Positions 1 through 64,000 of a DNA stretch of 64,000 bases are shown piece after piece (the stretch's first letter is position 1; each line of letters begins with the position of its first letter). The DNA is from Variovorax sp. MHTC-1 (GTDB taxonomy: Bacteria; Pseudomonadota; Gammaproteobacteria; Burkholderiales; Burkholderiaceae_C). The stretch is from positions 620,001 to 684,000 of the forward strand of contig NZ_RWKI01000001.1 in the NCBI RefSeq assembly GCF_003984645.1, given 5' to 3'. The position numbers and the translations under genes are program-made. Under the pieces are notes generated by a model, which made no database searches, was not told the DNA's origin, and worked only from the letters and a program-made list of their open reading frames with translations.

Positions 1-270
1 CTGGCCATGGGCGCCGGCATGGCGCCGATCGCCTTCGGCTGGAGCGCGGCCGACTCCAGCTTCCGCGCGCCGATGGCGATGGCGGTGATCGGCGGCCTGA
101 TCACCTCGACGATCCTGAGCCTGCTGGTGGTGCCGGCGGTGTTTACCTACATCGACGACATCGAGCACTGGATCAAGCGCACGGTCGCGCGCATCCGCGG
201 CCGGGCGCCCGACCCGGCCGATGCGCCGGAAGGGGCGCCTCCGCTCAAGCAGCAGCCGGCGCCGAACTGA
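1..270 (+). CDS. RND efflux transporter inner-membrane subunit, C-terminal end (partial)
   Basis: The reading frame is already open at base 1, so only the last 89 residues are visible. They match the end of AcrB/MexF-type RND proton antiporters. A first segment rich in Gly, Ala and Pro (MGAGMAPIAFGW) leads into the final transmembrane helix (VIGGLITSTILSLLVVPAVF), then TYIDDIEHW and a basic, proline-rich cytoplasmic tail. RND pumps form trimers that export drugs or toxic compounds with a periplasmic adaptor and an outer-membrane channel. The family assignment is firm, but the substrate cannot be told from this fragment. The TGA stop is followed by 39 bases and then a small secreted-protein gene. 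Confidence 0.85.
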   Translation: MAMGAGMAPIAFGWSAADSSFRAPMAMAVIGGLITSTILSLLVVPAVFTYIDDIEHWIKRTVARIRGRAPDPADAPEGAPPLKQQPAPN

Positions 271-309
271 GGCAGCATGGGGCCTCGTGACCTTCCACGG
301 AGGCAAGCC

Positions 310-675
310 ATGAACCCGATCCGCATCCCCGGCGCGATGTTGTGTGTGGCCCTGCTGGCGGCAGCCGCGGCCGCCAGCGCCCAGCCGGCACAGGAAGTGC
401 ACGCCCGGCAACGCTACGAGCGCGAGGTGGCCGCCTGCAACAGCGGCACACTGGCAGCGCCAGCGCGCGAGGCCTGCATCCGCGCCGCCGGCAATGCGCT
501 GGACCGCGCCCTCGGTGGCCCGCCCGCCCAGGTCACGGTGCCTTCCGCGGACGGCCGTGCCACGATCGTCACTCCGGCCGGCGCGCCGCCGCCATCGAGC
601 GGCTCCGATGCGGTTCCGTCGCGCGATGGCCGCGCCACCATCGTGTTGCCGGCCGATCGACCCGCTTCGCGCTAG
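310..675 (+). CDS. small secreted protein with duplicated DGRATIV motif
   Basis: A 121-residue protein of unknown function. The ATG at 310 is chosen because a GGAGG Shine-Dalgarno sequence lies seven bases upstream; a longer frame starting at 277 lacks one. Residues 1-25 form a signal peptide (hydrophobic AMLCVALLAAAAAASAQ). The mature part starts with a charged helix holding two cysteines (VAACN, REACI) that could form a disulfide. The C-terminal half has two copies of PS-x-DGRATIV followed by a Pro/Ala-rich stretch. It probably acts in the periplasm. It follows the RND pump gene by 39 bases and may be cotranscribed with it. No family was recognised. Confidence 0.7.
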   Translation: MNPIRIPGAMLCVALLAAAAAASAQPAQEVHARQRYEREVAACNSGTLAAPAREACIRAAGNALDRALGGPPAQVTVPSADGRATIVTPAGAPPPSSGSDAVPSRDGRATIVLPADRPASR

Positions 676-714
676 AGAGCGCGCCGCGATCCGGGCACCG
701 CACTCAGGGCTCGC

Positions 715-1500
715 TCAGCCCTGCTGCTTGGTCTCGGAGGACTTGCCGCCGCTGCTCGCCGTGGACGATGAGGCGGCGACGCGCGAGGACGGCGAGGCGC
801 TGCCTGTGCCGCCCGTGCCGCTCGTCGCGTCCGGGCCGCTCGTCGCGCCCGGGCCGGCTGCCGGCGACTGGCTTGCGCGATTCGCTCGCCAGGTATTGAA
901 CTCCTCGGAGAACTTGCTGTAGCGCTCCTTTCGGAACGCTTCGTAGTCTTCGTCCAGGCGCCGCAGCTGCTCGCTGCGCCACTGGTGGTAGTCGGGGTCC
1001 CACTGACCCTGCTGCCCGCGGCCCTCGCCATAGTCGACGCCGCCGCGCCCGTAGGCCGTTCCCGTATGCCGTGGCAGGGCGGAGCCGGACCATTGGTCCT
1101 GCTGTCCGCCGCCGTAGTCGCTCATGAAGCTGCCGCCGGCGCCGCCGCTCGGGCCGCGCTCGAAGCCGCCATAGCGCTGCTCGTCCGAATGGGTGCGCCA
1201 GCTGTCGCGGCCCTGGTAGCCGCGGCCGGAGGCGCTGCCGCGCGAACGCTCGTAGCCGCGTTGCTCCTCGCCGCGCCAGGCGCCGGTTTCGCCGCTGCCG
1301 AAGTCGGCGCCGCCAGCGCCGCGGCCATAGCCTTGCTCATAGGGCTCGTAGCCGCCCATCTGCCCAGAGCGGCCCTGGAAAGCCTCCTGCTGCCCGCGGC
1401 CCTGGTAGCCGCTGCGCCGCTCGTCCTCGTTGCGCCAGTCGCGGCCTCCGCCATAGGAACCCCGGCGCCGCGCTTCATCATCGTCATCGCGTGGGTACAT
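715..1500 (-). CDS. Gly/Arg/Tyr-rich low-complexity protein, function unknown
   Basis: A 261-residue protein, probably largely disordered. An acidic start (MYPRDDDDE) is followed by about 150 residues rich in Gly, Arg, Tyr, Ser and Gln with many GYG, RGY and YQGR elements. A predicted helical block then begins WDPDYHQWRSEQLRRLDEDY and continues with alternating aromatic and charged residues. The tail is Ser/Thr/Ala/Gly-rich. The start at 1500 is preferred over an ATG at 1506 because the AGGAG Shine-Dalgarno directly abuts 1506 but is six bases from 1500. Proteins with the same helical block occur as hypotheticals in Burkholderiales (from memory). It is convergent with the small secreted-protein gene. 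The GYR-rich composition resembles RNA-binding or phase-separating tails, but that is speculation. Confidence 0.7.
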   Translation of the reverse strand: MYPRDDDDEARRRGSYGGGRDWRNEDERRSGYQGRGQQEAFQGRSGQMGGYEPYEQGYGRGAGGADFGSGETGAWRGEEQRGYERSRGSASGRGYQGRDSWRTHSDEQRYGGFERGPSGGAGGSFMSDYGGGQQDQWSGSALPRHTGTAYGRGGVDYGEGRGQQGQWDPDYHQWRSEQLRRLDEDYEAFRKERYSKFSEEFNTWRANRASQSPAAGPGATSGPDATSGTGGTGSASPSSRVAASSSTASSGGKSSETKQQG

Positions 1501-1645
1501 GTGCATCTCCTGAGTGAACTGCCGAGAGCTTCACCGTAGGACGCGGCGCGCGCCCTTGTGTCGGCGCGTACCGCAAGCTGCGTAGGAATACGACCTGCCT
1601 CGCCTCGCGATGCAGTTCAGCCGCGCGGAGGCGGCGGAGCCGCGT

Positions 1646-2599
1646 TCATTGCAGCCCCGCGAGCGCCACCTGGATGCGCTGCCCCTGCGGCGGCGTGATC
1701 AGCCCCCCGAGCAACTCGCCGAAGCGCGCCTGCGCCACGCCCGAATGGATGTACTGCCAACGGTAGGCCGCGAGCAGCGCGTTGCGGACCGCCTCCACCT
1801 CGGCCGCGTCCAGCACGCCGGCCTGCGGCTTGTTGGCCACGAAGTAGGTGCAATCGGCTTGCGCCTGCAACTGCAGCAGGCCGTCGACGCCGGCCACCAG
1901 CGCGATGAGATCGTCGACGGCCGCATCGCGTTCTTCCGGCGTCAGCTTCGCGTCCTCGCGCTGCCACTCGAGTTCGTCGAGCACGGCATGCTGCGACTCC
2001 TCCTTCCAGTGGAAGAGGAACACGTCCTTGAAAAGCGGCGAGATCTCGGCATCGACGGCGATGCTCTCGCGGTAGTGCACCTGCGTGACGAGCTCCACGT
2101 CGCAGGTCAGCGCAAGCACGGCCCAGGTCGACTTGCCGAGCACGAGCTGCGCCACCGTGTTGGGCTCGGGCACGAACAGGTAGCCGGCGGGCATGCAGCG
2201 CGCGGCCAGGCCCTCGATGCGGCGGAACAGCTCCTGGTGCTTGAGCTCCTCGTCGGTGAAGCGCACCAGCGCCTCCAGCGCCACCTGGTCGCCGAGCCAA
2301 TGGTCGCGGCTCACTTCGAGCATCTTGGCGCCGATGAAGCGCTCGATCAGGCCGAACATGTTGGCGTAGGTGCGGCCCTGGATGCGGTTCAGGAAACGCC
2401 GCTCGCCGGGGCTCAGGAAAGCGAGGCGCTCCTCCAGCAGCGTCATCCCGTCGGGCAGGAACTTGTCGGCAGCGCCGAATTCGCGCTGGCGAATCACATC
2501 GCGATCGATGTCCCAGCGGATGCGCTTCGAGTTCTCGATGCAGCGGGCATAGCGCGGGGAGACTGTTGCCGCGGACGGCATGGCTTGTGCGGACTGCAT
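1646..2599 (-). CDS. ferritin-like diiron-site protein, unknown substrate
   Basis: A 317-residue all-helical protein. It carries two ExxH metal-binding motifs typical of carboxylate-bridged diiron proteins: E118-x-x-H121 in EELKHQEL and E201-x-x-H204 in KEESQHAVLDE. E86 and E169 lie at spacings suitable for the other two ligands. This arrangement fits the ferritin-like superfamily, in which members store iron or use O2 to oxidise substrates. No signal peptide is seen, so it should be cytoplasmic. The ATG at 2599 has an AAGGA Shine-Dalgarno about eight bases upstream. It lies 137 bases downstream of the hydrolase-LuxR gene on the same strand, so the two may be coexpressed. The diiron reading is an inference from motif geometry and the substrate is unknown. 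Confidence 0.7.
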   Translation of the reverse strand: MQSAQAMPSAATVSPRYARCIENSKRIRWDIDRDVIRQREFGAADKFLPDGMTLLEERLAFLSPGERRFLNRIQGRTYANMFGLIERFIGAKMLEVSRDHWLGDQVALEALVRFTDEELKHQELFRRIEGLAARCMPAGYLFVPEPNTVAQLVLGKSTWAVLALTCDVELVTQVHYRESIAVDAEISPLFKDVFLFHWKEESQHAVLDELEWQREDAKLTPEERDAAVDDLIALVAGVDGLLQLQAQADCTYFVANKPQAGVLDAAEVEAVRNALLAAYRWQYIHSGVAQARFGELLGGLITPPQGQRIQVALAGLQ

Positions 2600-2736
2600 G
2601 GCGGATTCCTTCGACTCGTTGGGGTGAGGTCATTGTTCGAGGAAGCACCGTTCGCAGCCATGAGGCCGCGGTCCCGGAAAGCGCATTCGCAAGGCGGCGC
2701 GGCGCGCAAAGCCTGGGGCCACGGTCCGGGGTCGGC

Positions 2737-3807
2737 TCAGCCGCGGCCCAAGCCGGCGTTGCGCGCCAGCACGATGGCCTGCGGCCGGTTCTCGACTTCG
2801 AGCTTGGCGAAGATGCTGGTGATGTGATTGCGCACCGTCTTCTCGCTGAGCTGCAGTGCCGCCGCCACCTGGGCGTTGTCGCGGCCCTGCGCGATGAGTT
2901 CCAGTACCTCGCGCTCGCGCACGGTCAGGCGCGCGAGCGCCGGGTCGTCCGCCGCTGGTCCTGCATGGGCGAGGAAATCCCGCACCTCCTCGACCCAGCG
3001 CGGCCAGACCTCGTCCTGCGCGAGCATCAGGTGGTGGACGCTGTGCAGCGGAACGAAGCGGGCTTGCGCGATGCCGCCCGCGATGAAGCGGCCCTCGTCG
3101 AAAGGCACGCGCAGATCGCCGGTGGCATGCAGCACCAGCGTCGGGCAGTGCACCTGCGGCAGCAGGTCCGACACGTCGATGCTGTCGAACACGCGCAAGG
3201 TGCGCGCCGCATTGGCGGGCGAGGTCGACACCCGCGCCAGCTCGTTGAACCACTGGTGCTGCTCGGGCGTTCCACCAGGCAGAAACTGGCTCGTGAAGAA
3301 CTGGCGGAAAGCCGTGTCGGCGCGGCCCCAGCCGATCTCCATCAGCTTGGCCTGGGTTTCGGATTCCTCGTCGAGCACCCGGCCACCGCCGCGCTTGCGG
3401 CGCCCGCGCGCATAGCCGCCCTGCAGCACCAGGCCGCTCACCCGCTCGGGATGGCGCGCCGTGTAGGCGATGGCGAGGCTGACGCCCTGGGAGATCGCGA
3501 GCATGGGGAAGCGTTCGAGACCAGCGGCATCGATCACGGTCTCAAGGTCGCGCAGCCAGAGCTCGAAGCTCACCTGCTCGACCTCGCGGTCCGACAGGCC
3601 GGTGCCGCGCTGGTCGTAGCGCACCAGCGTGTTGTGGGACGACAGCATCTCCAGCACGTGGCCCCACACCGGGCTGGTGAGATCGAACTCGAGGTGCGAG
3701 AGCCAGTTGCCGACCTTCAGCAGCGGCGGCCCCTTGCCGCTCGTCGCGTAGGCGATCCGCACGCCGTCGGGCGCGGTGCAGAAGCGGATCTGCTGTTTCA
3801 GCGGCAT
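2737..3807 (-). CDS. alpha/beta-hydrolase fused to LuxR-type DNA-binding domain
   Basis: A 356-residue two-domain protein. Residues 15-280 form an alpha/beta-hydrolase fold with the oxyanion-region motif YDQRGTGLSD (64-73), a nucleophile elbow LAISQGVS with Ser106, an acid Asp231 in ATGDLRVPF, and His258/His259 in HSVHHLML. The catalytic triad therefore looks intact. Residues 293-350 form a LuxR/GerE helix-turn-helix (LTVREREVLELIAQG then LSEKTVRNHITSIFAKL). It has no receiver domain, so the hydrolase probably senses or processes a small ligand and the LuxR part binds DNA; that is inference. It is divergent from the TRIC-like gene at 3922, with a shared upstream region of 114 bases, and upstream of the diiron gene. 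The target genes are unknown. Confidence 0.85.
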   Translation of the reverse strand: MPLKQQIRFCTAPDGVRIAYATSGKGPPLLKVGNWLSHLEFDLTSPVWGHVLEMLSSHNTLVRYDQRGTGLSDREVEQVSFELWLRDLETVIDAAGLERFPMLAISQGVSLAIAYTARHPERVSGLVLQGGYARGRRKRGGGRVLDEESETQAKLMEIGWGRADTAFRQFFTSQFLPGGTPEQHQWFNELARVSTSPANAARTLRVFDSIDVSDLLPQVHCPTLVLHATGDLRVPFDEGRFIAGGIAQARFVPLHSVHHLMLAQDEVWPRWVEEVRDFLAHAGPAADDPALARLTVREREVLELIAQGRDNAQVAAALQLSEKTVRNHITSIFAKLEVENRPQAIVLARNAGLGRG

Positions 3808-3921
3808 CGCGTCACCCCCGGCTGGGCAGGTGCCAGCGGAGAGCTATGGTGCCATGGCGGGATCGGTCTGTCAGCCGCGCCGCTCTACCATGCGGTCTAC
3901 CCACTTCGGGATCGATCCACC

Positions 3922-4584
3922 ATGCAGAGCCTGCCGCTGTCCAATGTCTGGTCGCTGTCCAACGCGCAGATCGCGATCGAGGCTGCCGCTACCGTCGCCT
4001 TTGCGCTCTCGGGCCTGATCGCGGCCGCGCGCAAGCGGCTCGACGCCGTCGGCGTATGCGTGGTGGCCGGCCTGGCGGCCTTCGGCGGCGGCACGCTGCG
4101 CGACATCCTGATGGACCGGCGCCCCTTCTTCTGGGTCGAGCACGCGGTCTGGCTCTGGCTGCTGCTGGCGCTGTGCGTGGCCGCGATGTTCTTCCTGCGC
4201 GCGCGGCACTTCGCGCTCACCGAGCGCGCCATGCAGTGGCCCGACGCGCTGGGCCTGGGGCTCTTCACCGCCGGTGGTACGCAGATCGCGCTCGACGCCT
4301 CGATGCCTCCCATCGTGGCCGTGCTCATGGGCATGGTGACCGCGGTGTTCGGCGGCGTGCTGCGCGACATCGTCTGCAACGAAATCCCGCGCGCCTTTCG
4401 CGACCATCAGCCCTACGCGGTGTGCTCTTTTGCAGGCGCGTGGGTGGTGGTCCTGGCCCACACGCAGGGCGCGCCGCAATGGATCGGGCTGGTGGCCGCG
4501 GCGGCAACGGCGACGCTCTTGCGGGTGCTGGCGATCGTCCTCGGGTGGACGCTGCCGGCCTGGCAGCCAGGGGAGCGCGAATAG
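3922..4584 (+). CDS. TRIC-like (UPF0126/YicG family) membrane protein
   Basis: A 220-residue integral membrane protein with about seven hydrophobic helices. It shows the internal duplication of the bacterial TRIC/UPF0126 family: each half has a Gly-Gly-x-x-Arg-Asp motif (GGGTLRDILMDRRPFF near residue 55 and FGGVLRDIVCNEIPRAF near 140). TRIC proteins form trimeric cation channels in animals and some bacteria; the bacterial members are mostly uncharacterised. The start at 3922 fits the hydrophobic N-terminus and normal family length. The frame is open far upstream, but that extension is antisense to the hydrolase-LuxR gene and is not believed to be coding. Confidence 0.85.
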   Translation: MQSLPLSNVWSLSNAQIAIEAAATVAFALSGLIAAARKRLDAVGVCVVAGLAAFGGGTLRDILMDRRPFFWVEHAVWLWLLLALCVAAMFFLRARHFALTERAMQWPDALGLGLFTAGGTQIALDASMPPIVAVLMGMVTAVFGGVLRDIVCNEIPRAFRDHQPYAVCSFAGAWVVVLAHTQGAPQWIGLVAAAATATLLRVLAIVLGWTLPAWQPGERE

Positions 4585-4596
4585 GGCTTCATCGGG

Positions 4597-4716
4597 TCAA
4601 TGCTTCTTCGAGGCGACAGGTTCAACTCTCGGGGCACCTTTCCCTGGAAGGCACGGTCGTGGACGCTGCAGCCCGCGCGCGGCATTGAACACCACGCGAT
4701 GCAATCGCTTGTTCAT
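4597..4716 (-). pseudogene. 39-codon remnant: extended signal peptide (ESPR) start of a type V-secreted adhesin
   Basis: On the minus strand an ATG at 4716 is preceded by a clear Shine-Dalgarno (AGGGAGAA, about six bases away). The first residues, MNKRLHRVVFNAARGL, match the extended signal peptide region that starts large autotransporters and two-partner-secretion exoproteins (pattern MNK-x-[YH]R-[VI]-x-[FW]N-x-A-x-G). After residue 16 the similarity stops, the sequence becomes Pro/Arg-rich, and a TGA follows at 4597-4599. No hydrophobic signal core or passenger domain is present. The simplest reading is that a large exoprotein gene was deleted, leaving its translation start. It lies in the 256-base gap between the TRIC-like gene and tctA. 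Confidence 0.55.
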
Positions 4717-4840
4717 TGTTCTTCTCCCTGCGCCGTCGCGCGAAGAAGAAGCTCAAGCGCGCGGCAGGGCGCGATTCTGCGGGGAGAGTGCCGCGGAGAA
4801 TCTGATGAATTCTTCCGAGGCCGATCGCTTCAGAGTAGCT

Positions 4841-6361
4841 TCAGGCCGCAGCGCCCGCGCGCCGCCCCTTGCGATCCGACATCGCCTTGGCCGCACGCGG
4901 AAGGATGAGCACGGCCAGCACGACCAGGACCAGCGTGATCGACATCGGCCGCTGGAAGAACACCGCCGCGCTACCCTCGCCGATCGACATCGCGTTGCGC
5001 AGCTGCGCTTCGGCGAGCGGCCCCAGGATCATGCCGACCACCACCGGCGCGGTCGGGAAATCGAAGCGCCGCATGAGAACGCCGATCACGCCGATGACGT
5101 AGAGCAGCACCAGGTCGAAGGCGCTCTGGCGCATGCCGTAGGCACCCACGGTCGCGAAGATCAGGATGCCCGCATAGAGCTGCGGCTTCGGAATCTTGAG
5201 CAGCTTGACCCACAGGCCGACCATCGGCAGGTTCAGCACCAGCAGCATCACGTTGCCGATGTAGAGCGATGCGATCAGCGCCCACACCAGCGCGGCAGAG
5301 GTGGTGAAGAGCTGCGGCCCGGGCTGGATGCCGTAGTTCTGGAACGCGCCGAGCAGGATGGCGGTGGTGTTCGAAGTCGGGATGCCGAGCGTCAAGAGCG
5401 GGATCAGCGCGGCCGTCACGGTCGCGTTGTTGGCGGCTTCGGGGCCGGCCACGCCTTCGATCGCGCCCTTGGTGCCGAACTCGGCCTTGTTGTCCGGGTC
5501 CTTGGCGAGCTTCTTCTCCGTCGCGTAGCTCAGGAAGGTGGGAATCTCGGTGCCCCCAGCCGGGATGCAGCCGAAGGGTGCGCCGATCGCCGTGCCGCGC
5601 AGCCAGGCCGGGATCGAACGCTTCCAGTCACGCCCCGTCATGTGCACGCGGCTCAGCTTGTTCTGGCTTTCGACCACGCGGCCTTCGTAGAGCACCGCGT
5701 AGAGCACCTCGGCCACGGCGAACAGGCCGACCGCGACCAGCACGATCTCGATGCCGTCGAGCAGCTCGGGAATGCCGCCGGTGTAGCGCCCCTGGCCGGA
5801 GATCTGGTCGAGCCCGATGCAGCCGGCGGCGAGGCCGATGAACAGCGCCGTCATCCCGCGCAGCGTGCTCTTGCCGAGCACGGCGCTCACCGTCGTGAAG
5901 GCCAGCACCATCAGGAGGAAATATTCGGGCGGCCCGAGCCGGACGGCGAAGTCGGCCACGAAAGGCGCGAACAGCGTGACGACCACGGTGGCGATGCTGC
6001 CGGCCACGAAGGAGCCGATCGCGGCGGTGGCCAGCGCGGCGCCCGCGCGGCCGCTCTTGGCCATCTTGTTGCCTTCCATCGCCGTCACCATGCTCGCCGT
6101 TTCGCCCGGCGTGTTGAGCAGGATGGAAGTGGTCGAGCCGCCGTACATGGCGCCGTAGTAGATGCCCGCGAAAAAGATCATCGAGGCCGTGATCTCGACC
6201 TTGCCGGTGATCGGCAACAGCATCGCCACCGCCACCGCCGGGCCGATGCCGGGCAGCACGCCGACGGCCGTGCCGAGGGCGCAGCCCACCAGGCACCAGA
6301 GCAGGTTGACGGGCGTGATCGCGAGCGCGAAGCCCTGCATCAATGCATTGAAGATGTCCAT
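4841..6361 (-). CDS. tctA: tripartite tricarboxylate transporter large membrane subunit TctA
   Basis: A 506-residue inner-membrane protein of the TctA family with about twelve hydrophobic segments. The conserved N-terminal block [18 protein letters not shown] and a later [15 protein letters not shown] loop are both visible. TctA is the channel-forming subunit of a secondary transporter driven by ion gradients that takes up citrate or other carboxylates delivered by TctC. The ATG at 6361 is chosen because a GGGAGG Shine-Dalgarno lies seven bases upstream; the frame upstream of it is repeat sequence. It is the last gene of the minus-strand tctC-tctB-tctA operon. The substrate cannot be read from the sequence. 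Confidence 0.95.
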
Positions 6362-6376
6362 GTCAAGCCTCCCGAA

Positions 6377-6440
6377 GGGCCGACCCAAGGGCGGCTTGCG
6401 CCCCCTCGGGGGGCAGCGAACGAATGTGAGTGTGGGGGCC
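6377..6440 (+). repeat. dispersed GC-rich palindromic repeat, copy 1 (tctB-tctA junction)
   Basis: About 64 bases starting GGGCCGACCCAAGG, with a central palindrome CCCCCTCGGGGGG, then CAGCGA and ending GTGTGGGGGCC. It matches in order and spacing the copies at 40421-40496 (reverse orientation) and 50774-50854. It fills nearly the whole 81-base gap between tctB and tctA and ends just before the tctA Shine-Dalgarno, so it would form a hairpin in the tct mRNA. Confidence 0.75.
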
Positions 6441-6442
6441 CA

Positions 6443-7003
6443 TCAAATCCATCCCGTGGTCGTCAGGCCCGGCAGGTTGATCGCCAGGAACTTGGTGAAG
6501 AGCCAGTACACCGGCGCCGAGATCAGAAGGCCGGTCACGATGTCGGTGATCCAGGTGCGCGGCGCATTGACGGCCGCCTGGCCGTTGGCGCGCCGCAGCC
6601 CTTGCACGGCCAGCAGGTAGCACAGCGTGCAGCTCAGGATGAAGCCGATGGTGGTGATCAGCGCTGCATTGAGCAGCAGCCCGGCCGTCACCCAGGCGAA
6701 GCCGCTCCAGTAGGCCTGCACCGCGCCCGAAGGCGCATCCATGTCGCGGAAGCCGCCGGTGCGCGATTCCCAGATGATCCAGGCGCCGCACACGGTGAGC
6801 GCGACCGATACCAGCCAGGGCAGGAAGTTGGGGCCGACGCCGCCGTAGCCGGCCTCGGACGAGATGCCGATCGCGCCGAAGCCGAGCGCCAGGCCGACGA
6901 GGAGGATGCCGACGCCGACCAGCGTCTGCGGCCAGAGGGCGGGTTGCGGCGATCGGGGCTCGAGCGACGCGTCTCCGCTCGAGGAGGGGTCGATGTTGGA
7001 CAT
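6443..7003 (-). CDS. tctB: tripartite tricarboxylate transporter small membrane subunit TctB
   Basis: A 186-residue protein with a short polar N-terminus and four hydrophobic helices (one around residues 28-48, then about 65-78, 105-130 and 155-175). The Gly-rich GYGGVGPNFLPWLV segment between helices one and two is typical of TctB. It is the small membrane partner of TctA. It lies between tctC and tctA: a terminator-like hairpin separates it from tctC upstream and a repeat element separates it from tctA downstream. The assignment rests on size, topology and context, since TctB proteins are poorly conserved. Confidence 0.9.
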   Translation of the reverse strand: MSNIDPSSSGDASLEPRSPQPALWPQTLVGVGILLVGLALGFGAIGISSEAGYGGVGPNFLPWLVSVALTVCGAWIIWESRTGGFRDMDAPSGAVQAYWSGFAWVTAGLLLNAALITTIGFILSCTLCYLLAVQGLRRANGQAAVNAPRTWITDIVTGLLISAPVYWLFTKFLAINLPGLTTTGWI

Positions 7004-7030
7004 TGTTCTGGACCTCGCGTTGGGTCAAGG

Positions 7031-7061
7031 AAAAAGGAGCACGCCGCCGGGCGACGCGCTC
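7031..7061 (-). terminator. intrinsic terminator or attenuator between tctC and tctB
   Basis: Read on the minus strand, GAGCGCGTCGCC and GGCGGCGTGCTC pair (two G-T wobbles) around a very short loop, and are followed directly by CCTTTTTCC. That is the form of a Rho-independent terminator. It lies after the tctC stop and before tctB in the same transcription direction, so it probably ends part of the transcripts and makes tctC more abundant than tctBA, as is common for binding-protein genes. Confidence 0.65.
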
Positions 7062-7085
7062 CCGCGCTTTCGCGAACGCGCGGCC

Positions 7086-8045
7086 TCAGACCATGCCGGA
7101 CTTGATCATCGTCGCGCGCAGGCTCGCGAACTCGTCGTCCACGAACTTGGCGAAGGCTTCGCCCGACAGGACGGCCGGCGTCCAGTCGTTCTTCTTCATC
7201 GCCTCGTTCCAGGTCGGCGTCTTGATCGCGGCCAGCACCAGGTCGGTCAGCGCCTTGCGCTGCTCGGCCGTGATGCCGGGCGCGCCGTAAACGCCGCGCC
7301 AGTTGCCGATCTCGACGTCGATGCCCTGCTCCTTGAGCGTCGGCACGGTGCTGCCCGGCAGGCGCGTGGCGGAAGTGACGGCGATGGCGCGCATCTTCCC
7401 CGTCTTGATGTACTCGGCGAACTCGCTGTAGCCGCTGCCCCCGACCGTGACGTTGCCGCCCAGGATGGCCGCCGTGGCCTCGCCGCCGCCGCGGAAGGCG
7501 ACGTAGTTGATCTTGGACGGATCGACGCCCACCTTCTGCGCGATCATGGCCGCGGCGATGTGCTCGGTGGAGCCGCGCGAGCCGCCGCCCCACTTGACGC
7601 TGCCCGGATCCTTCTTGAGCTGCTCGACCACGTCCTTCATGGTCTTCAGCGGCGAGTTCGCCGGCAGCACGAACACGTTGTATTCGCTCGTGATGCGCGC
7701 GATCGGCGTGGCCTGCGAGAGGTTGACCGGCGGCTTGCCGGTGATGATGCCGCCCAGCATCACGGCGCCCATCACCATCAGCGCATTGGGATCGCCCTTG
7801 GAGCCGTTGATGAACTGGGCCAGGCCCAGCGCGCCGGCGGCGCCGCCCTTGTTGTCGTAGGTGACCGTGTCGGCCAGCTTGCCGTCGGTCATGGCCTTGC
7901 CCAGCGCACGCCCCGTGGTGTCCCAACCGCCGCCCGGATTGGCCGGGATCATCATCTTGACGTTGGGGGCGGCCCAGGCCGAGAGTGGCAAGGCACCGGT
8001 GGCGGCCAGGGCGGCCAGGGACTTCAGAAAGGTATCTCGACGCAT
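7086..8045 (-). CDS. tctC: tripartite tricarboxylate transporter substrate-binding protein TctC (Bug family)
   Basis: A 319-residue periplasmic receptor. Residues 1-26 are a signal peptide (SLAALAATGALPLSAWAA) and the mature protein starts near APNVKMMIPANPGGGWD. The first family block (NPGGGWDTTGRALG) and the KGGAAGALGL segment mark the Bug/TctC family, which closes like a Venus flytrap on small organic acids. AAGGAGA precedes the ATG by about six bases. It is the first gene of tctCBA and is divergent from the tctD-tctE two-component system, which probably controls it. The ligand is a carboxylate by family precedent; which one is not known. Confidence 0.95.
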   Translation of the reverse strand: MRRDTFLKSLAALAATGALPLSAWAAPNVKMMIPANPGGGWDTTGRALGKAMTDGKLADTVTYDNKGGAAGALGLAQFINGSKGDPNALMVMGAVMLGGIITGKPPVNLSQATPIARITSEYNVFVLPANSPLKTMKDVVEQLKKDPGSVKWGGGSRGSTEHIAAAMIAQKVGVDPSKINYVAFRGGGEATAAILGGNVTVGGSGYSEFAEYIKTGKMRAIAVTSATRLPGSTVPTLKEQGIDVEIGNWRGVYGAPGITAEQRKALTDLVLAAIKTPTWNEAMKKNDWTPAVLSGEAFAKFVDDEFASLRATMIKSGMV

Positions 8046-8113
8046 GCATGTCTCCTTGGATCTGGGATGCTGAACGCCCGCTATGATGCGCCGCCCCGCT
8101 GTCAGTTGGCTGT

Positions 8114-8125
8114 CCAGTGCACTGG
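8114..8125. promoter_or_regulatory. perfect 12-bp palindrome in the tctC/tctD divergent region
   Basis: CCAGTGCACTGG is a perfect inverted repeat in the 101-base region between the divergent tctC and tctD starts, 22 bases before the tctD ATG. Its position and symmetry make it a candidate binding site for the response regulator TctD. Function is inferred from position only. Confidence 0.4.
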
Positions 8126-8146
8126 GGTAAACACCGAATTCCGGCC

Positions 8147-8827
8147 ATGAAGCTGCTGCTAGTCGAAGACGATCCGTCGATGCAAACCACGCTGCAGCGC
8201 ACGCTCGGGCGCCGCATGATCGACGTGCGTCTTTGCGGCGACGGCGCCGAGGCGCTCGCGCAATGGCGCGCCCTCGAGCCCGACGTGGTGGCGCTCGACC
8301 TCAGCCTTCCCACGCTCGACGGCCTGCAGGTGCTGGCCCAGGCACGCGCCGAAGGCCTGCGCACGCCGGTGCTGCTCCTGACCGCGCGCGGCACGGTCGG
8401 CGACCGCGTCGTCGGCCTCAACGCGGGTGCCGACGACTACCTGCCCAAGCCCTTCGACCTCGACGAACTCGAAGCGCGCATCCGCGCCCTGCACCGGCGC
8501 CACCAGAGCGCCGGGCCCGAAGCCGCGACCCAGCTGCCGCAGGTCGGCGGACTGCGCTACGAAGCCGACAGCGGCGCGATCTACCACCGTGCCGAGGTGC
8601 TCGAGCTCACGCCGCGCGAGCTCGCGCTGCTCAAGGCGCTGATGGTCAAGCCGGGCCACGCGGTCAGCAAGGAGCGCCTGTTCGAGCTGGTCTTTCCCGG
8701 CGAGGCGGACGTGCAGTACGAAGCGATCGAGGTCGTCGTCTACCGCCTGCGCAAGAAGCTCGCGGGCACCGGCGCCGCCTTGATGACGCTGCGCGGCCTG
8801 GGCTATCTGCTGCGCGAAGAACGATGA
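8147..8827 (+). CDS. tctD: OmpR/PhoB-family response regulator (TctD-like)
   Basis: A 226-residue two-domain regulator. Residues 1-115 form a receiver domain with acidic pair Glu7/Asp8, phospho-acceptor Asp51 in ALDLSLP, Thr79 and Lys101 in PKPFD. Residues about 130-225 form a winged-helix DNA-binding domain (LTPRELALLKAL, then VVVYRLRKKL and LRGLGYLL). It is activated by phosphorylation from the kinase encoded next, whose ATG overlaps its TGA by four bases. Its divergence from tctCBA and the known tctD-tctE arrangement suggest that it turns on the transporter when substrate is present. Confidence 0.93.
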   Translation: MKLLLVEDDPSMQTTLQRTLGRRMIDVRLCGDGAEALAQWRALEPDVVALDLSLPTLDGLQVLAQARAEGLRTPVLLLTARGTVGDRVVGLNAGADDYLPKPFDLDELEARIRALHRRHQSAGPEAATQLPQVGGLRYEADSGAIYHRAEVLELTPRELALLKALMVKPGHAVSKERLFELVFPGEADVQYEAIEVVVYRLRKKLAGTGAALMTLRGLGYLLREER

Positions 8828-10236
8828 TCCGGCCTTTCTCGCTGCGCGCCAGGCTGCTGGTCGGCATCCTGGCGCCGGTCGCGCTGTTCATCGTGATCAA
8901 CAGCGTGAGCCTCTATCGCCAGAGCCTGGCGGCCGCGACCACCGCCTACGACCGCACGCTGCTCGCCTCGGCCAAGACCATCGGCGAGCAGCTCGACGTG
9001 GAGGGCTACGACGAGGATGCCTCGCTGCGCGCCATCGTTCCCTACTCCGCGCTCGAAGCCTTCGAGGCCGACAACAAGAGCCGCATGTTCTATCGCGTCT
9101 CGGCGCAGGACGGCGAAATGATCTCGGGCTTTGCCGAGCTACCCTTCTGGCGCGGCAAGCTGCCGGACCGCCCGCCCTACGCGGCGCTGGTGGACTTCTA
9201 CGATGCGCGCTTCCGCGAACAGCCGGTGCGCGTGGCGGTGCTGCTGCAGCCGGTGGCGAGCGCGCGCGGGCGCGGCATGGCGGTGGTGCAGGTGGCCGAG
9301 ACGCTGGAGCTGCGCGAGACGCTGGCGCGCAAGCTGCTCGTCGACATGCTCTGGCGCCAGCTGGTGCTGCTGGCGGTGATCGCGGGGGTCACCGTGTTCG
9401 TGGTGCAGCGCGCTACCCGGCCGGTGCGCCAGCTGGGCGAAGCCATCGAGGCCCGGGCCGCCGACGATCTCTCGCCGATAGACGCGCCCGACGCGCCGCG
9501 CGAGCTGCGCCCCATGGTCGACGCCACCACCCGCGTCATGGGCCGGCTGCAGCGGCTGCTGGACCACCAGAAGCGCTTCGTGCGCGACAGCGCGCACCAG
9601 CTGCGCACGCCGCTGGCCGTGCTCAAGGCCCAGGTGCAGTCGGCGCGCCGCGGGGACGTGCCGACCGCGCAGGCGCTGGACGAGATCGGCGAAACGGTGG
9701 AGCGCGCGACCCTGCTTGCCAACCAGATGCTCTCGCTCGCCAAGGTCGAGCAGCTGCGGCAGCAGCCCGAGTCGGTGACGCTGGAGCTCGGCGAGGCGGT
9801 GCGCCAGGTGGCACTCGATGTGTCGCCGCTCCTGGCGGACAAGGCGCTCGACTTCGAGCTCTCGGTCGACGCGGCGCCGGTGTGGGTGCGCGCGCATCGC
9901 TGGATGCTGCAGGAACTGGCGCGCAACCTGCTGCACAACGCCATCAAGCACAGCCCGCGCGGCGGTGCGCTCGCGGTGCGTGTGCATGCCGAGGGCGATA
10001 TGGCGGTGCTCGGAGTTCGCGACGACGGACCCGGCATCTCCGACGAATTGCGGCAGCGCCTCTTCGCGCCCTTCGCGGCCGGCGACCTGGTCAGCGGCTC
10101 CGGACTCGGGCTGGCGATCTGCCGCGAGATCGTGCTCGCCCTGGACGGGCGCATCGCGCTCGAGAACCGGGAAGCAGGCGGACAGCATGTCGGCTTGGAT
10201 GCCGTCGTGCATCTCCCGCTGGCGCGCGATACTTGA
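8824..10236 (+). CDS. tctE: sensor histidine kinase (TctE-like)
   Basis: A 470-residue membrane kinase. Transmembrane helix one is at about residues 9-27, a periplasmic TctE-type N-terminal sensor region follows to about 175, helix two is at about 178-198, and a HAMP linker follows. The dimerisation and phospho-acceptor box is DSAHQLRTPLAVLK. The ATPase part has an N box (NLLHNAIKHSPRG), G1 (DDGPGISDELRQRLF) and G2 (GSGLGLAICREI). All key residues are present, so it should be active. The start at 8824 gives the ATGA overlap with tctD. It probably senses an external carboxylate and phosphorylates TctD. Confidence 0.93.
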   Translation: MIRPFSLRARLLVGILAPVALFIVINSVSLYRQSLAAATTAYDRTLLASAKTIGEQLDVEGYDEDASLRAIVPYSALEAFEADNKSRMFYRVSAQDGEMISGFAELPFWRGKLPDRPPYAALVDFYDARFREQPVRVAVLLQPVASARGRGMAVVQVAETLELRETLARKLLVDMLWRQLVLLAVIAGVTVFVVQRATRPVRQLGEAIEARAADDLSPIDAPDAPRELRPMVDATTRVMGRLQRLLDHQKRFVRDSAHQLRTPLAVLKAQVQSARRGDVPTAQALDEIGETVERATLLANQMLSLAKVEQLRQQPESVTLELGEAVRQVALDVSPLLADKALDFELSVDAAPVWVRAHRWMLQELARNLLHNAIKHSPRGGALAVRVHAEGDMAVLGVRDDGPGISDELRQRLFAPFAAGDLVSGSGLGLAICREIVLALDGRIALENREAGGQHVGLDAVVHLPLARDT

Positions 10237-10241
10237 AGTAC

Positions 10242-10667
10242 ATGGATCGACTTCGCATCGACAAGTGGCTCTGGGCCGCACGCTTCTTCAAGACGCGTTC
10301 GCTCGCGGCCGAAGAGATCGCAAAGAACCGCGTGCAGGTCAACGGCGACGTGGCCAAGGCTTCGCGCGAGGTGAAGGTGGGCGACACGGTCGCGATGCGG
10401 CTCGGCCCCCTGAGCCGCATCGTCCTGGTACGCGGCCTCAGCGGCCAGCGCGGCCCGGCGCCGGTGGCGCAGCAGCTCTACGAAGAAACGCCCGAGAGCT
10501 TGGCGGCGCAGGCGGCTGCACGCGAGCAGCGCCGCATGGGCAGCGAGCCGGCGCTCAGCATCGAGCAGGGGCGGCCCACCAAGCGCAACCGGCGCGAGCT
10601 CGACGACGCGCGCCGCGTCGACTGGGACAGCCGCTGGAGCGCCTCGCTGGACCCCGACGACAGCTGA
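10242..10667 (+). CDS. hslR: ribosome-associated heat shock protein Hsp15 (S4 domain)
   Basis: A 141-residue protein with an N-terminal S4 RNA-binding domain (residues 1-60: RIDKWLWAARFFKTRS, then KNRVQVNGDVAKAS) and a basic, charged tail, as in HslR. In E. coli Hsp15 binds stalled 50S subunits that still carry peptidyl-tRNA and helps recycle them. The ATG at 10242 is five bases after the tctE stop, so it may be read through from tctDE, although its function is unrelated. The length is close to the family norm. Confidence 0.9.
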   Translation: MDRLRIDKWLWAARFFKTRSLAAEEIAKNRVQVNGDVAKASREVKVGDTVAMRLGPLSRIVLVRGLSGQRGPAPVAQQLYEETPESLAAQAAAREQRRMGSEPALSIEQGRPTKRNRRELDDARRVDWDSRWSASLDPDDS

Positions 10668-10716
10668 ACATCGCGTACCCTCTCGGACTCGTTGTTTTCG
10701 CAAGGAGTCCCTGCGC

Positions 10717-11523
10717 ATGGCCAGCTTCAAGAATTTCCGCGTCGGCAGCAACTTCAGGCTGCAATCCATCGATTCCGCCGATACGGCTTTCATCGAAGGA
10801 CCCGAAGACGCGCAGCGCGAACGGCTCGATACGCTGGCGAGCGAGCTCGACGAGCTGCAGAACCTGCTGCATGCCGAGGGCCGGCGCAAGCTGCTGCTGG
10901 TGCTGCAGGGCATGGACACCAGCGGTAAGGACGGCACCATCCGCTGGGTGTTCTCGCGCACCTCGCCGCTCGGCGTGCGGGTGACGGCCTTCAAGGCGCC
11001 GACCGAGGACGAACGCGCGCGCGACTTTCTCTGGCGCTGCCACGCCGTGGTGCCGCGCAGCGGCGAGATCATGGTCTGGAACCGCAGCCACTACGAGGAC
11101 GTGCTGGTGCCGGTGGTCGAAGGCTGGATCGACAAGGCCGAGACCCGGCGCCGCTACGCGCAGATCAACGACTTCGAGCGGCTGCTCGCCGAAACGGGCA
11201 CCGTGATCGTCAAGTGCATGCTGCACATCAGCAAGGACGTGCAGCGCGAACGCCTGCAGGCGCGCATCGACGAGCCCGAGAAGCGCTGGAAATTCAAGCT
11301 CGACGACCTGGACGTGCGCAAGAAATGGGGCGACTACCAGCGCACCTACGAGAAGGCGCTGGCCGCCACCTCCAGCGACCATGCGCCCTGGCACGTGGTG
11401 CCGGCCGACAGCAAGCGCCATCGCAACCTGATGATCGCGCAGCTGCTCGTCAAGACCCTGCGCGAGATGAAGCTCAAGGCGCCGCCCGGCGACCCGGCCA
11501 TGGAGGGGCTGATCGTTCAGTAG
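10717..11523 (+). CDS. polyphosphate kinase 2 family protein (PPK2)
   Basis: A 268-residue single-domain kinase. Walker A is GMDTSGKDG (residues 65-73). The lid and substrate region includes VWNRSHYEDVLVPVV, and RRYAQINDFERLL and KCMLHISKDVQRERL are typical of PPK2. PPK2 enzymes move phosphate between polyphosphate and nucleotides. A single-domain protein of this size usually converts NDP to NTP or NMP to NDP with polyphosphate as donor. An AAGGAG Shine-Dalgarno lies about nine bases before the ATG. It stands alone between hslR and a small membrane protein. The nucleotide preference cannot be assigned. Confidence 0.93.
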   Translation: MASFKNFRVGSNFRLQSIDSADTAFIEGPEDAQRERLDTLASELDELQNLLHAEGRRKLLLVLQGMDTSGKDGTIRWVFSRTSPLGVRVTAFKAPTEDERARDFLWRCHAVVPRSGEIMVWNRSHYEDVLVPVVEGWIDKAETRRRYAQINDFERLLAETGTVIVKCMLHISKDVQRERLQARIDEPEKRWKFKLDDLDVRKKWGDYQRTYEKALAATSSDHAPWHVVPADSKRHRNLMIAQLLVKTLREMKLKAPPGDPAMEGLIVQ

Positions 11524-11639
11524 GGCCGTCAAGGGTCCTGGCCGCTTTTCTCCCCCAAATGGCGTATTGAAAGGGCTTGGGCCCGGTGAGAGACTTCGCG
11601 CTCGCTCGATTCCGGGCCATCACCAACCCCAAGACAAAG

Positions 11640-11816
11640 ATGGACGTCTTCACCTATTCAGAGCTGCTCACAGGCCTTCTTGCGGCGCTGGGCACCGGCA
11701 TGCTGCTCCTGACGGCAACCAGCAGGGCACCGAAGGCGCTGCACGACGAGATCGCGCACCGGGTCGAACAGTCGATCGCCTTGCTCGACGACTGCAAGGA
11801 CGCGCCCTCGCGCTGA
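11640..11816 (+). CDS. small putative membrane protein, function unknown
   Basis: A 58-codon ORF (MDVFTYSELLTGLLAALGTG...) with one hydrophobic stretch (LLAALGTGMLLLTATS) followed by a charged helix with DEIAHRVEQSIALLDDC. It looks like a small single-pass membrane protein, but the Shine-Dalgarno is weak. A longer version from a TTG at 11577 is possible. It has no recognised family. Codon use resembles the neighbouring genes, with GC-rich third positions, which is the main reason to list it. Confidence 0.4.
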   Translation: MDVFTYSELLTGLLAALGTGMLLLTATSRAPKALHDEIAHRVEQSIALLDDCKDAPSR

Positions 11817-11884
11817 CTTCATCAAAGATCTGTCAGCTCCTCATCGATGGCGCGCGGTCTTGATGAGATCTGGTGCCACTGCCG

Positions 11885-13129
11885 ATGCCAGTCGCGCCGG
11901 TGCGTGAAACGCAGCTCGCCGTCGCCGTCGTCGGTGCAGGCGTCGTCGGCAGCTGCATTGCGCTCGCACTGCAGAAGCGCGGCGCCGCGGTCACGCTGAT
12001 CGATCGCGACGAACCCGGGCGCGGCTGCAGCTACGGCAACTCGGGGGCCATCAGCCCGGGCTCGCTGGCGCCGCTCGCGATGCCGGGGATTCTGTCCTCG
12101 GTGCCCGGCATGCTGCTGGACGAGGAAGGCCCGCTGCATCTTCCGCTGCGCTACCTGCCGACGGCGCTGCCCTGGCTGCTGCGCTTCATCGCCTCCGCGC
12201 AGCCCTCGCGCGTCGCGCTCTCGGCCGACAAGCTGGCCGCGCTGCACGCGGGCGCCGTCGACCGCCACGCCCAGTTGGCGCGCGAGCTGGGCGTGCCCGA
12301 GCTTTTCGTGCGCCGCGGGCATCTGCATCTCTATCCGGACGCGCGGACGCTGGCCAAGGATGCCGCCGTATGGCGCATGCGCCAGCACTACGGCTACCCG
12401 TTTCAGCAACTCGACCGCGCCGGCATCCTGGCGCTCGAACCGCGCGTGGGCGAGCGCTACCAGGTCGGCGTCTTCATGGCCGACCACGCGACCATCGTCA
12501 ATCCCTTCCGCTACGTGCAGGCGATGGTGCGCGCCTTCGCCAGTCGCGGCGGCCAACAGCGGCGCGACGAGGTGCAGGCGATGACGCCGCTGGCCGACGG
12601 CCGCTGGCAGCTGCGCACGGCGGCGGAGGCCGATGCCGCGGCCAACGGCTTCGACCGGGTCGTGGTGGCCGCCGGCGCATGGGCGCGCCGGCTGCTGGAC
12701 CCGCTCGGCGTGCGGCTCGCACTCGAGAGCCAGCGCGGCTACCACGTGCAGTTCGACGGCGGGCGCGACACCGTCTCGCGCACCGTGATCCTGGCCGACC
12801 GCAAGATCTTCGTCACGCCGATGGAAGACGGCCTGCGCGTCGGCGGCACGGTGGAGTTCGGCGGCCTCGCGAGTCCGCCAGAGCCGCGCCGCGCCGCGAT
12901 CCTCGAGCGCATCGCACGCGAGACCTTCGGCGGGCTCGAGGCGCTGTCGTCCACCCAGTGGATGGGCCACCGGCCCTGCATGCCCGACTCGGTGCCGGTC
13001 ATCGGCCCCGCCGCCGGCCGGCCCGGCCTGTGGCTCGCCGTCGGCCACGGGCACCTCGGCCTCACGGATTCCATCAACACCGCGCAGCGCATCGCCGACG
13101 GCATGCTCGCCGCGCGGGAGGCAAGCTGA
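11885..13129 (+). CDS. FAD-dependent D-amino-acid dehydrogenase/oxidase family protein (DadA-like)
   Basis: A 414-residue DAO-superfamily flavoprotein. The N-terminal dinucleotide fold is VAVVGAGVVGSCIALALQKR. GCSYGNSGAISPGS near residue 50 is the flavin-contacting block of DadA-type dehydrogenases. The C-terminal FAD-binding motif is GHGHLGLTDSINTAQRIAD. Family members oxidise D-amino acids or related amines and pass electrons to quinone. A GTG at 11873 is an alternative start four codons upstream; neither has a strong Shine-Dalgarno. The neighbours do not identify the substrate. Confidence 0.85.
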   Translation: MPVAPVRETQLAVAVVGAGVVGSCIALALQKRGAAVTLIDRDEPGRGCSYGNSGAISPGSLAPLAMPGILSSVPGMLLDEEGPLHLPLRYLPTALPWLLRFIASAQPSRVALSADKLAALHAGAVDRHAQLARELGVPELFVRRGHLHLYPDARTLAKDAAVWRMRQHYGYPFQQLDRAGILALEPRVGERYQVGVFMADHATIVNPFRYVQAMVRAFASRGGQQRRDEVQAMTPLADGRWQLRTAAEADAAANGFDRVVVAAGAWARRLLDPLGVRLALESQRGYHVQFDGGRDTVSRTVILADRKIFVTPMEDGLRVGGTVEFGGLASPPEPRRAAILERIARETFGGLEALSSTQWMGHRPCMPDSVPVIGPAAGRPGLWLAVGHGHLGLTDSINTAQRIADGMLAAREAS

Positions 13130-13201
13130 ACACGGGATTCAGCTTTTGGATGTCTGCCGGTCGGACCGGGTGGATCAAGCGGCCTCGGAGACCGCGAGCA
13201 G

Positions 13202-13430
13202 CTACTCGAAGGTCAATGCCCCGCTGGCAACCGTCGCGCGCCAGCGCCTTGACTCTTCGACGATGTATCTGCCGAAATCCTCGGGACTGCCGGCGCTTGG
13301 CTCGACACCCCATTTCGCGAAAGCCGCTGCGACGCAGGAGGCGGCGTGGACGTTCGCGCCGATCGGTGGCGTGGCCGTGTTCATCGCAGCCCGCCACCCC
13401 AGGACCTGCTGCGCGTCGAGCCGCGCCTGC
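13202..13430 (-). pseudogene. C-terminal remnant of a Bug/TctC-type periplasmic receptor
   Basis: Minus-strand sequence between the SDR gene and dadA-like gene encodes WGVEPSAGSPEDFGRYIVEE and then SRRWRATVASGALTFE before a stop. This is the typical last 35-40 residues of Bug receptors, in which a Gly-x-x-Pro-x-Gly turn is followed by SPEDF, an aromatic-containing helix and a final KASG-like segment; compare the intact receptor ending at 17941. Upstream of about residue 25 of the frame no receptor sequence remains and the SDR gene begins. The N-terminal 85-90 percent has been lost, probably when the SDR/IclR/TRAP region was rearranged. It has no plausible translation start of its own and should not yield a working protein. 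Confidence 0.6.
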
Positions 13431-14201
13431 CTACATCCCGGCCGCGAGGAAGCCCCCGTCCACTGCCAGCGTGACGCCGGTCACATAGCGCGCCGCCGGC
13501 GACGCCAGGAACACCGCAGCGCCGACGAGCTCATCGAGCTCGCCGAAGCGGCCCATCGGAATGCGCGACATGGCCCTCTGCTTCCGCTCGTCGGTCATCG
13601 AGTCCTTGTTGAGGTCCGTCATGAAGAAGCCCGGCGCAATCGCATTGACGCGCACGCCGCGTGCGGCCCATTCGGAGGCAAGAGTTTCGGTGAGTGCGCG
13701 AACCGCGTGCTTGCTCATGCAATAGATCCCGTTGCGCGCAAAGCCGCGGAACGACGCGAGCGAGGCGATGCCGATGATGCAGCCGCTGCCCCGCTCGAGC
13801 ATGGCCGATCCGAAGCGCGTCGAGGCGAACCAGACGCTCTTCGCATTGGTGTCCATGATGCGGTCGTAGTCCGCCTCGTCGTATTCTTCGGCCGCTTTCA
13901 GGCGCATGACGCCCTGCGCGTTGACCAGCACGTCGGGCAGGCCCACCGACCCGATCACGTCTGCGCGCAGCTGCTCCAGCGCCTGCAAGTCCGCTGCGTC
14001 CACGCAGAAGGCCCTCGACTCGGCGCCGTGCGACTGGATCAGCGCGCAGGATTGCGCCAGCATCTCCGGTCGGCGGCCGGCCACGTGGACATCGGCGCCG
14101 GCATCGGCCAGGCCGACCGCGATGGCTCGGCCGATGCCGCTGCCGCCGCCGATCACCAGCGCCTGCAGGCCTTCGAGCGTGAAGCGTTCCTCGTGCGTCA
14201 T
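13431..14201 (-). CDS. short-chain dehydrogenase/reductase (SDR)
   Basis: A 256-residue classical SDR. The cofactor-binding motif is VIGGGSGIGRAIAVGLA near residue 15, the structural motif is NAQG, and the catalytic Ser, Tyr and Lys lie in IIGIASLAS and YCMSKHAV. The C-terminal part NAIAPGFFMTDL is also typical. It should oxidise a hydroxyl group or reduce a ketone with NAD(P)H. GAGGAGAG precedes the ATG by about seven bases. The ATG overlaps the iclR stop by four bases, so the two are cotranslated. Being paired with a regulator and divergent from a TRAP transporter suggests that it works on the acid imported by DctPQM. Confidence 0.9.
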   Translation of the reverse strand: MTHEERFTLEGLQALVIGGGSGIGRAIAVGLADAGADVHVAGRRPEMLAQSCALIQSHGAESRAFCVDAADLQALEQLRADVIGSVGLPDVLVNAQGVMRLKAAEEYDEADYDRIMDTNAKSVWFASTRFGSAMLERGSGCIIGIASLASFRGFARNGIYCMSKHAVRALTETLASEWAARGVRVNAIAPGFFMTDLNKDSMTDERKQRAMSRIPMGRFGELDELVGAAVFLASPAARYVTGVTLAVDGGFLAAGM

Positions 14202-15070
14202 GCGTTCTCTCCTCGGTGGGATGGCGGAATGCGAACGAAGCCCAACTGCTCCGACAGTTCCCGCGCCAGCACTGCCAGCGGCGTGCGCACGGCCAGCAGC
14301 TTCTGATGCGTCATGCGCTGCCGAGGCCCCAACACGCACATCGACGCCACGACCTCGCCTGTGTAGCAGAACACCGGCATGGCGATGCAGCGCAAGCCCT
14401 TGAACTGCTCCTCGTCGTCGAGCGCGTAGCCCGCGTTGCGAATGCGGCGCAGCTCGCTCTCGAACGCCTCCGGCGTGGTGATGGTCTTGGGCGTGAGCGG
14501 CCGCATCGGCTCGCGCGCCAGCGCAGCCACGACCTCGGCGCGCGGCAGCCAGGCGGCCAGCGCCTTGCCGACCGCGGTGCAGTAGATCGGGCGCACCGCA
14601 CCCACGTCCTGCACCACGCGCACCGGCCCGTCGGCTTCGCGCTTGGCCGCGATGGTCACCTTGCCGCCGGTCCAGACGGCCACGCTGCTGCCTTCGCCGG
14701 TCTCCCGCGTCAGCCGCTCCAGGTAGGGCTGCGCCAGATCCCCGATCTGCTCGGCGCTCCATCTGCGCTCGGTGAGCTGATGCAGCCTCGCCGTCAGGGC
14801 ATAGCTGCGCGTCTCCTCTTCCTGACGCAGCCAGCCCAGGCCCACCAGGGTCTGCATCAGATGGTGGGCCGTGCTTCGATGCAGGCCCAGGCGGCGCGCG
14901 GCATCGGTCAGCGCGACCGGGCCGGCCGTACCCGCCAGCAGCTCGAGCACGGCCAGGCCGCGCTCGAGGGATCGATGGGTGCTCGGGCCGGCGTCCGTAG
15001 AGGACGCCTTCGAACGGACGCGCGCGGCGCGCCCGGGGAGCTGTTTCATAGTCTTAAACGCTATTGCCAT
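14198..15070 (-). CDS. IclR-family transcriptional regulator
   Basis: A 290-residue regulator with an N-terminal winged helix (residues about 40-100: SLERGLAVLELLAGT, LTDAARRLGLHRSTAHHLMQ) and a C-terminal IclR effector domain (about 115-285: YCTAVGKALAAWLP, FCYTGEVVASMCVLGP). IclR proteins bind small organic acids and usually repress catabolic operons. It heads the iclR-SDR operon and is divergent from dctPQM, with 62 bases between the starts, so it probably controls both. The ATG at 15070 is used; an ATG at 15049 is a possible alternative. Neither start has a clear Shine-Dalgarno. Confidence 0.9.
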   Translation of the reverse strand: MAIAFKTMKQLPGRAARVRSKASSTDAGPSTHRSLERGLAVLELLAGTAGPVALTDAARRLGLHRSTAHHLMQTLVGLGWLRQEEETRSYALTARLHQLTERRWSAEQIGDLAQPYLERLTRETGEGSSVAVWTGGKVTIAAKREADGPVRVVQDVGAVRPIYCTAVGKALAAWLPRAEVVAALAREPMRPLTPKTITTPEAFESELRRIRNAGYALDDEEQFKGLRCIAMPVFCYTGEVVASMCVLGPRQRMTHQKLLAVRTPLAVLARELSEQLGFVRIPPSHRGENA

Positions 15071-15091
15071 GTATGTTTCATTTTCTAGAAT
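15063..15091 (+). promoter_or_regulatory. candidate promoter and operator between iclR and dctP
   Basis: The short divergent region holds TAGAAT (15086-15091) as a possible -10 for dctP, with ATTGCC (15063-15068) 17 bases upstream. An 8-bp palindrome TTCTAGAA (15083-15090) overlaps the -10 and is a possible IclR contact. The pattern is seen in the sequence but the function is inferred. Confidence 0.3.
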
Positions 15092-15132
15092 AGCACCAGG
15101 TGGTCTCCAAAGTCCGCCACAGGAGACAAGAG

Positions 15133-16134
15133 ATGAATGCGAACAACGCAATGCGCCCTCTCGTCGCCGTGCTCGGCATGCTCGCGGCGCTGGCCTTCCC
15201 CGATGTCCAGGCGCAGGCAGCCAAGACCTTCTCGCTCAAGTTCAACCACGTGCTCGGGCCGAAGGAGCCGTACCACGAGGGATTCATCCGCTGGGGCAAG
15301 CGCGTCGAGGAGCGCACCAAGGGCGGGCTGAAGATCGAGGTCTTCCACAGCGCGCAGCTCGGCAAGGAAGAAGACATCATCGAGCAGATCCGCCAGGGTG
15401 CGAACCTGGGGCAGAACACCGATTCCGCGCGCCTCGGCAACTACGTGCCGGCCATCGCCGTGATGAACGGCCCCTACTTCGCGGAGACGCTCGAAGAAGT
15501 CGCGAAGCTGCGCAAGGCGCCGAGCGTGCTCAAGTGGCAGGAGGAGCTCGCCAGCAAGCATGGCCTGAAGGTGGTGTGCTTCAACTGGGTGCAGGGCTAT
15601 CGCCATTTCTTCACCAACAAGCCGGTGCGCAAGCCAGAAGACCTGAAGGGCCAGCGCATTCGCACGCCGCCGGCGCCGATCTGGCAGGAGTCGGTGCGCG
15701 CGCTCGGTGCGGCGCCGGTCGCCATGGCATTCGGCGAGATGTACCCGGCCCTGCAGCAGAAAGCCATCGACGGCGTCGAGCTGGTCTACAACAACATCCC
15801 CGGCGGGCGCTTCTACGAAGTGCTGAAGTACGCGAACGAGACCCGGCACATCATGCTGATCAACTTCGAGGTGGTGAGCAGCAAGTGGTTCGACGGCCTG
15901 CCCAAGGACTACCAGTCGGCGCTGGTGGAGGAATGCGACAAGGCCGGCGAAGACACCAGCAAGACCATCCTGCGCCTCGAAGCCGAAGTGAAGCAGCAGC
16001 TCAAGGGCCGCGGCATGACGGTTGTGGAAGACGTGGACCTTGCAGCCTTCCGCAAGGCCGGCGAGCAGGCGTACGAGGCCCTCAAGCTCAGCGGCGTGCG
16101 GGACGCGGTGCACAAGGAGATCGGCAAGAAGTGA
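15133..16134 (+). CDS. dctP: TRAP transporter periplasmic substrate-binding protein DctP
   Basis: A 333-residue secreted receptor. A signal peptide covers residues 1-28 (LVAVLGMLAALAFPDVQAQA). The mature protein follows the DctP/TAXI fold: FSLKFNHVLGPKEPYHEGF at the start, and the conserved arginine in KGQRIRTPPAPIWQ (near residue 178) that usually binds the ligand carboxylate, then GEMYPALQQKAIDGVE. AGGAGACAAGAG precedes the ATG. It is the first gene of dctPQM. By family precedent the ligand is an organic acid. Confidence 0.95.
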   Translation: MNANNAMRPLVAVLGMLAALAFPDVQAQAAKTFSLKFNHVLGPKEPYHEGFIRWGKRVEERTKGGLKIEVFHSAQLGKEEDIIEQIRQGANLGQNTDSARLGNYVPAIAVMNGPYFAETLEEVAKLRKAPSVLKWQEELASKHGLKVVCFNWVQGYRHFFTNKPVRKPEDLKGQRIRTPPAPIWQESVRALGAAPVAMAFGEMYPALQQKAIDGVELVYNNIPGGRFYEVLKYANETRHIMLINFEVVSSKWFDGLPKDYQSALVEECDKAGEDTSKTILRLEAEVKQQLKGRGMTVVEDVDLAAFRKAGEQAYEALKLSGVRDAVHKEIGKK

Positions 16135-16147
16135 AGCCGGCGAGCCG

Positions 16148-16639
16148 ATGAAGAAGCTCTATCAGGCCTTGCTGCGCGTCGAGGCTCGCGTGGCCGCGAC
16201 CTTCCTGGTCGCGATGGTCCTGTTGATCTTCAGCGGCGGCATCGCCCGCCTCATTGGCGAACCGCTGAACTGGACCACCGATGCGGCCACCTGCCTGTTC
16301 GCCTGGGCCTGCTTCCTGTGCGCGGATGTGGCCTGGCGCCGCGACGCGCTGATGTCGGTCGAAGTCCTGACCGGCAGGCTGTCGCCCCGATGGCAGAAGC
16401 TGCTGCGCCTTGCAAACTACCTGCTGATCGGCGCTTTCCTGCTCTATGTGACGACCATGGGCCTGTGGCTGTCGTGGATCAGCCGCGCGCGCAGCTTCCA
16501 GGGCATCCCGGAGATCAGCTATTCGTGGGTCACCATGAGCATGCCGGTCGGCGGTTTGCTGCTGCTCGTCACGACCGTTCTCAAGGCGCGCAGCGAGTTC
16601 GCCCGCACGGAGCATGGGGCGAAGGCGGCGCAGTGCTGA
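16148..16639 (+). CDS. dctQ: TRAP transporter small permease subunit DctQ
   Basis: A 163-residue membrane protein with four helices (about residues 15-35, 47-65, 88-108 and 130-150). Typical DctQ features are the tryptophan-bearing GEPLNWTTDAATCLFAWACF and the WRRDALMSVEVL loop. It anchors the large subunit DctM in the TRAP transporter. The start is 13 bases after dctP, and the end overlaps the GTG start of dctM by seven bases, so translation is probably coupled. Confidence 0.93.
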   Translation: MKKLYQALLRVEARVAATFLVAMVLLIFSGGIARLIGEPLNWTTDAATCLFAWACFLCADVAWRRDALMSVEVLTGRLSPRWQKLLRLANYLLIGAFLLYVTTMGLWLSWISRARSFQGIPEISYSWVTMSMPVGGLLLLVTTVLKARSEFARTEHGAKAAQC

Positions 16640-17919
16640 TCGTTTCGCTGGCCTTCCTGGTGTTCCTGCTGATGGGCATGCCGGTGGCCTTTGCCATCGG
16701 CATCTCGGGCGCCCTGTTCTTCGTGCAGCACCCCGAGCTGCCTTCCACCATTCCGATCCAGTTGACCATCACGCAGACGCAGAATTTCGCGCTGCTGGCC
16801 GTGCCGCTTTTCATTCTGGCCGGCAACTTCATGAACAAGTCCGGCATCACCGAGCAGTTGCTGCGGCTGGCCGGCGTGCTGGCGGGCCGGCTCACCGGCG
16901 GGCTCGCGCAGGTGTCGGTCGCGATGGCTGCGCTCATGGGCGGCGTCTCCGGCTCCTGCATCGCCGATGCCGCCATGCAGGCGCGCATTCTGGGCGCCGA
17001 GATGCGCAAGCGCGGCTTCTCGCGCGGCTATGCGGCAGGCGTGCTCTCCTTCGGCTCGGTGCTCACGCCGATGATTCCGCCGGGTATCGGCTTCATCCTC
17101 TACGGCACCGTCGGCCAGGTGTCCATCGGCCGGCTGTTCGCGGCAGGTTTCGTGCCGGCGTTGATGCTCTGGACAGCGCTTGCGCTCACGATATCGGCGA
17201 CGGCCCGGCGCCGCGGCTATGCGCCGGAGCGCGCCACGCGGCCGAGCGCGCGCGAGATCGGCGCCGCCGCCTGGGGCGGCATCTGGGCCCTGCTGTTTCC
17301 GGTGTTCCTGCTGGTGGGCCTGCGCTTCGGCATCTTCACACCGTCGGAGATCGGTGCCTTTGCCGTGGTCTACGCAGTGGTGATCGGCCTCGCGGCCTAC
17401 CGCCAGCTGCAAGGCGCCGCCATGCGCGAAGCGCTGGAGAGCAGCCTCATGGACATCGGCTCGGTAATGTTCCTGCTCGCGCTCTCGGCGATCTTCGGCT
17501 ACGGCATCGTCTTCGAGCGCGTGCCGGAGGTAGTCTCTGCGGCGCTGCTGGGCCTTACCGACAACCCCGAGCTGATCATGGTGCTTGTGGTGCTGTTCAT
17601 CCTCGTGGCCGGATGCTTCATCGACGGCACCGTGCTGATCATCATGCTGACGCCGATCTTCCTGCCCCTGGTCACCGAGCTGGGTGTCGATCCGGTGCAC
17701 TTCGGCTTGGTGTTCATCATTGCCGCCACCATCGGCAACTTCACGCCGCCGGTCGGCTCTGCGATGTACGCGGTGTGTTCCATCCTGCGCTGCCCTATCG
17801 GGGAATACACGCGCGAGTCGCTCCCCTTCCTCGCGGTCGTCAGCGCCGTGACGGCGCTGCTGGTCTTCGTGCCGCAGCTCGTGCTGCTGGTGCCGGATCT
17901 GATCTTCGGAAAAGGCTAG
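16633..17919 (+). CDS. dctM: TRAP transporter large permease subunit DctM
   Basis: A 428-residue membrane protein with about twelve helices. Family blocks are visible: LAVPLFILAGNFMNKSGI, ALMGGVSGSCIADAAMQA and SFGSVLTPMIPPGIGFILYG. It is the sodium-coupled permease of the TRAP transporter. A GTG start at 16633 is chosen because it overlaps dctQ by seven bases and starts directly with the first hydrophobic helix (LIVSLAFLVFLLMGMPVAF). It converges with the Bug receptor gene, with only 21 bases between the stops. Confidence 0.93.
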   Translation: MLIVSLAFLVFLLMGMPVAFAIGISGALFFVQHPELPSTIPIQLTITQTQNFALLAVPLFILAGNFMNKSGITEQLLRLAGVLAGRLTGGLAQVSVAMAALMGGVSGSCIADAAMQARILGAEMRKRGFSRGYAAGVLSFGSVLTPMIPPGIGFILYGTVGQVSIGRLFAAGFVPALMLWTALALTISATARRRGYAPERATRPSAREIGAAAWGGIWALLFPVFLLVGLRFGIFTPSEIGAFAVVYAVVIGLAAYRQLQGAAMREALESSLMDIGSVMFLLALSAIFGYGIVFERVPEVVSAALLGLTDNPELIMVLVVLFILVAGCFIDGTVLIIMLTPIFLPLVTELGVDPVHFGLVFIIAATIGNFTPPVGSAMYAVCSILRCPIGEYTRESLPFLAVVSAVTALLVFVPQLVLLVPDLIFGKG

Positions 17920-17940
17920 GACGGTCGGCAATGGCGACGT

Positions 17941-18915
17941 TCAATCCAGCTTGAGGTTGGCCGATTTGATGACGCGCGCCCACTTGTCGATTTCAGTCTT
18001 CTGGAAGGCCGCCAGCTCGGCAGGCGTCATGCCTCCGGGCTCGATGCCCTGCTCCATCAGCTTGGACTTCACCTCCGGGTCGTTCACCACCTTGATCAAC
18101 TCGGCAGAAAGTTTGTCGACGATGGCTTTCGGCACGCCAGCCGGCGCAAAGATCGCCTGCCACGACACCACGCTGAACCCGGGCATGGTTTCGGCCATGG
18201 CCGGAATCTCGGGCAGCTGCGCTGCGCGTTTCTCGGAAGTCACCGCCAAAGCGCGCAGCTTGCCTGCCTTGATCTGCGGCAGGGCCGGTGCCAGGTTCTC
18301 GAAGATGAGCTCGGGTCCCTGGCCGGACAGCAGTCCATTCAAGGACTCGGCGCTGCTCTTGTACGGCACATGCACCATCTTGCCGCCGCTGGTTTGCTCG
18401 AAGAACACGCCAGAGAGATGCTGCGAAGTGCCGTTGCCTGAAGAGGCGTAGCTGACCGTGCCGGGCTTGCTTCGAATCGCCGTGATCACGTCCTGCACGG
18501 TCTTGAACGGGCTGTCGGCGCGTACCACCAGCACGTTCGGCATGGATCCGATCATGGTGATCGGCTGGAAGTTCTTGATCGGGTCGTATGGCAGCTTCGA
18601 ATAGAGACTCACGTTGATCGCGTGCGAACTGATGGTGCCGCCCTGGATGGTGTAGCCATCCGGCGCCGCCTTCGCCGTGTAGTCCGTTCCCATTCCTCCG
18701 CCTGCGCCCGGCTTGTTCTCGATGACGAAGGTGGTTCCCAGCGACGGCCCTGCCTTGCTCGTGACCAGGCGCGCCAGAATGTCGGTGGTCCCTCCGGCTC
18801 CGAAGGGCACGACGTAGGTGATGGGTTTGCTGGGCCACTTGTCCTGCGCCGCGAGTGGCATCGCGGCAGAAGCGGCGGCAGCGATGGCCGCGTACAGCAT
18901 GATTCGACGTTGCAT
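17941..18915 (-). CDS. Bug/TctC-family periplasmic substrate-binding protein (orphan)
   Basis: A 324-residue receptor. The signal peptide is MQRRIMLYAAIAAAASAAMP followed by LAAQ. The mature protein has the Bug blocks PITYVVPFGAGGTTDILAR and ENKPGAGGGMGTDYTAKA, and the terminal segment MTPAELAAFQKTEIDKWARV. CAGGAGA precedes the ATG at 18915 by about seven bases. No TctA/TctB genes are adjacent, which is common in Comamonadaceae, where many orphan Bug receptors serve sensing or share a permease. It is convergent with dctM. The ligand is unknown. Confidence 0.92.
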   Translation of the reverse strand: MQRRIMLYAAIAAAASAAMPLAAQDKWPSKPITYVVPFGAGGTTDILARLVTSKAGPSLGTTFVIENKPGAGGGMGTDYTAKAAPDGYTIQGGTISSHAINVSLYSKLPYDPIKNFQPITMIGSMPNVLVVRADSPFKTVQDVITAIRSKPGTVSYASSGNGTSQHLSGVFFEQTSGGKMVHVPYKSSAESLNGLLSGQGPELIFENLAPALPQIKAGKLRALAVTSEKRAAQLPEIPAMAETMPGFSVVSWQAIFAPAGVPKAIVDKLSAELIKVVNDPEVKSKLMEQGIEPGGMTPAELAAFQKTEIDKWARVIKSANLKLD

Positions 18916-19029
18916 GAGGGTCTCCTGTGTCGTCCGAAGAAGCTTCGCAGTTCCCCGCTGCATTTGCTCCTCGCGGAAATCCCGATGGCGCTGCCTCGCA
19001 GTCCCTGCATGAAGGCGAAAATCAACGGC

Positions 19030-20307
19030 ATGCACCAAGACCATTGCCCGCCGCTGCGTTTCCCCCGCCTTGTTCCCACAGCGCTCGCGATCGCGCTGCT
19101 GGGAGCCTGCGCTTCCGCGCCATCTACGGCACCATCGCAGTCATCCAGCGCGAACCTTCCCGCGGCCGCGGGCGGAGCGGCGCTCCCGCAGGGGTTCGCA
19201 CGGTGGGTTGCGGATTTCCGCACCGCCGCGCGCGCAGCGGGCATCAGCGAGGCAACGCTGCGCAGCGCATTCGACAACGTCCAATATCTTCCGCGCGTCA
19301 TCGAACTGGATCGTGCGCAGCCCGAAGTCACGCGCACGGTCTGGGACTACCTCGAGAGCACCGTGACGACTCAACGCGTCGCCGCTGGGCAGGACAAGCT
19401 GCTGCAGCTTCGCAACGAAGCCGAAGCAGCGGCCTCGCGCTACGGCGTCCCGCCGAGCATCGTGGTCGCCATCTGGGGCATGGAAAGCAACTACGGCAGC
19501 AACTACGGCAGTACCCCGACGATCGACGCGCTGGCGACGCTGGGTTTCGAGGGACGCCGCGAGGACTGGGCGCGCAGCGAGCTGCTCGCGGCGCTGAAGA
19601 TTGTCGACAACGGCGACATCGAGCGCGAACGCATGATCGGCTCCTGGGCTGGCGCCATGGGCCAGACCCAGTTCCTGCCGTCGAGCTTCGTCGCTTACGC
19701 GGTGGATGCCGATGGCGATGGGCGGCGCGACATCTGGGGCAGCATGGCCGATGTGATGGCTTCGACCGCGAACTTCCTGTCGCGCTCGGGCTGGCAGGCG
19801 GACAAGCCTTGGGGCGTCGAGGTCCGCTTGCCGACCGGCTTCGACTATGGCCGCGCCGACGCAACCGTGCGCCAGCCGACCGCTCAATGGGCCACTGAGG
19901 GTCTGCGCACCGTGGACGGCCAGCCGCTGCCGGAGTTTGCCGACGGCACGATCTTGCTGCCCGCGGGAGCCCGCGGGCCGGCCTTCCTGGTCGGATCGAA
20001 CTTCCGTGCCATCTTGCACTACAACAACTCGACCAGCTATGCGCTCGCGGTCGGCCTTCTTGCGCAGCGGCTCGCCGGCGGCTCGGGCGTGCAGGCGCCT
20101 TGGCCGCGGGATCTGGCCGCGCTCACGCGCAGCCAGCTGCTCGAGCTGCAGACCGCGCTCAATCAGCGTGGCTTTGCCAGCGGAGCGCCCGACGGTGTCA
20201 TGGGCCCGGCGACCCGTGAAGGGCTGCGCCGCTATCAACGCAGTGTCGGCTTGCCCGCGGACGGCTATCCGAGCGCGGAGCTGCTTCAGCGCCTGCAGGA
20301 ACATTAG
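19030..20307 (+). CDS. lytic murein transglycosylase (MltB/Slt70-3 family lipoprotein) with peptidoglycan-binding domain
   Basis: A protein of about 425 residues. The N-terminus has a lipoprotein signal ending in the lipobox LLGAC, so it should be attached to the outer membrane. The catalytic domain (about residues 55-340) carries the active-site glutamate in IWGMESNYGSNYG and the conserved GSWAGAMGQTQFLPSSF. The last 60 residues (LTRSQLLELQTALNQRGF, then GPATREGLRRYQ) form a PG_binding_1 domain. It cleaves glycan strands to give 1,6-anhydromuramic ends. Upstream ATGs at 19009 and 18985 are also possible starts. It is divergent from the Bug receptor gene. Confidence 0.92.
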   Translation: MHQDHCPPLRFPRLVPTALAIALLGACASAPSTAPSQSSSANLPAAAGGAALPQGFARWVADFRTAARAAGISEATLRSAFDNVQYLPRVIELDRAQPEVTRTVWDYLESTVTTQRVAAGQDKLLQLRNEAEAAASRYGVPPSIVVAIWGMESNYGSNYGSTPTIDALATLGFEGRREDWARSELLAALKIVDNGDIERERMIGSWAGAMGQTQFLPSSFVAYAVDADGDGRRDIWGSMADVMASTANFLSRSGWQADKPWGVEVRLPTGFDYGRADATVRQPTAQWATEGLRTVDGQPLPEFADGTILLPAGARGPAFLVGSNFRAILHYNNSTSYALAVGLLAQRLAGGSGVQAPWPRDLAALTRSQLLELQTALNQRGFASGAPDGVMGPATREGLRRYQRSVGLPADGYPSAELLQRLQEH

Positions 20308-20357
20308 GCGGAGGTCAGCGCTGCGCGGACGCGTCACGCGCCTCACGTTGCCGGCGT

Positions 20358-20897
20358 TCAGGCCTTCGATCGACCGCCGGTGCGAGCCTGGTCGCACAGC
20401 GTTCTGATCCGATCGCGGCTTTCCTGCGCGGCCGCAGCCTGGCGGGCGATCAAATCGCGGACGTCGGGTGGCAGATTCCGCTCTATCGCTTGCAGGCAGC
20501 GCACCATGGCTGCCTCTTCGCCGCGCTCGCACTCTTCGAGGATCGACAACTCGCTGTTGGCGCCAATCGCGCCCTTCACATGCACCCACCGCCGGTGAAT
20601 CGCCGCGCCCGTGGTGCCGCCCTCGGCCGGCAAGCCGCCGTGGCGGCGTATCAGTTGCGCCAGTCCGTCGCAGACTTCGTGGTACTGCGAGGCGCGCTGG
20701 TTGAGCGCTTGCCTCTGGCTCGATCCGGCAGGCAGCTCCTTCGCACAAGTTCGAAACCCGTACTCTCCGTTGCGCGCATTCTCGAGCAGATCGTTCAGCA
20801 CTTCGAGCGTCTCATCGTCGCAGCGCATGACGGCCGGATTCGCGCCTGCGGCGACTGATCCGTCAGCGAGGACGGGAAGATCGTTGCTGGTGGCCAT
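20358..20897 (-). CDS. PA2169-type four-helix-bundle protein (DUF2383)
   Basis: A 179-residue soluble, mostly helical protein. LNDLLENARNGEYGFRTCAK near residue 37 and the following helices match the DUF2383/PA2169 four-helix-bundle family, which is ferritin-like in fold but whose role is unclear; members are often stress-induced. AGGGAGAC precedes the ATG at 20897. It converges with the transglycosylase gene, with 50 bases between stops. The C-terminal part (ARQAAAAQESRDRIRTLCDQ) is a charged helix. Confidence 0.8.
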   Translation of the reverse strand: MATSNDLPVLADGSVAAGANPAVMRCDDETLEVLNDLLENARNGEYGFRTCAKELPAGSSQRQALNQRASQYHEVCDGLAQLIRRHGGLPAEGGTTGAAIHRRWVHVKGAIGANSELSILEECERGEEAAMVRCLQAIERNLPPDVRDLIARQAAAAQESRDRIRTLCDQARTGGRSKA

Positions 20898-21134
20898 GCT
20901 TGTCTCCCTGGAGTTGTTCGATGCAAGGTCGATGAGGATCATGATTACGGCGGCGGCCGCCGTTCACGTCGTCCCCTCGCGAAGGCGCCTGTAAGCGCAG
21001 GCCGAATCCGACAGCGGGCGTCTTCCGGCAGCCTTGCCCTACCGCGAACAGCGCCTCCTTCTCACTTGCCGCCGAAGCGGCACTGCTACGGTGATCAGCA
21101 CCGCAGAGCGCAGCCAGACCTCCACCCGTTCGGC

Positions 21135-21163
21135 TTGTCGCTGCGGCGCTGGATACCTAATAT
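21135..21163 (+). promoter_or_regulatory. sigma-70-type promoter for the lower-GC secreted ORF
   Basis: TTGTCG (-35, 21135-21140), a 17-base spacer, and TAATAT (-10, 21158-21163) lie 40 bases before the ATG at 21203. This is a good match to the vegetative promoter pattern and stands out from the GC-rich surroundings. The 260-base gap it lies in (20943-21202) otherwise shows nothing recognisable. Confidence 0.6.
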
Positions 21164-21202
21164 GACCTGAGCCCGGCGAGGGGCTGGGCATGGGGAGCAA
21201 TC

Positions 21203-21727
21203 ATGACCAGGTACTTGGCCGTAGTGGTGATCTTCCTCTCAGGCTTTGGGCTGACCGGTCTCACGCAGGCGCAATTTGCGCCAACGCCTCCAGCCATCCT
21301 GAGCCCGCCGGGCACACAGGTGCCAGTCCCCAGACGAGCCAACGCGTCAGCGCGACAGGTCCAAGATTTCCTGAAGGCCAACCCGGAACTCCAAACAGGG
21401 ATCAAGTTGCCAGACGGTGCAACGGCCAAGGCTCTTCGCGCCATTCCAGGCGGCGTCCGCTACCAAGTGGAGGGTGCAGCTCAGGCCGAGGTGGTCATCG
21501 TCGATGTGAAGGGACCGCCTCAGGTCCTGGCAAGAAGCTTTCTGGAGACAACCTGGGAGGGCGTGAAGAAGGCGGTTGCTGCCACCAATGAAATTCTCGG
21601 TGCGATCCCCGGGGCGGGCAGCAGCACTCAAAAAGGATGCACGAATGTCAACGTCGACGGCGGGGGGAAGGTGGTCATCGTCAGCACAGGGCAAGACAGC
21701 AAGCGGATGTGCGACGGTGTCGAATAG
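21203..21727 (+). CDS. secreted protein of unknown function, lower GC
   Basis: A 174-residue protein with a signal peptide (MTRYLAVVVIFLSGFGLTGL then TQAQ). A proline-rich segment follows (APTPPAILSPPGTQVPVPRR), then a mixed domain with VQDFLKANPELQTGIKLPDG and a C-terminal part containing two cysteines (KGCTNVNVD and RMCDGVE) likely to be disulfide-bonded. GGGGAGC precedes the ATG. Codon third positions are visibly less GC-rich than in neighbours, and the gene sits beside the 3' end of a tRNA gene; both hint at horizontal origin. No family recognised. Confidence 0.65.
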   Translation: MTRYLAVVVIFLSGFGLTGLTQAQFAPTPPAILSPPGTQVPVPRRANASARQVQDFLKANPELQTGIKLPDGATAKALRAIPGGVRYQVEGAAQAEVVIVDVKGPPQVLARSFLETTWEGVKKAVAATNEILGAIPGAGSSTQKGCTNVNVDGGGKVVIVSTGQDSKRMCDGVE

Positions 21728-21757
21728 GAGCTGGATGGGCATCGCCGGACGCAAAAA

Positions 21758-21785
21758 AGCCCAAGAGTTTTGATTCTCTTGGGCT
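21758..21785 (-). terminator. bidirectional Rho-independent terminator (tRNA-Ser and secreted ORF)
   Basis: A perfect 10-bp stem (AGCCCAAGAG with CTCTTGGGCT) encloses an 8-base loop. On the minus strand it is followed by TTTTTT and ends the tRNA-Ser transcript. On the plus strand it is followed by CTTTC and lies 30 bases after the stop at 21727, so it probably serves both directions. Confidence 0.85.
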
Positions 21786-21819
21786 CTTTCAGCTCCATGG
21801 ATATTCATGGAGGCATTAC

Positions 21820-21912
21820 TGGCGGAACCGGAGGGATTCGAACCCTCGATGAGGCTCTACACCCCATACTCCCTTAGCAGGGGAGCACCTTCGGCCACTC
21901 GGTCACAGTTCC
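21820..21912 (-). tRNA. tRNA-Ser (anticodon GCU)
   Basis: The minus strand folds as a class II tRNA. The acceptor stem GGAACTG pairs with CGGTTCC (one G-T), the D arm contains GAGTGGCCGAAGG, the anticodon stem-loop CTCCCCTGCTAAGGGAG has anticodon GCT, there is a long variable arm, and the T arm is GGGTTCGAATCCC. The 3' CCA is encoded (21820-21822). It decodes AGC and AGU. A terminator follows at 21758-21785. Confidence 0.95.
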
Positions 21913-21934
21913 TGGAAACAGCAATTATGCCAGC

Positions 21935-23203
21935 TTAGGCGGCCGGTTGATCGAGATCGAAGGCCTTGTGCAGCGCGCGCACCGCGAGCTCCATGTACTT
22001 TTCGTCGATCACGACCGAGGTCTTGATCTCGCTGGTCGAGATCATCTGGATGTTGATGCCCTCCTCGCTCAGGACGCGGAACATCTTGCTCGCGACGCCG
22101 ACGTGGCTGCGCATGCCGATGCCGACGATGCTGACCTTGCAGATCTTGGTGTCGCCGACGATGTCGGCCGCACCCAGCGTGGGCAGCACCTTGGCCTTGA
22201 GCAGGTCGACCGCCTTCGCGTAGTCGTTGCGGTGCACCGTGAAGCTGAAGTCGGTGCGCCCGTCCTTGCTCAGGTTCTGGATGATGACGTCGACCTCGAT
22301 GTTCGCGTCGGCGATGGCGCCGAGGATGTGGTACGCGATGCCGGGCTTGTCCGGCACGCCGAGCACGGAGATCTTGGCTTCGTCGCGGTTGAATGCGATG
22401 CCGGATACGACGGCTTGTTCCATGTTTTCGTCTTCCTCGAAAGTGATCAGGGTGCCGGAGCGGGCTTCTTCCTGGATGTCGATGTCCCACGGCGTGAAGC
22501 TCGACAGCACGCGCAGCGGCACCTGGTACTTGCCGGCGAATTCGACCGAGCGGATCTGCAGCACCTTGGAGCCCAGGCTCGCCATCTCGAGCATCTCTTC
22601 GAAGCTCACGGTGGTCAGCCGGCGCGCATCGGGTTCGACGCGCGGGTCGGTGGTGTAGACGCCGTCGACGTCGGTGTAGATGAGGCACTCGTGCGCTTTC
22701 ATCGCCGCCGCGATCGCGACCGCCGAGGTGTCGCTGCCGCCGCGCCCCAGCGTGGTGATGTTGCCCGCGTCGTCGACGCCCTGGAAGCCGGTGACGACAA
22801 CGACCTTGCCGGCGTCGAGGTCGGCGCGCACGCGCTCGTCGTCGATGCTTTCGATGCGGGCCTTGGTGAAGGCGCTGTCGGTCTTGACCTGAACCTGCCA
22901 GCCGGCATAGCTGACTGCCTGCATGCCCTCGGCCTGCAGCGCGATCGCCAGCAGCGCCGACGAGGCCTGCTCGCCGGTGGAAGCCAGCATGTCGAGCTCG
23001 CGGTTGTGGTCGTCGCCGGGTTTGGGCGGGGCCAGCTCTTTGGCGAGGCCGAGCAAGCGGTTGGTTTCGCCGCTCATGGCGCTCGGCACCACCACCATCT
23101 GGTGGCCGGCGCGTGCCCACTTGGCGACGCGCTTGGCGACATTGCGGATGCGCTCGGTCGAGCCCATCGACGTACCGCCGTATTTGTGAACGATCAATGC
23201 CAT
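21935..23203 (-). CDS. lysC: aspartate kinase
   Basis: A 422-residue aspartokinase of the lysine-sensitive single-function type. The N-terminal kinase motif is VHKYGGTSMGSTERI, and TGFQGVDDAGNITTLGRGGSD marks the catalytic core. Two ACT regulatory domains follow from about residue 265 (GIAFNRDEAKISVLGVPDKP, then ADIVGDTKICKVSIVGIGM). It phosphorylates aspartate, the first step to lysine, threonine, methionine and diaminopimelate. The ATG at 23203 gives the family start MALIVHKYGG. tilS is 84 bases upstream on the same strand and a small hairpin lies between them. Confidence 0.96.
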   Translation of the reverse strand: MALIVHKYGGTSMGSTERIRNVAKRVAKWARAGHQMVVVPSAMSGETNRLLGLAKELAPPKPGDDHNRELDMLASTGEQASSALLAIALQAEGMQAVSYAGWQVQVKTDSAFTKARIESIDDERVRADLDAGKVVVVTGFQGVDDAGNITTLGRGGSDTSAVAIAAAMKAHECLIYTDVDGVYTTDPRVEPDARRLTTVSFEEMLEMASLGSKVLQIRSVEFAGKYQVPLRVLSSFTPWDIDIQEEARSGTLITFEEDENMEQAVVSGIAFNRDEAKISVLGVPDKPGIAYHILGAIADANIEVDVIIQNLSKDGRTDFSFTVHRNDYAKAVDLLKAKVLPTLGAADIVGDTKICKVSIVGIGMRSHVGVASKMFRVLSEEGINIQMISTSEIKTSVVIDEKYMELAVRALHKAFDLDQPAA

Positions 23204-23228
23204 GGGTGAAGTCAGGACAGAAGGATTC

Positions 23229-23249
23229 GGATGCCGCATGCCGGCATCC
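23229..23249 (-). other. hairpin between tilS and lysC
   Basis: GGATGCCG and CGGCATCC form a perfect 8-bp stem with a 5-base loop in the tilS-lysC gap. No U-run follows, so it is not a standard terminator. It could stabilise mRNA or modulate lysC expression, but this is a guess. Confidence 0.35.
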
Positions 23250-23287
23250 GTGTTCCGCCGGGCGCCGTTCAGCGCGAAGGCTGAGGG

Positions 23288-24238
23288 CTACGGCAGGGGA
23301 CGGGCATTGTACCAACGCAGAAACTCGCCCTCGCGCAGGAGGTAACCGTCGGCAACCTTGAGACGGATGCGGTGGCCGCGCGTGCTGCAAGCCGCGATCT
23401 GGTCGAGCAGCTGATCGAGCTGGGCCTCGCTCGGCACCGCGCCGTGTTCGCGCTTGAGCCAGTGGCGCAGCGCATTGGCAAGACGCTCGCGCGGCAGCGC
23501 ACGCAATGCGGCGAGCGTCGGCGGCGAACCCGCGGTGGCGATGTCCTGCGCAGCGATCTCGGCCAGGAGGCCCGAAGCCTTGGCCGCGTTGCGCGCCGAG
23601 CGCGCAAAGGTTTCGCGAAACTGCGGCAAGGCGGCTGCGAGCGTCGGCAGCACCTGCAGGCGGATGCGGTTGCGCGTGTAGCGCAGGTCGGTGTTGCTGG
23701 GGTCGTCGATGTGCGCGGTGGCGCTGGCGGCAATCCATTCGCGCAGCGCGCTCGCATGCACCTCGAGCATCGGACGGTGGAAGTCGACGCCATGGCGCTC
23801 GATCCGGGGCGGCATGCCGGCCAATCCGTCGAGGCCGGCGCCGCGGCTGAGCGCGATGAGCATCGTCTCGACCTGGTCGTCGGCATGCTGCGCCAGCGCG
23901 ACATGCTGCAGGCCATGGGCTTGGGCGAGCGCGGCCAGCGTTTGGTAGCGCGCCCGGCGCGCGGCATCTTCGGGGCTCTCGCCGGGTGCGTGCCGGGCAT
24001 CGACGCGGCCCACGTGCAGCGGCACGCCCAGGGCGCTGCACGTGGCGGCGCAATGGGCTTCGAAGTCGTCGGCTGCGTGCTGCAGGCCGTGATGCACATG
24101 CAGCGCCTGGATCTGTCCGGGCCAGCGCTGCGCCGCGGCATGCAGCAGCGCCGTGGAGTCGGCACCGCCGCTGTAGGCGATGCCCAGCGGCAAGGGCGCC
24201 GCCCAGGACGCGAGCGCTGGGGCGGCGGGATTCTGCAT
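23288..24238 (-). CDS. tilS: tRNA(Ile)-lysidine synthetase
   Basis: A 316-residue N-type ATP pyrophosphatase. The PP-loop is IAYSGGADSTALLHAAA (SGGxDS pattern near residue 23). HVHHGLQHAADDFEAHC and HADDQVETMLIALSRGAG are classic TilS motifs, and a C-terminal substrate-binding part ends with REGEFLRWYNARPL. It converts the CAU anticodon wobble cytidine of a minor tRNA-Ile to lysidine so that it reads AUA. It lies between accA (32 bases upstream) and lysC. Its length is shorter than E. coli TilS but normal for beta-proteobacteria. Confidence 0.94.
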   Translation of the reverse strand: MQNPAAPALASWAAPLPLGIAYSGGADSTALLHAAAQRWPGQIQALHVHHGLQHAADDFEAHCAATCSALGVPLHVGRVDARHAPGESPEDAARRARYQTLAALAQAHGLQHVALAQHADDQVETMLIALSRGAGLDGLAGMPPRIERHGVDFHRPMLEVHASALREWIAASATAHIDDPSNTDLRYTRNRIRLQVLPTLAAALPQFRETFARSARNAAKASGLLAEIAAQDIATAGSPPTLAALRALPRERLANALRHWLKREHGAVPSEAQLDQLLDQIAACSTRGHRIRLKVADGYLLREGEFLRWYNARPLP

Positions 24239-24270
24239 CGGAGGTAGCAGGCCGGGAACGGCCGCGCGGG

Positions 24271-25251
24271 CTACTTGGCGCTCTCGGCCTTGGTGTCGGC
24301 GAAGCGGCCGTAGCTCTGCAAACGCTCGTAGCGGCGGTCGAGCAGCTCCTTCGGCTTCAGGTCGCCGACTTGGCGGAAGGCGTCGTTGAGCGCGCGCTTG
24401 AGGAAGGCGGCCATCTGCCGGTGGTCGCGGTGCGCGCCGCCGACCGGCTCGTTGACGATCTTGTCGACCAGGCCCAGGGCCTTGAGCCGGTGCGCAGTGA
24501 TGCCGAGGGCATCGGCCGCCTCCTGGGCCTTGTCGCTGGTCTTCCAGAGGATCGAGGCGCAGCCTTCGGGACTGATGACGGAGTACACCGAGTACTGCAG
24601 CATCAGCACCTGGTCGCCGACCGAGATCGCCAGCGCGCCGCCGGAACCGCCCTCGCCGATGATGGTGACGATGATCGGCACCTCGAGCTGTGCCATCTCG
24701 AAGATGTTGCGGCCGATGGCCTCGGACTGGCAGCGTTCCTCGGCATCGATGCCGGGATAGGCGCCCGGCGTATCGACGAAGGTGAACACCGGCAGCTTGA
24801 ATTTCTCGGCGGTCTTCATGAGCCTGAGCGCCTTGCGGTAGCCCTCGGGCTTGCTCATGCCGAAGTTGCGTGCCGTGCGCTCCTTGGTATCGCGGCCCTT
24901 CTGGTGGCCCAGCACCATGCAGGGCGTGCCGTTGAAGCGCGCCAGGCCGCCGACGATCGACAGGTCGTCCGCGAAGTGGCGGTCGCCGTGCAATTCGACG
25001 AAGTCGGTGAAGATCTCGCCCACGTAGTCGAGCGTGTAGGGCCGTTCCGGATGACGCGCGATCTTGGTGATCTGCCACGGCGTCAGGTCGCTGTAGATTT
25101 CCTTGGTGAGCTGCTGGCTTTTTTTGCTGAGTTGATCGATCTCTTCCGAAATGTCGACCGCCGATTCGGTCTGTACATAGCGCAGTTCTTCGATCTTGGA
25201 TTCGAGCTCCGCAACGGGTTGCTCGAAGTCGAGGAAGGTTCGTTTCGCCAA
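24271..25251 (-). CDS. accA: acetyl-CoA carboxylase carboxyltransferase subunit alpha
   Basis: A 326-residue AccA. It starts [20 protein letters not shown], the helical N-terminal part, followed by the crotonase-like core with [39 protein letters not shown] and [20 protein letters not shown]. It forms the carboxyltransferase with AccD and transfers CO2 from biotin to acetyl-CoA to give malonyl-CoA. It follows the glycosylase gene by 15 bases in a likely cysS-alkA-accA-tilS-lysC cluster. Confidence 0.97.
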
Positions 25252-25266
25252 CGTCTTCTCCTGTTG

Positions 25267-25917
25267 TCAGTATGCGACCGGTAGCGGGTCGAGCGATCGC
25301 CAAATATACCAAGTCGCGACGCTGCAATATGGTGCCCAGGCAACCGCGACCTCGCGGGCATCGCTGCGGCTCACCGGGTCGCCCGAGAAATAGCTCTGAC
25401 TGATGCCGTTGATCAGCCCGGCGTCGTCCAGCGGCAGCACGTTTGGCCGCATCAGGTGGAAGATCAGGAACATCTCGGCGGTCCAGCGGCCGATGCCCCG
25501 GATCGCGACCAGCTCGGCGACGATCATCTCGTCGGACATGTCTTCCCAGGCGTCGACGTGCACGATGCCGGAATCGAAATGCAGGGCCAAGTCGACCAGG
25601 TACTCGATCTTGCGCGCCGACAGGCCGGCGGCGCGCATGTCGTCGACCTTGAGCTTCAGCACGTTGGCGGGCGTCATTCTGCGCGGCAGCGTGGCGAAGC
25701 GATCCCAGACGGACTGCGCTGCCTTCACCGAGATCTGCTGGCCCACGATGCTGCGCGCCAGCGTGGTGAAGGCGTCGCCGCGCGACTCCAGGCAGGCGTC
25801 GCCGAACTGCGGGATCAGCCGCTTCATGACGCGGTCCTTCTTGGCCAAGTGCTTGCAAGCTTCTTCCCAGTAGTCGGGGGTGAAGACTTCGATGGTCGGT
25901 TTCTTGGCGGCAGGCAT
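25267..25917 (-). CDS. DNA-3-methyladenine glycosylase II (HhH-GPD family, AlkA-type)
   Basis: A 216-residue base-excision repair enzyme. The helix-hairpin-helix is VAIRGIGRWTAEMFLIF and the catalytic aspartate follows in NVLPLDDAGL. SIVGQQISVKAAQSVWDRF is the conserved N-terminal helix. It removes alkylated purines from DNA. It lacks the extra N-terminal beta domain of E. coli AlkA and is the compact form common in beta-proteobacteria. The start at 25917 (MPAAKKPTIEVF) gives normal family length. It is 17 bases downstream of cysS. Confidence 0.9.
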   Translation of the reverse strand: MPAAKKPTIEVFTPDYWEEACKHLAKKDRVMKRLIPQFGDACLESRGDAFTTLARSIVGQQISVKAAQSVWDRFATLPRRMTPANVLKLKVDDMRAAGLSARKIEYLVDLALHFDSGIVHVDAWEDMSDEMIVAELVAIRGIGRWTAEMFLIFHLMRPNVLPLDDAGLINGISQSYFSGDPVSRSDAREVAVAWAPYCSVATWYIWRSLDPLPVAY

Positions 25918-25934
25918 TTTTTCTTCTCGGTCCC

Positions 25935-27311
25935 TTACTTGGACACGGTCCATGTCGTACCGGTCGGCGAGTCCTTCAGCACGATGCCCTGGGCGAGCAG
26001 ATCGTTGCGGATGCGGTCGGCCTGCGCGAAGTTCTTCGCCGCCTTGGCCTCGGCGCGCTCGGCGATCAGGACCTGGATCGCGGCATCGTCGAGCGTGCTG
26101 CCGGCCTGCAGGAATTGCTGCGGATCGGCCTGCAACAGGCCGAGGCAGCCGCCCAGCGCCTTCAGCAGCCCGGCGGCCTCGGCCGAGCGCGTGCGGTTCA
26201 CCTCGCCGGCCAAGTCGAAAAGAACCGCAACCGCTTCGGGCGTGCCGAAGTCCTCGTCCATCGCCGCCTTGAAGCGTGCGGCGTAGGGCTCGTACCAGTC
26301 GATCGCGACCGCGGCCGGCGCCACCAGTTGCAGCGCCGTATAGAGCCGCTTGAGCGAGGCGCGCGCATCGTCGAGATGCACATCGCTGTAGTTGAGCGGG
26401 CTGCGATAGTGCGCACGCACGACGAAGAAGCGCACGGTCTCGGCGTCGTACTGTTTGAGCACATCGCGGATCAGGAAGAAGTTGCCCAGGCTCTTGGACA
26501 TCTTCTCGTCGTCGATGTTGATGAAGCCGTTGTGCATCCAAACGCGGGCCAACGGCTTGCCGCTCGCGCCCTCGCTCTGCGCGATTTCGTTCTCGTGATG
26601 CGGAAACTGCAGGTCCATGCCGCCGCCGTGGATGTCGACGGTCTCGCCGAGCAATTGGCAGGCCATGGCCGAGCACTCGATGTGCCAGCCGGGACGGCCG
26701 GCGCCGAAATCGCTGGACCACTTGACCTCGTCGGGCTCTGTGGGCTTCGCGCTCTTCCAGAGCACGGGGTCGAGGGGATCTTCCTTGCCGTCCAGCACGG
26801 CCACGCGCTCGCCGGCGTGGAGCTCGTCGAGCGTCTTGCCGGAGAGCTTGCCGTAGCCCGGGAACTTGCGCACCGCGTAGTTGACGTCGCCGTTGGTCGA
26901 GCGATAGGCGAGGCCCTTTTTCTCGAGCGTGGCGATCATCGACAGCATCTGCGGAATGAACTCGGTCGCGCGCGGTTCGTGCGCGGGCCGCTCGATGCCC
27001 AGCGCATCGGCATCCTCGTGCAACGCGTCGATCATGCGGTCGGTGAGCGCGCGAATGCTCTCCCCGTTCTCCACCGCGCGGCGGATGATCTTGTCGTCGA
27101 TGTCGGTGATGTTGCGCACATAGTCGACCTCGAATCCTGACAGTTTCAGCCAGCGCTGCACCACGTCGAAAGCAATCATCGAGCGCGCATGGCCCAGGTG
27201 GCAGTAGTCGTAGACCGTCATTCCGCACACGTACATGCGCACCCGGCCGGGTTGCAAAGGAGAAAATTCCTCCAGCTCACGCGAGAGCGTGTTGTAGATG
27301 CGAAGACTCAT
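25935..27311 (-). CDS. cysS: cysteinyl-tRNA synthetase
   Basis: A 458-residue class I synthetase. The HIGH signature appears as CHLGHARSM after VCGMTVYDY (whose Cys29 is a zinc ligand), and KMSKS is present in [12 protein letters not shown] near residue 268. [20 protein letters not shown] supplies further zinc ligands and ATP contacts. It charges tRNA-Cys with cysteine in the cytoplasm. The ATG at 27311 ([10 protein letters not shown]) is the usual family start; the longer frame from 27341 is not needed. It is divergent from the TPR gene at 27504, with 192 bases between the starts. Confidence 0.97.
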
Positions 27312-27503
27312 GAGGCTCGGAACGCGTCGTTTCGCACCCATGCGATACGGGTGGCGACAGGGGTTTTTCAGGGGTGTGGATGCTGTTGCGACAAGGGGTT
27401 GAACGCGGCCCCTCGGCTACAATCCACCGCAGTATAAACGGCCGCCGCCGGATATTTTCCGGGTGTTTTCGAGGCCCGCGTCTCCCCCATCTCTCGAGGC
27501 TTC

Positions 27504-28085
27504 ATGAAGCACGCCGCTCTCCCCTTCCCCATGGTTCTGCGCATTCTTTCGGCCCTCCTGTTGGTGCTCGCCGCCGGTGCGGCGCAAGCCGACGACTATG
27601 CCGATGTCAACGCATTGCTGCGTCAGGGCAAGTCCCAAGAAGCGCTGGCAAAAGCCGATGCCTACATCGCAGGCAAGCCGCGCGATCCGCAAATGCGCTT
27701 CCTGCGCGGCGTGATCCTGACCGAGCAGGGCAAGCAGGCCGACGCGACCGCGGTGTTCACGCAGCTCACGCAGGATTTCCCCGAGCTGCCCGAGCCCTAC
27801 AACAACCTCGCGGCGCTGTACGCCGCGCAGAGCCAGTTCGACAAGGCCCGCGCCGCGCTCGAAATGGCGATCAAGCTCAACCCGAGCTACGCCACCGCGC
27901 ACGAAAACCTGGGCGATGTCTATGCCCGCCTCGCCGGCCAGTCCTATGGCCGCGCGCAACAGCTCGAAGCCGGCAACACCACCGTGGCGCCCAAGCTCGC
28001 GCTGATCCGCCAGCTCTTCACGACGCCGACCTCCGGCGCACTGCCGCCCGCGACGAGCGTCATCCGCAAGCCCGTTCGCCAATAA
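27504..28085 (+). CDS. secreted tetratricopeptide-repeat protein
   Basis: A 193-residue protein with an N-terminal signal peptide (LRILSALLLVLAAGAAQA) and about three TPR units (ADVNALLRQGKSQEALAKAD, PQMRFLRGVILTEQGKQADA, PEPYNNLAALYAAQSQFDKA, then SYATAHENLGDVYARL). TPRs mediate protein contacts. It probably works in the periplasm. It comes just before the two cyclophilin genes on the same strand, so it may help envelope folding. A TACAAT -10-like element lies about 90 bases upstream, but no good -35 is seen. Confidence 0.85.
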   Translation: MKHAALPFPMVLRILSALLLVLAAGAAQADDYADVNALLRQGKSQEALAKADAYIAGKPRDPQMRFLRGVILTEQGKQADATAVFTQLTQDFPELPEPYNNLAALYAAQSQFDKARAALEMAIKLNPSYATAHENLGDVYARLAGQSYGRAQQLEAGNTTVAPKLALIRQLFTTPTSGALPPATSVIRKPVRQ

Positions 28086-28155
28086 GCACCCGCCGCCTGC
28101 CCGCGAGAGCGGCACGGGCAGCGCTCTTCCTTCGAAAGCGAGTCTTCTCTTGAAC

Positions 28156-28728
28156 ATGCACGTCTTCTCACGCCGCACGGCACTGGTCCTGGCCGCGAGC
28201 CTGGCCATCGCGAGCCCCAGCTGGGCGCAGAGCGCGCCGCGCGTCAAGCTCAGCACCTCGGCCGGCGACATCGTGATCGAACTCGCGCCGGACAAGGCGC
28301 CCAAGACGGTCGAGAACTTCCTGCAGTACGTCAAGGACAAGCACTACGACGGCACAGTGTTCCATCGCGTGATCGACGGCTTCATGATCCAGGGCGGCGG
28401 CTTCACGGCCGACCTGCAGCAAAAAGCCACGCGCGCGCCGATCCCGCTCGAGGCCGGCAACGGCCTCAAGAACGACAAGTACACGATCGCGATGGCGCGC
28501 ACCGGCAACCCCAACTCGGCCACCTCGCAGTTCTTCATCAACGTAAAGGACAACGCGATGCTCAACGCACCCAACCCCGACGGCTACGGCTACACCGTGT
28601 TCGGCAAGGTGGTGGCGGGCACCGAGGTGGTCGACAAAATCCGCGCCGCGCGCACGGGCAACAAGAACGGCATGCAGGACGTGCCGGTCGAAAGCATCAC
28701 CATCCAGTCCGCCACCGTGGCGAAGTAA
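28156..28728 (+). CDS. ppiA: periplasmic peptidyl-prolyl cis-trans isomerase (cyclophilin)
   Basis: A 190-residue protein with a signal peptide ([20 protein letters not shown]) and a full cyclophilin domain. Catalytic motifs are [17 protein letters not shown] with the active-site arginine, [13 protein letters not shown] and [16 protein letters not shown]. It speeds proline isomerisation in exported proteins. The ATG at 28156 is preferred; the frame also has a TTG two codons upstream. It lies 17 bases before its cytoplasmic paralogue ppiB. Confidence 0.92.
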
Positions 28729-28745
28729 CCCAAAGGAGCAACCCA

Positions 28746-29255
28746 ATGAGCAACCCCAAAGTCGAACTGCACATCAAGGACCAGGGCGTGATCACGCTCG
28801 AACTCGACCAGGACAAGGCGCCGAAGTCGGTCGAGAACTTCCTCGCCTATGTGACCAAGGGTCACTACGACAACACCGTGTTCCACCGCGTCATCCCCGG
28901 CTTCATGGTGCAGGGCGGTGGCTTCGAGCCGGGCATGACGCAGAAGCCGACCGGCGCCGAGATCCAGAACGAGGCCAACAACGGCCTCAAGAACGACAAC
29001 TACACCGTCGCCATGGCCCGCACCAGCGCGCCGCATTCGGCTACGGCCCAGTTCTTCATCAACGTGGCCGACAACGGTTTCCTGAATCACACCGCGCCGT
29101 CGGCGCAGGGCTGGGGCTATGCAGTGTTCGGCAAGGTCGTGGGCGGCAAGGAAGTGGTGGACAAGATCAAGGCCGTGAAGACCGGCCGCAAGGGCTTCCA
29201 CGACGACGTGCCGCTCGAAGACGTGGTGATCGAGAAGGCCGTCGTCAAAGACTGA
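28746..29255 (+). CDS. ppiB: cytoplasmic peptidyl-prolyl cis-trans isomerase B (cyclophilin)
   Basis: A 169-residue cyclophilin without signal peptide. [39 protein letters not shown] and [18 protein letters not shown] carry the active-site residues. It is a clear paralogue of the preceding periplasmic protein and probably arose by tandem duplication. AAAGGAG precedes the ATG by seven bases. It is followed by lpxH after seven bases, so all three are likely in one operon. Confidence 0.95.
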
Positions 29256-29262
29256 TCCATCG

Positions 29263-30024
29263 ATGACGGCTTTCGCCGAGCTCGCGGCCCCTGCGGCGTG
29301 GCACACGGTCGACCTTCTCTCCGACCTCCACCTGCAGGCCTCGGACGCGGCCACCTTCGACGCCTGGCGCGGCTATCTGCAAACCACGCCGGCCGATGCG
29401 ATCTTCATCCTCGGCGACTTGTTCGAGGTCTGGGTCGGCGACGATGCGGCGGCCGAACCCGGCTTCGAAGCGCAATGCGCCGAATTGCTGCGCACGGCGG
29501 CCGAGCGCCGGCCGGTTTTCTTCATGCACGGCAACCGCGACTTCCTGATCGGTGCTGCGTTCGCGACGCAATGCAAGCTGACGCTCCTCGACGATCCGAC
29601 CGTGCTGGTCCTGCATGACAAGCGCTGGCTGCTGAGCCACGGCGACCTACTCTGCCTGGAAGACACCGAGTACTTGCAATTCCGCGCCCAGGTGCGAACG
29701 CCGGCCTGGCAGAGCGCGTTTCTCGCGCGCCCGCTGGCCGAGCGCCGCGCGCTGGCCCGGTCGATGCGCACGCAGAGCGAAGACCGCAAGCGCAGCCCGG
29801 AAATGGTCTGGGCCGACGTCGATGCCGATGCTGCGCGCGCATGGCTCGCGCAGGCGGACGCAGCGACGCTGGTCCATGGCCACACGCACAAGCCTGCGAC
29901 GCATGCGCTCGGCGGCGGACTCGAGCGCATCGTGCTGAGCGACTGGGACCTGACAGCCCATCCGGCGCGCGCCCAATTGCTCTGTCTTACGAGCGCCGGC
30001 GCGCAACGCGTCGATCTGCGCTGA
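29263..30024 (+). CDS. lpxH: UDP-2,3-diacylglucosamine hydrolase
   Basis: A 253-residue calcineurin-like phosphoesterase. Metal-binding motifs occur in order: LLSDLHLQ (DxH), LGDLFEVWVGDD, GNRDFLIG, LSHGDLLCLED and HGHTHKPATH. LpxH cleaves UDP-2,3-diacylglucosamine to lipid X in lipid A synthesis on the cytoplasmic face of the membrane. The stop overlaps the mtfA start by one base (TGATG). Placement next to ppiB is common in beta-proteobacteria (from memory). Confidence 0.94.
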   Translation: MTAFAELAAPAAWHTVDLLSDLHLQASDAATFDAWRGYLQTTPADAIFILGDLFEVWVGDDAAAEPGFEAQCAELLRTAAERRPVFFMHGNRDFLIGAAFATQCKLTLLDDPTVLVLHDKRWLLSHGDLLCLEDTEYLQFRAQVRTPAWQSAFLARPLAERRALARSMRTQSEDRKRSPEMVWADVDADAARAWLAQADAATLVHGHTHKPATHALGGGLERIVLSDWDLTAHPARAQLLCLTSAGAQRVDLR

Positions 30025-30809
30025 TGTTCGGCTGGCTGCGCGGCCTGCGCGCGCCGCCCTCGATTCCCGAGCCGGCATGGCAGGCCACGCTGGCGCGCTA
30101 TCCCTTTCTCGCCGAGCGGCCAGCGGCCGACCTGGAGCGCCTGCGCCGCCTCGCGGCGGAATTCCTGCGCGACAAGGAATTCCATGGAGCGCACGGCTTC
30201 GTGATCACCGATGAGGTCGCGCTCGCGGTGGCAGCGCAGGCGGTGCTACCGGTGCTGCACCTGAGGGGCGGCTTGCGCTGGTACGAGGATTTCGTCGGCA
30301 TCGTGGTGCATCCCTCCGAAGCCGTGGCGCGCCGCAAGACGACCGACGAGACGGGCGTGGTGCACGAATACGACGAGGTGCTGGCCGGCGAGGCCATGGA
30401 CCGAGGCCCGGTGATGCTGAGCTGGCAGGACGTGCTCGCGAGCAGCATCACGCGCGACGCGGGCTACAACGTCGTGATCCACGAGTTCGCCCACAAGATC
30501 GACATGCACGGCGGTGCTGCCGACGGCTGCCCGCCGCTGCCGGCCGGCTTCGCCGGGACCTCGTCGGCGCGCGATGCACGCGCCGCCTGGTTCGCGGTGC
30601 TGCAGCCGGCCTACGACGCCTTCCGCGAGAAAATCATCGTGGCCGAGCGCTTCGGCGGCGAGCCGCCGTGGCTCGATGCCTATGCCGCGGAATCGCCCGG
30701 CGAGTTCTTTGCCGTGGCCTGCGAGGCCTACTTCGTGAACCGCGCGAAACTGGCCGCAGAGTTCTCCGAACTGGCGGCCCTGTTCGACGAGTTCTTCGGC
30801 AAGCGCTAG
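30024..30809 (+). CDS. mtfA: MtfA-type zinc peptidase/regulator (Mlc titration factor A family)
   Basis: A 261-residue protein with the gluzincin motif HEFAHKIDM (HExxH, near residue 155) and a downstream glutamate in AAESPGEFFAVACEAYF that should be the third zinc ligand. In E. coli MtfA is an aminopeptidase that binds and inactivates the repressor Mlc. Whether an Mlc homologue exists here is unknown. Start and stop are fixed by the one-base overlap with lpxH. It converges with the DUF349 gene after 15 bases. Confidence 0.9.
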   Translation: MFGWLRGLRAPPSIPEPAWQATLARYPFLAERPAADLERLRRLAAEFLRDKEFHGAHGFVITDEVALAVAAQAVLPVLHLRGGLRWYEDFVGIVVHPSEAVARRKTTDETGVVHEYDEVLAGEAMDRGPVMLSWQDVLASSITRDAGYNVVIHEFAHKIDMHGGAADGCPPLPAGFAGTSSARDARAAWFAVLQPAYDAFREKIIVAERFGGEPPWLDAYAAESPGEFFAVACEAYFVNRAKLAAEFSELAALFDEFFGKR

Positions 30810-30824
30810 ACGCCGCTCTGCCCC

Positions 30825-33641
30825 TTATTTGCGCAGCAGGGCCTTGAGCGCGTTCTGCAGCCGGCGCGCCGATGCCGCATCGTGCGCAGCGGCCAGCACC
30901 TTGCCGGCATCCTGCCCCCAGGTCTGGGCTGGCGCCGGATCGCCGCGCTTGGTCAGCAGCTTCAGCTGCAGCGCACGGCGTGCATCGAGCTGCTCGGCCG
31001 GCGTCGGCACTTCGGCCGCCATCTCGAGACGCAGCAAGGCTTCGGCCGCATCGTCGGCCGCGGCCGTCGGGCCTGCGGCCAGGGCCTGCGACCACTGGCC
31101 GCGCACCGCCGGCGTAACGGCGCGGCCCAGTTCCTGGACGCTGGGCAGCTTCGACGCGTCGCGCTGCTCCCAGGCGCCGAGCACCTGCGTGAGCGCTTCG
31201 CCATGCGCCTGCGCCGCGAGCTTGCGCAGCGCCAGATCGGCACGTTCGAGCGCTTCTCGCTGCGCTCGGAAGGCAGCGTCGCCGAGGCGCGGACCACGGT
31301 CCTCGAAGCGCGGCGGACGGTCGCCGAAGCGGCCTGCGCCGGCCGGCGCACCGCGATCGCCGGCACGGGGCGCGCGGTCATTGGGACGGCCGCCCGGGGC
31401 GCCGCGGCTGTCGCGGCGATCGCCGAACTTGCCGCTGCGTCCGGCCGGCGCGGCTTCGGCCTTCTTGTTCCCGGGACGGTCGTCGCCGCGCACGGCGATC
31501 ACCGGCTTCGGTGCCGGCTTGGGCGGCGCAGCGGGTGCCGGGCTGGCTTCGGCCTCCGCGGCATCGGTGCGGGCCGAGGGGTCCGCGCTGTCGGCCGGCG
31601 CCACCAGATCGGGCGCCGATGCCGCGATTTCGGCCGGCACCTCGGGCGACGCCTCGGCATCGCCGGGCGCAGGGGCCTGTTCGGCGCTTTCGCCGAACTC
31701 GGCCGCGGCCTGGCCCGGCGCGGTCAGTTCGGTGGCACCGACCGGCGGACCATCGGCGGCCGCGGGCTGAGGCTTGGCAGCGGGTGGAGGTGCTTCGCCG
31801 CGCAGCGCGGCTTCGAGCTGCGCGACGGCGGCGCGGATCTTCTGCGCATCGCCGGTGCTGTTGGCCGCATCCAGCGCCTTCGAGGCGATGAGCACGTTGC
31901 GATCGTGCTCGCTCACGGCAGCCGCCGCCTTCTCGCGCTCGGCGCTCTTGCGATTGAAGGCCTCGTCGATCGGCGCGCGGAAGGCGTCCCACAGCTTCTG
32001 TTCCTGGCGGCGATCGAGCGGCACGGTCTGGGCCTCGGCCTGCCAGCGCTGCTGCAGCGCCTTGACCGCATCGATGCGCAGCATCGGCGAGGCGCCGAGT
32101 TCGGCGGCCTCGGCAATCATCGCCTGGCGTCGCTCGATGCTGGCCTTCTGCTGCGCTTCGAAGGGCGCGCGTGCGGCACCGAAGGCCTCGTTCCATTGCG
32201 GCTGCAATTCGGCGAACACTTTCTCGCCCACGTGGCCTGCATCGCGCCAGCGATCGGCGAACTGGTGCAGCGCGCGGTTGTGCGCCTTGAGATCGGACGC
32301 ATCCGCGTGTTCGGCGGCCCAGGCTTTCACTTCCTCGATCAGCGCCAAGCGCTGGGCGCGATGCTCGGCCGCGTCCGCGCGCACCTTCTCGAGCCAAGCC
32401 TCGACCACCTTGTGGGCTTCGTTGCAGGCTTCGTCGAAGCGCTTCCAGAGCGCGTGATTGGGTACGCCGCCCTGATCGGCCTGCTTCCATTGCTCGCGCA
32501 GGGTGCGCAAGGTTTCCTGCATCTTGCGGCCGCCCAGGGCCTGGCCTTCGGGACGCTTGAGCAGGGCTTCGGCCTTGGCCACCAGTTCCTCGCGCACCTT
32601 GTCGGCGCTCCAGCGCTGCCAGCCTTCGAGCTCGCCGGCAGCGACCAGGGCCGCATGCACGCGGGCTTCGAGCGGCGGCTCGACCAGCTTGCCGTGCTCC
32701 TTGAGCACGGCGCGCAGCGCGGCAGCGGCGCCGGCGCTGGCCTTGCCGTGGCCTTCGGCAGTTTCCTTTTCGAGCTTGGCGAGCGCGGCTTCCACGGCCG
32801 CCTGGGCGGCGACCCGCTTCTCGGGATCGACCTTCGGCACGGGCGGCTTCGGCGCCGCGGGCGCAGCCGCCTCGGCCACGCCGCCGCGCGCCACGCGCAG
32901 CTCGTCGGCCCACACCGGCACGGGCGGCAGCGGCGCGGCCGCATCCTCGGCCGCGGCGATGGTCTGCGCCAGCGCCTGGTGGAACGCATCGGACACCACC
33001 AGCAACTGCGCCTTGGAAGACTCCAATTGCGGTGCGAATTTGGCGTCGAGACTGTTCCAGTTGCCGTCGGCCGTGATCTCCGCGGCCTGCTGCTGCCAGT
33101 GCGCGACGTCGGCGCGCAAGGCTTCCTCGGCGGCTTGCGCGTCGCGCCAGCTCTTGGTCGACAGCACTTCGAAGCGCTGCGCCAGCAGCACGGCGGCCTC
33201 GCGGTGAACCTGCGCGCGGTGCTGCAGGTCCTCGATGCCCTTCACGCGTTCGGCCAACCGGGCCTTGAAGCCGGCCAGCGGCTCGCGCGACAGGGGTGCA
33301 CCCGCCTTGGCCGCGTCGCGCTGCCAGGCCAGCGCGTCGGCAATGTTGAGCTTGGGCTGGGCCAGCAGCGCCTCGGCCTTTTGCGCCCATTCGGCGGCAA
33401 TGGCTTCCTGGCCCTTGGCGCGCTTGAGCTCGTCGAGCTTCTCGCGCAGCAGGCGCGCGGCGCCCTTGTCGCGGCCGCTCAATTCCTTGAACACCTCCTG
33501 CATCTGCTCAGGCGCCGGATTGCCCGCGAGCCAATCGCGGACACGCTGGGCACGCTCACCCGAGGTCGGTGCAGTGAAGGCGCCGCCGGTCATCGTGTCG
33601 AGGGACTGGAGGTCGTTGGGCTTGGTGGAAGTTGAAGTCAC
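30825..33641 (-). CDS. large DUF349-domain protein, function uncertain
   Basis: A 938-residue soluble protein, highly charged and Ala/Glu/Lys-rich. Several DUF349-type helical repeats are visible, each with an LW-x-x-F or W-x-x-F core (LWKRFDEACNEAHKVVEAWL, FAELQPQWNEAFGAARAPFE, LWDAFRAPIDEAFNRKSAER). A long disordered segment (about residues 640-800) is rich in Pro, Ala, Arg, Gly and Asp (RPNDRAPRAGDRG). A helical C-terminal domain ends the protein. DUF349 proteins are found widely in bacteria without a settled function. The GTG at 33641 (VTSTSTKPNDLQ) is the likely start; an ATG 16 codons downstream is also possible. No transmembrane part is seen. Confidence 0.85.
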   Translation of the reverse strand: MTSTSTKPNDLQSLDTMTGGAFTAPTSGERAQRVRDWLAGNPAPEQMQEVFKELSGRDKGAARLLREKLDELKRAKGQEAIAAEWAQKAEALLAQPKLNIADALAWQRDAAKAGAPLSREPLAGFKARLAERVKGIEDLQHRAQVHREAAVLLAQRFEVLSTKSWRDAQAAEEALRADVAHWQQQAAEITADGNWNSLDAKFAPQLESSKAQLLVVSDAFHQALAQTIAAAEDAAAPLPPVPVWADELRVARGGVAEAAAPAAPKPPVPKVDPEKRVAAQAAVEAALAKLEKETAEGHGKASAGAAAALRAVLKEHGKLVEPPLEARVHAALVAAGELEGWQRWSADKVREELVAKAEALLKRPEGQALGGRKMQETLRTLREQWKQADQGGVPNHALWKRFDEACNEAHKVVEAWLEKVRADAAEHRAQRLALIEEVKAWAAEHADASDLKAHNRALHQFADRWRDAGHVGEKVFAELQPQWNEAFGAARAPFEAQQKASIERRQAMIAEAAELGASPMLRIDAVKALQQRWQAEAQTVPLDRRQEQKLWDAFRAPIDEAFNRKSAEREKAAAAVSEHDRNVLIASKALDAANSTGDAQKIRAAVAQLEAALRGEAPPPAAKPQPAAADGPPVGATELTAPGQAAAEFGESAEQAPAPGDAEASPEVPAEIAASAPDLVAPADSADPSARTDAAEAEASPAPAAPPKPAPKPVIAVRGDDRPGNKKAEAAPAGRSGKFGDRRDSRGAPGGRPNDRAPRAGDRGAPAGAGRFGDRPPRFEDRGPRLGDAAFRAQREALERADLALRKLAAQAHGEALTQVLGAWEQRDASKLPSVQELGRAVTPAVRGQWSQALAAGPTAAADDAAEALLRLEMAAEVPTPAEQLDARRALQLKLLTKRGDPAPAQTWGQDAGKVLAAAHDAASARRLQNALKALLRK

Positions 33642-33730
33642 TGCGCGAATGTCGTTATCTGAAGAGGAAAAGCGAAGGCGCCGGCATTTGCCGGCGCACT
33701 CCGCCATTTTCACCGACTTGTGCCCTGCTT

Positions 33731-36700
33731 TCAGCGGGTCGCCAGATTCAGTTCGGCGCCTGGTTTCCAATCGTTGCCGGCCGCTCTCGTGCGCACCGCG
33801 CCGAGGAACAGGCGCTCGCTGGGCAGCTTCTGGGCCAGCAGGTAGTCGCGCACCACGGCGCCGCGCTCGACGGCGAGTTGCCGCATCGATTCCTCGTCGA
33901 CCGGGATGCTGGCCATGAGCAGGTCTTCCATCTCCTTGGCCGGGAGATCCTTCGCCAGCCCGATCATGTTGCGCGGCTTGGTGATCTCGGAGCGCTTGTA
34001 CACCGCGGCGAGCAGCTCCGGATACTCGGCATCGGTCACGGGCGTCACATCGGCCGCATTCTGGTTGCCGCTGCGTACCGCGGCGCGGCGCTTTTCGGTC
34101 TGGGTGAGCGCACGCAGGCGTTGGCGCTGGTAGGCCTCGCGCTCCCGCTCGAGGCTGGCGGTGCCGACCACGGTCATCTGCAGGCCGGGCCGGTCCGTGA
34201 GCGCCTTCGCCACCTTGTCCAGGCTTTCCTTGGCGGCCGGCGAAAGATCCGAACTGCCGGGCGCGAAGACGATGGTGCTCGATTCGCCGCCGCCGCCGCC
34301 GAGGCCGCCGGTCAGCAGGCTGAAGGGCGAGGTGGCAGCCTTGACGATCAGGTTGACGATCGCCTTGAAGATCAGCGGGCCCAGGCTGAACTGCGGATCG
34401 TTGAGCGAGCCGCTGACCGGGAAGTCGATGTCGATCACGCCATTGCGGTCGGCCAGCAGAGCGACCGCGAGCCGCACCGGCAGGCTGTTCGGCGCGCCCT
34501 GCACTTCCTCGCCGAACTGCAGCTGGTTGAGCACCAGCTTGTTGGTGGCGGTGAGCTGGCCGTCGGGCGTGATCTTGTAGGTGACGTTCATACTGAGCTT
34601 GCCGCGCTCGATGCCGTGCCCGGCGTAGCGCACCGAATACGGCGACAGCGGCGGCAGGTCGAGCTCACGCATCTTCGCCGTGATGTCGAGCTCCAGCGGC
34701 TTGGCCAGCGGATTGAGCTTGCCGGTGATCTCGAGCTGCGCGGTTTGCTGCGCCTTGCCGCGCAATTCGAGATCGGCCAGCGCCGGCCTGTCGCCTTGCG
34801 GCTTCGAAGAGAAGGCGCTGAGCTTGCCGGTCAGTTCGCTGAGGTCTGCGGAGTAATTGGGCTTGACGAACAGGTCGGTGAAATCGATGCGGCCGTTGAC
34901 CATGCTCATCGGACCGAAATTGATGACCGGCGCGGGGCCGCCGTTGTCAGGCGCCGGCGCTTTGGCGACAGCGGCCGGGGCCGGTGCGGCGGCCTCGGCG
35001 CCGCCGCCGACCATGGCTTCCGCTGAGACCGGGGCGCCGCCCGAACGCGCAGCGGGCTTGGCGGTTGCCGTGGTGGTCGTGCCGCCCAGGCTGCGGCGCG
35101 TGGTGGGTTCGCCGGCCGGCGCCGCGGCGGCAGTCGCCTGCTCGGGCTTCCTGGTGAGGTCCTGCAGATTGAGACGGCCGGTCGGGTCGACGATCACGCG
35201 GGCGAAAAAGTCGGTCAACGTGGTTTCGCGCACATCCACGGCCAGCGGCGCGCGGGGCACCATGTCGACCTGCAGGCCGCGCAGGCTCAGGGTCTTCCAC
35301 CTCAGGATCTGATTGCTCCGGGTCGCCGTGCCGGGCGACTGGGTCAGCGTGGTGCTGTTGGCGCGGAAATCGTCGAGCGCCGTATCGCCGGCCAGTTTGA
35401 GGCTCATACCGGCGGGCGCCGTCGCGAACTTGACCGTGCCGCGGTAGTTGGCGAACGCGCGCCGGATGTCGATGTTCAGTGCATCGGCGTAGTAAGCCTT
35501 GAAGGCATGGGCCGGAATGGAAACCATCTCCAGCCGGCCCTCGGCCGCCACCGGCTTGAGCGCGACCGAGCCCTTGTAGTCGAAGCGCCCGGCTTCCGCG
35601 CGACCGGCGCGGATGCGACCCGAAAGCTGCAAGGGCGAGGCGGTGGCGGTGTTGGGCGCGATCTTCTGCGCGTTGAGTTTCAGCGCACTGACTTCGAAAG
35701 CCACCGGCGTGTCGCCGGCCTTGTCCGAATAAGAGAGCGCGCCGTTGTCGACCGCCACCGTGCCGATCGAAAGCTCCCACGGCTTGGTGTTGGCGCCCGG
35801 GGCAGCCGCGCTGGGCTTGGGTGGCGCGACCTTGGCGGCCGCGCCTTGGCCCTGGGTGCCGCCCGCCGGCGTTTTCAGCCAGCGCTCGAACATCCAGCGC
35901 TTCTCGTGGTCGCGCTCGACGATGACCTTGGGATTCGTGGCGGTGAACGAGGCGATCGCGAGCGTGTGCTTCGTCATGTCGACTTCGGCATCGACGAGCT
36001 CGAAGCGCCCGACGCTCGCCAGCGCGGTCTTGGCCTGGGTCAGCGCGAGTCCGTCGGCCGCGACGCGGCGTGCCTTGAACCTGAGATCGGGTTGGGCCCA
36101 GGCTACGTCGATCTGGCCGCTGAGCTTGCCGTCGAGCGTGGGCTCCAGGCTTTGCGCGAGATAGGGAGCCGCCAGCGACAGCGGCAAGCCCTCGACCTCG
36201 GTCTGGATCTTGGCCGCCTTGTCGGTCGCCTCGCCGCTGAACTTGAGGGGAGCGCCGCCGACGGAGGTGGAGCCGCTGAAAGGCGCCGGCTTGTCCATCG
36301 GCCAAGTCACGGCGCTGGCTTCGATGTTGAGTTGCTTCACGTCGATGGCGGCTACCGGCTGGGTGGTCTGGTCGCGCCATCCGATCTCGCCGCCGGAAAG
36401 CGCCAGCTTGTCGACCCGCACGCGCCAGCCCGGCTGCTCGGCCGGCTTCGGCACAGGCTCGCCGTTCGCATTTGGGGCCGTGGCGGGCACTACTTTTTCG
36501 GTCGCGCCGGTCGCCCGGCCGGTGGCCACCAGGTTGAGCTGCCCGGCCGCATCGCGGGCCACGACCAGCTGCGGCGCAGCCAGCGCGACCTCGCCCAGAT
36601 GCACCACGCGCTCCAGCGGCCGGACGTCGGCCAGTGAGACCTTGAGCGAATCGAAGCCGAGCAGATCGCGTCCCTTCGAATCCGCCAGCTTGATGCTGTG

Positions 36701-37534
36701 CGCCGCGACCGTGCCGGTGAGCTTGAGTCCCGCGGTCGCGGCGCGTTCGAAGTCGATCTTGAGGTCCGCGTCGAGCTTGCCGGCTCGCAGGGCCACCGGC
36801 AGGCCGCCGGGGATGTAGCCCAGGTAGGGCGCCAGGTCCAGATCCTTGAAATGCACCTGCGCGTCGGTCTTGCGGCTTTCCGCGAAGGGGGTGGTGAAAG
36901 CGGCCGAATCGAATGCGCTGCCGTTCAGGACGAAGGCCAGCTTGGGCTCGGTCTTGATTTCGCGCTGCGAAGGCAGGTTGCTGAGAAATGGCACCTTGAG
37001 CACGAAATCGCGCAGCTCATGCTTGCGCTTGACGGTCTGGTCGTCGAAATCGACCGCCCCGCCGGTGATGGCGATGTTGTAGATCGCGAAGCGCGGCGGC
37101 TCGCTCTTGGGCGCGTCGGGTGCGCCGGTGAGCTTGGCCAGGATGTCGTCGATGTCGTACTTGCCGTCCGCCAGGTGCGTCAGCAGGACGGCTGGCGCGT
37201 CGATAGCGACGGCGTCGATCACCGGCGCCAGGCGCAGGATCGACTGCAGCTCGGCATCGGCATAGATGCGTGCCACCGCCACCTGCGGCCGGCTGCCGTC
37301 GGCCGTGGCGATCGCCAAGTCTTTCAGGGTCAGTTCGAGCGTCCAGGGCTTGAAGTCGATCTTGCCGACCGTGACCTGGCGGCCCAGCTTTTCGCTCGCG
37401 ATCTTCTGAATCTGACTCTTGGCGATCGGAGGCACCGCCAGCCAGGCGAGCAGCCAGAGACCGAGCAGCACCAGCAACGCCAGCACTCCCCGTCGCACCC
37501 ACTTATTTTGTTTCAGCGAAGCTGCGTTCATCAT
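33731..37534 (-). CDS. AsmA-like DUF748 protein with OmpA-type C-terminal region
   Basis: A 1267-residue envelope protein. One transmembrane anchor lies at residues 14-34 (RGVLALLVLLGLWLLAWLAV). A very long periplasmic part, mostly beta, contains AsmA/DUF748 blocks (KIDFKPWTLELTLKDLAIAT, DLAPYLGYIPGGLPVALRAG). Near residue 1080 an OmpA-like segment begins SSTIVFAPGSSDLSPAAKES. AsmA-like proteins are long tubes thought to move phospholipids between the membranes. A Pro/Ala/Gly linker interrupts the beta region near residues 830-880. Its transcription is the same as the DUF349 gene downstream. No strong Shine-Dalgarno is seen at the ATG pair 37534/37531. Confidence 0.88.
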   Translation of the reverse strand: MMNAASLKQNKWVRRGVLALLVLLGLWLLAWLAVPPIAKSQIQKIASEKLGRQVTVGKIDFKPWTLELTLKDLAIATADGSRPQVAVARIYADAELQSILRLAPVIDAVAIDAPAVLLTHLADGKYDIDDILAKLTGAPDAPKSEPPRFAIYNIAITGGAVDFDDQTVKRKHELRDFVLKVPFLSNLPSQREIKTEPKLAFVLNGSAFDSAAFTTPFAESRKTDAQVHFKDLDLAPYLGYIPGGLPVALRAGKLDADLKIDFERAATAGLKLTGTVAAHSIKLADSKGRDLLGFDSLKVSLADVRPLERVVHLGEVALAAPQLVVARDAAGQLNLVATGRATGATEKVVPATAPNANGEPVPKPAEQPGWRVRVDKLALSGGEIGWRDQTTQPVAAIDVKQLNIEASAVTWPMDKPAPFSGSTSVGGAPLKFSGEATDKAAKIQTEVEGLPLSLAAPYLAQSLEPTLDGKLSGQIDVAWAQPDLRFKARRVAADGLALTQAKTALASVGRFELVDAEVDMTKHTLAIASFTATNPKVIVERDHEKRWMFERWLKTPAGGTQGQGAAAKVAPPKPSAAAPGANTKPWELSIGTVAVDNGALSYSDKAGDTPVAFEVSALKLNAQKIAPNTATASPLQLSGRIRAGRAEAGRFDYKGSVALKPVAAEGRLEMVSIPAHAFKAYYADALNIDIRRAFANYRGTVKFATAPAGMSLKLAGDTALDDFRANSTTLTQSPGTATRSNQILRWKTLSLRGLQVDMVPRAPLAVDVRETTLTDFFARVIVDPTGRLNLQDLTRKPEQATAAAAPAGEPTTRRSLGGTTTTATAKPAARSGGAPVSAEAMVGGGAEAAAPAPAAVAKAPAPDNGGPAPVINFGPMSMVNGRIDFTDLFVKPNYSADLSELTGKLSAFSSKPQGDRPALADLELRGKAQQTAQLEITGKLNPLAKPLELDITAKMRELDLPPLSPYSVRYAGHGIERGKLSMNVTYKITPDGQLTATNKLVLNQLQFGEEVQGAPNSLPVRLAVALLADRNGVIDIDFPVSGSLNDPQFSLGPLIFKAIVNLIVKAATSPFSLLTGGLGGGGGESSTIVFAPGSSDLSPAAKESLDKVAKALTDRPGLQMTVVGTASLEREREAYQRQRLRALTQTEKRRAAVRSGNQNAADVTPVTDAEYPELLAAVYKRSEITKPRNMIGLAKDLPAKEMEDLLMASIPVDEESMRQLAVERGAVVRDYLLAQKLPSERLFLGAVRTRAAGNDWKPGAELNLATR

Positions 37535-38124
37535 CGGGGGCGAGTGTGCCGCAAAAGTGCGAGTGCCTTCCCAGAAAGAAGAAAGCCCGGCGGCTCGACG
37601 CGAAGTCTGGCCTCCGGGCTCGATGGCGGGCGCAACGCCCATGCCATCTTTTCGCTCGACCGGAAGTTCATTCGTTCCGACCGTGCTGGCAGCAAAAGAT
37701 TGCCACCATTGGGCCTCGGCCGCTGAACCGTCCGATTGCTCTTCGGGTTGCTGGACCTTGGTTTAACGCCTGATAGCTCAGGCCTCCTCAGGGTAGGCGC
37801 GCGCTTCGAGGATTGCAAATGAGCTTTTCAATGAAGCGGCAGCCGGCGATTCGGGCCTTTCTTTCAACCGTCACTAGCATAAAAACTCTAATCATTATTC
37901 TTGACCGGGTATTTAGCGCCTCCTAGAATCCGGCCAGCCCGCGCAGCCACCTGGCAGCCGGGACTCTCCCAGTATCCGCTGCTGAATTCTTTCGGCTTAA
38001 TCAGGTGGCCGCGCCCTTCTCCCCTTCCATGCGCGGAACCTGATTCGTACCAATCAAGCGCCGCTGCCTACGACCATCGCCTTTCCGGCGCTGCGACCCA
38101 GGTGCCGCATAGAAAGGAAGAGCG
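37535..38124. other. 590-base intergenic region with lower GC
   Basis: This gap separates the divergent DUF748 and transglycosylase genes. Its middle (about 37810-37930) is visibly AT-richer than the genes around it. Apart from the promoter at 37901-37929 and its long leader, no coding sequence with a plausible Shine-Dalgarno and codon pattern was found on either strand. Confidence 0.6.
37901..37929 (+). promoter_or_regulatory. sigma-70-type promoter upstream of the transglycosylase gene
   Basis: TTGACC (37901-37906), a 17-base spacer, and TAGAAT (37924-37929) make one of the best vegetative promoters in the window. If active it gives a leader of about 190 bases before the ATG at 38125, unusually long for this compact genome and possibly regulatory. 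Confidence 0.6.
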
Positions 38125-38961
38125 ATGAAACAGGCGTTTGAAGCCACGGCCCGCGGGCTGCGGACCTTCGTGTCCGATGTGGCCGACGGTTTTTTCGAGA
38201 TCACTCATAACGGCTTTGCCTTGGTCGGCCTGGCCATCGTGTTCGCTGCGCTGGCGCTGGCCGCGCGTCCGGATCTGCGCCAGTCGGGCGAGGAACAGCT
38301 CATGGGCTGGCTCCAGTCGCGCAAGCCGCCGCCGGAGGCAACCGATCTCGAGCCCACGGCCATCGACCGCACAACGGCCGCGAGCCCGCACGAGCTGCCC
38401 AAGCCGCAGGCCGCGGTCGCCTACTGGCTGAGCAAGAAGTACCGTGTGGCCGCCGAGCCGCTAAGCGTGCTGGTGGCGGAAGCCTTCGAACTCGGCAAGC
38501 GCACCAAGCTCGATCCGACCCTGATCCTGGCGATCATGGCGGTCGAATCCAGCTTCAATCCATTTGCCCAGAGCCATGTCGGCGCCCAGGGCCTGATGCA
38601 GGTGATGACCCGCGTGCACGGCGAGAAGTACCAAAGCGCGGGCGGCACCCTGACCGCCTTCGATCCGGTGACCAACATGCGCGTCGGCGTCAAGGTGCTG
38701 CAGGAATGCATCGCGCGCGCGGGTTCGCTCGAGGGTGGCCTCAAGTTCTACGTAGGCGCCGCCAATCTGCCCGACGATGGCGGGTATGCAAGCAAGGTGC
38801 TGGCCGAACATGCGCGCCTGCAGCAGGTGGTCGCCGGACGCACGCCCCCCACCACCACGCCGACGCCGCCCGGCATGCGGGCGCAGCCGCTGCCTGTGGT
38901 GGCACCCGCCAAGCCGGCGGAAGCGAACACGCAGAGCGTGGCGTTGCTGTCCGATCTATAG
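38125..38961 (+). CDS. lytic transglycosylase (SLT domain), membrane-anchored
   Basis: A 278-residue protein. A hydrophobic segment at residues 31-48 (ALVGLAIVFAALALAARP) probably anchors it to the inner membrane. The SLT domain (about 115-235) has the catalytic glutamate in ILAIMAVESSFNPFAQS and the following GAQGLMQVM block. The tail is Pro/Thr-rich. It cleaves peptidoglycan glycan strands. AGGAAGAG precedes the ATG. It differs from the MltB-type enzyme at 19030 in fold and domain order. Confidence 0.9.
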   Translation: MKQAFEATARGLRTFVSDVADGFFEITHNGFALVGLAIVFAALALAARPDLRQSGEEQLMGWLQSRKPPPEATDLEPTAIDRTTAASPHELPKPQAAVAYWLSKKYRVAAEPLSVLVAEAFELGKRTKLDPTLILAIMAVESSFNPFAQSHVGAQGLMQVMTRVHGEKYQSAGGTLTAFDPVTNMRVGVKVLQECIARAGSLEGGLKFYVGAANLPDDGGYASKVLAEHARLQQVVAGRTPPTTTPTPPGMRAQPLPVVAPAKPAEANTQSVALLSDL

Positions 38962-38972
38962 GCCCTTTCGAA

Positions 38973-38991
38973 GACGGCGGCCACCGCCGTC
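38973..38991 (+). terminator. hairpin after the transglycosylase gene (weak terminator)
   Basis: GACGGCGG and CCGCCGTC form a perfect 8-bp stem with a 3-base loop, 12 bases after the stop codon. No U-run follows, so termination would be weak or Rho-dependent. The 208-base gap before glyA also contains a 7-bp hairpin (CCTTGTT/AACAAGG, 39124-39147). Confidence 0.35.
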
Positions 38992-39169
38992 AGCTACACT
39001 CGGCCGGCACGCGACTGGCGATAGGCGCAACCCTTTTCAGGTGCATTGCGCTGACGTGGAACACCACTGGGAAGCGTGCCGCCCGCGGTCTTGAGCAGGC
39101 GTTCAGCCGTTCGCCTGGGCAGCCCTTGTTTTGGTTGAAGAACAAGGACCATCGTCTTAAAGGACTGCC

Positions 39170-40414
39170 ATGTACAACCGCAATATCCTGGTCGAACAGA
39201 CCGATCCCGAAATCTGGGCCGCCATCCAGGCCGAGCACGCCCGGCAGGAACAGCACATCGAGCTGATCGCGAGCGAGAACTATGCGTCGCCGGCCGTGAT
39301 GGCCGCGCAAGGCACGCAGCTCACCAACAAGTACGCCGAAGGCTATCCCGGCAAGCGCTACTACGGCGGCTGCGAGCATGTCGACGTGGCCGAGCAGCTG
39401 GCGATCGACCGCGTCAAGCAGCTGTTCGGCGCCGACGCGGCCAACGTGCAGGCGCATTGCGGCGCCTCCGCCAACGAGGCCGTCATGCTGGCCTTCCTGA
39501 AGCCGGGCGACACCATCATGGGCATGAGCCTGGCCGAAGGCGGGCACCTGACCCACGGCATGCCGCTCAACATGAGCGGCAAGTGGTTCAACGTGGTGAG
39601 CTACGGCCTCAACGACAAGGAAGAAATCGACTACGACGCGATGGAGCGCAAGGCGCACGAACACGCGCCGAAGCTGATCATCGCGGGCGCCTCGGCCTAT
39701 TCACTGCGCATCGACTTCGAGCGCTTCGCCAAGGTTGCCAAGGACGTCGGCGCGATTTTCATGGTCGACATCGCCCACTACGCGGGCCTGGTCGCCGCGG
39801 GCGTCTACCCCAATCCGGTGCCGCATGCGGACGTCGTGACGTCTACCACCCACAAGAGCCTGCGCGGACCGCGCGGCGGCATCATCCTGATGAAGTCGCA
39901 GCATGAGAAGGCCATCAACAGCGCGATCTTCCCCGGCCTGCAGGGCGGGCCGCTGATGCACGTGATCGCTGCCAAGGCGGTGGCTTTCAAGGAGGCGCTC
40001 TCGCCAGAATTCAAGACCTATCAGCAGCAGGTGGTCAAGAACGCGCAGATCGTGGCCGAAACGCTCACCGAACGCGGCCTGCGCATCGTGAGCGGCCGCA
40101 CCGAGAGCCACGTGATGCTGGTCGACCTGCGCGCCAAGGGCATCACCGGCAAGGAAGCCGAGGCCGTGCTGGGCAGCGCCCACATGACGATCAACAAGAA
40201 CGCGATCCCGAACGACCCCGAGAAGCCGATGGTCACGAGCGGCGTGCGCATCGGCACCCCGGCGCTGACCACGCGCGGCTTCAAGGACGAGGAGGCGCGT
40301 GCCACCGCGAACCTGATCGCCGACGTGCTGGACAACCCGCGCGACGCCGCGACCATCGAGGCGGTGCGCGCCAAGGTGAACGCGTTGACGAGCCGGTTCC
40401 CGGTCTACCGTTAG
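39170..40414 (+). CDS. glyA: serine hydroxymethyltransferase
   Basis: A 414-residue PLP enzyme. [20 protein letters not shown] and [18 protein letters not shown] are diagnostic. The PLP lysine lies in [16 protein letters not shown] near residue 229. It interconverts serine and glycine while charging tetrahydrofolate with a one-carbon unit. AAAGGAC precedes the ATG by about six bases. It is followed by nrdR; the gap is filled by a repeat element. Confidence 0.98.
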
Positions 40415-40420
40415 GAACAT

Positions 40421-40496
40421 GACCCCCACGCTCGGCACTGCGTGTCCTCGCTGCCCCCCGAGGGGGCTGCGCTCGCCTTGGGGCGGCCCGGCGCCG
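40421..40496 (-). repeat. dispersed GC-rich palindromic repeat, copy 2 (glyA-nrdR junction)
   Basis: On the minus strand it reads GGGCCGCCCCAAGG, then CCCCCTCGGGGGGCAGCGAG, GACACGCAGTGCCGAGCG and TGGGGGTC. It is nearly the same as the copy inside the aminotransferase gene (50774-50854), including the GACACG-CAGTGCCGAGCG arm. It fills most of the 99 bases between the glyA stop and the nrdR start. Confidence 0.8.
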
Positions 40497-40513
40497 AGCG
40501 CGAGGGCGGCCGC

Positions 40514-40957
40514 ATGAAATGCCCCTTTTGCGGTCACCTCGAAACGCAGGTCGTCGAGACCCGCGTGTCGGAAGACGGCGACTTCGTGCGGCGCCGCCGG
40601 CAGTGCGGCGACTGCGAAAAGCGCTTCACCACCTACGAGCGCCCGGACGTCAACTTCCCGGTCGTGGTCAAGAAGGACGGCAGCCGGGCCGACTTCGAGC
40701 CCAAGAAGGTCCGCGCCTCGATGATGCTGGCCCTGCGCAAACGGCCGGTGAGCATCGAGCAGATCGACCATGCGCTGTTGCGCATCGAGCAGAAGCTGCT
40801 GTCCAGCGGGCTGCGGGAGATCGAATCCACGAAAGTGGGAGAACTGGTGATGCGGGAGCTCAAGCGCATGGACAAGGTGGCGTACGTGCGCTTCGCTTCC
40901 GTCTATCGGAGCTTCGAGGACGTGGACGAGTTTCGGCAACTGCTGCGGGATATCTGA
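40514..40957 (+). CDS. nrdR: transcriptional repressor NrdR
   Basis: A 147-residue repressor of ribonucleotide reductase genes. The N-terminal zinc ribbon is [17 protein letters not shown] and [16 protein letters not shown] (two CxxC pairs). An ATP-cone domain follows ([20 protein letters not shown] and later). It senses ATP/dATP. The ATG at 40514 is set by the zinc ribbon; the frame runs upstream into the repeat. Its TGA is directly back to back with the pilE stop on the other strand (TGATCA). Confidence 0.96.
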
Positions 40958-41431
40958 TCAGCGCCAGCAGTCCTCGATCGCGACGCCGGCCTTGGCGTCC
41001 TTGATGTTTCTGCGCCCGACGTTGTCCAGTTGCAGCGTGCCGCAGCGATCGCCCTTCATCGAACCGGTGGGCGTGGCCTGGAGATTGAATGAGCTCGGCG
41101 TCAGGGAGTTCGTCACGAAATCGATCGCATAAGTCTGGGCGCCCTGCGGGGGCACGATTTTCAACTCGCTGGGCAGCGTCATGTCGGTGCCCGTGCCGAC
41201 CGCCCTTTTGAAACTGTCGTTCTGCGAATAGAAGCGCTGCATGTACTGCGCCGCTTCCAACAGCTGGGCCCGCGCCTCCGCGCGCCTGGACTTGCGGACC
41301 GACTCGACGTAGCTGGGATAGGCGATTGAAGCGAGGATCGCGACGATCGCGACCACGATCATCACCTCGATGAGAGTGAAGCCTCGAAGGTGGCGCATGG
41401 ATTGTTCAGGGACTCGCATGGCGGCGCTCAT
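40958..41431 (-). CDS. pilE: type IV pilin-like protein PilE
   Basis: A 157-residue prepilin. The prepilin peptidase site is RG|FTLIEVMIVVAIVAILAS, with the usual Glu at mature position 5, followed by a long N-terminal helix and a globular part ending with a Cys pair (GDRCGTLQL and AIEDCWR). The ATG at 41431 shares one base with the pilY1 stop (TGATG), which suggests coupling and gives a 17-residue leader; the ATG at 41398 would give a normal 6-residue leader. It is the last gene of the minor-pilin operon. Confidence 0.88.
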   Translation of the reverse strand: MSAAMRVPEQSMRHLRGFTLIEVMIVVAIVAILASIAYPSYVESVRKSRRAEARAQLLEAAQYMQRFYSQNDSFKRAVGTGTDMTLPSELKIVPPQGAQTYAIDFVTNSLTPSSFNLQATPTGSMKGDRCGTLQLDNVGRRNIKDAKAGVAIEDCWR

Positions 41432-43244
41432 CAGTACGCGGGAGGCGTTGCAATCTGCCGCCATTGCCGGCCGATGGGGGTTTTGCCCAGCTGGACCAGC
41501 TCGCTGGTACCAGCGCCTTCGACGCGAACCTGCGAAGAAGACCCGGCATCGGGCACGCCGACTATTGCCTTGTCGCCGATGGATCCATGGCTCGTGATGA
41601 CCGCCGCGGCGTTGTCCGCCGCAGTGATGTACCCGTCGCCGCTGGTATCGAAGGTCGGCCCGTCGCGCCCGGGCGCACCGGTGAACGGGTCCAGTACGAA
41701 GAGATAGCCGCGCGGTTCGGTGGCGGTACAGCCGGTGGCAGTGCCGCCGGGCACCATGGTGTCGAAGATCACGCGGCCGGAGTGCAGCTGCGGTTCGTAG
41801 ATCAGGCGCTGCCCCAAGGCGATGTTCATGCGAATCCTCCAGCCCCGCTTCTTCGCGTCGTCGCCCGCTCCATAGTCCACGCCGTTGTTGCTGAGGCCGA
41901 AGTAGTTGCCGGACGCGTCGCCGATGGTCAGCCTCTCGATGGTCTGCGTCACGAGCAGATCGTTGTCGGTGACGCGATCATCGGACTTGGCGGAGCTTGC
42001 TCCGACTTTCACCTTGTCCCAGACCCCGTACAAGGTCCGCTCCGACTGATTGTCGGAGTCTTCCCTTTCGAACAGCTTGCCCGATCCGGCCAGGACCATG
42101 AGGCCCCCGAGCGGGTGGCGCGTGACATTGGGCGCCGCGGTGATGGGCTCCGGCTCGCCTTTGCTGTTCGCGGCCTGGAAGAGCGGATTTCCGCCGAAGG
42201 CCACGCCCCATTCCGAAGCCGTGGGCGACGACAGGTCGAACTTCCACAGGTTCCCGTAGAGGTCGCCGGCAAAAGCGGCCACGATGCGCTTGGCGCCATC
42301 GCGCACCAGCTTAACGCCGCCAAGGCCGTTGGGCTTGTCTGTCGTTCCCTCACCGGTGTCGAGCACGGCCACGCGTGAGCCGGTTCGTGCGTCGATCATG
42401 TACAGATTTCTTCGCCGTCGACAGTGGTCGTAGGGCTGTTGATCGTGCCGTAGCCCACGCGGAACCCCGATGGCACATCGGCAAATGCTTCGGACGTACC
42501 GCCTATGGCGACCTTGAGGCGATTGCGCGCATAGGTGAACCAGTTCGAAAAGTTCTGTATTTCTTCTTTGTAGGTGCAGGTGTCGCCGGTGCAATCCTGA
42601 CGATTCGCGCTCTTCGGATAGCTGTTGTTGGAAGACGAGATCAGGACCTGCGTGTAGTCGGCCAGGTTCCTGCCCGTTGCCCCGGGCGCGAGCTGGTAGT
42701 ACTGGGCAGGCCAGAAGGTCTCCGCGCTGGCGCTCAGCTGACCAACCGTGCAGGCGGCAGTCAAGTCCTCGCACCAGAACGCGGTGACGGTCTGCGTCGC
42801 AACCAGATTGACCTTTGTCGCAGGATTCTGCGGATCGAGCGGAGCCTCGGTCTCGGAATACTCGGGAAACCGCAAGCCATCTGCCTTGAGCCAGGGTCGG
42901 TAGCGGATCTCCGGGTTGTAGTAAAGAGAATTGGTCCCGGCCGACCGTATTCGACGCGCAAACAACGAGCTGCTCTTGTAAGTCGCCACCGAGCGGCAGC
43001 AATCCCAATAGCCCCCCGCCGGATACCACGCCACGGCTCCTGCGACGACCCCGGGCACGGAGCAGATCGAGTCGGGCAAGCACTCGAATTCCATCGATCC
43101 TGAGTCGTCGAGCGTGAACATCAGATTCGGAAAAACCGAGGAGTTCGATCGCGTCAAGGGCACCTGCGACAAGCCTGCCCACACATTGCCCGCCACCAGA
43201 ACACCCGCCGCAATCACGGCCGATAGTCGAATCCAGGTTTTCAT
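41431..43244 (-). pseudogene. pilY1: pilY1, broken by internal deletion and frameshift
   Basis: The gene starts at 43244 with a fine Shine-Dalgarno (AGGAGGAACGAAG) and signal peptide. The first 282 codons match the PilY1 N-terminus (LMFTLDDSGSMEFECLPDSI) but end at a TGA at 42396 after TTTVDGEEICT. From about 42411 another frame gives the C-terminal beta-propeller (LYMIDARTGSRVAVLDTGEG, then AGDLYGNLWKFD and calcium-loop DTSGDGYITAADN) to 41431. The two parts are in different frames and the middle of a normal PilY1 (more than 1000 residues in all) is missing. PilY1 is the pilus-tip adhesin/regulator. Unless this is an assembly error, full-length PilY1 is not made. Confidence 0.8.
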
Positions 43245-43270
43245 CTTCGTTCCTCCTGTTCCTTCTCTTG

Positions 43271-43840
43271 CTAGCGCCTGCGCGTCACCGTGGACTGCAG
43301 CCACACCTCGCCACCCGCGTCGGGGGGGCTTGTCGATGTTGTTTGGTGGTAGTCGGCACTGAAGCCGATCGCGGTGATGAGGAAGGCATCGACCTCGGCG
43401 CCCTCGTCGCTGTCCAATCGCATCCGCTCGACCATGCAGCGCGGCAGCGCAGTCGACGGCAGCTTTCTTGCCGCGCTGTCTTTGGAGTTGACCATGGTGG
43501 TATCGATCGCGATCGCCTTGCGCACCCCGGGTTCCCAATTGGTCCGGTTGCTCCACAGCATCGGCGCGCTACCGTCCATCGGATAGGGAGCCGGCTGCAA
43601 CTCGTCGACGCCGCTCACGACCTTGGAATTCCTCAGCACTTGGTCTTCGCAGAAGCGCAGCGCCGTTTCCGCCGCCTGGAACGCCACGGTGTGCGTCCTC
43701 AAGGCCTTGGACACCTGCTCGCCGGAGGTCGCTCGGCGGATAGCCACGGTGGCGACGAGCGAGATCAGGACCAGCAGTACCAGCGCCAGGATCAGCACGA
43801 TCCCGCGCTCGCGAGCCATGGTTGCGATACGCGAGCTCAT
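43271..43840 (-). CDS. pilX: type IV pilus minor-pilin assembly protein PilX
   Basis: A 189-residue protein with a hydrophobic N-terminal helix (GIVLILALVLLVLISLVATV) and a globular part. The helix begins ARERGIVLILAL, as in PilX, and lacks the usual Glu5. The ATG at 43840 overlaps the pilW TGA by four bases. It is one of the minor pilins that start pilus assembly with PilV, PilW and FimT. Two cysteines (FCEDQV, RCMVER) may form a disulfide. Confidence 0.85.
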   Translation of the reverse strand: MSSRIATMARERGIVLILALVLLVLISLVATVAIRRATSGEQVSKALRTHTVAFQAAETALRFCEDQVLRNSKVVSGVDELQPAPYPMDGSAPMLWSNRTNWEPGVRKAIAIDTTMVNSKDSAARKLPSTALPRCMVERMRLDSDEGAEVDAFLITAIGFSADYHQTTSTSPPDAGGEVWLQSTVTRRR

Positions 43841-44802
43841 GGCGCGCCTCCCGCGAACCCGCCGCGGTTGCGCAGCGCGATGGTGCTGACGTAGGCGCGG
43901 CGGATCAGCCCGTCGCCGGAAAGTGCTGGCTGCCCATCGCAGTCGACATACTTGCCAGCACCCGCCGGATCGGGCTCGGCGCTGCGCATGAGCAGGCACA
44001 GCCGGACCGTCACGACGCGGGACCAGCGCTGATCGACGGTCCCGCCCAGAGCATCGACGTCGGCCGCCTTGTCGACGTACTGCACGACGTCGGGGCTCTG
44101 GCCGTCCGCAGCCAGGCCGTAGCGCAGCGTCATGTCCTCCACGTACTGCGTGATGGGCTGCGAGGCAAACGACGGTTTGCCGTTGCCGCCGCATGACAAT
44201 TCCGGCGTGCCGTTCGACTTGCTGACGCCGACAATGAAGCGGGACTCGACGAGCGGATACGACGGGTAAGAGTCACTCATGGCGCTTGCCGAGTACCGGG
44301 TTGCAGCGACGGCTTGGTCCAGGCAGTCGGTATTGGGCAGCAAGGCGCGCGCGCCGTCGCTACCGGCCTCGTCGGCACCTTCGAAGCGAAGCGCGAACGC
44401 GGCGGCACCGGTCGCCGCGTCGCTGCACGCGAGATCCTCGAACGCGGCGACGGTCGGATTCGCGAAGCCGTGGTCGCAGGCGCGGATGGCGGCACCGATG
44501 AAATTCCTGTCGGGCACGGAGACCAGCACCTTGTCGACCATCACGGCGCCGGCTGCCACGCTGCGGCGGGGAATGCTGAAGCCGGCCATGCGAAGCTGCG
44601 TCCCGACGAAGTCGAGCGCAATCGCCGCGTCCTCGTTCATCCGCGAGATCGCCGTGGCTTGTCGGCTGCTGGCGCCAGTGGAGAGATAGACGACGATCAG
44701 CGCGCCCAGCACCACGAGGCCGATCGTGATGGCGACGAGCAGTTCGAGCAGGGTGCGGCCCTGCGCGCGCGCAGAAGGCGAGCGACTTTCGATCTTCTTC
44801 AT
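43837..44802 (-). CDS. pilW: type IV pilus minor pilin PilW
   Basis: A 321-residue minor pilin. A short leader ends AQG|RTLLELLVAITIGLVVL, with Glu at mature position 5. A large globular domain with several cysteine pairs follows (AACDHG-like, LACSDAATG, LLPNTDCLDQ, VDCDGQ). The ATG at 44802 overlaps the pilV stop by four bases; an ATG eight codons earlier lies inside pilV. It takes part in pilus priming. Confidence 0.85.
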   Translation of the reverse strand: MKKIESRSPSARAQGRTLLELLVAITIGLVVLGALIVVYLSTGASSRQATAISRMNEDAAIALDFVGTQLRMAGFSIPRRSVAAGAVMVDKVLVSVPDRNFIGAAIRACDHGFANPTVAAFEDLACSDAATGAAAFALRFEGADEAGSDGARALLPNTDCLDQAVAATRYSASAMSDSYPSYPLVESRFIVGVSKSNGTPELSCGGNGKPSFASQPITQYVEDMTLRYGLAADGQSPDVVQYVDKAADVDALGGTVDQRWSRVVTVRLCLLMRSAEPDPAGAGKYVDCDGQPALSGDGLIRRAYVSTIALRNRGGFAGGAP

Positions 44803-45350
44803 ATGCTGATGCGGTAGTACATGCAACGCGGCCTGGGCGCGCCATCCTTGATGCCGGCCACCGCGCTAGCCGGGCAATCACGCGTCTCTCCAACGCGTCG
44901 GCCGACGTTGCCGAATTCGTCATCGGGGTCGATCCAGAGCAGCCAGACATCGGTTGCCAGGGGATTGATGGCATCGCGCTGGACATACGCATCGCCGCCC
45001 GGCAGGCGCTGTTGCAGTTCACCGATCCACTGCGCCATGTTGATGGCAGCAATTTCATCGACTGTGCAAGCGGTCTTGATCTTGCACGGAGGTGCCGTGA
45101 CCGCCGCAGTCGAGTACGCCGCGGCCCTGGCGTAGGCGCCCTTCTGGAAGGCCTGGACATTGCCGCGCATCCGCTCGCCCAGGTCCGCCGCCAGTGCCAT
45201 GCCGATGGACTGGTATTGCGCCATCTTCACGTACTGCTGCGCAGCCGCTGCCAGGCCCCCCAGGGCCAGCAAGCCGAAAGACATGACCAGGATCGCCACC
45301 AGCACCTCGAGCAGGGAGGCGCCGGCCTGGTGGCACGAACGTCTCGTCAT
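44799..45350 (-). CDS. pilV: type IV pilus minor pilin PilV
   Basis: A 183-residue minor pilin with leader QAG|ASLLEVLVAILVMSFGLL, a long hydrophobic helix and a globular domain containing GDAYVQRDAINPLATDVWLL. Glu is at mature position 5. Start and stop overlap with fimT and pilW by four bases each, so the three are translationally coupled. Confidence 0.85.
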   Translation of the reverse strand: MTRRSCHQAGASLLEVLVAILVMSFGLLALGGLAAAAQQYVKMAQYQSIGMALAADLGERMRGNVQAFQKGAYARAAAYSTAAVTAPPCKIKTACTVDEIAAINMAQWIGELQQRLPGGDAYVQRDAINPLATDVWLLWIDPDDEFGNVGRRVGETRDCPASAVAGIKDGAPRPRCMYYRISI

Positions 45351-45934
45351 GATGAACAGCTCTCGGTGCCGGAGATGAGCCGGACTCGCCCAACGAAGCC
45401 GACGCAGACGCCGCGCTGCAGTGACTCGTTGTTCGACGGCGACTTGAAGATGAAGGTCGAAGCGCCGTTCTTCAGCGTGCCCGTGGGCCTGAACCGGAGG
45501 CTTGCGTAGGTGCCCTGGCGGATTCCCCCGCTCTTGTTCAAGGCGCCTTGTACGCGCAGCAGGCTATCGCCGTGGATGGACTCGAAAGTGCCGTCGCCGT
45601 CGAGGTCGACGAAGGCCATCCAGCCGGCCTCCCAAGCCGGGTCCGCGCTGCAGGCCGGCGTAGCGCTCGTCGCCGCGTTGATACTGCGGCACAGGGTCAC
45701 CGGAAGCCCACGCCTGATCGCTTCGGCGCGCGCGTGGCTGATGGCGCTGACGAAGCTGTCGACGCTGTCCGCGACGCTGTTGCGCTCGATCAGGTTGCGC
45801 ATCGAAGGCGCCGCCATCGACATGAGAATGGCTGCAATGGCGATCGTCACCAACGTCTCGATCAACGTGAAGCCGCCTTGCCCCAAGCTGCGCCCGAATT
45901 TTTCTGGCGTTCGCAAGCAAAATAGTCGCTTCAT
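45347..45934 (-). CDS. fimT: minor pilin FimT/GspH family
   Basis: A 195-residue pseudopilin. The leader ends GQG|GFTLIETLVTIAIAAILMS. The GspH/FimT globular domain shows SVDSFVSAISHARAEAIRRG, then the conserved GWMAFVDLDGDGTFE. It is the first gene of the operon fimT-pilV-pilW-pilX-pilY1-pilE. The ATG at 45934 has a weak AGG Shine-Dalgarno. It is divergent from ribD, with an AT-rich gap of 192 bases between the starts. Confidence 0.87.
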   Translation of the reverse strand: MKRLFCLRTPEKFGRSLGQGGFTLIETLVTIAIAAILMSMAAPSMRNLIERNSVADSVDSFVSAISHARAEAIRRGLPVTLCRSINAATSATPACSADPAWEAGWMAFVDLDGDGTFESIHGDSLLRVQGALNKSGGIRQGTYASLRFRPTGTLKNGASTFIFKSPSNNESLQRGVCVGFVGRVRLISGTESCSS

Positions 45935-46126
45935 ACCTGTGCAATCCACGCCGACAGGCCGGCGCGAACGCTTCTCCCTTGCTCAAATCAATTCGGCGCG
46001 AAGTCTAATTTCCCAAAGCAATGCATGAATAAATCTTTCGACAAACGGATTGAATTGAAGGATCAACGGAAATTCTCGCTAAATCTGAACCAAATCTAAA
46101 TCCGAAGAATTGTGAATTGGCAGCCC

Positions 46127-47245
46127 ATGAATAGAGATATCCAGGCCATGGCCCAGGCACTCGATCTCGCCCGGCAGGCGAGCGTCGAAACGGAGCCGAA
46201 TCCCCGTGTCGGCTGCGTCCTGCTCGACGGAGAAGGCACGGTGATCGGTCGAGGCTCGACGCAAATGGCGGGCGGCCCGCATGCCGAAATCATGGCTTTG
46301 CGCGACGCCGCCGCACGCAATTGCTCGGTCAAAGGCGCCACCGCTTATGTGACGCTCGAGCCCTGCTCGCACCATGGCCGCACCGGCCCCTGCTGCGATG
46401 CATTGATTGCGGCCGGCGTCCGAAAAGTCGTGGCATCCATCGCCGACCCCAATCCCATGGTGTCAGGGCAGGGCTTCGAGCGCCTGCGCGCCGCCGGCGT
46501 CGAATTGGAAGTGGGCGCCGGCGCAGACGAATCGCGCGAACTCAATATCGGCTTCTTCAGCCGCATGGTCCGCAAGACACCCTGGGTCCGGCTCAAGGTC
46601 GCCGCCTCGCTCGACGGCAGAACGGCGTTGACCAACGGCATCAGCCAATGGATCACCTCCGAAGCCGCCCGCGCCGACGGCCACGCCTGGCGCGCGCGTG
46701 CCAGTGCCGTGCTGACCGGCGTCGGCACCGTGCTCGAAGACGACCCGCGGCTCGATGTGCGGCTGGTCCAAACGCCGCGGCAGCCGCATCTGGTGGTGGT
46801 GGACAGCCATTTGCAGACGCCGCCGGAGGCAAAGATATTCGGCGCGGCCCGGCCTGTCTGGATCTATGCCGCCAATCGGAACGAGGCCCGGCAGGCTGCG
46901 CTCGAAGCACGCGGCGCCACGGTCAGCTACCTTGCAAACCCACAAGGCAAGGTCGACTTGGCAGCCATGCTGCGCGATCTCGCCGCGCGCGAGGTCAACG
47001 AGTTGCACGTAGAGGCCGGCCACAAGCTCAACGGCTCCTTGATTCGTGAAGGCTTGGTCGACGAACTGCTGGTCTATGTGGCTCCCAAATTCATCGGTGA
47101 CGGGCTCGGCATGGCCAGCCAGCCGCATGCCGCGGGCGCGCTGACCGCGCTCGGCGATGCCTTGGAGCTCGAGTTCAAGTCCTTCGAGCAGATCGGGCCG
47201 GACCTGCGAATCGTTGCGCGGGTCGCCGGCCGCGACCGGTTTTAG
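46127..47245 (+). CDS. ribD: riboflavin biosynthesis deaminase/reductase RibD
   Basis: A 372-residue bifunctional enzyme. The N-terminal deaminase has zinc-binding HAE (GGPHAEIMALRD) and PCSHHGRTGPCC. The C-terminal reductase begins near residue 150 (VRLKVAASLDGRTALTNGIS). It converts the GTP cyclohydrolase II product to the ribityl pyrimidine in two steps. The ATG at 46127 is preferred over a GTG at 46112. It begins the plus-strand rib run. Confidence 0.95.
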   Translation: MNRDIQAMAQALDLARQASVETEPNPRVGCVLLDGEGTVIGRGSTQMAGGPHAEIMALRDAAARNCSVKGATAYVTLEPCSHHGRTGPCCDALIAAGVRKVVASIADPNPMVSGQGFERLRAAGVELEVGAGADESRELNIGFFSRMVRKTPWVRLKVAASLDGRTALTNGISQWITSEAARADGHAWRARASAVLTGVGTVLEDDPRLDVRLVQTPRQPHLVVVDSHLQTPPEAKIFGAARPVWIYAANRNEARQAALEARGATVSYLANPQGKVDLAAMLRDLAAREVNELHVEAGHKLNGSLIREGLVDELLVYVAPKFIGDGLGMASQPHAAGALTALGDALELEFKSFEQIGPDLRIVARVAGRDRF

Positions 47246-47289
47246 GATTTGCCCCCGGGGCGTCTTCGCATCTCTGCGAAAATGCCGCG

Positions 47290-47943
47290 ATGTTCACCGG
47301 AATCATTACCGGCGTGGGGCGCATCGCCGCCGTCCACGACCTCGGCAGCTCTTCATCCCACGGCAAGCGGCTCAGCATCGCGGTGCCCGACGGCTATCTG
47401 GCCGACGTGAGTCTCGGTGACAGCATCGCGCTCAACGGCGCCTGCATGACCGTCACCTCCCTCGACCCGGCGAATCAGCTCTTCACCATCGACATTTCGG
47501 CCGAATCGCTGGACAAGACGGCCGGCCTCGCCGAAGAAGCGGGCCGCGTCAATCTCGAGAAGGCATTGCGCGCCAACGACCGGCTCGGCGGCCACATCGT
47601 GTCGGGCCACGTGGACGGCATCGGCACGGTCAGCCATTTCGCGCCGGTGGGCGAAAGCTGGGAATTGCGCGTGCTGGCGCCGCCTGCACTGGCGCGCTTC
47701 CTCGCCTACAAGGGCTCGATCACCGTCAACGGCGTGAGCCTCACGGTCAACAGCGTGAGCGATGGCGCCGATGGCAGCGAGATCAGCATCAACCTGATTC
47801 CACACACGGTCGAGAACACCGCGCTCGGCAGCCTGAAGCAAGGCAGCCGGGTCAACCTCGAGATCGACACCGTCGCCCGCTACGTGGAGCGCATGCTTCA
47901 GGCCGGCGCCCTGCCCCTCCCTCAGAAAGACCCAGTCTCATGA
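47290..47943 (+). CDS. ribE: riboflavin synthase alpha chain
   Basis: A 217-residue protein made of two similar lumazine-binding barrels, starting MFTGIITGVGRIAAVHDLG and repeating near residue 100 (LGGHIVSGHVDGIGTV). It dismutates two molecules of 6,7-dimethyl-8-ribityllumazine to riboflavin and the pyrimidine. Its TGA overlaps the ribB(A) ATG by four bases. Confidence 0.95.
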   Translation: MFTGIITGVGRIAAVHDLGSSSSHGKRLSIAVPDGYLADVSLGDSIALNGACMTVTSLDPANQLFTIDISAESLDKTAGLAEEAGRVNLEKALRANDRLGGHIVSGHVDGIGTVSHFAPVGESWELRVLAPPALARFLAYKGSITVNGVSLTVNSVSDGADGSEISINLIPHTVENTALGSLKQGSRVNLEIDTVARYVERMLQAGALPLPQKDPVS

Positions 47944-49100
47944 ATGCCTCCGTCACGCCGATCACCGCCTCGCGCAGCGGCCGGGCGCCCGCGCCGATCT
48001 CCTCGGTCGAAGAGATCGTGGCCGAGCTCGCCGCCGGCCGCATGGTGATCCTGGTCGACGAGGAAGACCGCGAGAACGAAGGCGACATCGTGCTCGCAGC
48101 CGATCACGTGACGCCTGAGGCCATCAACTTCATGGCACGCCATGCGCGCGGCCTGATCTGCCTCACGCTCTCGCGCGAGATGTGCGAGCGGCTGCAGCTG
48201 CCGCCGATGGTGGCGCGCAACGGCGCCAAGCATTCGACCGCCTTCACCGTCTCCATCGAGGCGGCCGAGGGGGTGACCACAGGCATCTCCGCCGCCGACC
48301 GTGCACGCACCGTGCAGGCCGCCGTCGCGCCGAATGCCGTCGCGGCCGACCTGGTGCAGCCCGGCCACATCTTTCCGCTTCAGGCCGTCGACGGCGGCGT
48401 GCTGATGCGCGCCGGCCATACCGAGGCCGGCTGCGACCTCGCCGCCATGGCCGGCTGCTCGCCAGCGTCGGTGATCTGCGAGGTGATGAACGAGGACGGC
48501 ACCATGGCGCGGCTGCCCGACCTGCAGCTCTTCGCCGCCGAGCACGGCATCAAGATCGGCACCATCGCCGCGCTGATCGAGCACCGCAGCCGAACCGAGT
48601 CGCTGGTCGAAAGGGTAGGCTGCCGCGAGATCCACACCGCCTGTGGTTGGTTCACCGCCCATGCCTTCCGCGACAAGCCGAGCCACGGCGTGCACCTGGC
48701 GCTGGTGCGCGGCAAGTGGAACGCGGGCGAGACGGTGGACGTGCGGGTGCACGAGCCGCTGTCGGTACTCGATGCGTTGGAAGTCAACCGCTCGCTGCAC
48801 TCGTGGAGCCTCGATGCCAGCCTGGCCCACATCGCGGCCGAAGGCAAGGGCGTGGCCGTGCTGCTCAACTGCGGCGAGACCGGTGCCGAGCTGCTGTCGC
48901 AGTTCGACGGCACCGCGCGGCCTGCGCAGGCGCCGGAGCGCGGACGCATGGACCTGCGCAGCTACGGCATCGGCGCGCAGATCCTGCGCGAATGCGGCGT
49001 GCACAAGATGAACCTGCTGGGCACGCCGCGCCGCATGCCCAGCATGGCGGCAGGCTACGGCCTCGAGATCGCGGGCTACATCACGAAGGAAGAGCAATGA
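47940..49100 (+). CDS. ribB: 3,4-dihydroxy-2-butanone 4-phosphate synthase with degenerate GTP cyclohydrolase II-like domain
   Basis: A 386-residue protein. Residues 15-215 are a complete DHBP synthase ([49 protein letters not shown]). The C-terminal half has the GTP cyclohydrolase II fold but lacks the zinc cysteine cluster C-x10-C-x-C and the RxGRGIGL motif; the corresponding part reads [20 protein letters not shown] and [16 protein letters not shown]. It should therefore not open GTP, and a separate ribA is expected elsewhere. Similar proteins are known in proteobacteria as RibBX. It overlaps ribE and the minigene before ribH by four bases each. Confidence 0.9.
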
Positions 49101-49132
49101 AGAAGAACACGCACGCAAGGCAGGAAGCCTGA
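49097..49132 (+). CDS. 11-residue ORF linking ribB and ribH
   Basis: [11 protein letters not shown]. Its ATG overlaps the ribB stop (ATGA) and its TGA shares one base with the ribH ATG (TGATG). An AGGAAG Shine-Dalgarno for ribH lies inside it. It may keep ribosomes moving from ribB to ribH by reinitiation. It may equally be chance overlap. Confidence 0.35.
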
Positions 49133-49596
49133 TGCAGCACGCGAACAAGGGCAGCGATGTCGCGCTCGACGGCAAGGGCCTGCGCATCGGCATCGTGCAG
49201 GCACGCTTCAACGGAGACATCACCGATGCCCTGGCCGAGGCGTGCCTCGGCGAGCTCAAGACGCTCGGCGTCGCCGAGGCCGACATCGACCATGTCAGCG
49301 TGCCGGGCGCGCTCGAAGTGCCGGTCGCGCTGCAGGCGCTGGCCGAGCGCAGCCGCTACCAGGCGTTGATCGCGCTGGGCTGCATCATCCGCGGCGAGAC
49401 CTACCACTTCGAGCTGGTGGCCAACGAATCGGGCGCGAGCGTGAGCCGGCTCGCGCTCGACTACCGCATCCCGATCGCCAATGCGATCCTCACCACCGAA
49501 AACCTCGAACAGGCCATCGCGCGGCAGACCGACAAGGGCCGCGACGCGGCGCGCGTCGCAGTCGAGATGGCGCAGCTGCTCACCCATCTTTCATGA
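49132..49596 (+). CDS. ribH: 6,7-dimethyl-8-ribityllumazine synthase
   Basis: A 154-residue enzyme. [51 protein letters not shown] and [14 protein letters not shown] are the standard motifs. It joins the ribityl pyrimidine with dihydroxybutanone phosphate. It normally forms a 60-mer or smaller ring. Its stop overlaps the nusB start by four bases. Confidence 0.96.
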
Positions 49597-50126
49597 CTGA
49601 CGACACCAAAGAATCCAGCGGCAAGCCGCGCCAGTCCCGCGCGGGTCTCACCAGCACTGGCGCGCGCAAGGCCTCCGCCAAGTCGACCCGCAGCCGGGCG
49701 CGCGAGTTCGCGCTGCAGGCGCTCTATCAGCACCTGGTGGGACACAACGACGCCGCCTCGATCGACCAGTTCACGCGCGACCTGGCCGGCTTCCACAAGG
49801 CCGACGCGGCGCACTACGACGCGCTGCTGCACGGCTCGATCGCCGCCGCAGACCAGCTCGATGCGCTGATCGTGCCGCTGCTCGACCGCAAGCTCGAAGA
49901 GATCTCGCCGGTCGAGCATGCCGCGATGTGGATCGGCGTGTACGAATTCCAGAACTGCCTCGATGTGCCGTGGCGCGTGGTGCTGAACGAATGCATCGAG
50001 CTTGCCAAGGAATTCGGCGGCACCGATGGCCACAAGTACGTCAACGCGGTGCTCAACGGCCTGGCGCCGCAGCTGCGCCCAGCGGAAGTCGAGGCCGATC
50101 GCGCGAGCGGCAAGGCCAGGCCATGA
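49593..50126 (+). CDS. nusB: transcription antitermination protein NusB
   Basis: A 177-residue all-helical RNA-binding protein. After a basic, disordered N-terminus it shows [17 protein letters not shown] and later [18 protein letters not shown]. NusB pairs with NusE (ribosomal protein S10) on boxA RNA for antitermination of rRNA operons. The ribH-nusB order is very common. It overlaps the following aminotransferase by four bases. Confidence 0.95.
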
Positions 50127-51400
50127 GAATTTCCCGCCGCGCCGAGCGCATCGAGCCCTTCTACGTGATGGAGGTCGCCAAGGCCGCGTCGACGCTGGCA
50201 CGCGAAGTCGCGCACACCGACCGGCCGATGATCTTCCTCAACATCGGCGAACCCGACTTCACCGCGCCGCCGCTGGTGCAGGAGGCGGCCGCGCGCGCGG
50301 TGCGCGCGGGCGCGACGCGGTACACGCATGCCGTCGGCCTCGACCACCTGCGCGAACGCATCAGCGGCTGGTACCGCGAGCGCTTCGGCGTCGATGTGCC
50401 GGCGCGCCGCATCGTGGTCACGGCCGGCGCCTCGGCCGCGCTGCAGCTGGCCTGCCTGGCGCTGATCGAGGCCGGCGACGAGATGCTGCTGCCCGACCCC
50501 AGCTATCCCTGCAACCGCCACTTCGTGAGCGCAACCGACGGCCGCGCCGTGCTGGTGCCGACCACGGCCGCCGAGCGCTTCCAGTTGAGCGCCGCCAAGG
50601 TCGAGGCCGCCTGGAGCGAACGTACGCGCGGCGTGCTCTTGGCCTCGCCCTCCAACCCGACCGGCACCTCGATCGCGCCCGGTGAACTGCGCCGCATCCA
50701 CGAAGTGGTGTCGAAGCGCGGCGGCATCACGCTGATCGACGAGATCTATCTCGGCCTCTCCTACGGCGCCGCGCTGGGCCGCCCCGAGGAACCCGGCGCC
50801 CCCTCGGGGGGCAGCGAGGACACGTCAGTGCCGAGCGTGGGGGGCGAAAAAGACACTTTCGGGCAGACAGCGCTCGCGATCGACGACCAGGTCATCAGCA
50901 TCAATAGCTTCAGCAAGTACTTCAGCATGACCGGCTGGCGCCTGGGTTGGCTGGTGGTGCCGGAGGCGCTGGTCCCGGTGGTCGAGCGGCTGGCGCAGAA
51001 CCTCTTCATCTGCCCGAGCACCGTCTCGCAGTACGCGGCGCTCGCCTGCTTCGAGCCCGAAAGCATCGCCGAGTACGAACGCCGCCGCGCCGAATTCAAG
51101 GCCCGGCGCGACTGGTTCATTCCGCAGCTGGACGCGCTGGGCCTCCAGGTGCCGGTGGTGCCGGACGGCGCCTTCTATGCCTGGGCCGATTGCTCCGCCT
51201 TCGGCGAGAAGCTGGGCATCGCGAACAGCTGGGATTTCGCCTTCGAGGCGATGAAGAAGGCGCATCTCGCGATCACCCCGGGCCGAGACTTCGGCTCGGC
51301 CGAGACCGCCCGCTTCGTTCGCTTCTCGACCGCCAGCTCGATGGCGCACCTCGAAGAATCGGTGGAGCGCCTGCGCGCCTGGGCCACCGTCGCTGCATGA
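50123..51400 (+). CDS. PLP-dependent aminotransferase (class I/II) with an in-frame repeat insertion
   Basis: A 425-residue fold-type I aminotransferase. Motifs: [28 protein letters not shown], and the PLP lysine Lys265 in [19 protein letters not shown]. Between residues 217 and 245 lies a 27-residue Gly/Pro/Ser-rich insertion ([19 protein letters not shown] plus eight more) that interrupts the usual link between the [11 protein letters not shown] and [10 protein letters not shown] blocks. It is encoded by a repeat element (50774-50854). The insertion keeps the frame and lies in a surface loop, so activity may persist. The amino acid substrate is unknown. The gene overlaps nusB and ybgC. Confidence 0.9.
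50774..50854 (+). repeat. dispersed GC-rich palindromic repeat, copy 3 (inside the aminotransferase CDS)
   Basis: 81 bases: GGGCCGCCCC near the start, then CCCCCTCGGGGGGCAGCGAG, GACACG, CAGTGCCGAGCG and TGGGGGGC. It matches the reverse complement of copy 2 almost base for base, apart from the arm between the two conserved blocks. It is a multiple of three bases and free of stops in the gene frame. Confidence 0.85.
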
Positions 51401-51861
51401 GCTTTGCATTTCCGATCCGCGTCTACTGGGAAGACACCGATGCCGGCGGCATCGTCTTCTACGCCAACTACCTGAAGTACATGGAGCGGGCGCGCACCGA
51501 ATGGCTGCGCTCGCTCGGCATCGCGCAAGGCCGGCTGCGCGAGGAGACCGGCGGCATCTTCGTGGTCAGCGAAACGCAGCTCAAATACCATCGGCCCGCG
51601 CGGCTCGACGACGAACTGCTGGTTACAGCCGAGCTGCGTCAGATGGGTTCCGCGTCCCTGATAATCGCCCAGCGCGTGCTATCAAAATCAGAGCACGGTC
51701 CGGCAACCGGCCCGGCGCCCGATACTGCGGTCCTTTGCGAAGGCACGATCCGCATCGGCTGGGTCGACGCGGCCACGCTGCGGCCGGCGCGCATCCCCCC
51801 TCAAGTTACGGGAACCCTCGGGCGCCATGCGGGCTCCATGTCTCAACCTCAGAAGCCATGA
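51397..51861 (+). CDS. ybgC: acyl-CoA thioesterase YbgC
   Basis: A 154-residue hot-dog-fold thioesterase. The catalytic motif is VYWEDTDAGGIVFYANYLKY (Asp in DTDAGG, near residue 16). It hydrolyses acyl-CoA or acyl-ACP thioesters and in many proteobacteria precedes the tol genes, as it does here. Its stop overlaps the tolQ ATG by four bases. Confidence 0.94.
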   Translation: MSFAFPIRVYWEDTDAGGIVFYANYLKYMERARTEWLRSLGIAQGRLREETGGIFVVSETQLKYHRPARLDDELLVTAELRQMGSASLIIAQRVLSKSEHGPATGPAPDTAVLCEGTIRIGWVDAATLRPARIPPQVTGTLGRHAGSMSQPQKP

Positions 51862-52571
51862 ATCAAGAACTGTCGATCCTTTCCCTCCTGCTCCATGCCA
51901 GCCTGCCGGTGCAATTTGTTGTGGTCCTGCTGCTCGTGGTGTCGGTCGCCAGCTGGGCGGCCATCTTCCGCAAGTTCTTCTCGCTCAAGCGCACGCGCGC
52001 GCTCAACGACGACTTCGAGCGCGAATTCTGGTCCGGCACCAGCCTGAACGAACTGTTCTCCTCGGCCGCGCAGAACGCCAAGTTCGCGGGCCCGATGGAG
52101 CGCATCTTCGCCTCCGGCATGCGCGAGTACCAGAAGCTGCGCGAGCGCCACGTGTCGGATGCCGGCACGCTGCTCGACGGCGCCCGCCGCGCGATGCGCG
52201 CGAGCTTCCAGCGCGAGCTCGATGCGGTCGAACAGAACCTGTCCTTCCTCGCCACCGTCGGTTCGGTCTCGCCCTACGTCGGCCTGTTCGGCACCGTGTG
52301 GGGGATCATGCATGCCTTCACCGGCCTCGCGGCGCTGGCGCAGGTGACGCTCTCGACCGTCGCGCCCGGCATCGCCGAAGCGCTGGTCGCAACCGCCATC
52401 GGCCTCTTCGCGGCCATTCCGGCGGTGGTGGCGTATAACCGCTTCGCCCGCGAGATCGACAAGATCGCGATCGCGCTCGAGACCTTCATCGAAGAGTTCT
52501 CGAACATCCTGCAGCGTAACCTGACGGCCCACGTCAACCCGGCATCGGTGACGCCGGCGACCGGCCGCTGA
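51858..52571 (+). CDS. tolQ: Tol-Pal system proton channel subunit TolQ
   Basis: A 237-residue membrane protein with three helices (residues about 15-37, 135-160 and 170-195) and the conserved VGSVSPYVGLFGTVWGIMHA and GIAEALVATAIGLFAAIPAV. With TolR it uses the proton gradient to drive TolA and pull the outer membrane in during division. It is followed by tolR after 16 bases. Confidence 0.96.
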   Translation: MNQELSILSLLLHASLPVQFVVVLLLVVSVASWAAIFRKFFSLKRTRALNDDFEREFWSGTSLNELFSSAAQNAKFAGPMERIFASGMREYQKLRERHVSDAGTLLDGARRAMRASFQRELDAVEQNLSFLATVGSVSPYVGLFGTVWGIMHAFTGLAALAQVTLSTVAPGIAEALVATAIGLFAAIPAVVAYNRFAREIDKIAIALETFIEEFSNILQRNLTAHVNPASVTPATGR

Positions 52572-52587
52572 AGCGGAGCACCACGCC

Positions 52588-53025
52588 ATGCCAGCAATGT
52601 CCTCACGCGGCCGCGGCCGCCGAACGATCAACGAGATCAACATGGTCCCGTTCATCGACGTGATGCTGGTGCTCCTGATCATCTTCATGGTCACGGCGCC
52701 GCTGATCACGCCGAGCGTGATCAACCTGCCCACGGTGGATCGCGCCAACAAGCAGCCCGACAAGCCGATCGAGATCGTCATCAAGAGCGACGACGAGGTG
52801 CAGATCAAGAAGGACCCGTCCACCGGCAGCGGCGGCACTTCGATCCCGATGACGCAGATCGGCACGGCCGCCAAGACCGCGCAGGGCGGTGACGACCAGC
52901 GCCCAGTGGTGATCAGCGCCGACAAGTCGGTCAAGTATGAAACGGTGGTCAAGGCGATGAACGCGCTCAAGAGAAGCGGCGTCGAACGCGTCGGCCTCTC
53001 GGTCACGACCACGGGCACCAGGTGA
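52588..53025 (+). CDS. tolR: Tol-Pal system subunit TolR
   Basis: A 145-residue ExbD/TolR-family protein: a short cytoplasmic start (RRTINEINMVPFIDVMLVLL), one transmembrane helix with the proton-carrying Asp24 (FIDVMLV), and a periplasmic domain. It contains an unusually polar insert (DPSTGSGGTSIPMTQIGTAA). Its TGA overlaps the tolA ATG by one base. Confidence 0.95.
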   Translation: MPAMSSRGRGRRTINEINMVPFIDVMLVLLIIFMVTAPLITPSVINLPTVDRANKQPDKPIEIVIKSDDEVQIKKDPSTGSGGTSIPMTQIGTAAKTAQGGDDQRPVVISADKSVKYETVVKAMNALKRSGVERVGLSVTTTGTR

Positions 53026-53996
53026 TGGTTTCCTCGCTGATGTCGCTCGGCGCCGACCGGCCGGAATTCGCGCCGCCGCCGCAACGCGGCACCCCGCGTG
53101 CCGTGCTGCTGGCGCTGCTGGCGCACGGCCTGCTGATCATCGCGCTGACCTGGGGCGTGAGCTGGCGCCGCGAAGCAGAAGACGCCGCGATCGAAGCCGA
53201 GCTCTGGTCGTCGACCGTGCAGCAGGCTGCACCGCGTGCCGTTGCGCCAGTTCCCACGCCGCCCGCGCCCGCCCCCACTCCGGCTCCGGCTCCTCCTCCT
53301 CCTCCGCCACCTCCGCCGCAGGCAGTGCGACCGCCGCCTCCCGCGCCGCCGCGGGAGCCCGACATCGCACTCGAACGCGAGAAGAAGCTGCAGGAGCAGC
53401 GCGAACGCGAACTCGAACAGCAGCAGCAAAGGCGCCTGGAAGCGCAGCGCAAGGCGGCTCAGGAGAAGAAGGAACAGGAGGCGCGCCAGCGCGCCGAAGA
53501 CGAAGCGGAGCGCCGCAAGGAAGAACAGCAGAAGCTCGCCGAACAGAAACGCCAGCAGGAAGCCGCCGCCAAACAGGCCGAGGCGGCGCGAAAGAAGGAA
53601 GCCGAAGCCAAGCAAGCGGCGCAGGCAGCGAAGGACCGCGCCGATACGCTCCGGCGCATGCAGGCCATGGCAGGCTCCGGAAACGAGAGCGCGACCGGCA
53701 CGGCGGCGCGCTCCTCTGGACCTTCGGGCGGCTATGCCGCGCGAATCGCCGCGGCCGTTCGGCCCAACATCGTCTACCCGGACGCAGAGCTCGTGAGCGG
53801 CAACCCCACCGCCGAGTTCGACGTCAGCCTCGCGCCGGACGGCACTATCGTGGGCGTCAAGCTACGCAAGTCGAGCGGCGTCGCGAACTGGGACGAAGCA
53901 GCGGAGCGCGGCCTGCGCAGGACGGAAAAGCTGCCGCGCGACGTCGACGGCCGCATCTTCCCCGCGCTGACCGTGGCACTCCAGCCGAAGCGCTGA
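53025..53996 (+). CDS. tolA: Tol-Pal system protein TolA
   Basis: A 323-residue protein. One transmembrane helix (residues about 25-45), a Pro-rich stretch (PTPPAPAPTPAPAPPPPPPP), a long Lys/Glu/Ala coiled coil (about 105-210) and a C-terminal TonB-like domain (GGYAARIAAAVRPNIVYPDA onward). It spans the periplasm from TolQR to Pal. The ATG at 53025 is preferred over the GTG one codon earlier. tolB and pal do not follow; the next gene is convergent dnaE. Confidence 0.93.
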   Translation: MVSSLMSLGADRPEFAPPPQRGTPRAVLLALLAHGLLIIALTWGVSWRREAEDAAIEAELWSSTVQQAAPRAVAPVPTPPAPAPTPAPAPPPPPPPPPQAVRPPPPAPPREPDIALEREKKLQEQRERELEQQQQRRLEAQRKAAQEKKEQEARQRAEDEAERRKEEQQKLAEQKRQQEAAAKQAEAARKKEAEAKQAAQAAKDRADTLRRMQAMAGSGNESATGTAARSSGPSGGYAARIAAAVRPNIVYPDAELVSGNPTAEFDVSLAPDGTIVGVKLRKSSGVANWDEAAERGLRRTEKLPRDVDGRIFPALTVALQPKR

Positions 53997-54014
53997 CGGC
54001 GTTCGCTACCCGTA

Positions 54015-57000
54015 CTACTCGTAGACCACCGCCGCACGCCCCGCATCGGCCTGCGCCATCCAGCTCGCGAGTGCGGCATCGGTCGGGAAGAACTTCGCGC
54101 GCTCGCCCAGCTGCAGCTCGACCTGCGCGCCGCCGCGCGCCATCGAAAGGCGCACCGCCAAGCCCTGCTGCAGCTCGCCGTGCTCGCTCTGTTCGGTGCG
54201 CGGCGGAAAGTCTCGCACCAGCCGCGCGATGTCGGGTGCCTTGCCGTTGACCGCCACGCGCAGGAACTTGCCGAAGCGGCAGCGCGCTGCGGCCAGGTCC
54301 CACACCTGCTGCACCTGGAAACGCGCCTCGAAGCCGCCGCGGCCCGGCTGCAGGCGGCCGCTCACGATCACCAGTTCGTCGTCCTTCAGGACGTTGCGGT
54401 TGGCGTTGAAGAGCGCCTCGTCGGCAGTCGCGTCGATGGCGCCCGACTTGTCGTCCAGCTTGAAGATCGCGAGCCGCCCGCGCTGGCCGTTGATGACGCG
54501 GAAGTCGCTCACGATGCCCGCGATCACCTGCTGCTCGCGGCTGTCGATCAGGTCGTCGATCTCGCGCTTGCAGAAGCGCCGCACCTCGTGCGCCACTTCG
54601 TCGAACAGGTGGCCCGAGAGGTAGAAGCCGATCGCCGTCTTCTCGTAGGTCAGGCGTTCCTTCACGCCCCAGGGGGTAGCGTCGATGAGCTCGGGTTCCT
54701 GCGTCGCGGAGCCGTGCTCGCAGTCGCCGAAGATATCGACCTGCGAGGCGTTGGCCTCGGTCGCGCTCGCGAATTCGAAGGCGCGGTCGACGGAGGCGGT
54801 CAGCGAAGCCCGGTTCTGCTGCAGCGAATCGAAGGCACCGGCCTTGATCAGCGCCTCCACGGTGCGCTTGTTGATGCGCTGGCGGTCCACGCGCACGCAG
54901 AAGTCGAACAGGCTCTTGAAGGGACCACCCTCTTCGCGCGCCTTGACCACCGCTTCGACCGCCAACTGCCCGGTGCCCTTGACCGCACCGAGCCCGTAGC
55001 GGATGACCTTGTCGGTGACCGGCTCGAAGCGGTAGTTGCCGCGATTCACGTCCGGCGGCTCGAAAGTCATGCCGAAGTTCTTCTGCGCGTCCTCGAACAA
55101 CACCTTGAGCTTGTCGGTGTCGTCCATTTCCACCGTCATGTTGGCGCAGAAGAACTCGGCCGTGTAATGGACCTTGAGCCAACCGGTGTGATAGGCCAGC
55201 AGCGAGTAGGCGGCCGCGTGCGACTTGTTGAAGCCGTAGCCCGCGAACTTCTCCATCAGGTCGAAGATCTCGTCGGCCTTCTGCTGGTCGATGCCGTTCA
55301 CCGCCGCGCCCTTGCGGAAGATCTCGCGGTGCTCGGCCATCTCCTCGGCCTTTTTCTTGCCCATCGCGCGGCGCAGCAAGTCGGCGCCGCCGAGCGAGTA
55401 GCCGCCCAGGATCTGCGCGGTCTGCATCACCTGTTCCTGGTAGACCATGATCCCGTAGGTCTCCGAGAGCATTTCTTCGACCAGCGGATGCGGGTACTCC
55501 ACCGGCTCGCGGCCGTGCTTGCGCGCGACGAAGCTTGGGATCAGGTCCATCGGGCCCGGACGGTACAGCGCGTTGAGCGCGATCAGGTCTTCCAGCCGCG
55601 TCGGCCGCGCGTCCTTCAGCATGCCCTGCATGCCGCGCGATTCGAACTGGAACACGGCCTCGGTCTTGCCCTCGGCGAAGAGCCGGTAGGTCGGCGCATC
55701 GTCGAGCCGGATGTTCTCGTAGGCGAAGTTCTCCTGGCCCTTGTGGCGCTGGACGATGAACTCCTTCGCGATCTCGAGGATCGTGAGCGTGGCCAAGCCC
55801 AGAAAGTCGAACTTCACCAGGCCGATGGCTTCGACGTCGTCCTTGTCGTACTGGCTCACGGCCGAGTCGCTGCCCGGCTGCTGGTAGAGCGGGCAGAAGT
55901 CGGTGAGCTTGCCAGGCGCGATCAACACGCCGCCGGCATGCATGCCGATGTTGCGCGTCATGCCTTCGAGCTTCTGCGCCAGCTCGACCAGCATGCGGAC
56001 TTCTTCCTCCTTCTCGATGCGGGCCGCCAGCTGCGGCTCCATCTCGATCGCGTAGTTGTTCTTGTCGCCCTCCGGCTTGGGGTTGGGCGGGTACTGGATC
56101 GTGACCGGCTGTCCCGGCTTGTTCGGAATCAGCTTGCTGATGCCGTCGCAGAACATGTAGCTCATGTCGAGCACGCGGCCGACGTCGCGGATGGCGGCAC
56201 GTGCGGCCATGGTGCCGAAGGTCGCGATCTGGCTCACCGCGTCGCGGCCGTACTTGTCCTTCACGTAGTCGATCACGCGGTCGCGGTTGCCCTGGCAGAA
56301 GTCGATGTCGAAGTCGGGCATCGAGACGCGCTCGGGATTCAGGAAGCGTTCGAACAGCAGCTTGTATTCGAGCGGATCGAGGTCGGTGATCTTCAGTGCA
56401 TAGGCCACCAGCGAGCCCGCGCCGGAGCCGCGGCCGGGACCGACCGGGCAGCCGTTCTTCTTGGCCCAGTTGATGAAGTCGCCCACGATCAGGAAGTAAC
56501 CCGGGAAGCCCATCTTCAGGATCGTGTTGATCTCGAACTCGAGCCGTTCCACGTAGCGCGGGCGCTCGGCATCGCGCTTGGCAACCTCGGGGTACAGGTG
56601 CGCGAGACGCTCTTCCAGGCCTTCGAAGGAGGCGACGCGGAAGTACTCCTCGATCGGCATGCCGTTGGGCGTCGGGAAGTTCGGCAGCTGCGGCTTGCCG
56701 AGCACCAGCGTGAGGTTGCAGCGCTTGGCGATCTCGACCGTGTTGGCGATCGCGCTCGGCACGTCGGCGAAGAGCGTTTCCATCTCGGCCGCGGACTTGA
56801 AATACTGCTCTTGCGTGAACTTGCGCACGCGGCGCGGGTTGCCGAGGATCTCGCCTTCCGAGATGCAGACGCGCGCCTCGTGCGCCTCGAAGTCCTCGGC
56901 GGTCGCGAACTGCACCGGATGCGTGGCCACCACCGGCAGCCCGAGCCTTGCGGCCAGCTGCACCGCGGCCACCACGTGCGGCTCGTCCTCGGGGCGACCG

Positions 57001-57524
57001 GCCCGCTGGAGCTCGATGTAGAAGCGATGCGGGAAGAGGCCTGCCAGCTGCAGCGCGATCTCGGCTGCGCGTTCTTGCTGACCTTGCAGCAGCGCCGCGC
57101 CGAGCGGGCCGGCCTGCGCGCCCGAGAGCGCGATCAGCCCGCCCTGCAGTTCCTCGATCCAGGCCAGCTTGCAGACCGCCTGCGCCTGGCCGCGGCCCAC
57201 GTTTTGCGTCCAGGCGCGCGCCAGCAGCTCGGACAGGTGCAAGTAGCCTTCCGTGTTCTGCACCAAGAGCACGATGCGCGTGAGCGCGCCGATCTCCGCG
57301 CCCAGGCCTTCGAGAAACACCTCGGCACCGAGCACCGGCTTGACGCCCTTACCGCGCGCTTCCTTGTAGAACTTGACCGCGCCGAAGAGATTGTTGAGAT
57401 CGGTGATCGCCAGCGCCGGCTGCCGGTCGGCCGCAGCGGCCTTGACGACTTCGTCGATTCGGTTGGTGCCGTCGACGACGGAAAACTCGGTGTGCAGGCG
57501 CAGGTGAACGAACATGGGGTGCAT
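54015..57524 (-). CDS. dnaE: DNA polymerase III subunit alpha
   Basis: A 1169-residue replicative polymerase. The N-terminal PHP domain starts [20 protein letters not shown]. The palm catalytic aspartates lie in [20 protein letters not shown] near residue 390. A helix-hairpin-helix, an OB-fold (about 1000-1080) and a short C-terminus follow. It is the DnaE1 type with ordinary length. Starts at 57524 and 57515 are both possible. It is divergent from trhO, 54 bases away. Confidence 0.97.
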
Positions 57525-57578
57525 TGTAGAAAGCGGCCCCTCCACCATGTGAGTTGGTCGTACCTACAATCGCGCCCC

Positions 57579-58364
57579 GTGCAAGAGATTTTGAATATCG
57601 CGGCCTACAAGTTCGTCCAGATCGACGACGGCGAGGCCCTGCGCGACACGTTGCGCAAACATACCCATGCGCTGGCCCTCAAGGGCACCATCCTGCTCGC
57701 GCCCGAGGGCATCAACCTGTTCCTTGCCGGCGCCGAGCCGGCGGTGCAATCCTTTCTCGAGGGCCTGCGCGCCGATCCACGTTTCGCCGACCTGGAAGCC
57801 AAGGAGAGCTGGTCCGACACCCAGCCTTTCCGCCGCATGCTGGTCAAGCTGAAGCGCGAGATCATCCGCATGGACCATCCGGCCATCCAGCCCGCCGCCG
57901 GCCGCGCGCCCGGTGTCGATGCGCCCACCCTCAAGCGCTGGCTCGACCAGGGGCACGACGATGCGGGCAAGCCGATCGCGCTGCTCGACACGCGCAACGC
58001 CTTCGAGGTCGACCACGGCAGCTTCGACGGCGCGATCGACTGGCGCATCGGCAAGTTCACCGACTTTCCGAAGGCGCTGAAAAAGCATCGCGAAGACCTG
58101 GCCGGCAAGACGGTGGTGAGCTTCTGCACCGGCGGCATCCGCTGCGAGAAGGCCGCGATCCTGATGCGCGAGGAAGGCGTCGCCGACGTGCTTCAGCTCG
58201 AAGGCGGCATCCTCAAGTACTTCGAGCAGGTCGGCGGCGCGCACTACCACGGCGAGTGCTTCGTGTTCGACGGCCGGGAGACGCTGGCGCCGGACCTGAG
58301 CGCGCGAGCCAGCGGGGCCAGCGCCCGGGCCTCGGAAGACCCGGACATCGCGATCAAGCGCTAG
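57579..58364 (+). CDS. trhO: tRNA uridine-34 hydroxylase TrhO (rhodanese family)
   Basis: A 261-residue YceA/TrhO protein. The N-terminal acylphosphatase-like part has [13 protein letters not shown]. The rhodanese domain carries the catalytic cysteine in [15 protein letters not shown]. It hydroxylates uridine-34 of some tRNAs to 5-hydroxyuridine in an O2-dependent reaction. The GTG start at 57579 ([12 protein letters not shown]) fits family length. Its TAG shares four bases with the pirin stop on the opposite strand (CTAG). Confidence 0.93.
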
Positions 58365-59278
58365 ACCGGCGTCGTGCCCGTATCGGCCGGCGTCTGCACC
58401 TGGAACGGATGTCCCGGCAGCGGGATGAACTCGGTCTCGCCCGGCACGTGGCCCAGGCGCTGCGCGGCCCAGTCGGCGCCGGCTTCGAGGATGCGCTCGC
58501 GCCGGCTGGAGACAAAGTTCCATGTGATGAAGCGCGGGCCATCGAGCGGCTCGCCGCCGATGATCACGATGCGAACGGCCTCGCGCGCCTCGATGACACC
58601 GCCCTCGCCTTCCGGCAGCATGCCCATCGTATGCTGCGCCACCAATTCACCATCGAGCTGGAAGTTGCCATCGACGGCGTAGACGGCCATCTCCTGCGCC
58701 AGGCCCGGCAGTTCGAAACGCGCGCCGGCCGGCAATGCCAGGTCGAGATAGAGCGTTTTGGAAAAGGTCTTCACCGGCGAACGCACGCCGAAGGCTTCGC
58801 CCACCAGCACCCGCACGGCCGCACCCTGCACTTCGAGCGCAGGGATCTGCTCCGCCGCCGTGTGGGAAAAGCTGGGCTCGACTTCCTCGTGGGCCTGCGG
58901 CAGCGCGGCCCAGAGCTGCAAACCATGGTTGACATAGCTCGCATCGAGCAGATGCTCGGGCTTGCGCTCCGAGTGCACGATGCCGCGCCCCGCCGTCATC
59001 CAGTTGATCGCGCCGGGGCGGATCTCCTGCACCACGCCGAGGCTGTCGCGATGCATCATCGCGCCCTCGAAAAGATAGGTGACCGTGGCGAGGCCGATGT
59101 GGGGGTGCGGCCGCACGTCGTGCTCGTTGCCGGGCTGCTCGGTGGCCGGCCCGAAGTGATCGAAGAAGACGAAGGGCCCGACCGATCGCCGCTTCGCGGC
59201 CGGCAGCAGACGCCGCACCTTGAAGCCTCCGCCCAGGTCCTTGTCATGCGGTCGAAGCAGCAGCAGCGGTTCGGTCAT
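58361..59278 (-). CDS. pirin family protein (cupin)
   Basis: A 305-residue bicupin. The N-terminal metal site is [19 protein letters not shown] with His-x-His and a later GRGIVHSER; the C-terminal cupin has lost most metal ligands, as in other pirins. Pirins act as redox-sensitive regulators or quercetin dioxygenases. It overlaps the flavodoxin-fold gene upstream by four bases, so they are coexpressed. It converges with trhO with shared stop bases. Confidence 0.92.
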
Positions 59279-59844
59279 CGTGGTTCCCCGTGGGACGAAC
59301 GAGATCTTGCCACCTCCGCCACGCGTTCGCCGAAGGCATAGGCCGTGTCGAGATCGCCCTTCGCCATCTCGGCCGGACTGGCATCGGTCGGCGAGGTGGT
59401 CAGCAAGCCGTTGTAGCCGCCGACATAGTTGATCGAATCGCGCTTCGCGGCACGGTCGTTGCTCGGCATGAGGCCGAGGCTGACCCACAGGCCGCCGTGC
59501 TGGCTGGCGAAGTGCCACAGGTAGGTCAGCGTCGCGTCCTTGTCGCCGTTCATGGCGGCGCTGTTGGTGAAGCCAGCGAAGAGCTTGTTGCGCCAGCCCT
59601 GGACGAACCACACCTTCGAAGAGGCATCGGCGAACTTCTTGAACTGCCAGCTCACGCCGCCCATGTAGGTGGGCGAGCCCATGATGATCGCGTCCGCCGC
59701 CGCGAGCATCTCCCAGCCGCCGGCCGGGAGCTTGCCGTCGGCGTCGATCGCGAGCAGGTGGGCGCCTGCACCATGGGCCACCGCCTGCGCAATGCGCTGC
59801 GTGTGGCCGTAACCCGAATGAAAAACAACGACGATGTTGGTCAT
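59275..59844 (-). CDS. flavodoxin-fold NAD(P)H:quinone oxidoreductase-like protein (WrbA/NQO family)
   Basis: A 189-residue protein of the flavodoxin/WrbA fold. The FMN phosphate loop is FHSGYGHTQRIAQAVAHGAG near residue 8 and the isoalloxazine-contacting part is IIMGSPTYMGGVSWQFKKFA. It probably reduces quinones in two electrons to avoid semiquinone stress. The ATG at 59844 is chosen; the frame extends 15 codons upstream without a Shine-Dalgarno. It is paired with pirin. It is in the same direction as doxX, with a repeat between. Confidence 0.88.
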   Translation of the reverse strand: MTNIVVVFHSGYGHTQRIAQAVAHGAGAHLLAIDADGKLPAGGWEMLAAADAIIMGSPTYMGGVSWQFKKFADASSKVWFVQGWRNKLFAGFTNSAAMNGDKDATLTYLWHFASQHGGLWVSLGLMPSNDRAAKRDSINYVGGYNGLLTTSPTDASPAEMAKGDLDTAYAFGERVAEVARSRSSHGEPR

Positions 59845-59925
59845 GACGTCGAGTATCCGTGAATGACCGCGCGACAAACCATCCGTCACGCGTCAATCAA
59901 GGGCTCGCGAAGCGCAGCCTGTTCG

Positions 59926-60013
59926 TGGAACACCGCGGATCCGGCTTGGCCGGTCCGCTGGTGTTGCCCGGCGAGGGGGTTGGCGGCCACACGAAGTGGG
60001 CAAGCCTGGGGGA
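59926..60013 (-). repeat. dispersed GC-rich repeat, divergent copy 4 (doxX-flavodoxin junction)
   Basis: On the minus strand it runs CTCCCCCAGGCTTGCCCACTTCGTGTG in two parts (CTCCCCCAGGCTTGCCCAC and TTCGTGTGGCCG), then CCCCCTCGCCGGG, CGGACCGGCCAAGCCGG and ATCCGCGGTGTTCC. The CTTGCC-x-ACTTCGTGTG element is shared with the tandem array at 62301-62672. I recall such sequences at gene borders in Comamonadaceae genomes. It fills half of the 174-base gap. Confidence 0.6.
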
Positions 60014-60018
60014 GTGCC

Positions 60019-60459
60019 TTACTTCTTGTCGATGCTGAAGCGGCCGGCGCCGAAGGCTGCGATGGCCAGCAGCCCGCCCGCGATCGCGATGTTCTTGAAG
60101 AACATCAGCTGGTTCACGTAGGCCTTGTCGGCGGGCATGCCCCAGTAGTTGTGGAAGAACACCGCGGTGGCGACGGTGAACACGGCCAGCACGATGGACA
60201 CGATGCGCGTCTTGTAGCCGACCAAGAGCAGCAGGCCGAGGCCGAGCTCCACGATGATCGCGATCGCCGCGCCGAGCTGCGGCAGCGGCAGGCCGACCGC
60301 GCTGATGTAGCCGACGACGCCGGCGAAGCCGCCGATCTTGCCGAAACCGGCAGGAATGAAGAGCGCCGCGATCAGGACGCGCCCGATGAGCGCGAGCGTG
60401 TCCTGCGAAGCGCTCGCGCTGGCGGGGGCGTAGCCGGATGCGGTGGTGGTGGATGCCAT
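60019..60459 (-). CDS. DoxX family membrane protein
   Basis: A 146-residue protein with four transmembrane helices (about residues 24-42, 58-80, 86-105 and 120-138). GRVLIAALFIPAGFGKIGGF and NQLMFFKNIAIAGGLLAIAA are typical DoxX features. DoxX proteins are linked to thiol and redox stress tolerance; some are small quinol-related membrane components. It is between two pirin-type genes on the minus strand. It ends with the basic tail FSIDKK. Confidence 0.93.
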   Translation of the reverse strand: MASTTTASGYAPASASASQDTLALIGRVLIAALFIPAGFGKIGGFAGVVGYISAVGLPLPQLGAAIAIIVELGLGLLLLVGYKTRIVSIVLAVFTVATAVFFHNYWGMPADKAYVNQLMFFKNIAIAGGLLAIAAFGAGRFSIDKK

Positions 60460-60497
60460 TGGAAAGTACTCCTAGGTTGATGAAAAAAAGCGCAGCT

Positions 60498-61199
60498 TCA
60501 GGCCGCGAGGTCGAACACCAGCACTTCGGCATTCTTGCCGGCGCCGAGCGTGAGTTGCGATTCGTCCTTGATCAGGGCCGCATCGCCAGTAGCCAGTTTC
60601 GTGCCGTTGACTTCGAGCTCCCCGCGCACCAGGTGCACGTAGCTCTTGCGCTTCGGGTCGAGCGCGAGGCTGGCTTGCTCGTCGCCATCGAGCAGGCCGG
60701 CATACATGCGCGCATCGGCATGCACCAACACCGAGCCGTCCGCGCCGTCGGGCGAAGCCACCAGGCGCAGCTGTCCGCGCTTCTCGGCTTCGGAGAAGCT
60801 CTTTTGCTCGTAGCCGGGCGCGATGCCGCGCACGTTCGGCTCGATCCAGATCTGCAGGAAGTGCGTGGTCTCGTCGGCCTTGTGGTTGAACTCGCTGTGC
60901 ATCACGCCGCGGCCGGCGCTCATGCGCTGCACGTCGCCCGGCGGAATCGATTCGACATTGCCCATGCTGTCCTTGTGCGCGAGCTCGCCCGACAGAACGT
61001 AGCTGATGATTTCCATGTCCTTGTGGCCGTGGGTGCCGAAGCCGGCGCCCGCGGCGACGCGATCTTCGTTGATCACGCGCAGATTGCCGTAGCCCATGTG
61101 GGCCGGATCGTAGTAGCCGGCAAAGGAAAAGCTGTGAAACGAGCGCAGCCAGCCGTGATCGGCATAACCGCGTTCCTGGGACTTGCGAACTTGAAGCAT
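60498..61199 (-). CDS. pirin family protein (YhaK-like)
   Basis: A 233-residue pirin of the short type. GFGTHGHKDMEIISYVLSGE gives the metal His pair, then GRGVMHSEFNHKADE. The YhaK type is a redox-sensitive cytoplasmic marker and may cleave quercetin. CAGGAGTTCAAAG precedes the ATG at 61199. It is divergent from a LysR regulator, with an operator-like palindrome at 61321 between them. It starts the run pirin-doxX-flavodoxin-pirin. Confidence 0.93.
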   Translation of the reverse strand: MLQVRKSQERGYADHGWLRSFHSFSFAGYYDPAHMGYGNLRVINEDRVAAGAGFGTHGHKDMEIISYVLSGELAHKDSMGNVESIPPGDVQRMSAGRGVMHSEFNHKADETTHFLQIWIEPNVRGIAPGYEQKSFSEAEKRGQLRLVASPDGADGSVLVHADARMYAGLLDGDEQASLALDPKRKSYVHLVRGELEVNGTKLATGDAALIKDESQLTLGAGKNAEVLVFDLAA

Positions 61200-61320
61200 C
61201 TTTGAACTCCTGCCCCGCCAGATGGCTCGGGGCCTTCGAATGCCGCGCCGCATGCGCAGCGGATGTGCAGAACTTTAGGGCGCGGCCCCACCCTCGAAAG
61301 CGCCGGCTTTTGATGGCATC

Positions 61321-61337
61321 ATTCAATTTTTTTGAAT
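61321..61337. promoter_or_regulatory. ATTCAA-N5-TTGAAT palindrome, candidate LysR-family operator
   Basis: A perfect 6-bp inverted repeat with a 5-base T spacer lies in the divergent region between the LysR gene and the pirin gene, 12 bases before the LysR ATG at 61349. LysR proteins typically bind such interrupted palindromes and regulate both themselves and the divergent gene. Confidence 0.6.
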
Positions 61338-61348
61338 GGTCGATCGCT

Positions 61349-62302
61349 ATGCCCAGCGCCCGTGATGTCCTGACGCCCGACGCCTTCGCGATGCTGCAGA
61401 CGGTGGTCGAGACCGGCAGCTTCGCCGCCGCCGCCCGCGCGCTGGACCTCGTGCCCAGCGCGCTCAGCTACCGCGTGCGCCAGATCGAAGACGCCCTCGA
61501 CGTGCTGCTCTTCGACCGCAGCGCGCGCCAGGCGCGGCTGACGGAAGCCGGCGTCGAGCTGCTGCGCGAGGCTTCGTGGCTGCTCGGCGAGATCGATGCG
61601 GTGGCCAACCGCGTCAAGCGCGTCGCGACCGGCTGGGAGCCGATGCTCACGATCGCGGTCGACAGCGTGATCGCGCGCGATCCGATGCTCGACCTGGCCA
61701 CCGCCTTCTTCGCGCTCGATCCGCCGACCCGGCTCAAGCTGCGCGACGAGACCCTGCTCGGCACCATCGAGGCGCTCACCAGCGGCGAGGCCGATCTCGC
61801 CGTCGGCGCCGTGCTCGACGCCTCCAGCCTCGCCTTCGGCGCCACCGGCGTCCGAAGCCGCCCGCTGGGCCAGCTGCATTTCGTCTATGCCGTGGCGCCG
61901 CACCATCCGCTGGCCCGCATCGAAGGCCCGCTCTCCGATGCCGTGCTGCGCCGGCACCGCGCGGTGGCCGCGGCCGACTCCTCGCGCACCGGTCCGAGCA
62001 TGACGGTCAATCTCGTGGGCGGCCAGGACGTGCTCACCGTGCCCACCATGCACGCGAAGCTAGCCGCGCAACTGCATGGCCTGGGCGCCGGCTTCCTGCC
62101 CGAGCCGATGGCGCGCCCCTACATCGAAGCAGGCCACCTGGTCGAGCGCAAGACCGAACGCGCGCCGCCGATCGGCACCATGCATTGCGCCTGGCGCGAG
62201 CGCACTGCCGGCAAGCCGGGGCGTGCGCTGAAATGGTGGCTCGAACAGTTCGAGCACGAAGGCACGCGTCGGGCGCTCCTTGAACGGCATCGCGGCCGAT
62301 AG
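61349..62302 (+). CDS. LysR-family transcriptional regulator
   Basis: A 317-residue regulator. The winged helix (residues 8-67) includes TGSFAAAARALDLVPSALSY and RVRQIEDALDVLLFDRS. The effector-binding domain (about 95-295) includes TIAVDSVIARDPMLDLATAF. It probably regulates the divergent pirin-doxX-flavodoxin-pirin genes in response to a quinone or redox signal, as is common for this arrangement. The start at 61349 is preferred over ATG 61313 because the latter places the palindrome inside the gene. Its TAG lies at the edge of the tandem repeats. Confidence 0.9.
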   Translation: MPSARDVLTPDAFAMLQTVVETGSFAAAARALDLVPSALSYRVRQIEDALDVLLFDRSARQARLTEAGVELLREASWLLGEIDAVANRVKRVATGWEPMLTIAVDSVIARDPMLDLATAFFALDPPTRLKLRDETLLGTIEALTSGEADLAVGAVLDASSLAFGATGVRSRPLGQLHFVYAVAPHHPLARIEGPLSDAVLRRHRAVAAADSSRTGPSMTVNLVGGQDVLTVPTMHAKLAAQLHGLGAGFLPEPMARPYIEAGHLVERKTERAPPIGTMHCAWRERTAGKPGRALKWWLEQFEHEGTRRALLERHRGR

Positions 62303-62672
62303 GAATGTGGCCTCCCGGCTTGCCACTTCGTGTGCTTCGCCACCTCCCGAGGAGGAGGCTCGGCCGCCTTGGGGCGGCCCGGCGCCGGCCGATAGGAATT
62401 GGGCCTCCCGGCTTGCCACTTCGTGTGCTTCGCCACCTCCCGAGAAGGAGGCTCGGCCGCCTTGGGGCGGCCCGGCGCCGGCCGATAGGAATTGGGCCTC
62501 CCGGCTTGCCACTTCGTGTGCTTCGCCACCTCCCGAGGAGGAGGCTCGGCCGCCTTGGGGCGGCCCGGCGCCGGCCGATAGGAATTGGGCCTCCCGGCTT
62601 GCCACTTCGTATGCTTCGCCACCTCCCGAGGAGGAGGCTCGGCCGCCTTGGGGCGGCCCGGCGCCGGCCGAT
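62301..62672 (+). repeat. tandem array, four units of 93 bp, of the dispersed repeat family
   Basis: Units begin at 62301, 62394, 62487 and 62580 and end at 62672. They are nearly identical; differences noted include AGGAATGTGG versus AGGAATTGGG in unit one, GAGAAGGAGG in unit two, and CGTATG in unit four. Each has CTTGCCACTTCGTGTG, a palindrome CCTCCCGAGGAGGAGG, and CCTTGGGGCGGCCCGGCGCC. The first unit starts at the LysR stop codon. No ribosome binding site or gene is seen within it. Confidence 0.9.
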
Positions 62673-62730
62673 GAATATTTCAAGACGGTTAGAGTTCTCC
62701 TTGATCGCCAACAGAAACGAGACCGCCAAC

Positions 62731-63804
62731 ATGCCCACCTCCCGCTCCACAGCCGATCGCCACCGATCCAACTCTTCACGCCACTACGCCGTCGTCGGCG
62801 CGGGCATGGCGGGCGTCGCCTGCGCCCGCACCCTCGTGCAGGCCGGCCACCGCGTCAGCGTGTTCGAGCGCGAAGCCGCCGCCGGCGGCCGCATGGCGAG
62901 CGAATCCACACCCTTCGGCAAGTTCGACAGCGGCGCCCAGTACTTCACCGTGCGCGATCCGCGCTTTGCGCGCGTGCTGCAAACCGTGCCCCAGCTTTGC
63001 AAGCCCTGGAGCGCCAATCTCGTGCGCGTGCTCGACGCGCACGGCCGCGTCGCCGAGGCCGCCCTGCCCGCGCGCGAGCCGCACTGGGTCGCCCAGCCCG
63101 GCATGGACGCCCTGGTCGCGCATTGGGCCGCGCCACTGGGCGATGCGCTCGTGACGCGCACCCAGGTCACGACCATCGAGCGCGACGCGCTGGACGGCAA
63201 GCGCTGGCAGCTGCGCACCGCGGGCACCGACGATTCGCAGCACGTGTACTCGGGTTTCGATGGCGTGCTGCTGGCGGTGCCGCCGGCCCGCACGCGCGCC
63301 CTGCTCGACAACGGCAAGCTCTCCGCCGACATCAGCGAGAAGATCGAAGCGGTGCGCATCGCGCCCTGCTGGACGCTGATGATCGCCTTCCCGCAGGCCA
63401 ACCAGGCGAACCTCTCCCACCTCGGCCCGCAATGGAACGCCGCGCGCAGCACCCACCATCGCGTGGCCTGGCTGGCACGCGAATCTTCCAAGCCGGGGCG
63501 TGATCGCATCGAGCGCTGGACGCTGCAGGCCAGCCCGGCCTGGTCGCACGAGCACCTGCGCGACGACGCCTCGCGCGTCGAAGCCAAGCTGCTGCGCGCC
63601 TTCGCCGAAATCACCGGCATCCGCGCCGTGCCCTCGCACGCGCAGGCGCGCTGCTGGCCCGAAGCCCAGACCCAGGTGCCGGTCGGCAAGCCGCACCTGT
63701 GGGACGCCAAGGCCCGCATCGGCGTGGCCGGCGACTGGTGCACCGGGCACCGTGTCGAAGACGCGTTTCTTTCGGGTCTTTCGCTGGCGCTCAAAGTGGC
63801 GTGA
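62731..63804 (+). CDS. FAD/NAD(P)-dependent amine oxidase-like protein (renalase-like)
   Basis: A 357-residue flavoprotein. The Rossmann motif is [20 protein letters not shown], followed by [13 protein letters not shown] (residues about 19-55). [11 protein letters not shown] and the C-terminal [20 protein letters not shown] are typical of the NAD(P)/FAD oxidoreductase family close to renalase. The electron donor is unknown. The ATG at 62731 is used; one at 62671 overlaps the end of the repeat. Its TGA overlaps the GTG start of gluQ by three bases. Confidence 0.87.
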
Positions 63805-64000
63805 TACCCACCGGCAGATTTGCGCCCTCGCCGACCGGCCCCTTGCACGCGGGCTCGCTGGTGGCCGCGCTGGCTAGCTGGCTCGACGTGCGCGCCCGCG
63901 GCCCGCGGGCGCGCTGGCTGGTGCGCATCGAAGATGCCGACACCGAGCGCTGCCTGCCCGGCATGGGCGAACACATCCTCTCGCAGCTCGCGGCCTGCGG
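63801..64000 (+). CDS. gluQ: glutamyl-Q tRNA(Asp) synthetase (partial, N-terminal)
   Basis: The first 66 codons are visible, starting GTG ([20 protein letters not shown]). [18 protein letters not shown] is the class I HIGH-type motif of GluQ/YadB, and [11 protein letters not shown] follows. GluQ attaches glutamate to the queuosine base of tRNA-Asp and lacks an anticodon domain. The gene continues beyond the window. The GTG start is coupled to the preceding stop. Confidence 0.9.

Follow-up and report, generated by a model that had tools for sequence, protein, structure and literature searches.

The nearest described relative of the repeat discussed here is probably the beta-proteobacterial repeat element (BRE), a little-studied, G+C-rich repeat of betaproteobacteria that measures 75 to 91 bp and occurs in tandem copies a few nucleotides apart (Hot et al. 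2011, PMC3110155). In the accessible portions of that report, BREs lie mostly between genes, with some copies "entirely within coding sequences," and are many in Polaromonas and few in Acidovorax (PMC3110155). In its way of working, the repeat has its closest analogue in the Rickettsia palindromic elements (RPEs). As far as the available extracts describe them, these small palindromic repeats of Rickettsia are about 105 to 150 bp long with terminal inverted repeats, sit both between genes and in frame within many unrelated conserved genes, and are thought (Ogata 2000, 2002) to be compatible with fold and function (PMC10969869, PMC2229807). A further comparison is with the REP elements that carry a GTAG or CGTC tag and are 20 to 40 bp long. 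The accessible text places intragenic ones within coding regions of several species, often in DNA repair genes including that of the UvrD/REP helicase, and notes that their ends supply stop codons to flanking open reading frames (ORFs) (PMC3733652).

How does the repeat of Variovorax sp. MHTC-1 compare? The window (the whole stretch of DNA that was analyzed, 64,000 nt) contains an aminotransferase gene with a foreign stretch of 87 bp. This stretch is very probably a copy of a dispersed, hairpin-rich, nonautonomous repeat, probably BRE, that entered the gene in this lineage; copies at gene junctions would be harmless, and intragenic copies would be translated in frame as loops. The likeness to BRE is drawn from the published description, not from sequence. 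It extends to length, G+C richness, and tandem habit (here a 90-column consensus with 82% G+C from 125 aligned copies, following a first alignment of 30, and arrays of 2 to 6 copies with periods of 81 to 88 nt), to a mostly intergenic placement with some coding copies (here 19 of 116 sites in genes and at least 63 at junctions), and to a distribution rich in Polaromonas. With the window copy as the query and no more than 40 candidates scored in any genome, there were at least 17 to 48 matches in six Polaromonas and at least 3 to 11 in four Acidovorax/Paracidovorax, while one genome of Comamonas testosteroni gave 1 match and one of Curvibacter at least 37. Table 2 of the BRE report lists neither Variovorax nor Curvibacter, both of which carry the repeat here; its accessible text contains no reading frame analysis and no ATGA rule (described below), and the words hairpin, inverted, and duplication are absent from its main text as available (PMC3110155). 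A literature search, largely outside subscription papers, returned no reading frame analysis of the Variovorax repeat or of BRE. Searching with the element sequence returned no paper, and none of the papers returned by searches on Variovorax, Comamonadaceae, and repeats dealt with this one.

Going by the partial descriptions at hand, the repeat resembles RPEs in having in-frame copies in several unrelated conserved genes that are absent from orthologues, and differs from them in its ATGA junctions, its in-frame tandem amplification, and its hosts, which are free-living bacteria of another phylum class. Like the intragenic REPs it is also found inside coding regions, but its consensus is longer and is without GTAG or CGTC; the main text of the REP report, as accessible, mentions no Variovorax, Acidovorax, Delftia, or Polaromonas (PMC3733652).

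A repeat-derived loop in an aminotransferase

The ORF that carries the insert matches Pfam Aminotran_1_2 and the PRK07337 family. Its AlphaFold (AF2) model, built with 43 sequences and having a mean pLDDT of 84.3, is matched by solved aminotransferases with a top TM score of 0.85 (by query length), and the predicted fold is that of an ordinary aminotransferase. In the DNA of eight relatives the site reads LS(Y/H)-D-x-x-(F/Y)-G, while the window has LSY, then 29 residues, then DTFG, so that the net gain is 28 residues. Read by pattern, the segment that bears the insert spans 68 residues in the window versus 40 in homologues. The preliminary description of this DNA had placed the insert at 50774 to 50854 and counted 27 added residues; the in-frame insert is real and the extra residues are confirmed, but the bounds move to those of Table 1 and the count rises by one. 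The features are collected in Table 1.

Table 1. Features of the window and in-frame repeat sites in five genomes
Feature	Position	Strand	Evidence
Class I/II PLP aminotransferase (PRK07337 family), 425 aa, intact, carrying the insert	50123..51400	+	ORF, families, AF2 model
In-frame repeat-derived insert, 87 nt, 29 residues (215-243), net +28 codons	50765..50851	+	Site DNA of 8 relatives, homologues without insert, AF2 pLDDT
Intergenic copy of the repeat between genes called glyA and nrdR in the preliminary description (G000:C1:660423-660494)	40421..40505	-	Repeat search, BLAST
Hairpin H2, GCCCCC TCG GGGGGC	50798..50812	+	Copy alignments; coordinates counted on sequence
Hairpin H3, covarying, GG-a-CAC .... 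GTG-CC	50818..50832	+	Copy alignment; coordinates counted on sequence
ATGA overlap of nusB-like stop and aminotransferase start, empty here, repeat-filled in some relatives	50123..50126	+	Relatives' loci
In-frame sites, own genome: aminotransferase, TlyA, PEP carboxylase, FemAB-like protein (4 tandem copies), YheT-like hydrolase, ORF L020, Rep helicase, HrpA, XdhC-like iron-sulfur subunit, MurD, MoaE			
In-frame sites, G003: formate dehydrogenase alpha, alkanesulfonate monooxygenase (two copies), FemAB-like, TlyA			
In-frame site, G023: alpha/beta hydrolase			
In-frame sites, G057: RecQ, HrpA			

Is the site empty in relatives? Among 60 same-genus genomes, 58 have an aminotransferase match (E below 1e-80; G022 and G037 have none), and in all 58 the match comes in two pieces, ending at residue 214 to 220 and resuming at 243 to 245. 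Of 111 sites read directly by pattern, 2 were the window's own; the insert is present in none of the other 109 homologue loci, some of which are one gene fetched twice. Nine of these 109 have 4 extra residues further on. Homologues lacking the residues, which the preliminary description had named as support, are the rule in both sets. A loop shared across distant families, the pattern expected of original protein sequence, was not seen, and the alignments of the four best PDB homologues likewise break at the insert. One Pseudacidovorax orthologue (L087) has, around positions 2142 to 2175, a loop 10 residues longer at the same site, starting with GAALG, which is perhaps a shortened, independent copy of the repeat.

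What might the loop do to the enzyme? Lys265, which we take to be the PLP lysine, falls in an invariant alignment column. The pLDDT of the AF2 model drops below 50 solely at residues 217 to 244, nearly coincident with the insert. In the aminotransferase, the one protein modeled, the loop is therefore predicted to be disordered and the fold to be intact, and the insert is most likely a tolerated loop. Between the neutral surface loop and the altered enzyme that had both been considered at the outset, the disorder prediction favors the former, and the effect on the enzyme may be near neutral.

The insert is known from one draft genome of 125 contigs, and both circumstances would suit an artifact of assembly or sequencing in which a repeat was misjoined into the gene. 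Such an error is nevertheless very unlikely: the net increase in length is divisible by three, there is no stop codon, the downstream half of the gene is intact, and comparable inserts are found in other genes of independent genomes.

The repeat element

The insert had originally drawn attention because 81 of its bases appeared to match the intergenic repeat between glyA and nrdR. BLAST bears this out, aligning the insert with the copy at 40423 to 40494 over 73 nt at 88%, as does a repeat search, in which 40441 to 40499 and 50766 to 50824 form an inverted repeat of 59 nt that is 83% complementary. The repeat has at least 54 BLAST matches in its own genome (40 of 144 candidates scored), the best, self excluded, with an E value of 2.1e-22. 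A 26-nt core, allowing up to 3 mismatches, gives 56 matches there versus 0 for a reversed control pattern. Core matches occur in 55 of 61 genus genomes (own included) and in 80 of 200 family genomes, and no match to the reversed control was listed among either set. These numbers bear on the idea that the loop is original protein sequence and resembles the repeat by chance. The longer loop in Pseudacidovorax, in the same place and with the same GAALG start, would fit such an origin, but the excess of core copies over the control, the missing insert in all 58 matching same-genus genomes, and the presence of the same repeat in unrelated genes make it exceedingly unlikely.

The element is about 80 nt long and G+C-rich and forms three hairpins (H1, H2, and H3). 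H3 covaries: its columns 63 and 74 are G-C in 78 of 125 copies and T-A in 33, and are paired in 117. The arms of H1 vary among copies yet match one another, with a helix score of 16.4 versus 12.6 (standard deviation [sd], 0.24) when shuffled, a match reached in 0 of 500 partner shuffles (114 copies). H1 was tested by arm shuffling because its arms do not align, for which reason RNAalifold on all copies missed it. The H1 of the aminotransferase copy, ranking 69th of 114, is unremarkable. The predicted folding of the inserted RNA is likewise not unusual (−43.3 versus −41.2; sd, 3.6), nor is that of one junction copy (−38.3 versus −37.8); the glyA-nrdR copy is the only one of the three to stand out. 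Rfam gave no match at gathering thresholds across 40200 to 51200, and at E values up to 1 the insert drew a single, meaningless hit to an lncRNA and the glyA-nrdR copy drew no hit. Elsewhere in the window, four tandem 93-nt units of a related repeat, 67 to 75% like the glyA-nrdR copy over 51 nt, occupy 62293 to 62680 between a LysR-like and an oxidoreductase-like ORF (named by eye), and a partial element core at 6377 to 6419 has 22 nt identical to the aminotransferase insert.

Could the repeat be a REP element mobilized by a RAYT (Y1 transposase)? It is palindromic, has a high copy number, and lies at gene ends, and a Y1_Tnp gene is found in 58 of 61 genus genomes, as a single copy in 57 of them. 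RAYT genes, however, are described in the accessible part of one report as always REP flanked (PMC2817692), and a repeat copy was found in none of the 11 Y1_Tnp loci inspected (about 3.3 kb each, ~1.5 kb around; L164 and L189 to L198). Y1_Tnp occurs without any core match in five genomes (G026, G036, G037, G040, and G056), G018 lacks the gene and has 7 core matches, and by eye neither tag appears in the 125-copy consensus. RAYT mobilization is accordingly improbable. No cognate transposase was found for the repeat, and no movement was seen; copies would arise through some copying or transposition process.

In-frame copies in other genes

Sites were read with their flanks in the window's own genome and in four relatives, G003 (23 of 24 core matches), G023 (19 of 21), G057 (17 of 17), and G009 (8 of 11), which were picked among the genomes listed, leaving out the copy-richer G013, G005, and G027. 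With arrays merged, this gave 116 sites in five genomes, 54 of them from the own genome. Coding calls used a codon model trained on 16 window ORFs and a cutoff of 0.1 for the spanning-coding score, which was reached by 20 of the 116 repeat sites versus 68% of dummy positions in the window. The copies avoid genes, though they are not excluded from them. Four candidates were rejected as in-frame cases: L237 (score, 0.23) is the junction of two transporter genes, and L022, L238, and L202 score below 0.1.

In-frame intragenic copies lie in 15 genes, at 11 sites in the own genome and 8 in the relatives (Table 1); G009 showed none among the 8 core matches read. Family or PDB matches support 14 of the 15 genes. 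The ORF in L020 matched no family model and is reminiscent of ImuB. For TlyA, YheT, Rep, and MoaE, NCBIfam scores fall below the curated cutoffs, as expected when the match is split, and support comes from E values, Pfam, or PDB. The inserts of MurD, PEP carboxylase, and MoaE each interrupt the alignment to PDB structures, the one in MurD lying inside a longer unaligned stretch. Absence of the insert from orthologues was examined in five proteins (aminotransferase, MurD, FemAB-like, PEP carboxylase, and Rep) and borne out; some of the inserts recur in other species, as described below. Ten antisense copies share one reading frame, V-S-S-x-P-(P/T)-E-G, and the nine sense copies use two (6 and 3). 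The view that a repeat can be inserted in frame and become protein, put forward for a single gene, therefore generalizes to 15 genes in five genomes, and the other in-frame copies that it called for exist, with ten more in the own genome besides those of relatives. Repeats of such a kind are already known, but in-frame copies this numerous are unusual in a free-living bacterium, as these hosts are.

If repeats entered a gene at random, two of every three insertions would disrupt the frame. Where, then, are the broken genes? A frame test with flanks taken 12 to 42 nt from the element found coding flanks on one strand at 77 of the 116 sites: 14 were continuous in frame, 63 were two-frame junctions, and no broken gene was seen. 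Measured from the element edge, the upstream stop of the 63 junctions falls between −29 and +2 nt. Since the left end of the element can itself supply the stop, 20 of them (15 sense and 5 antisense) were checked with Pfam, and in every one of the 20 the element stands between two different genes that have domains of their own; the pairs include fliF-fliG, cheR-cheD, dctQ-dctM, an exbB-exbD-like pair, and ABC transporter pairs. Forty-one sites with both flanks coding but out of phase had been candidate broken genes and were rejected, having proved to be gene junctions. Outside the 116-site set, a FemAB-like gene of G008 (L289, G008:C1:3696654-3697962) carries the repeat twice and is broken: its second copy is out of frame and leads to stops. 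Under the preferred reading, a minority of copies would come to lie within genes. Nearly all of those observed keep the frame and contain no stop, which would follow from a G+C-rich sequence with most frames open and from selection, which presumably removes frame breakers. Each would be translated as a loop of about 24 to 29 residues between conserved blocks.

Gene junctions and the ATGA motif

Many of the surviving copies sit at the exact stop/start junctions of codirectional genes, often between duplicated ATGA motifs, an arrangement that preserves the stop of the upstream gene as well as the start of the downstream one. Of 30 sense junctions, 23 have a stop codon ending at +2, 27 have a start codon at +1 to +7, and 21 have both. 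The flank comparison covered the 83 sites, of 116, that hold a single copy whose ends are recognizable; 65 of them were scored as noncoding and 18 as coding. ATGA or TCAT occurs within 16 nt downstream at 39 of the 65 noncoding sites, upstream at 23, and on both sides at 21, compared with a one-sided background of 5.8% in random 16-mers of the window, which is lenient because junctions are richer in ATGA than random sequence. Words shared between the two flanks average 4.55 nt at these 65 sites versus 3.64 nt when shuffled (0 of 1,000 shuffles). The 18 coding-scored sites (L237 included) show no such signal (3.56 versus 3.54 nt; 514 of 1,000 shuffles), and intragenic copies therefore need not have shared the route of the junction copies.

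The junction just upstream of the aminotransferase provides empty and filled sites side by side. Of 88 loci, 84 have no element there (64 with ATGA and 20 with ATGC) and 4 are filled (L061, L063, and L033/L064, the last two identical there), with the element between two ATGAs; in L063 it is partly deleted. In two relatives' loci, L042 and L065, a repeat copy lies beside the other end of the gene.

History of the inserts across the genus

Once in a gene, an insert can be retained from species to species, multiply in tandem, lose part of its length in frame, or go missing again. The MurD insert is found in G015 and G005 among 34 other matching genus genomes; the remainder match in pieces or, in the loci read, are without the insert (G014 left out). 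The Rep insert has the same two carriers among 29 other matching genomes. That of PEP carboxylase is in G015, G005, and G008 among 30 others, with a shortened remnant in G003 and none in G013. On an unrooted tree of 2,079 codons, the own genome groups with G013 and then G003, and G015, G005, and G008 are in another clade. Set against this tree, the distribution suggests that some inserts are old and have since disappeared or become shorter in places, or else that gene exchange moved them; the patchy MurD and Rep inserts need losses or exchange. At the Rep locus of G008 (L267), the empty site has an AGC serine codon, like the left end of filled sites, in place of the TCN of seven other empty sites, and is possibly the scar of a precise loss. 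The FemAB-like gene has four 81-nt units in the own genome, three of 84 nt in G027, one each in G013, G003, and G002, and two, with the frame break, in G008. Its tandem growth has been mostly in multiples of three.

Are the inserts kept because they are useful, whether as regulatory hairpins in the mRNA or as loops that bind or tune the enzyme? Compensatory changes across copies keep the structure of the element, and in the MurD insert synonymous substitutions between species outnumber nonsynonymous ones (7:3, 6:1, and 6:2; the three pairs overlap). The TlyA insert, on the other hand, has 1 synonymous to 4 nonsynonymous changes (left flank, 10:6; right flank, 6:0), and that of PEP carboxylase has drifted besides being shortened in G003 and absent in G013. 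Unrelated proteins are hit, and AF2 predicts disorder for the one loop modeled. A retained function is thus unlikely, and an insert is most likely a tolerated loop.

A more specific proposal, to which we would give somewhat less than an even chance, is that of a mobile element suited to operons with densely packed genes. It would target overlaps of stop and start at ATGA and duplicate the motif, leaving both genes intact, its G-rich end serving as the ribosome-binding region of the downstream gene. With most frames of the element open, misplaced copies would become in-frame loops that amplify, shorten, and are now and then retained, and free-living bacteria would thereby keep gaining new stretches of protein. 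Such an ATGA rule, should it hold, would account for the harmless spread of a repeat through operons.

Overall, the filled and empty sites of close relatives show noncoding repeats becoming protein in genes of core metabolism, murD among them. Since related genomes may carry a given insert whole, shortened, or amplified, or may lack it, the genus is a natural experiment in which the cost or benefit of a new loop is directly measurable.
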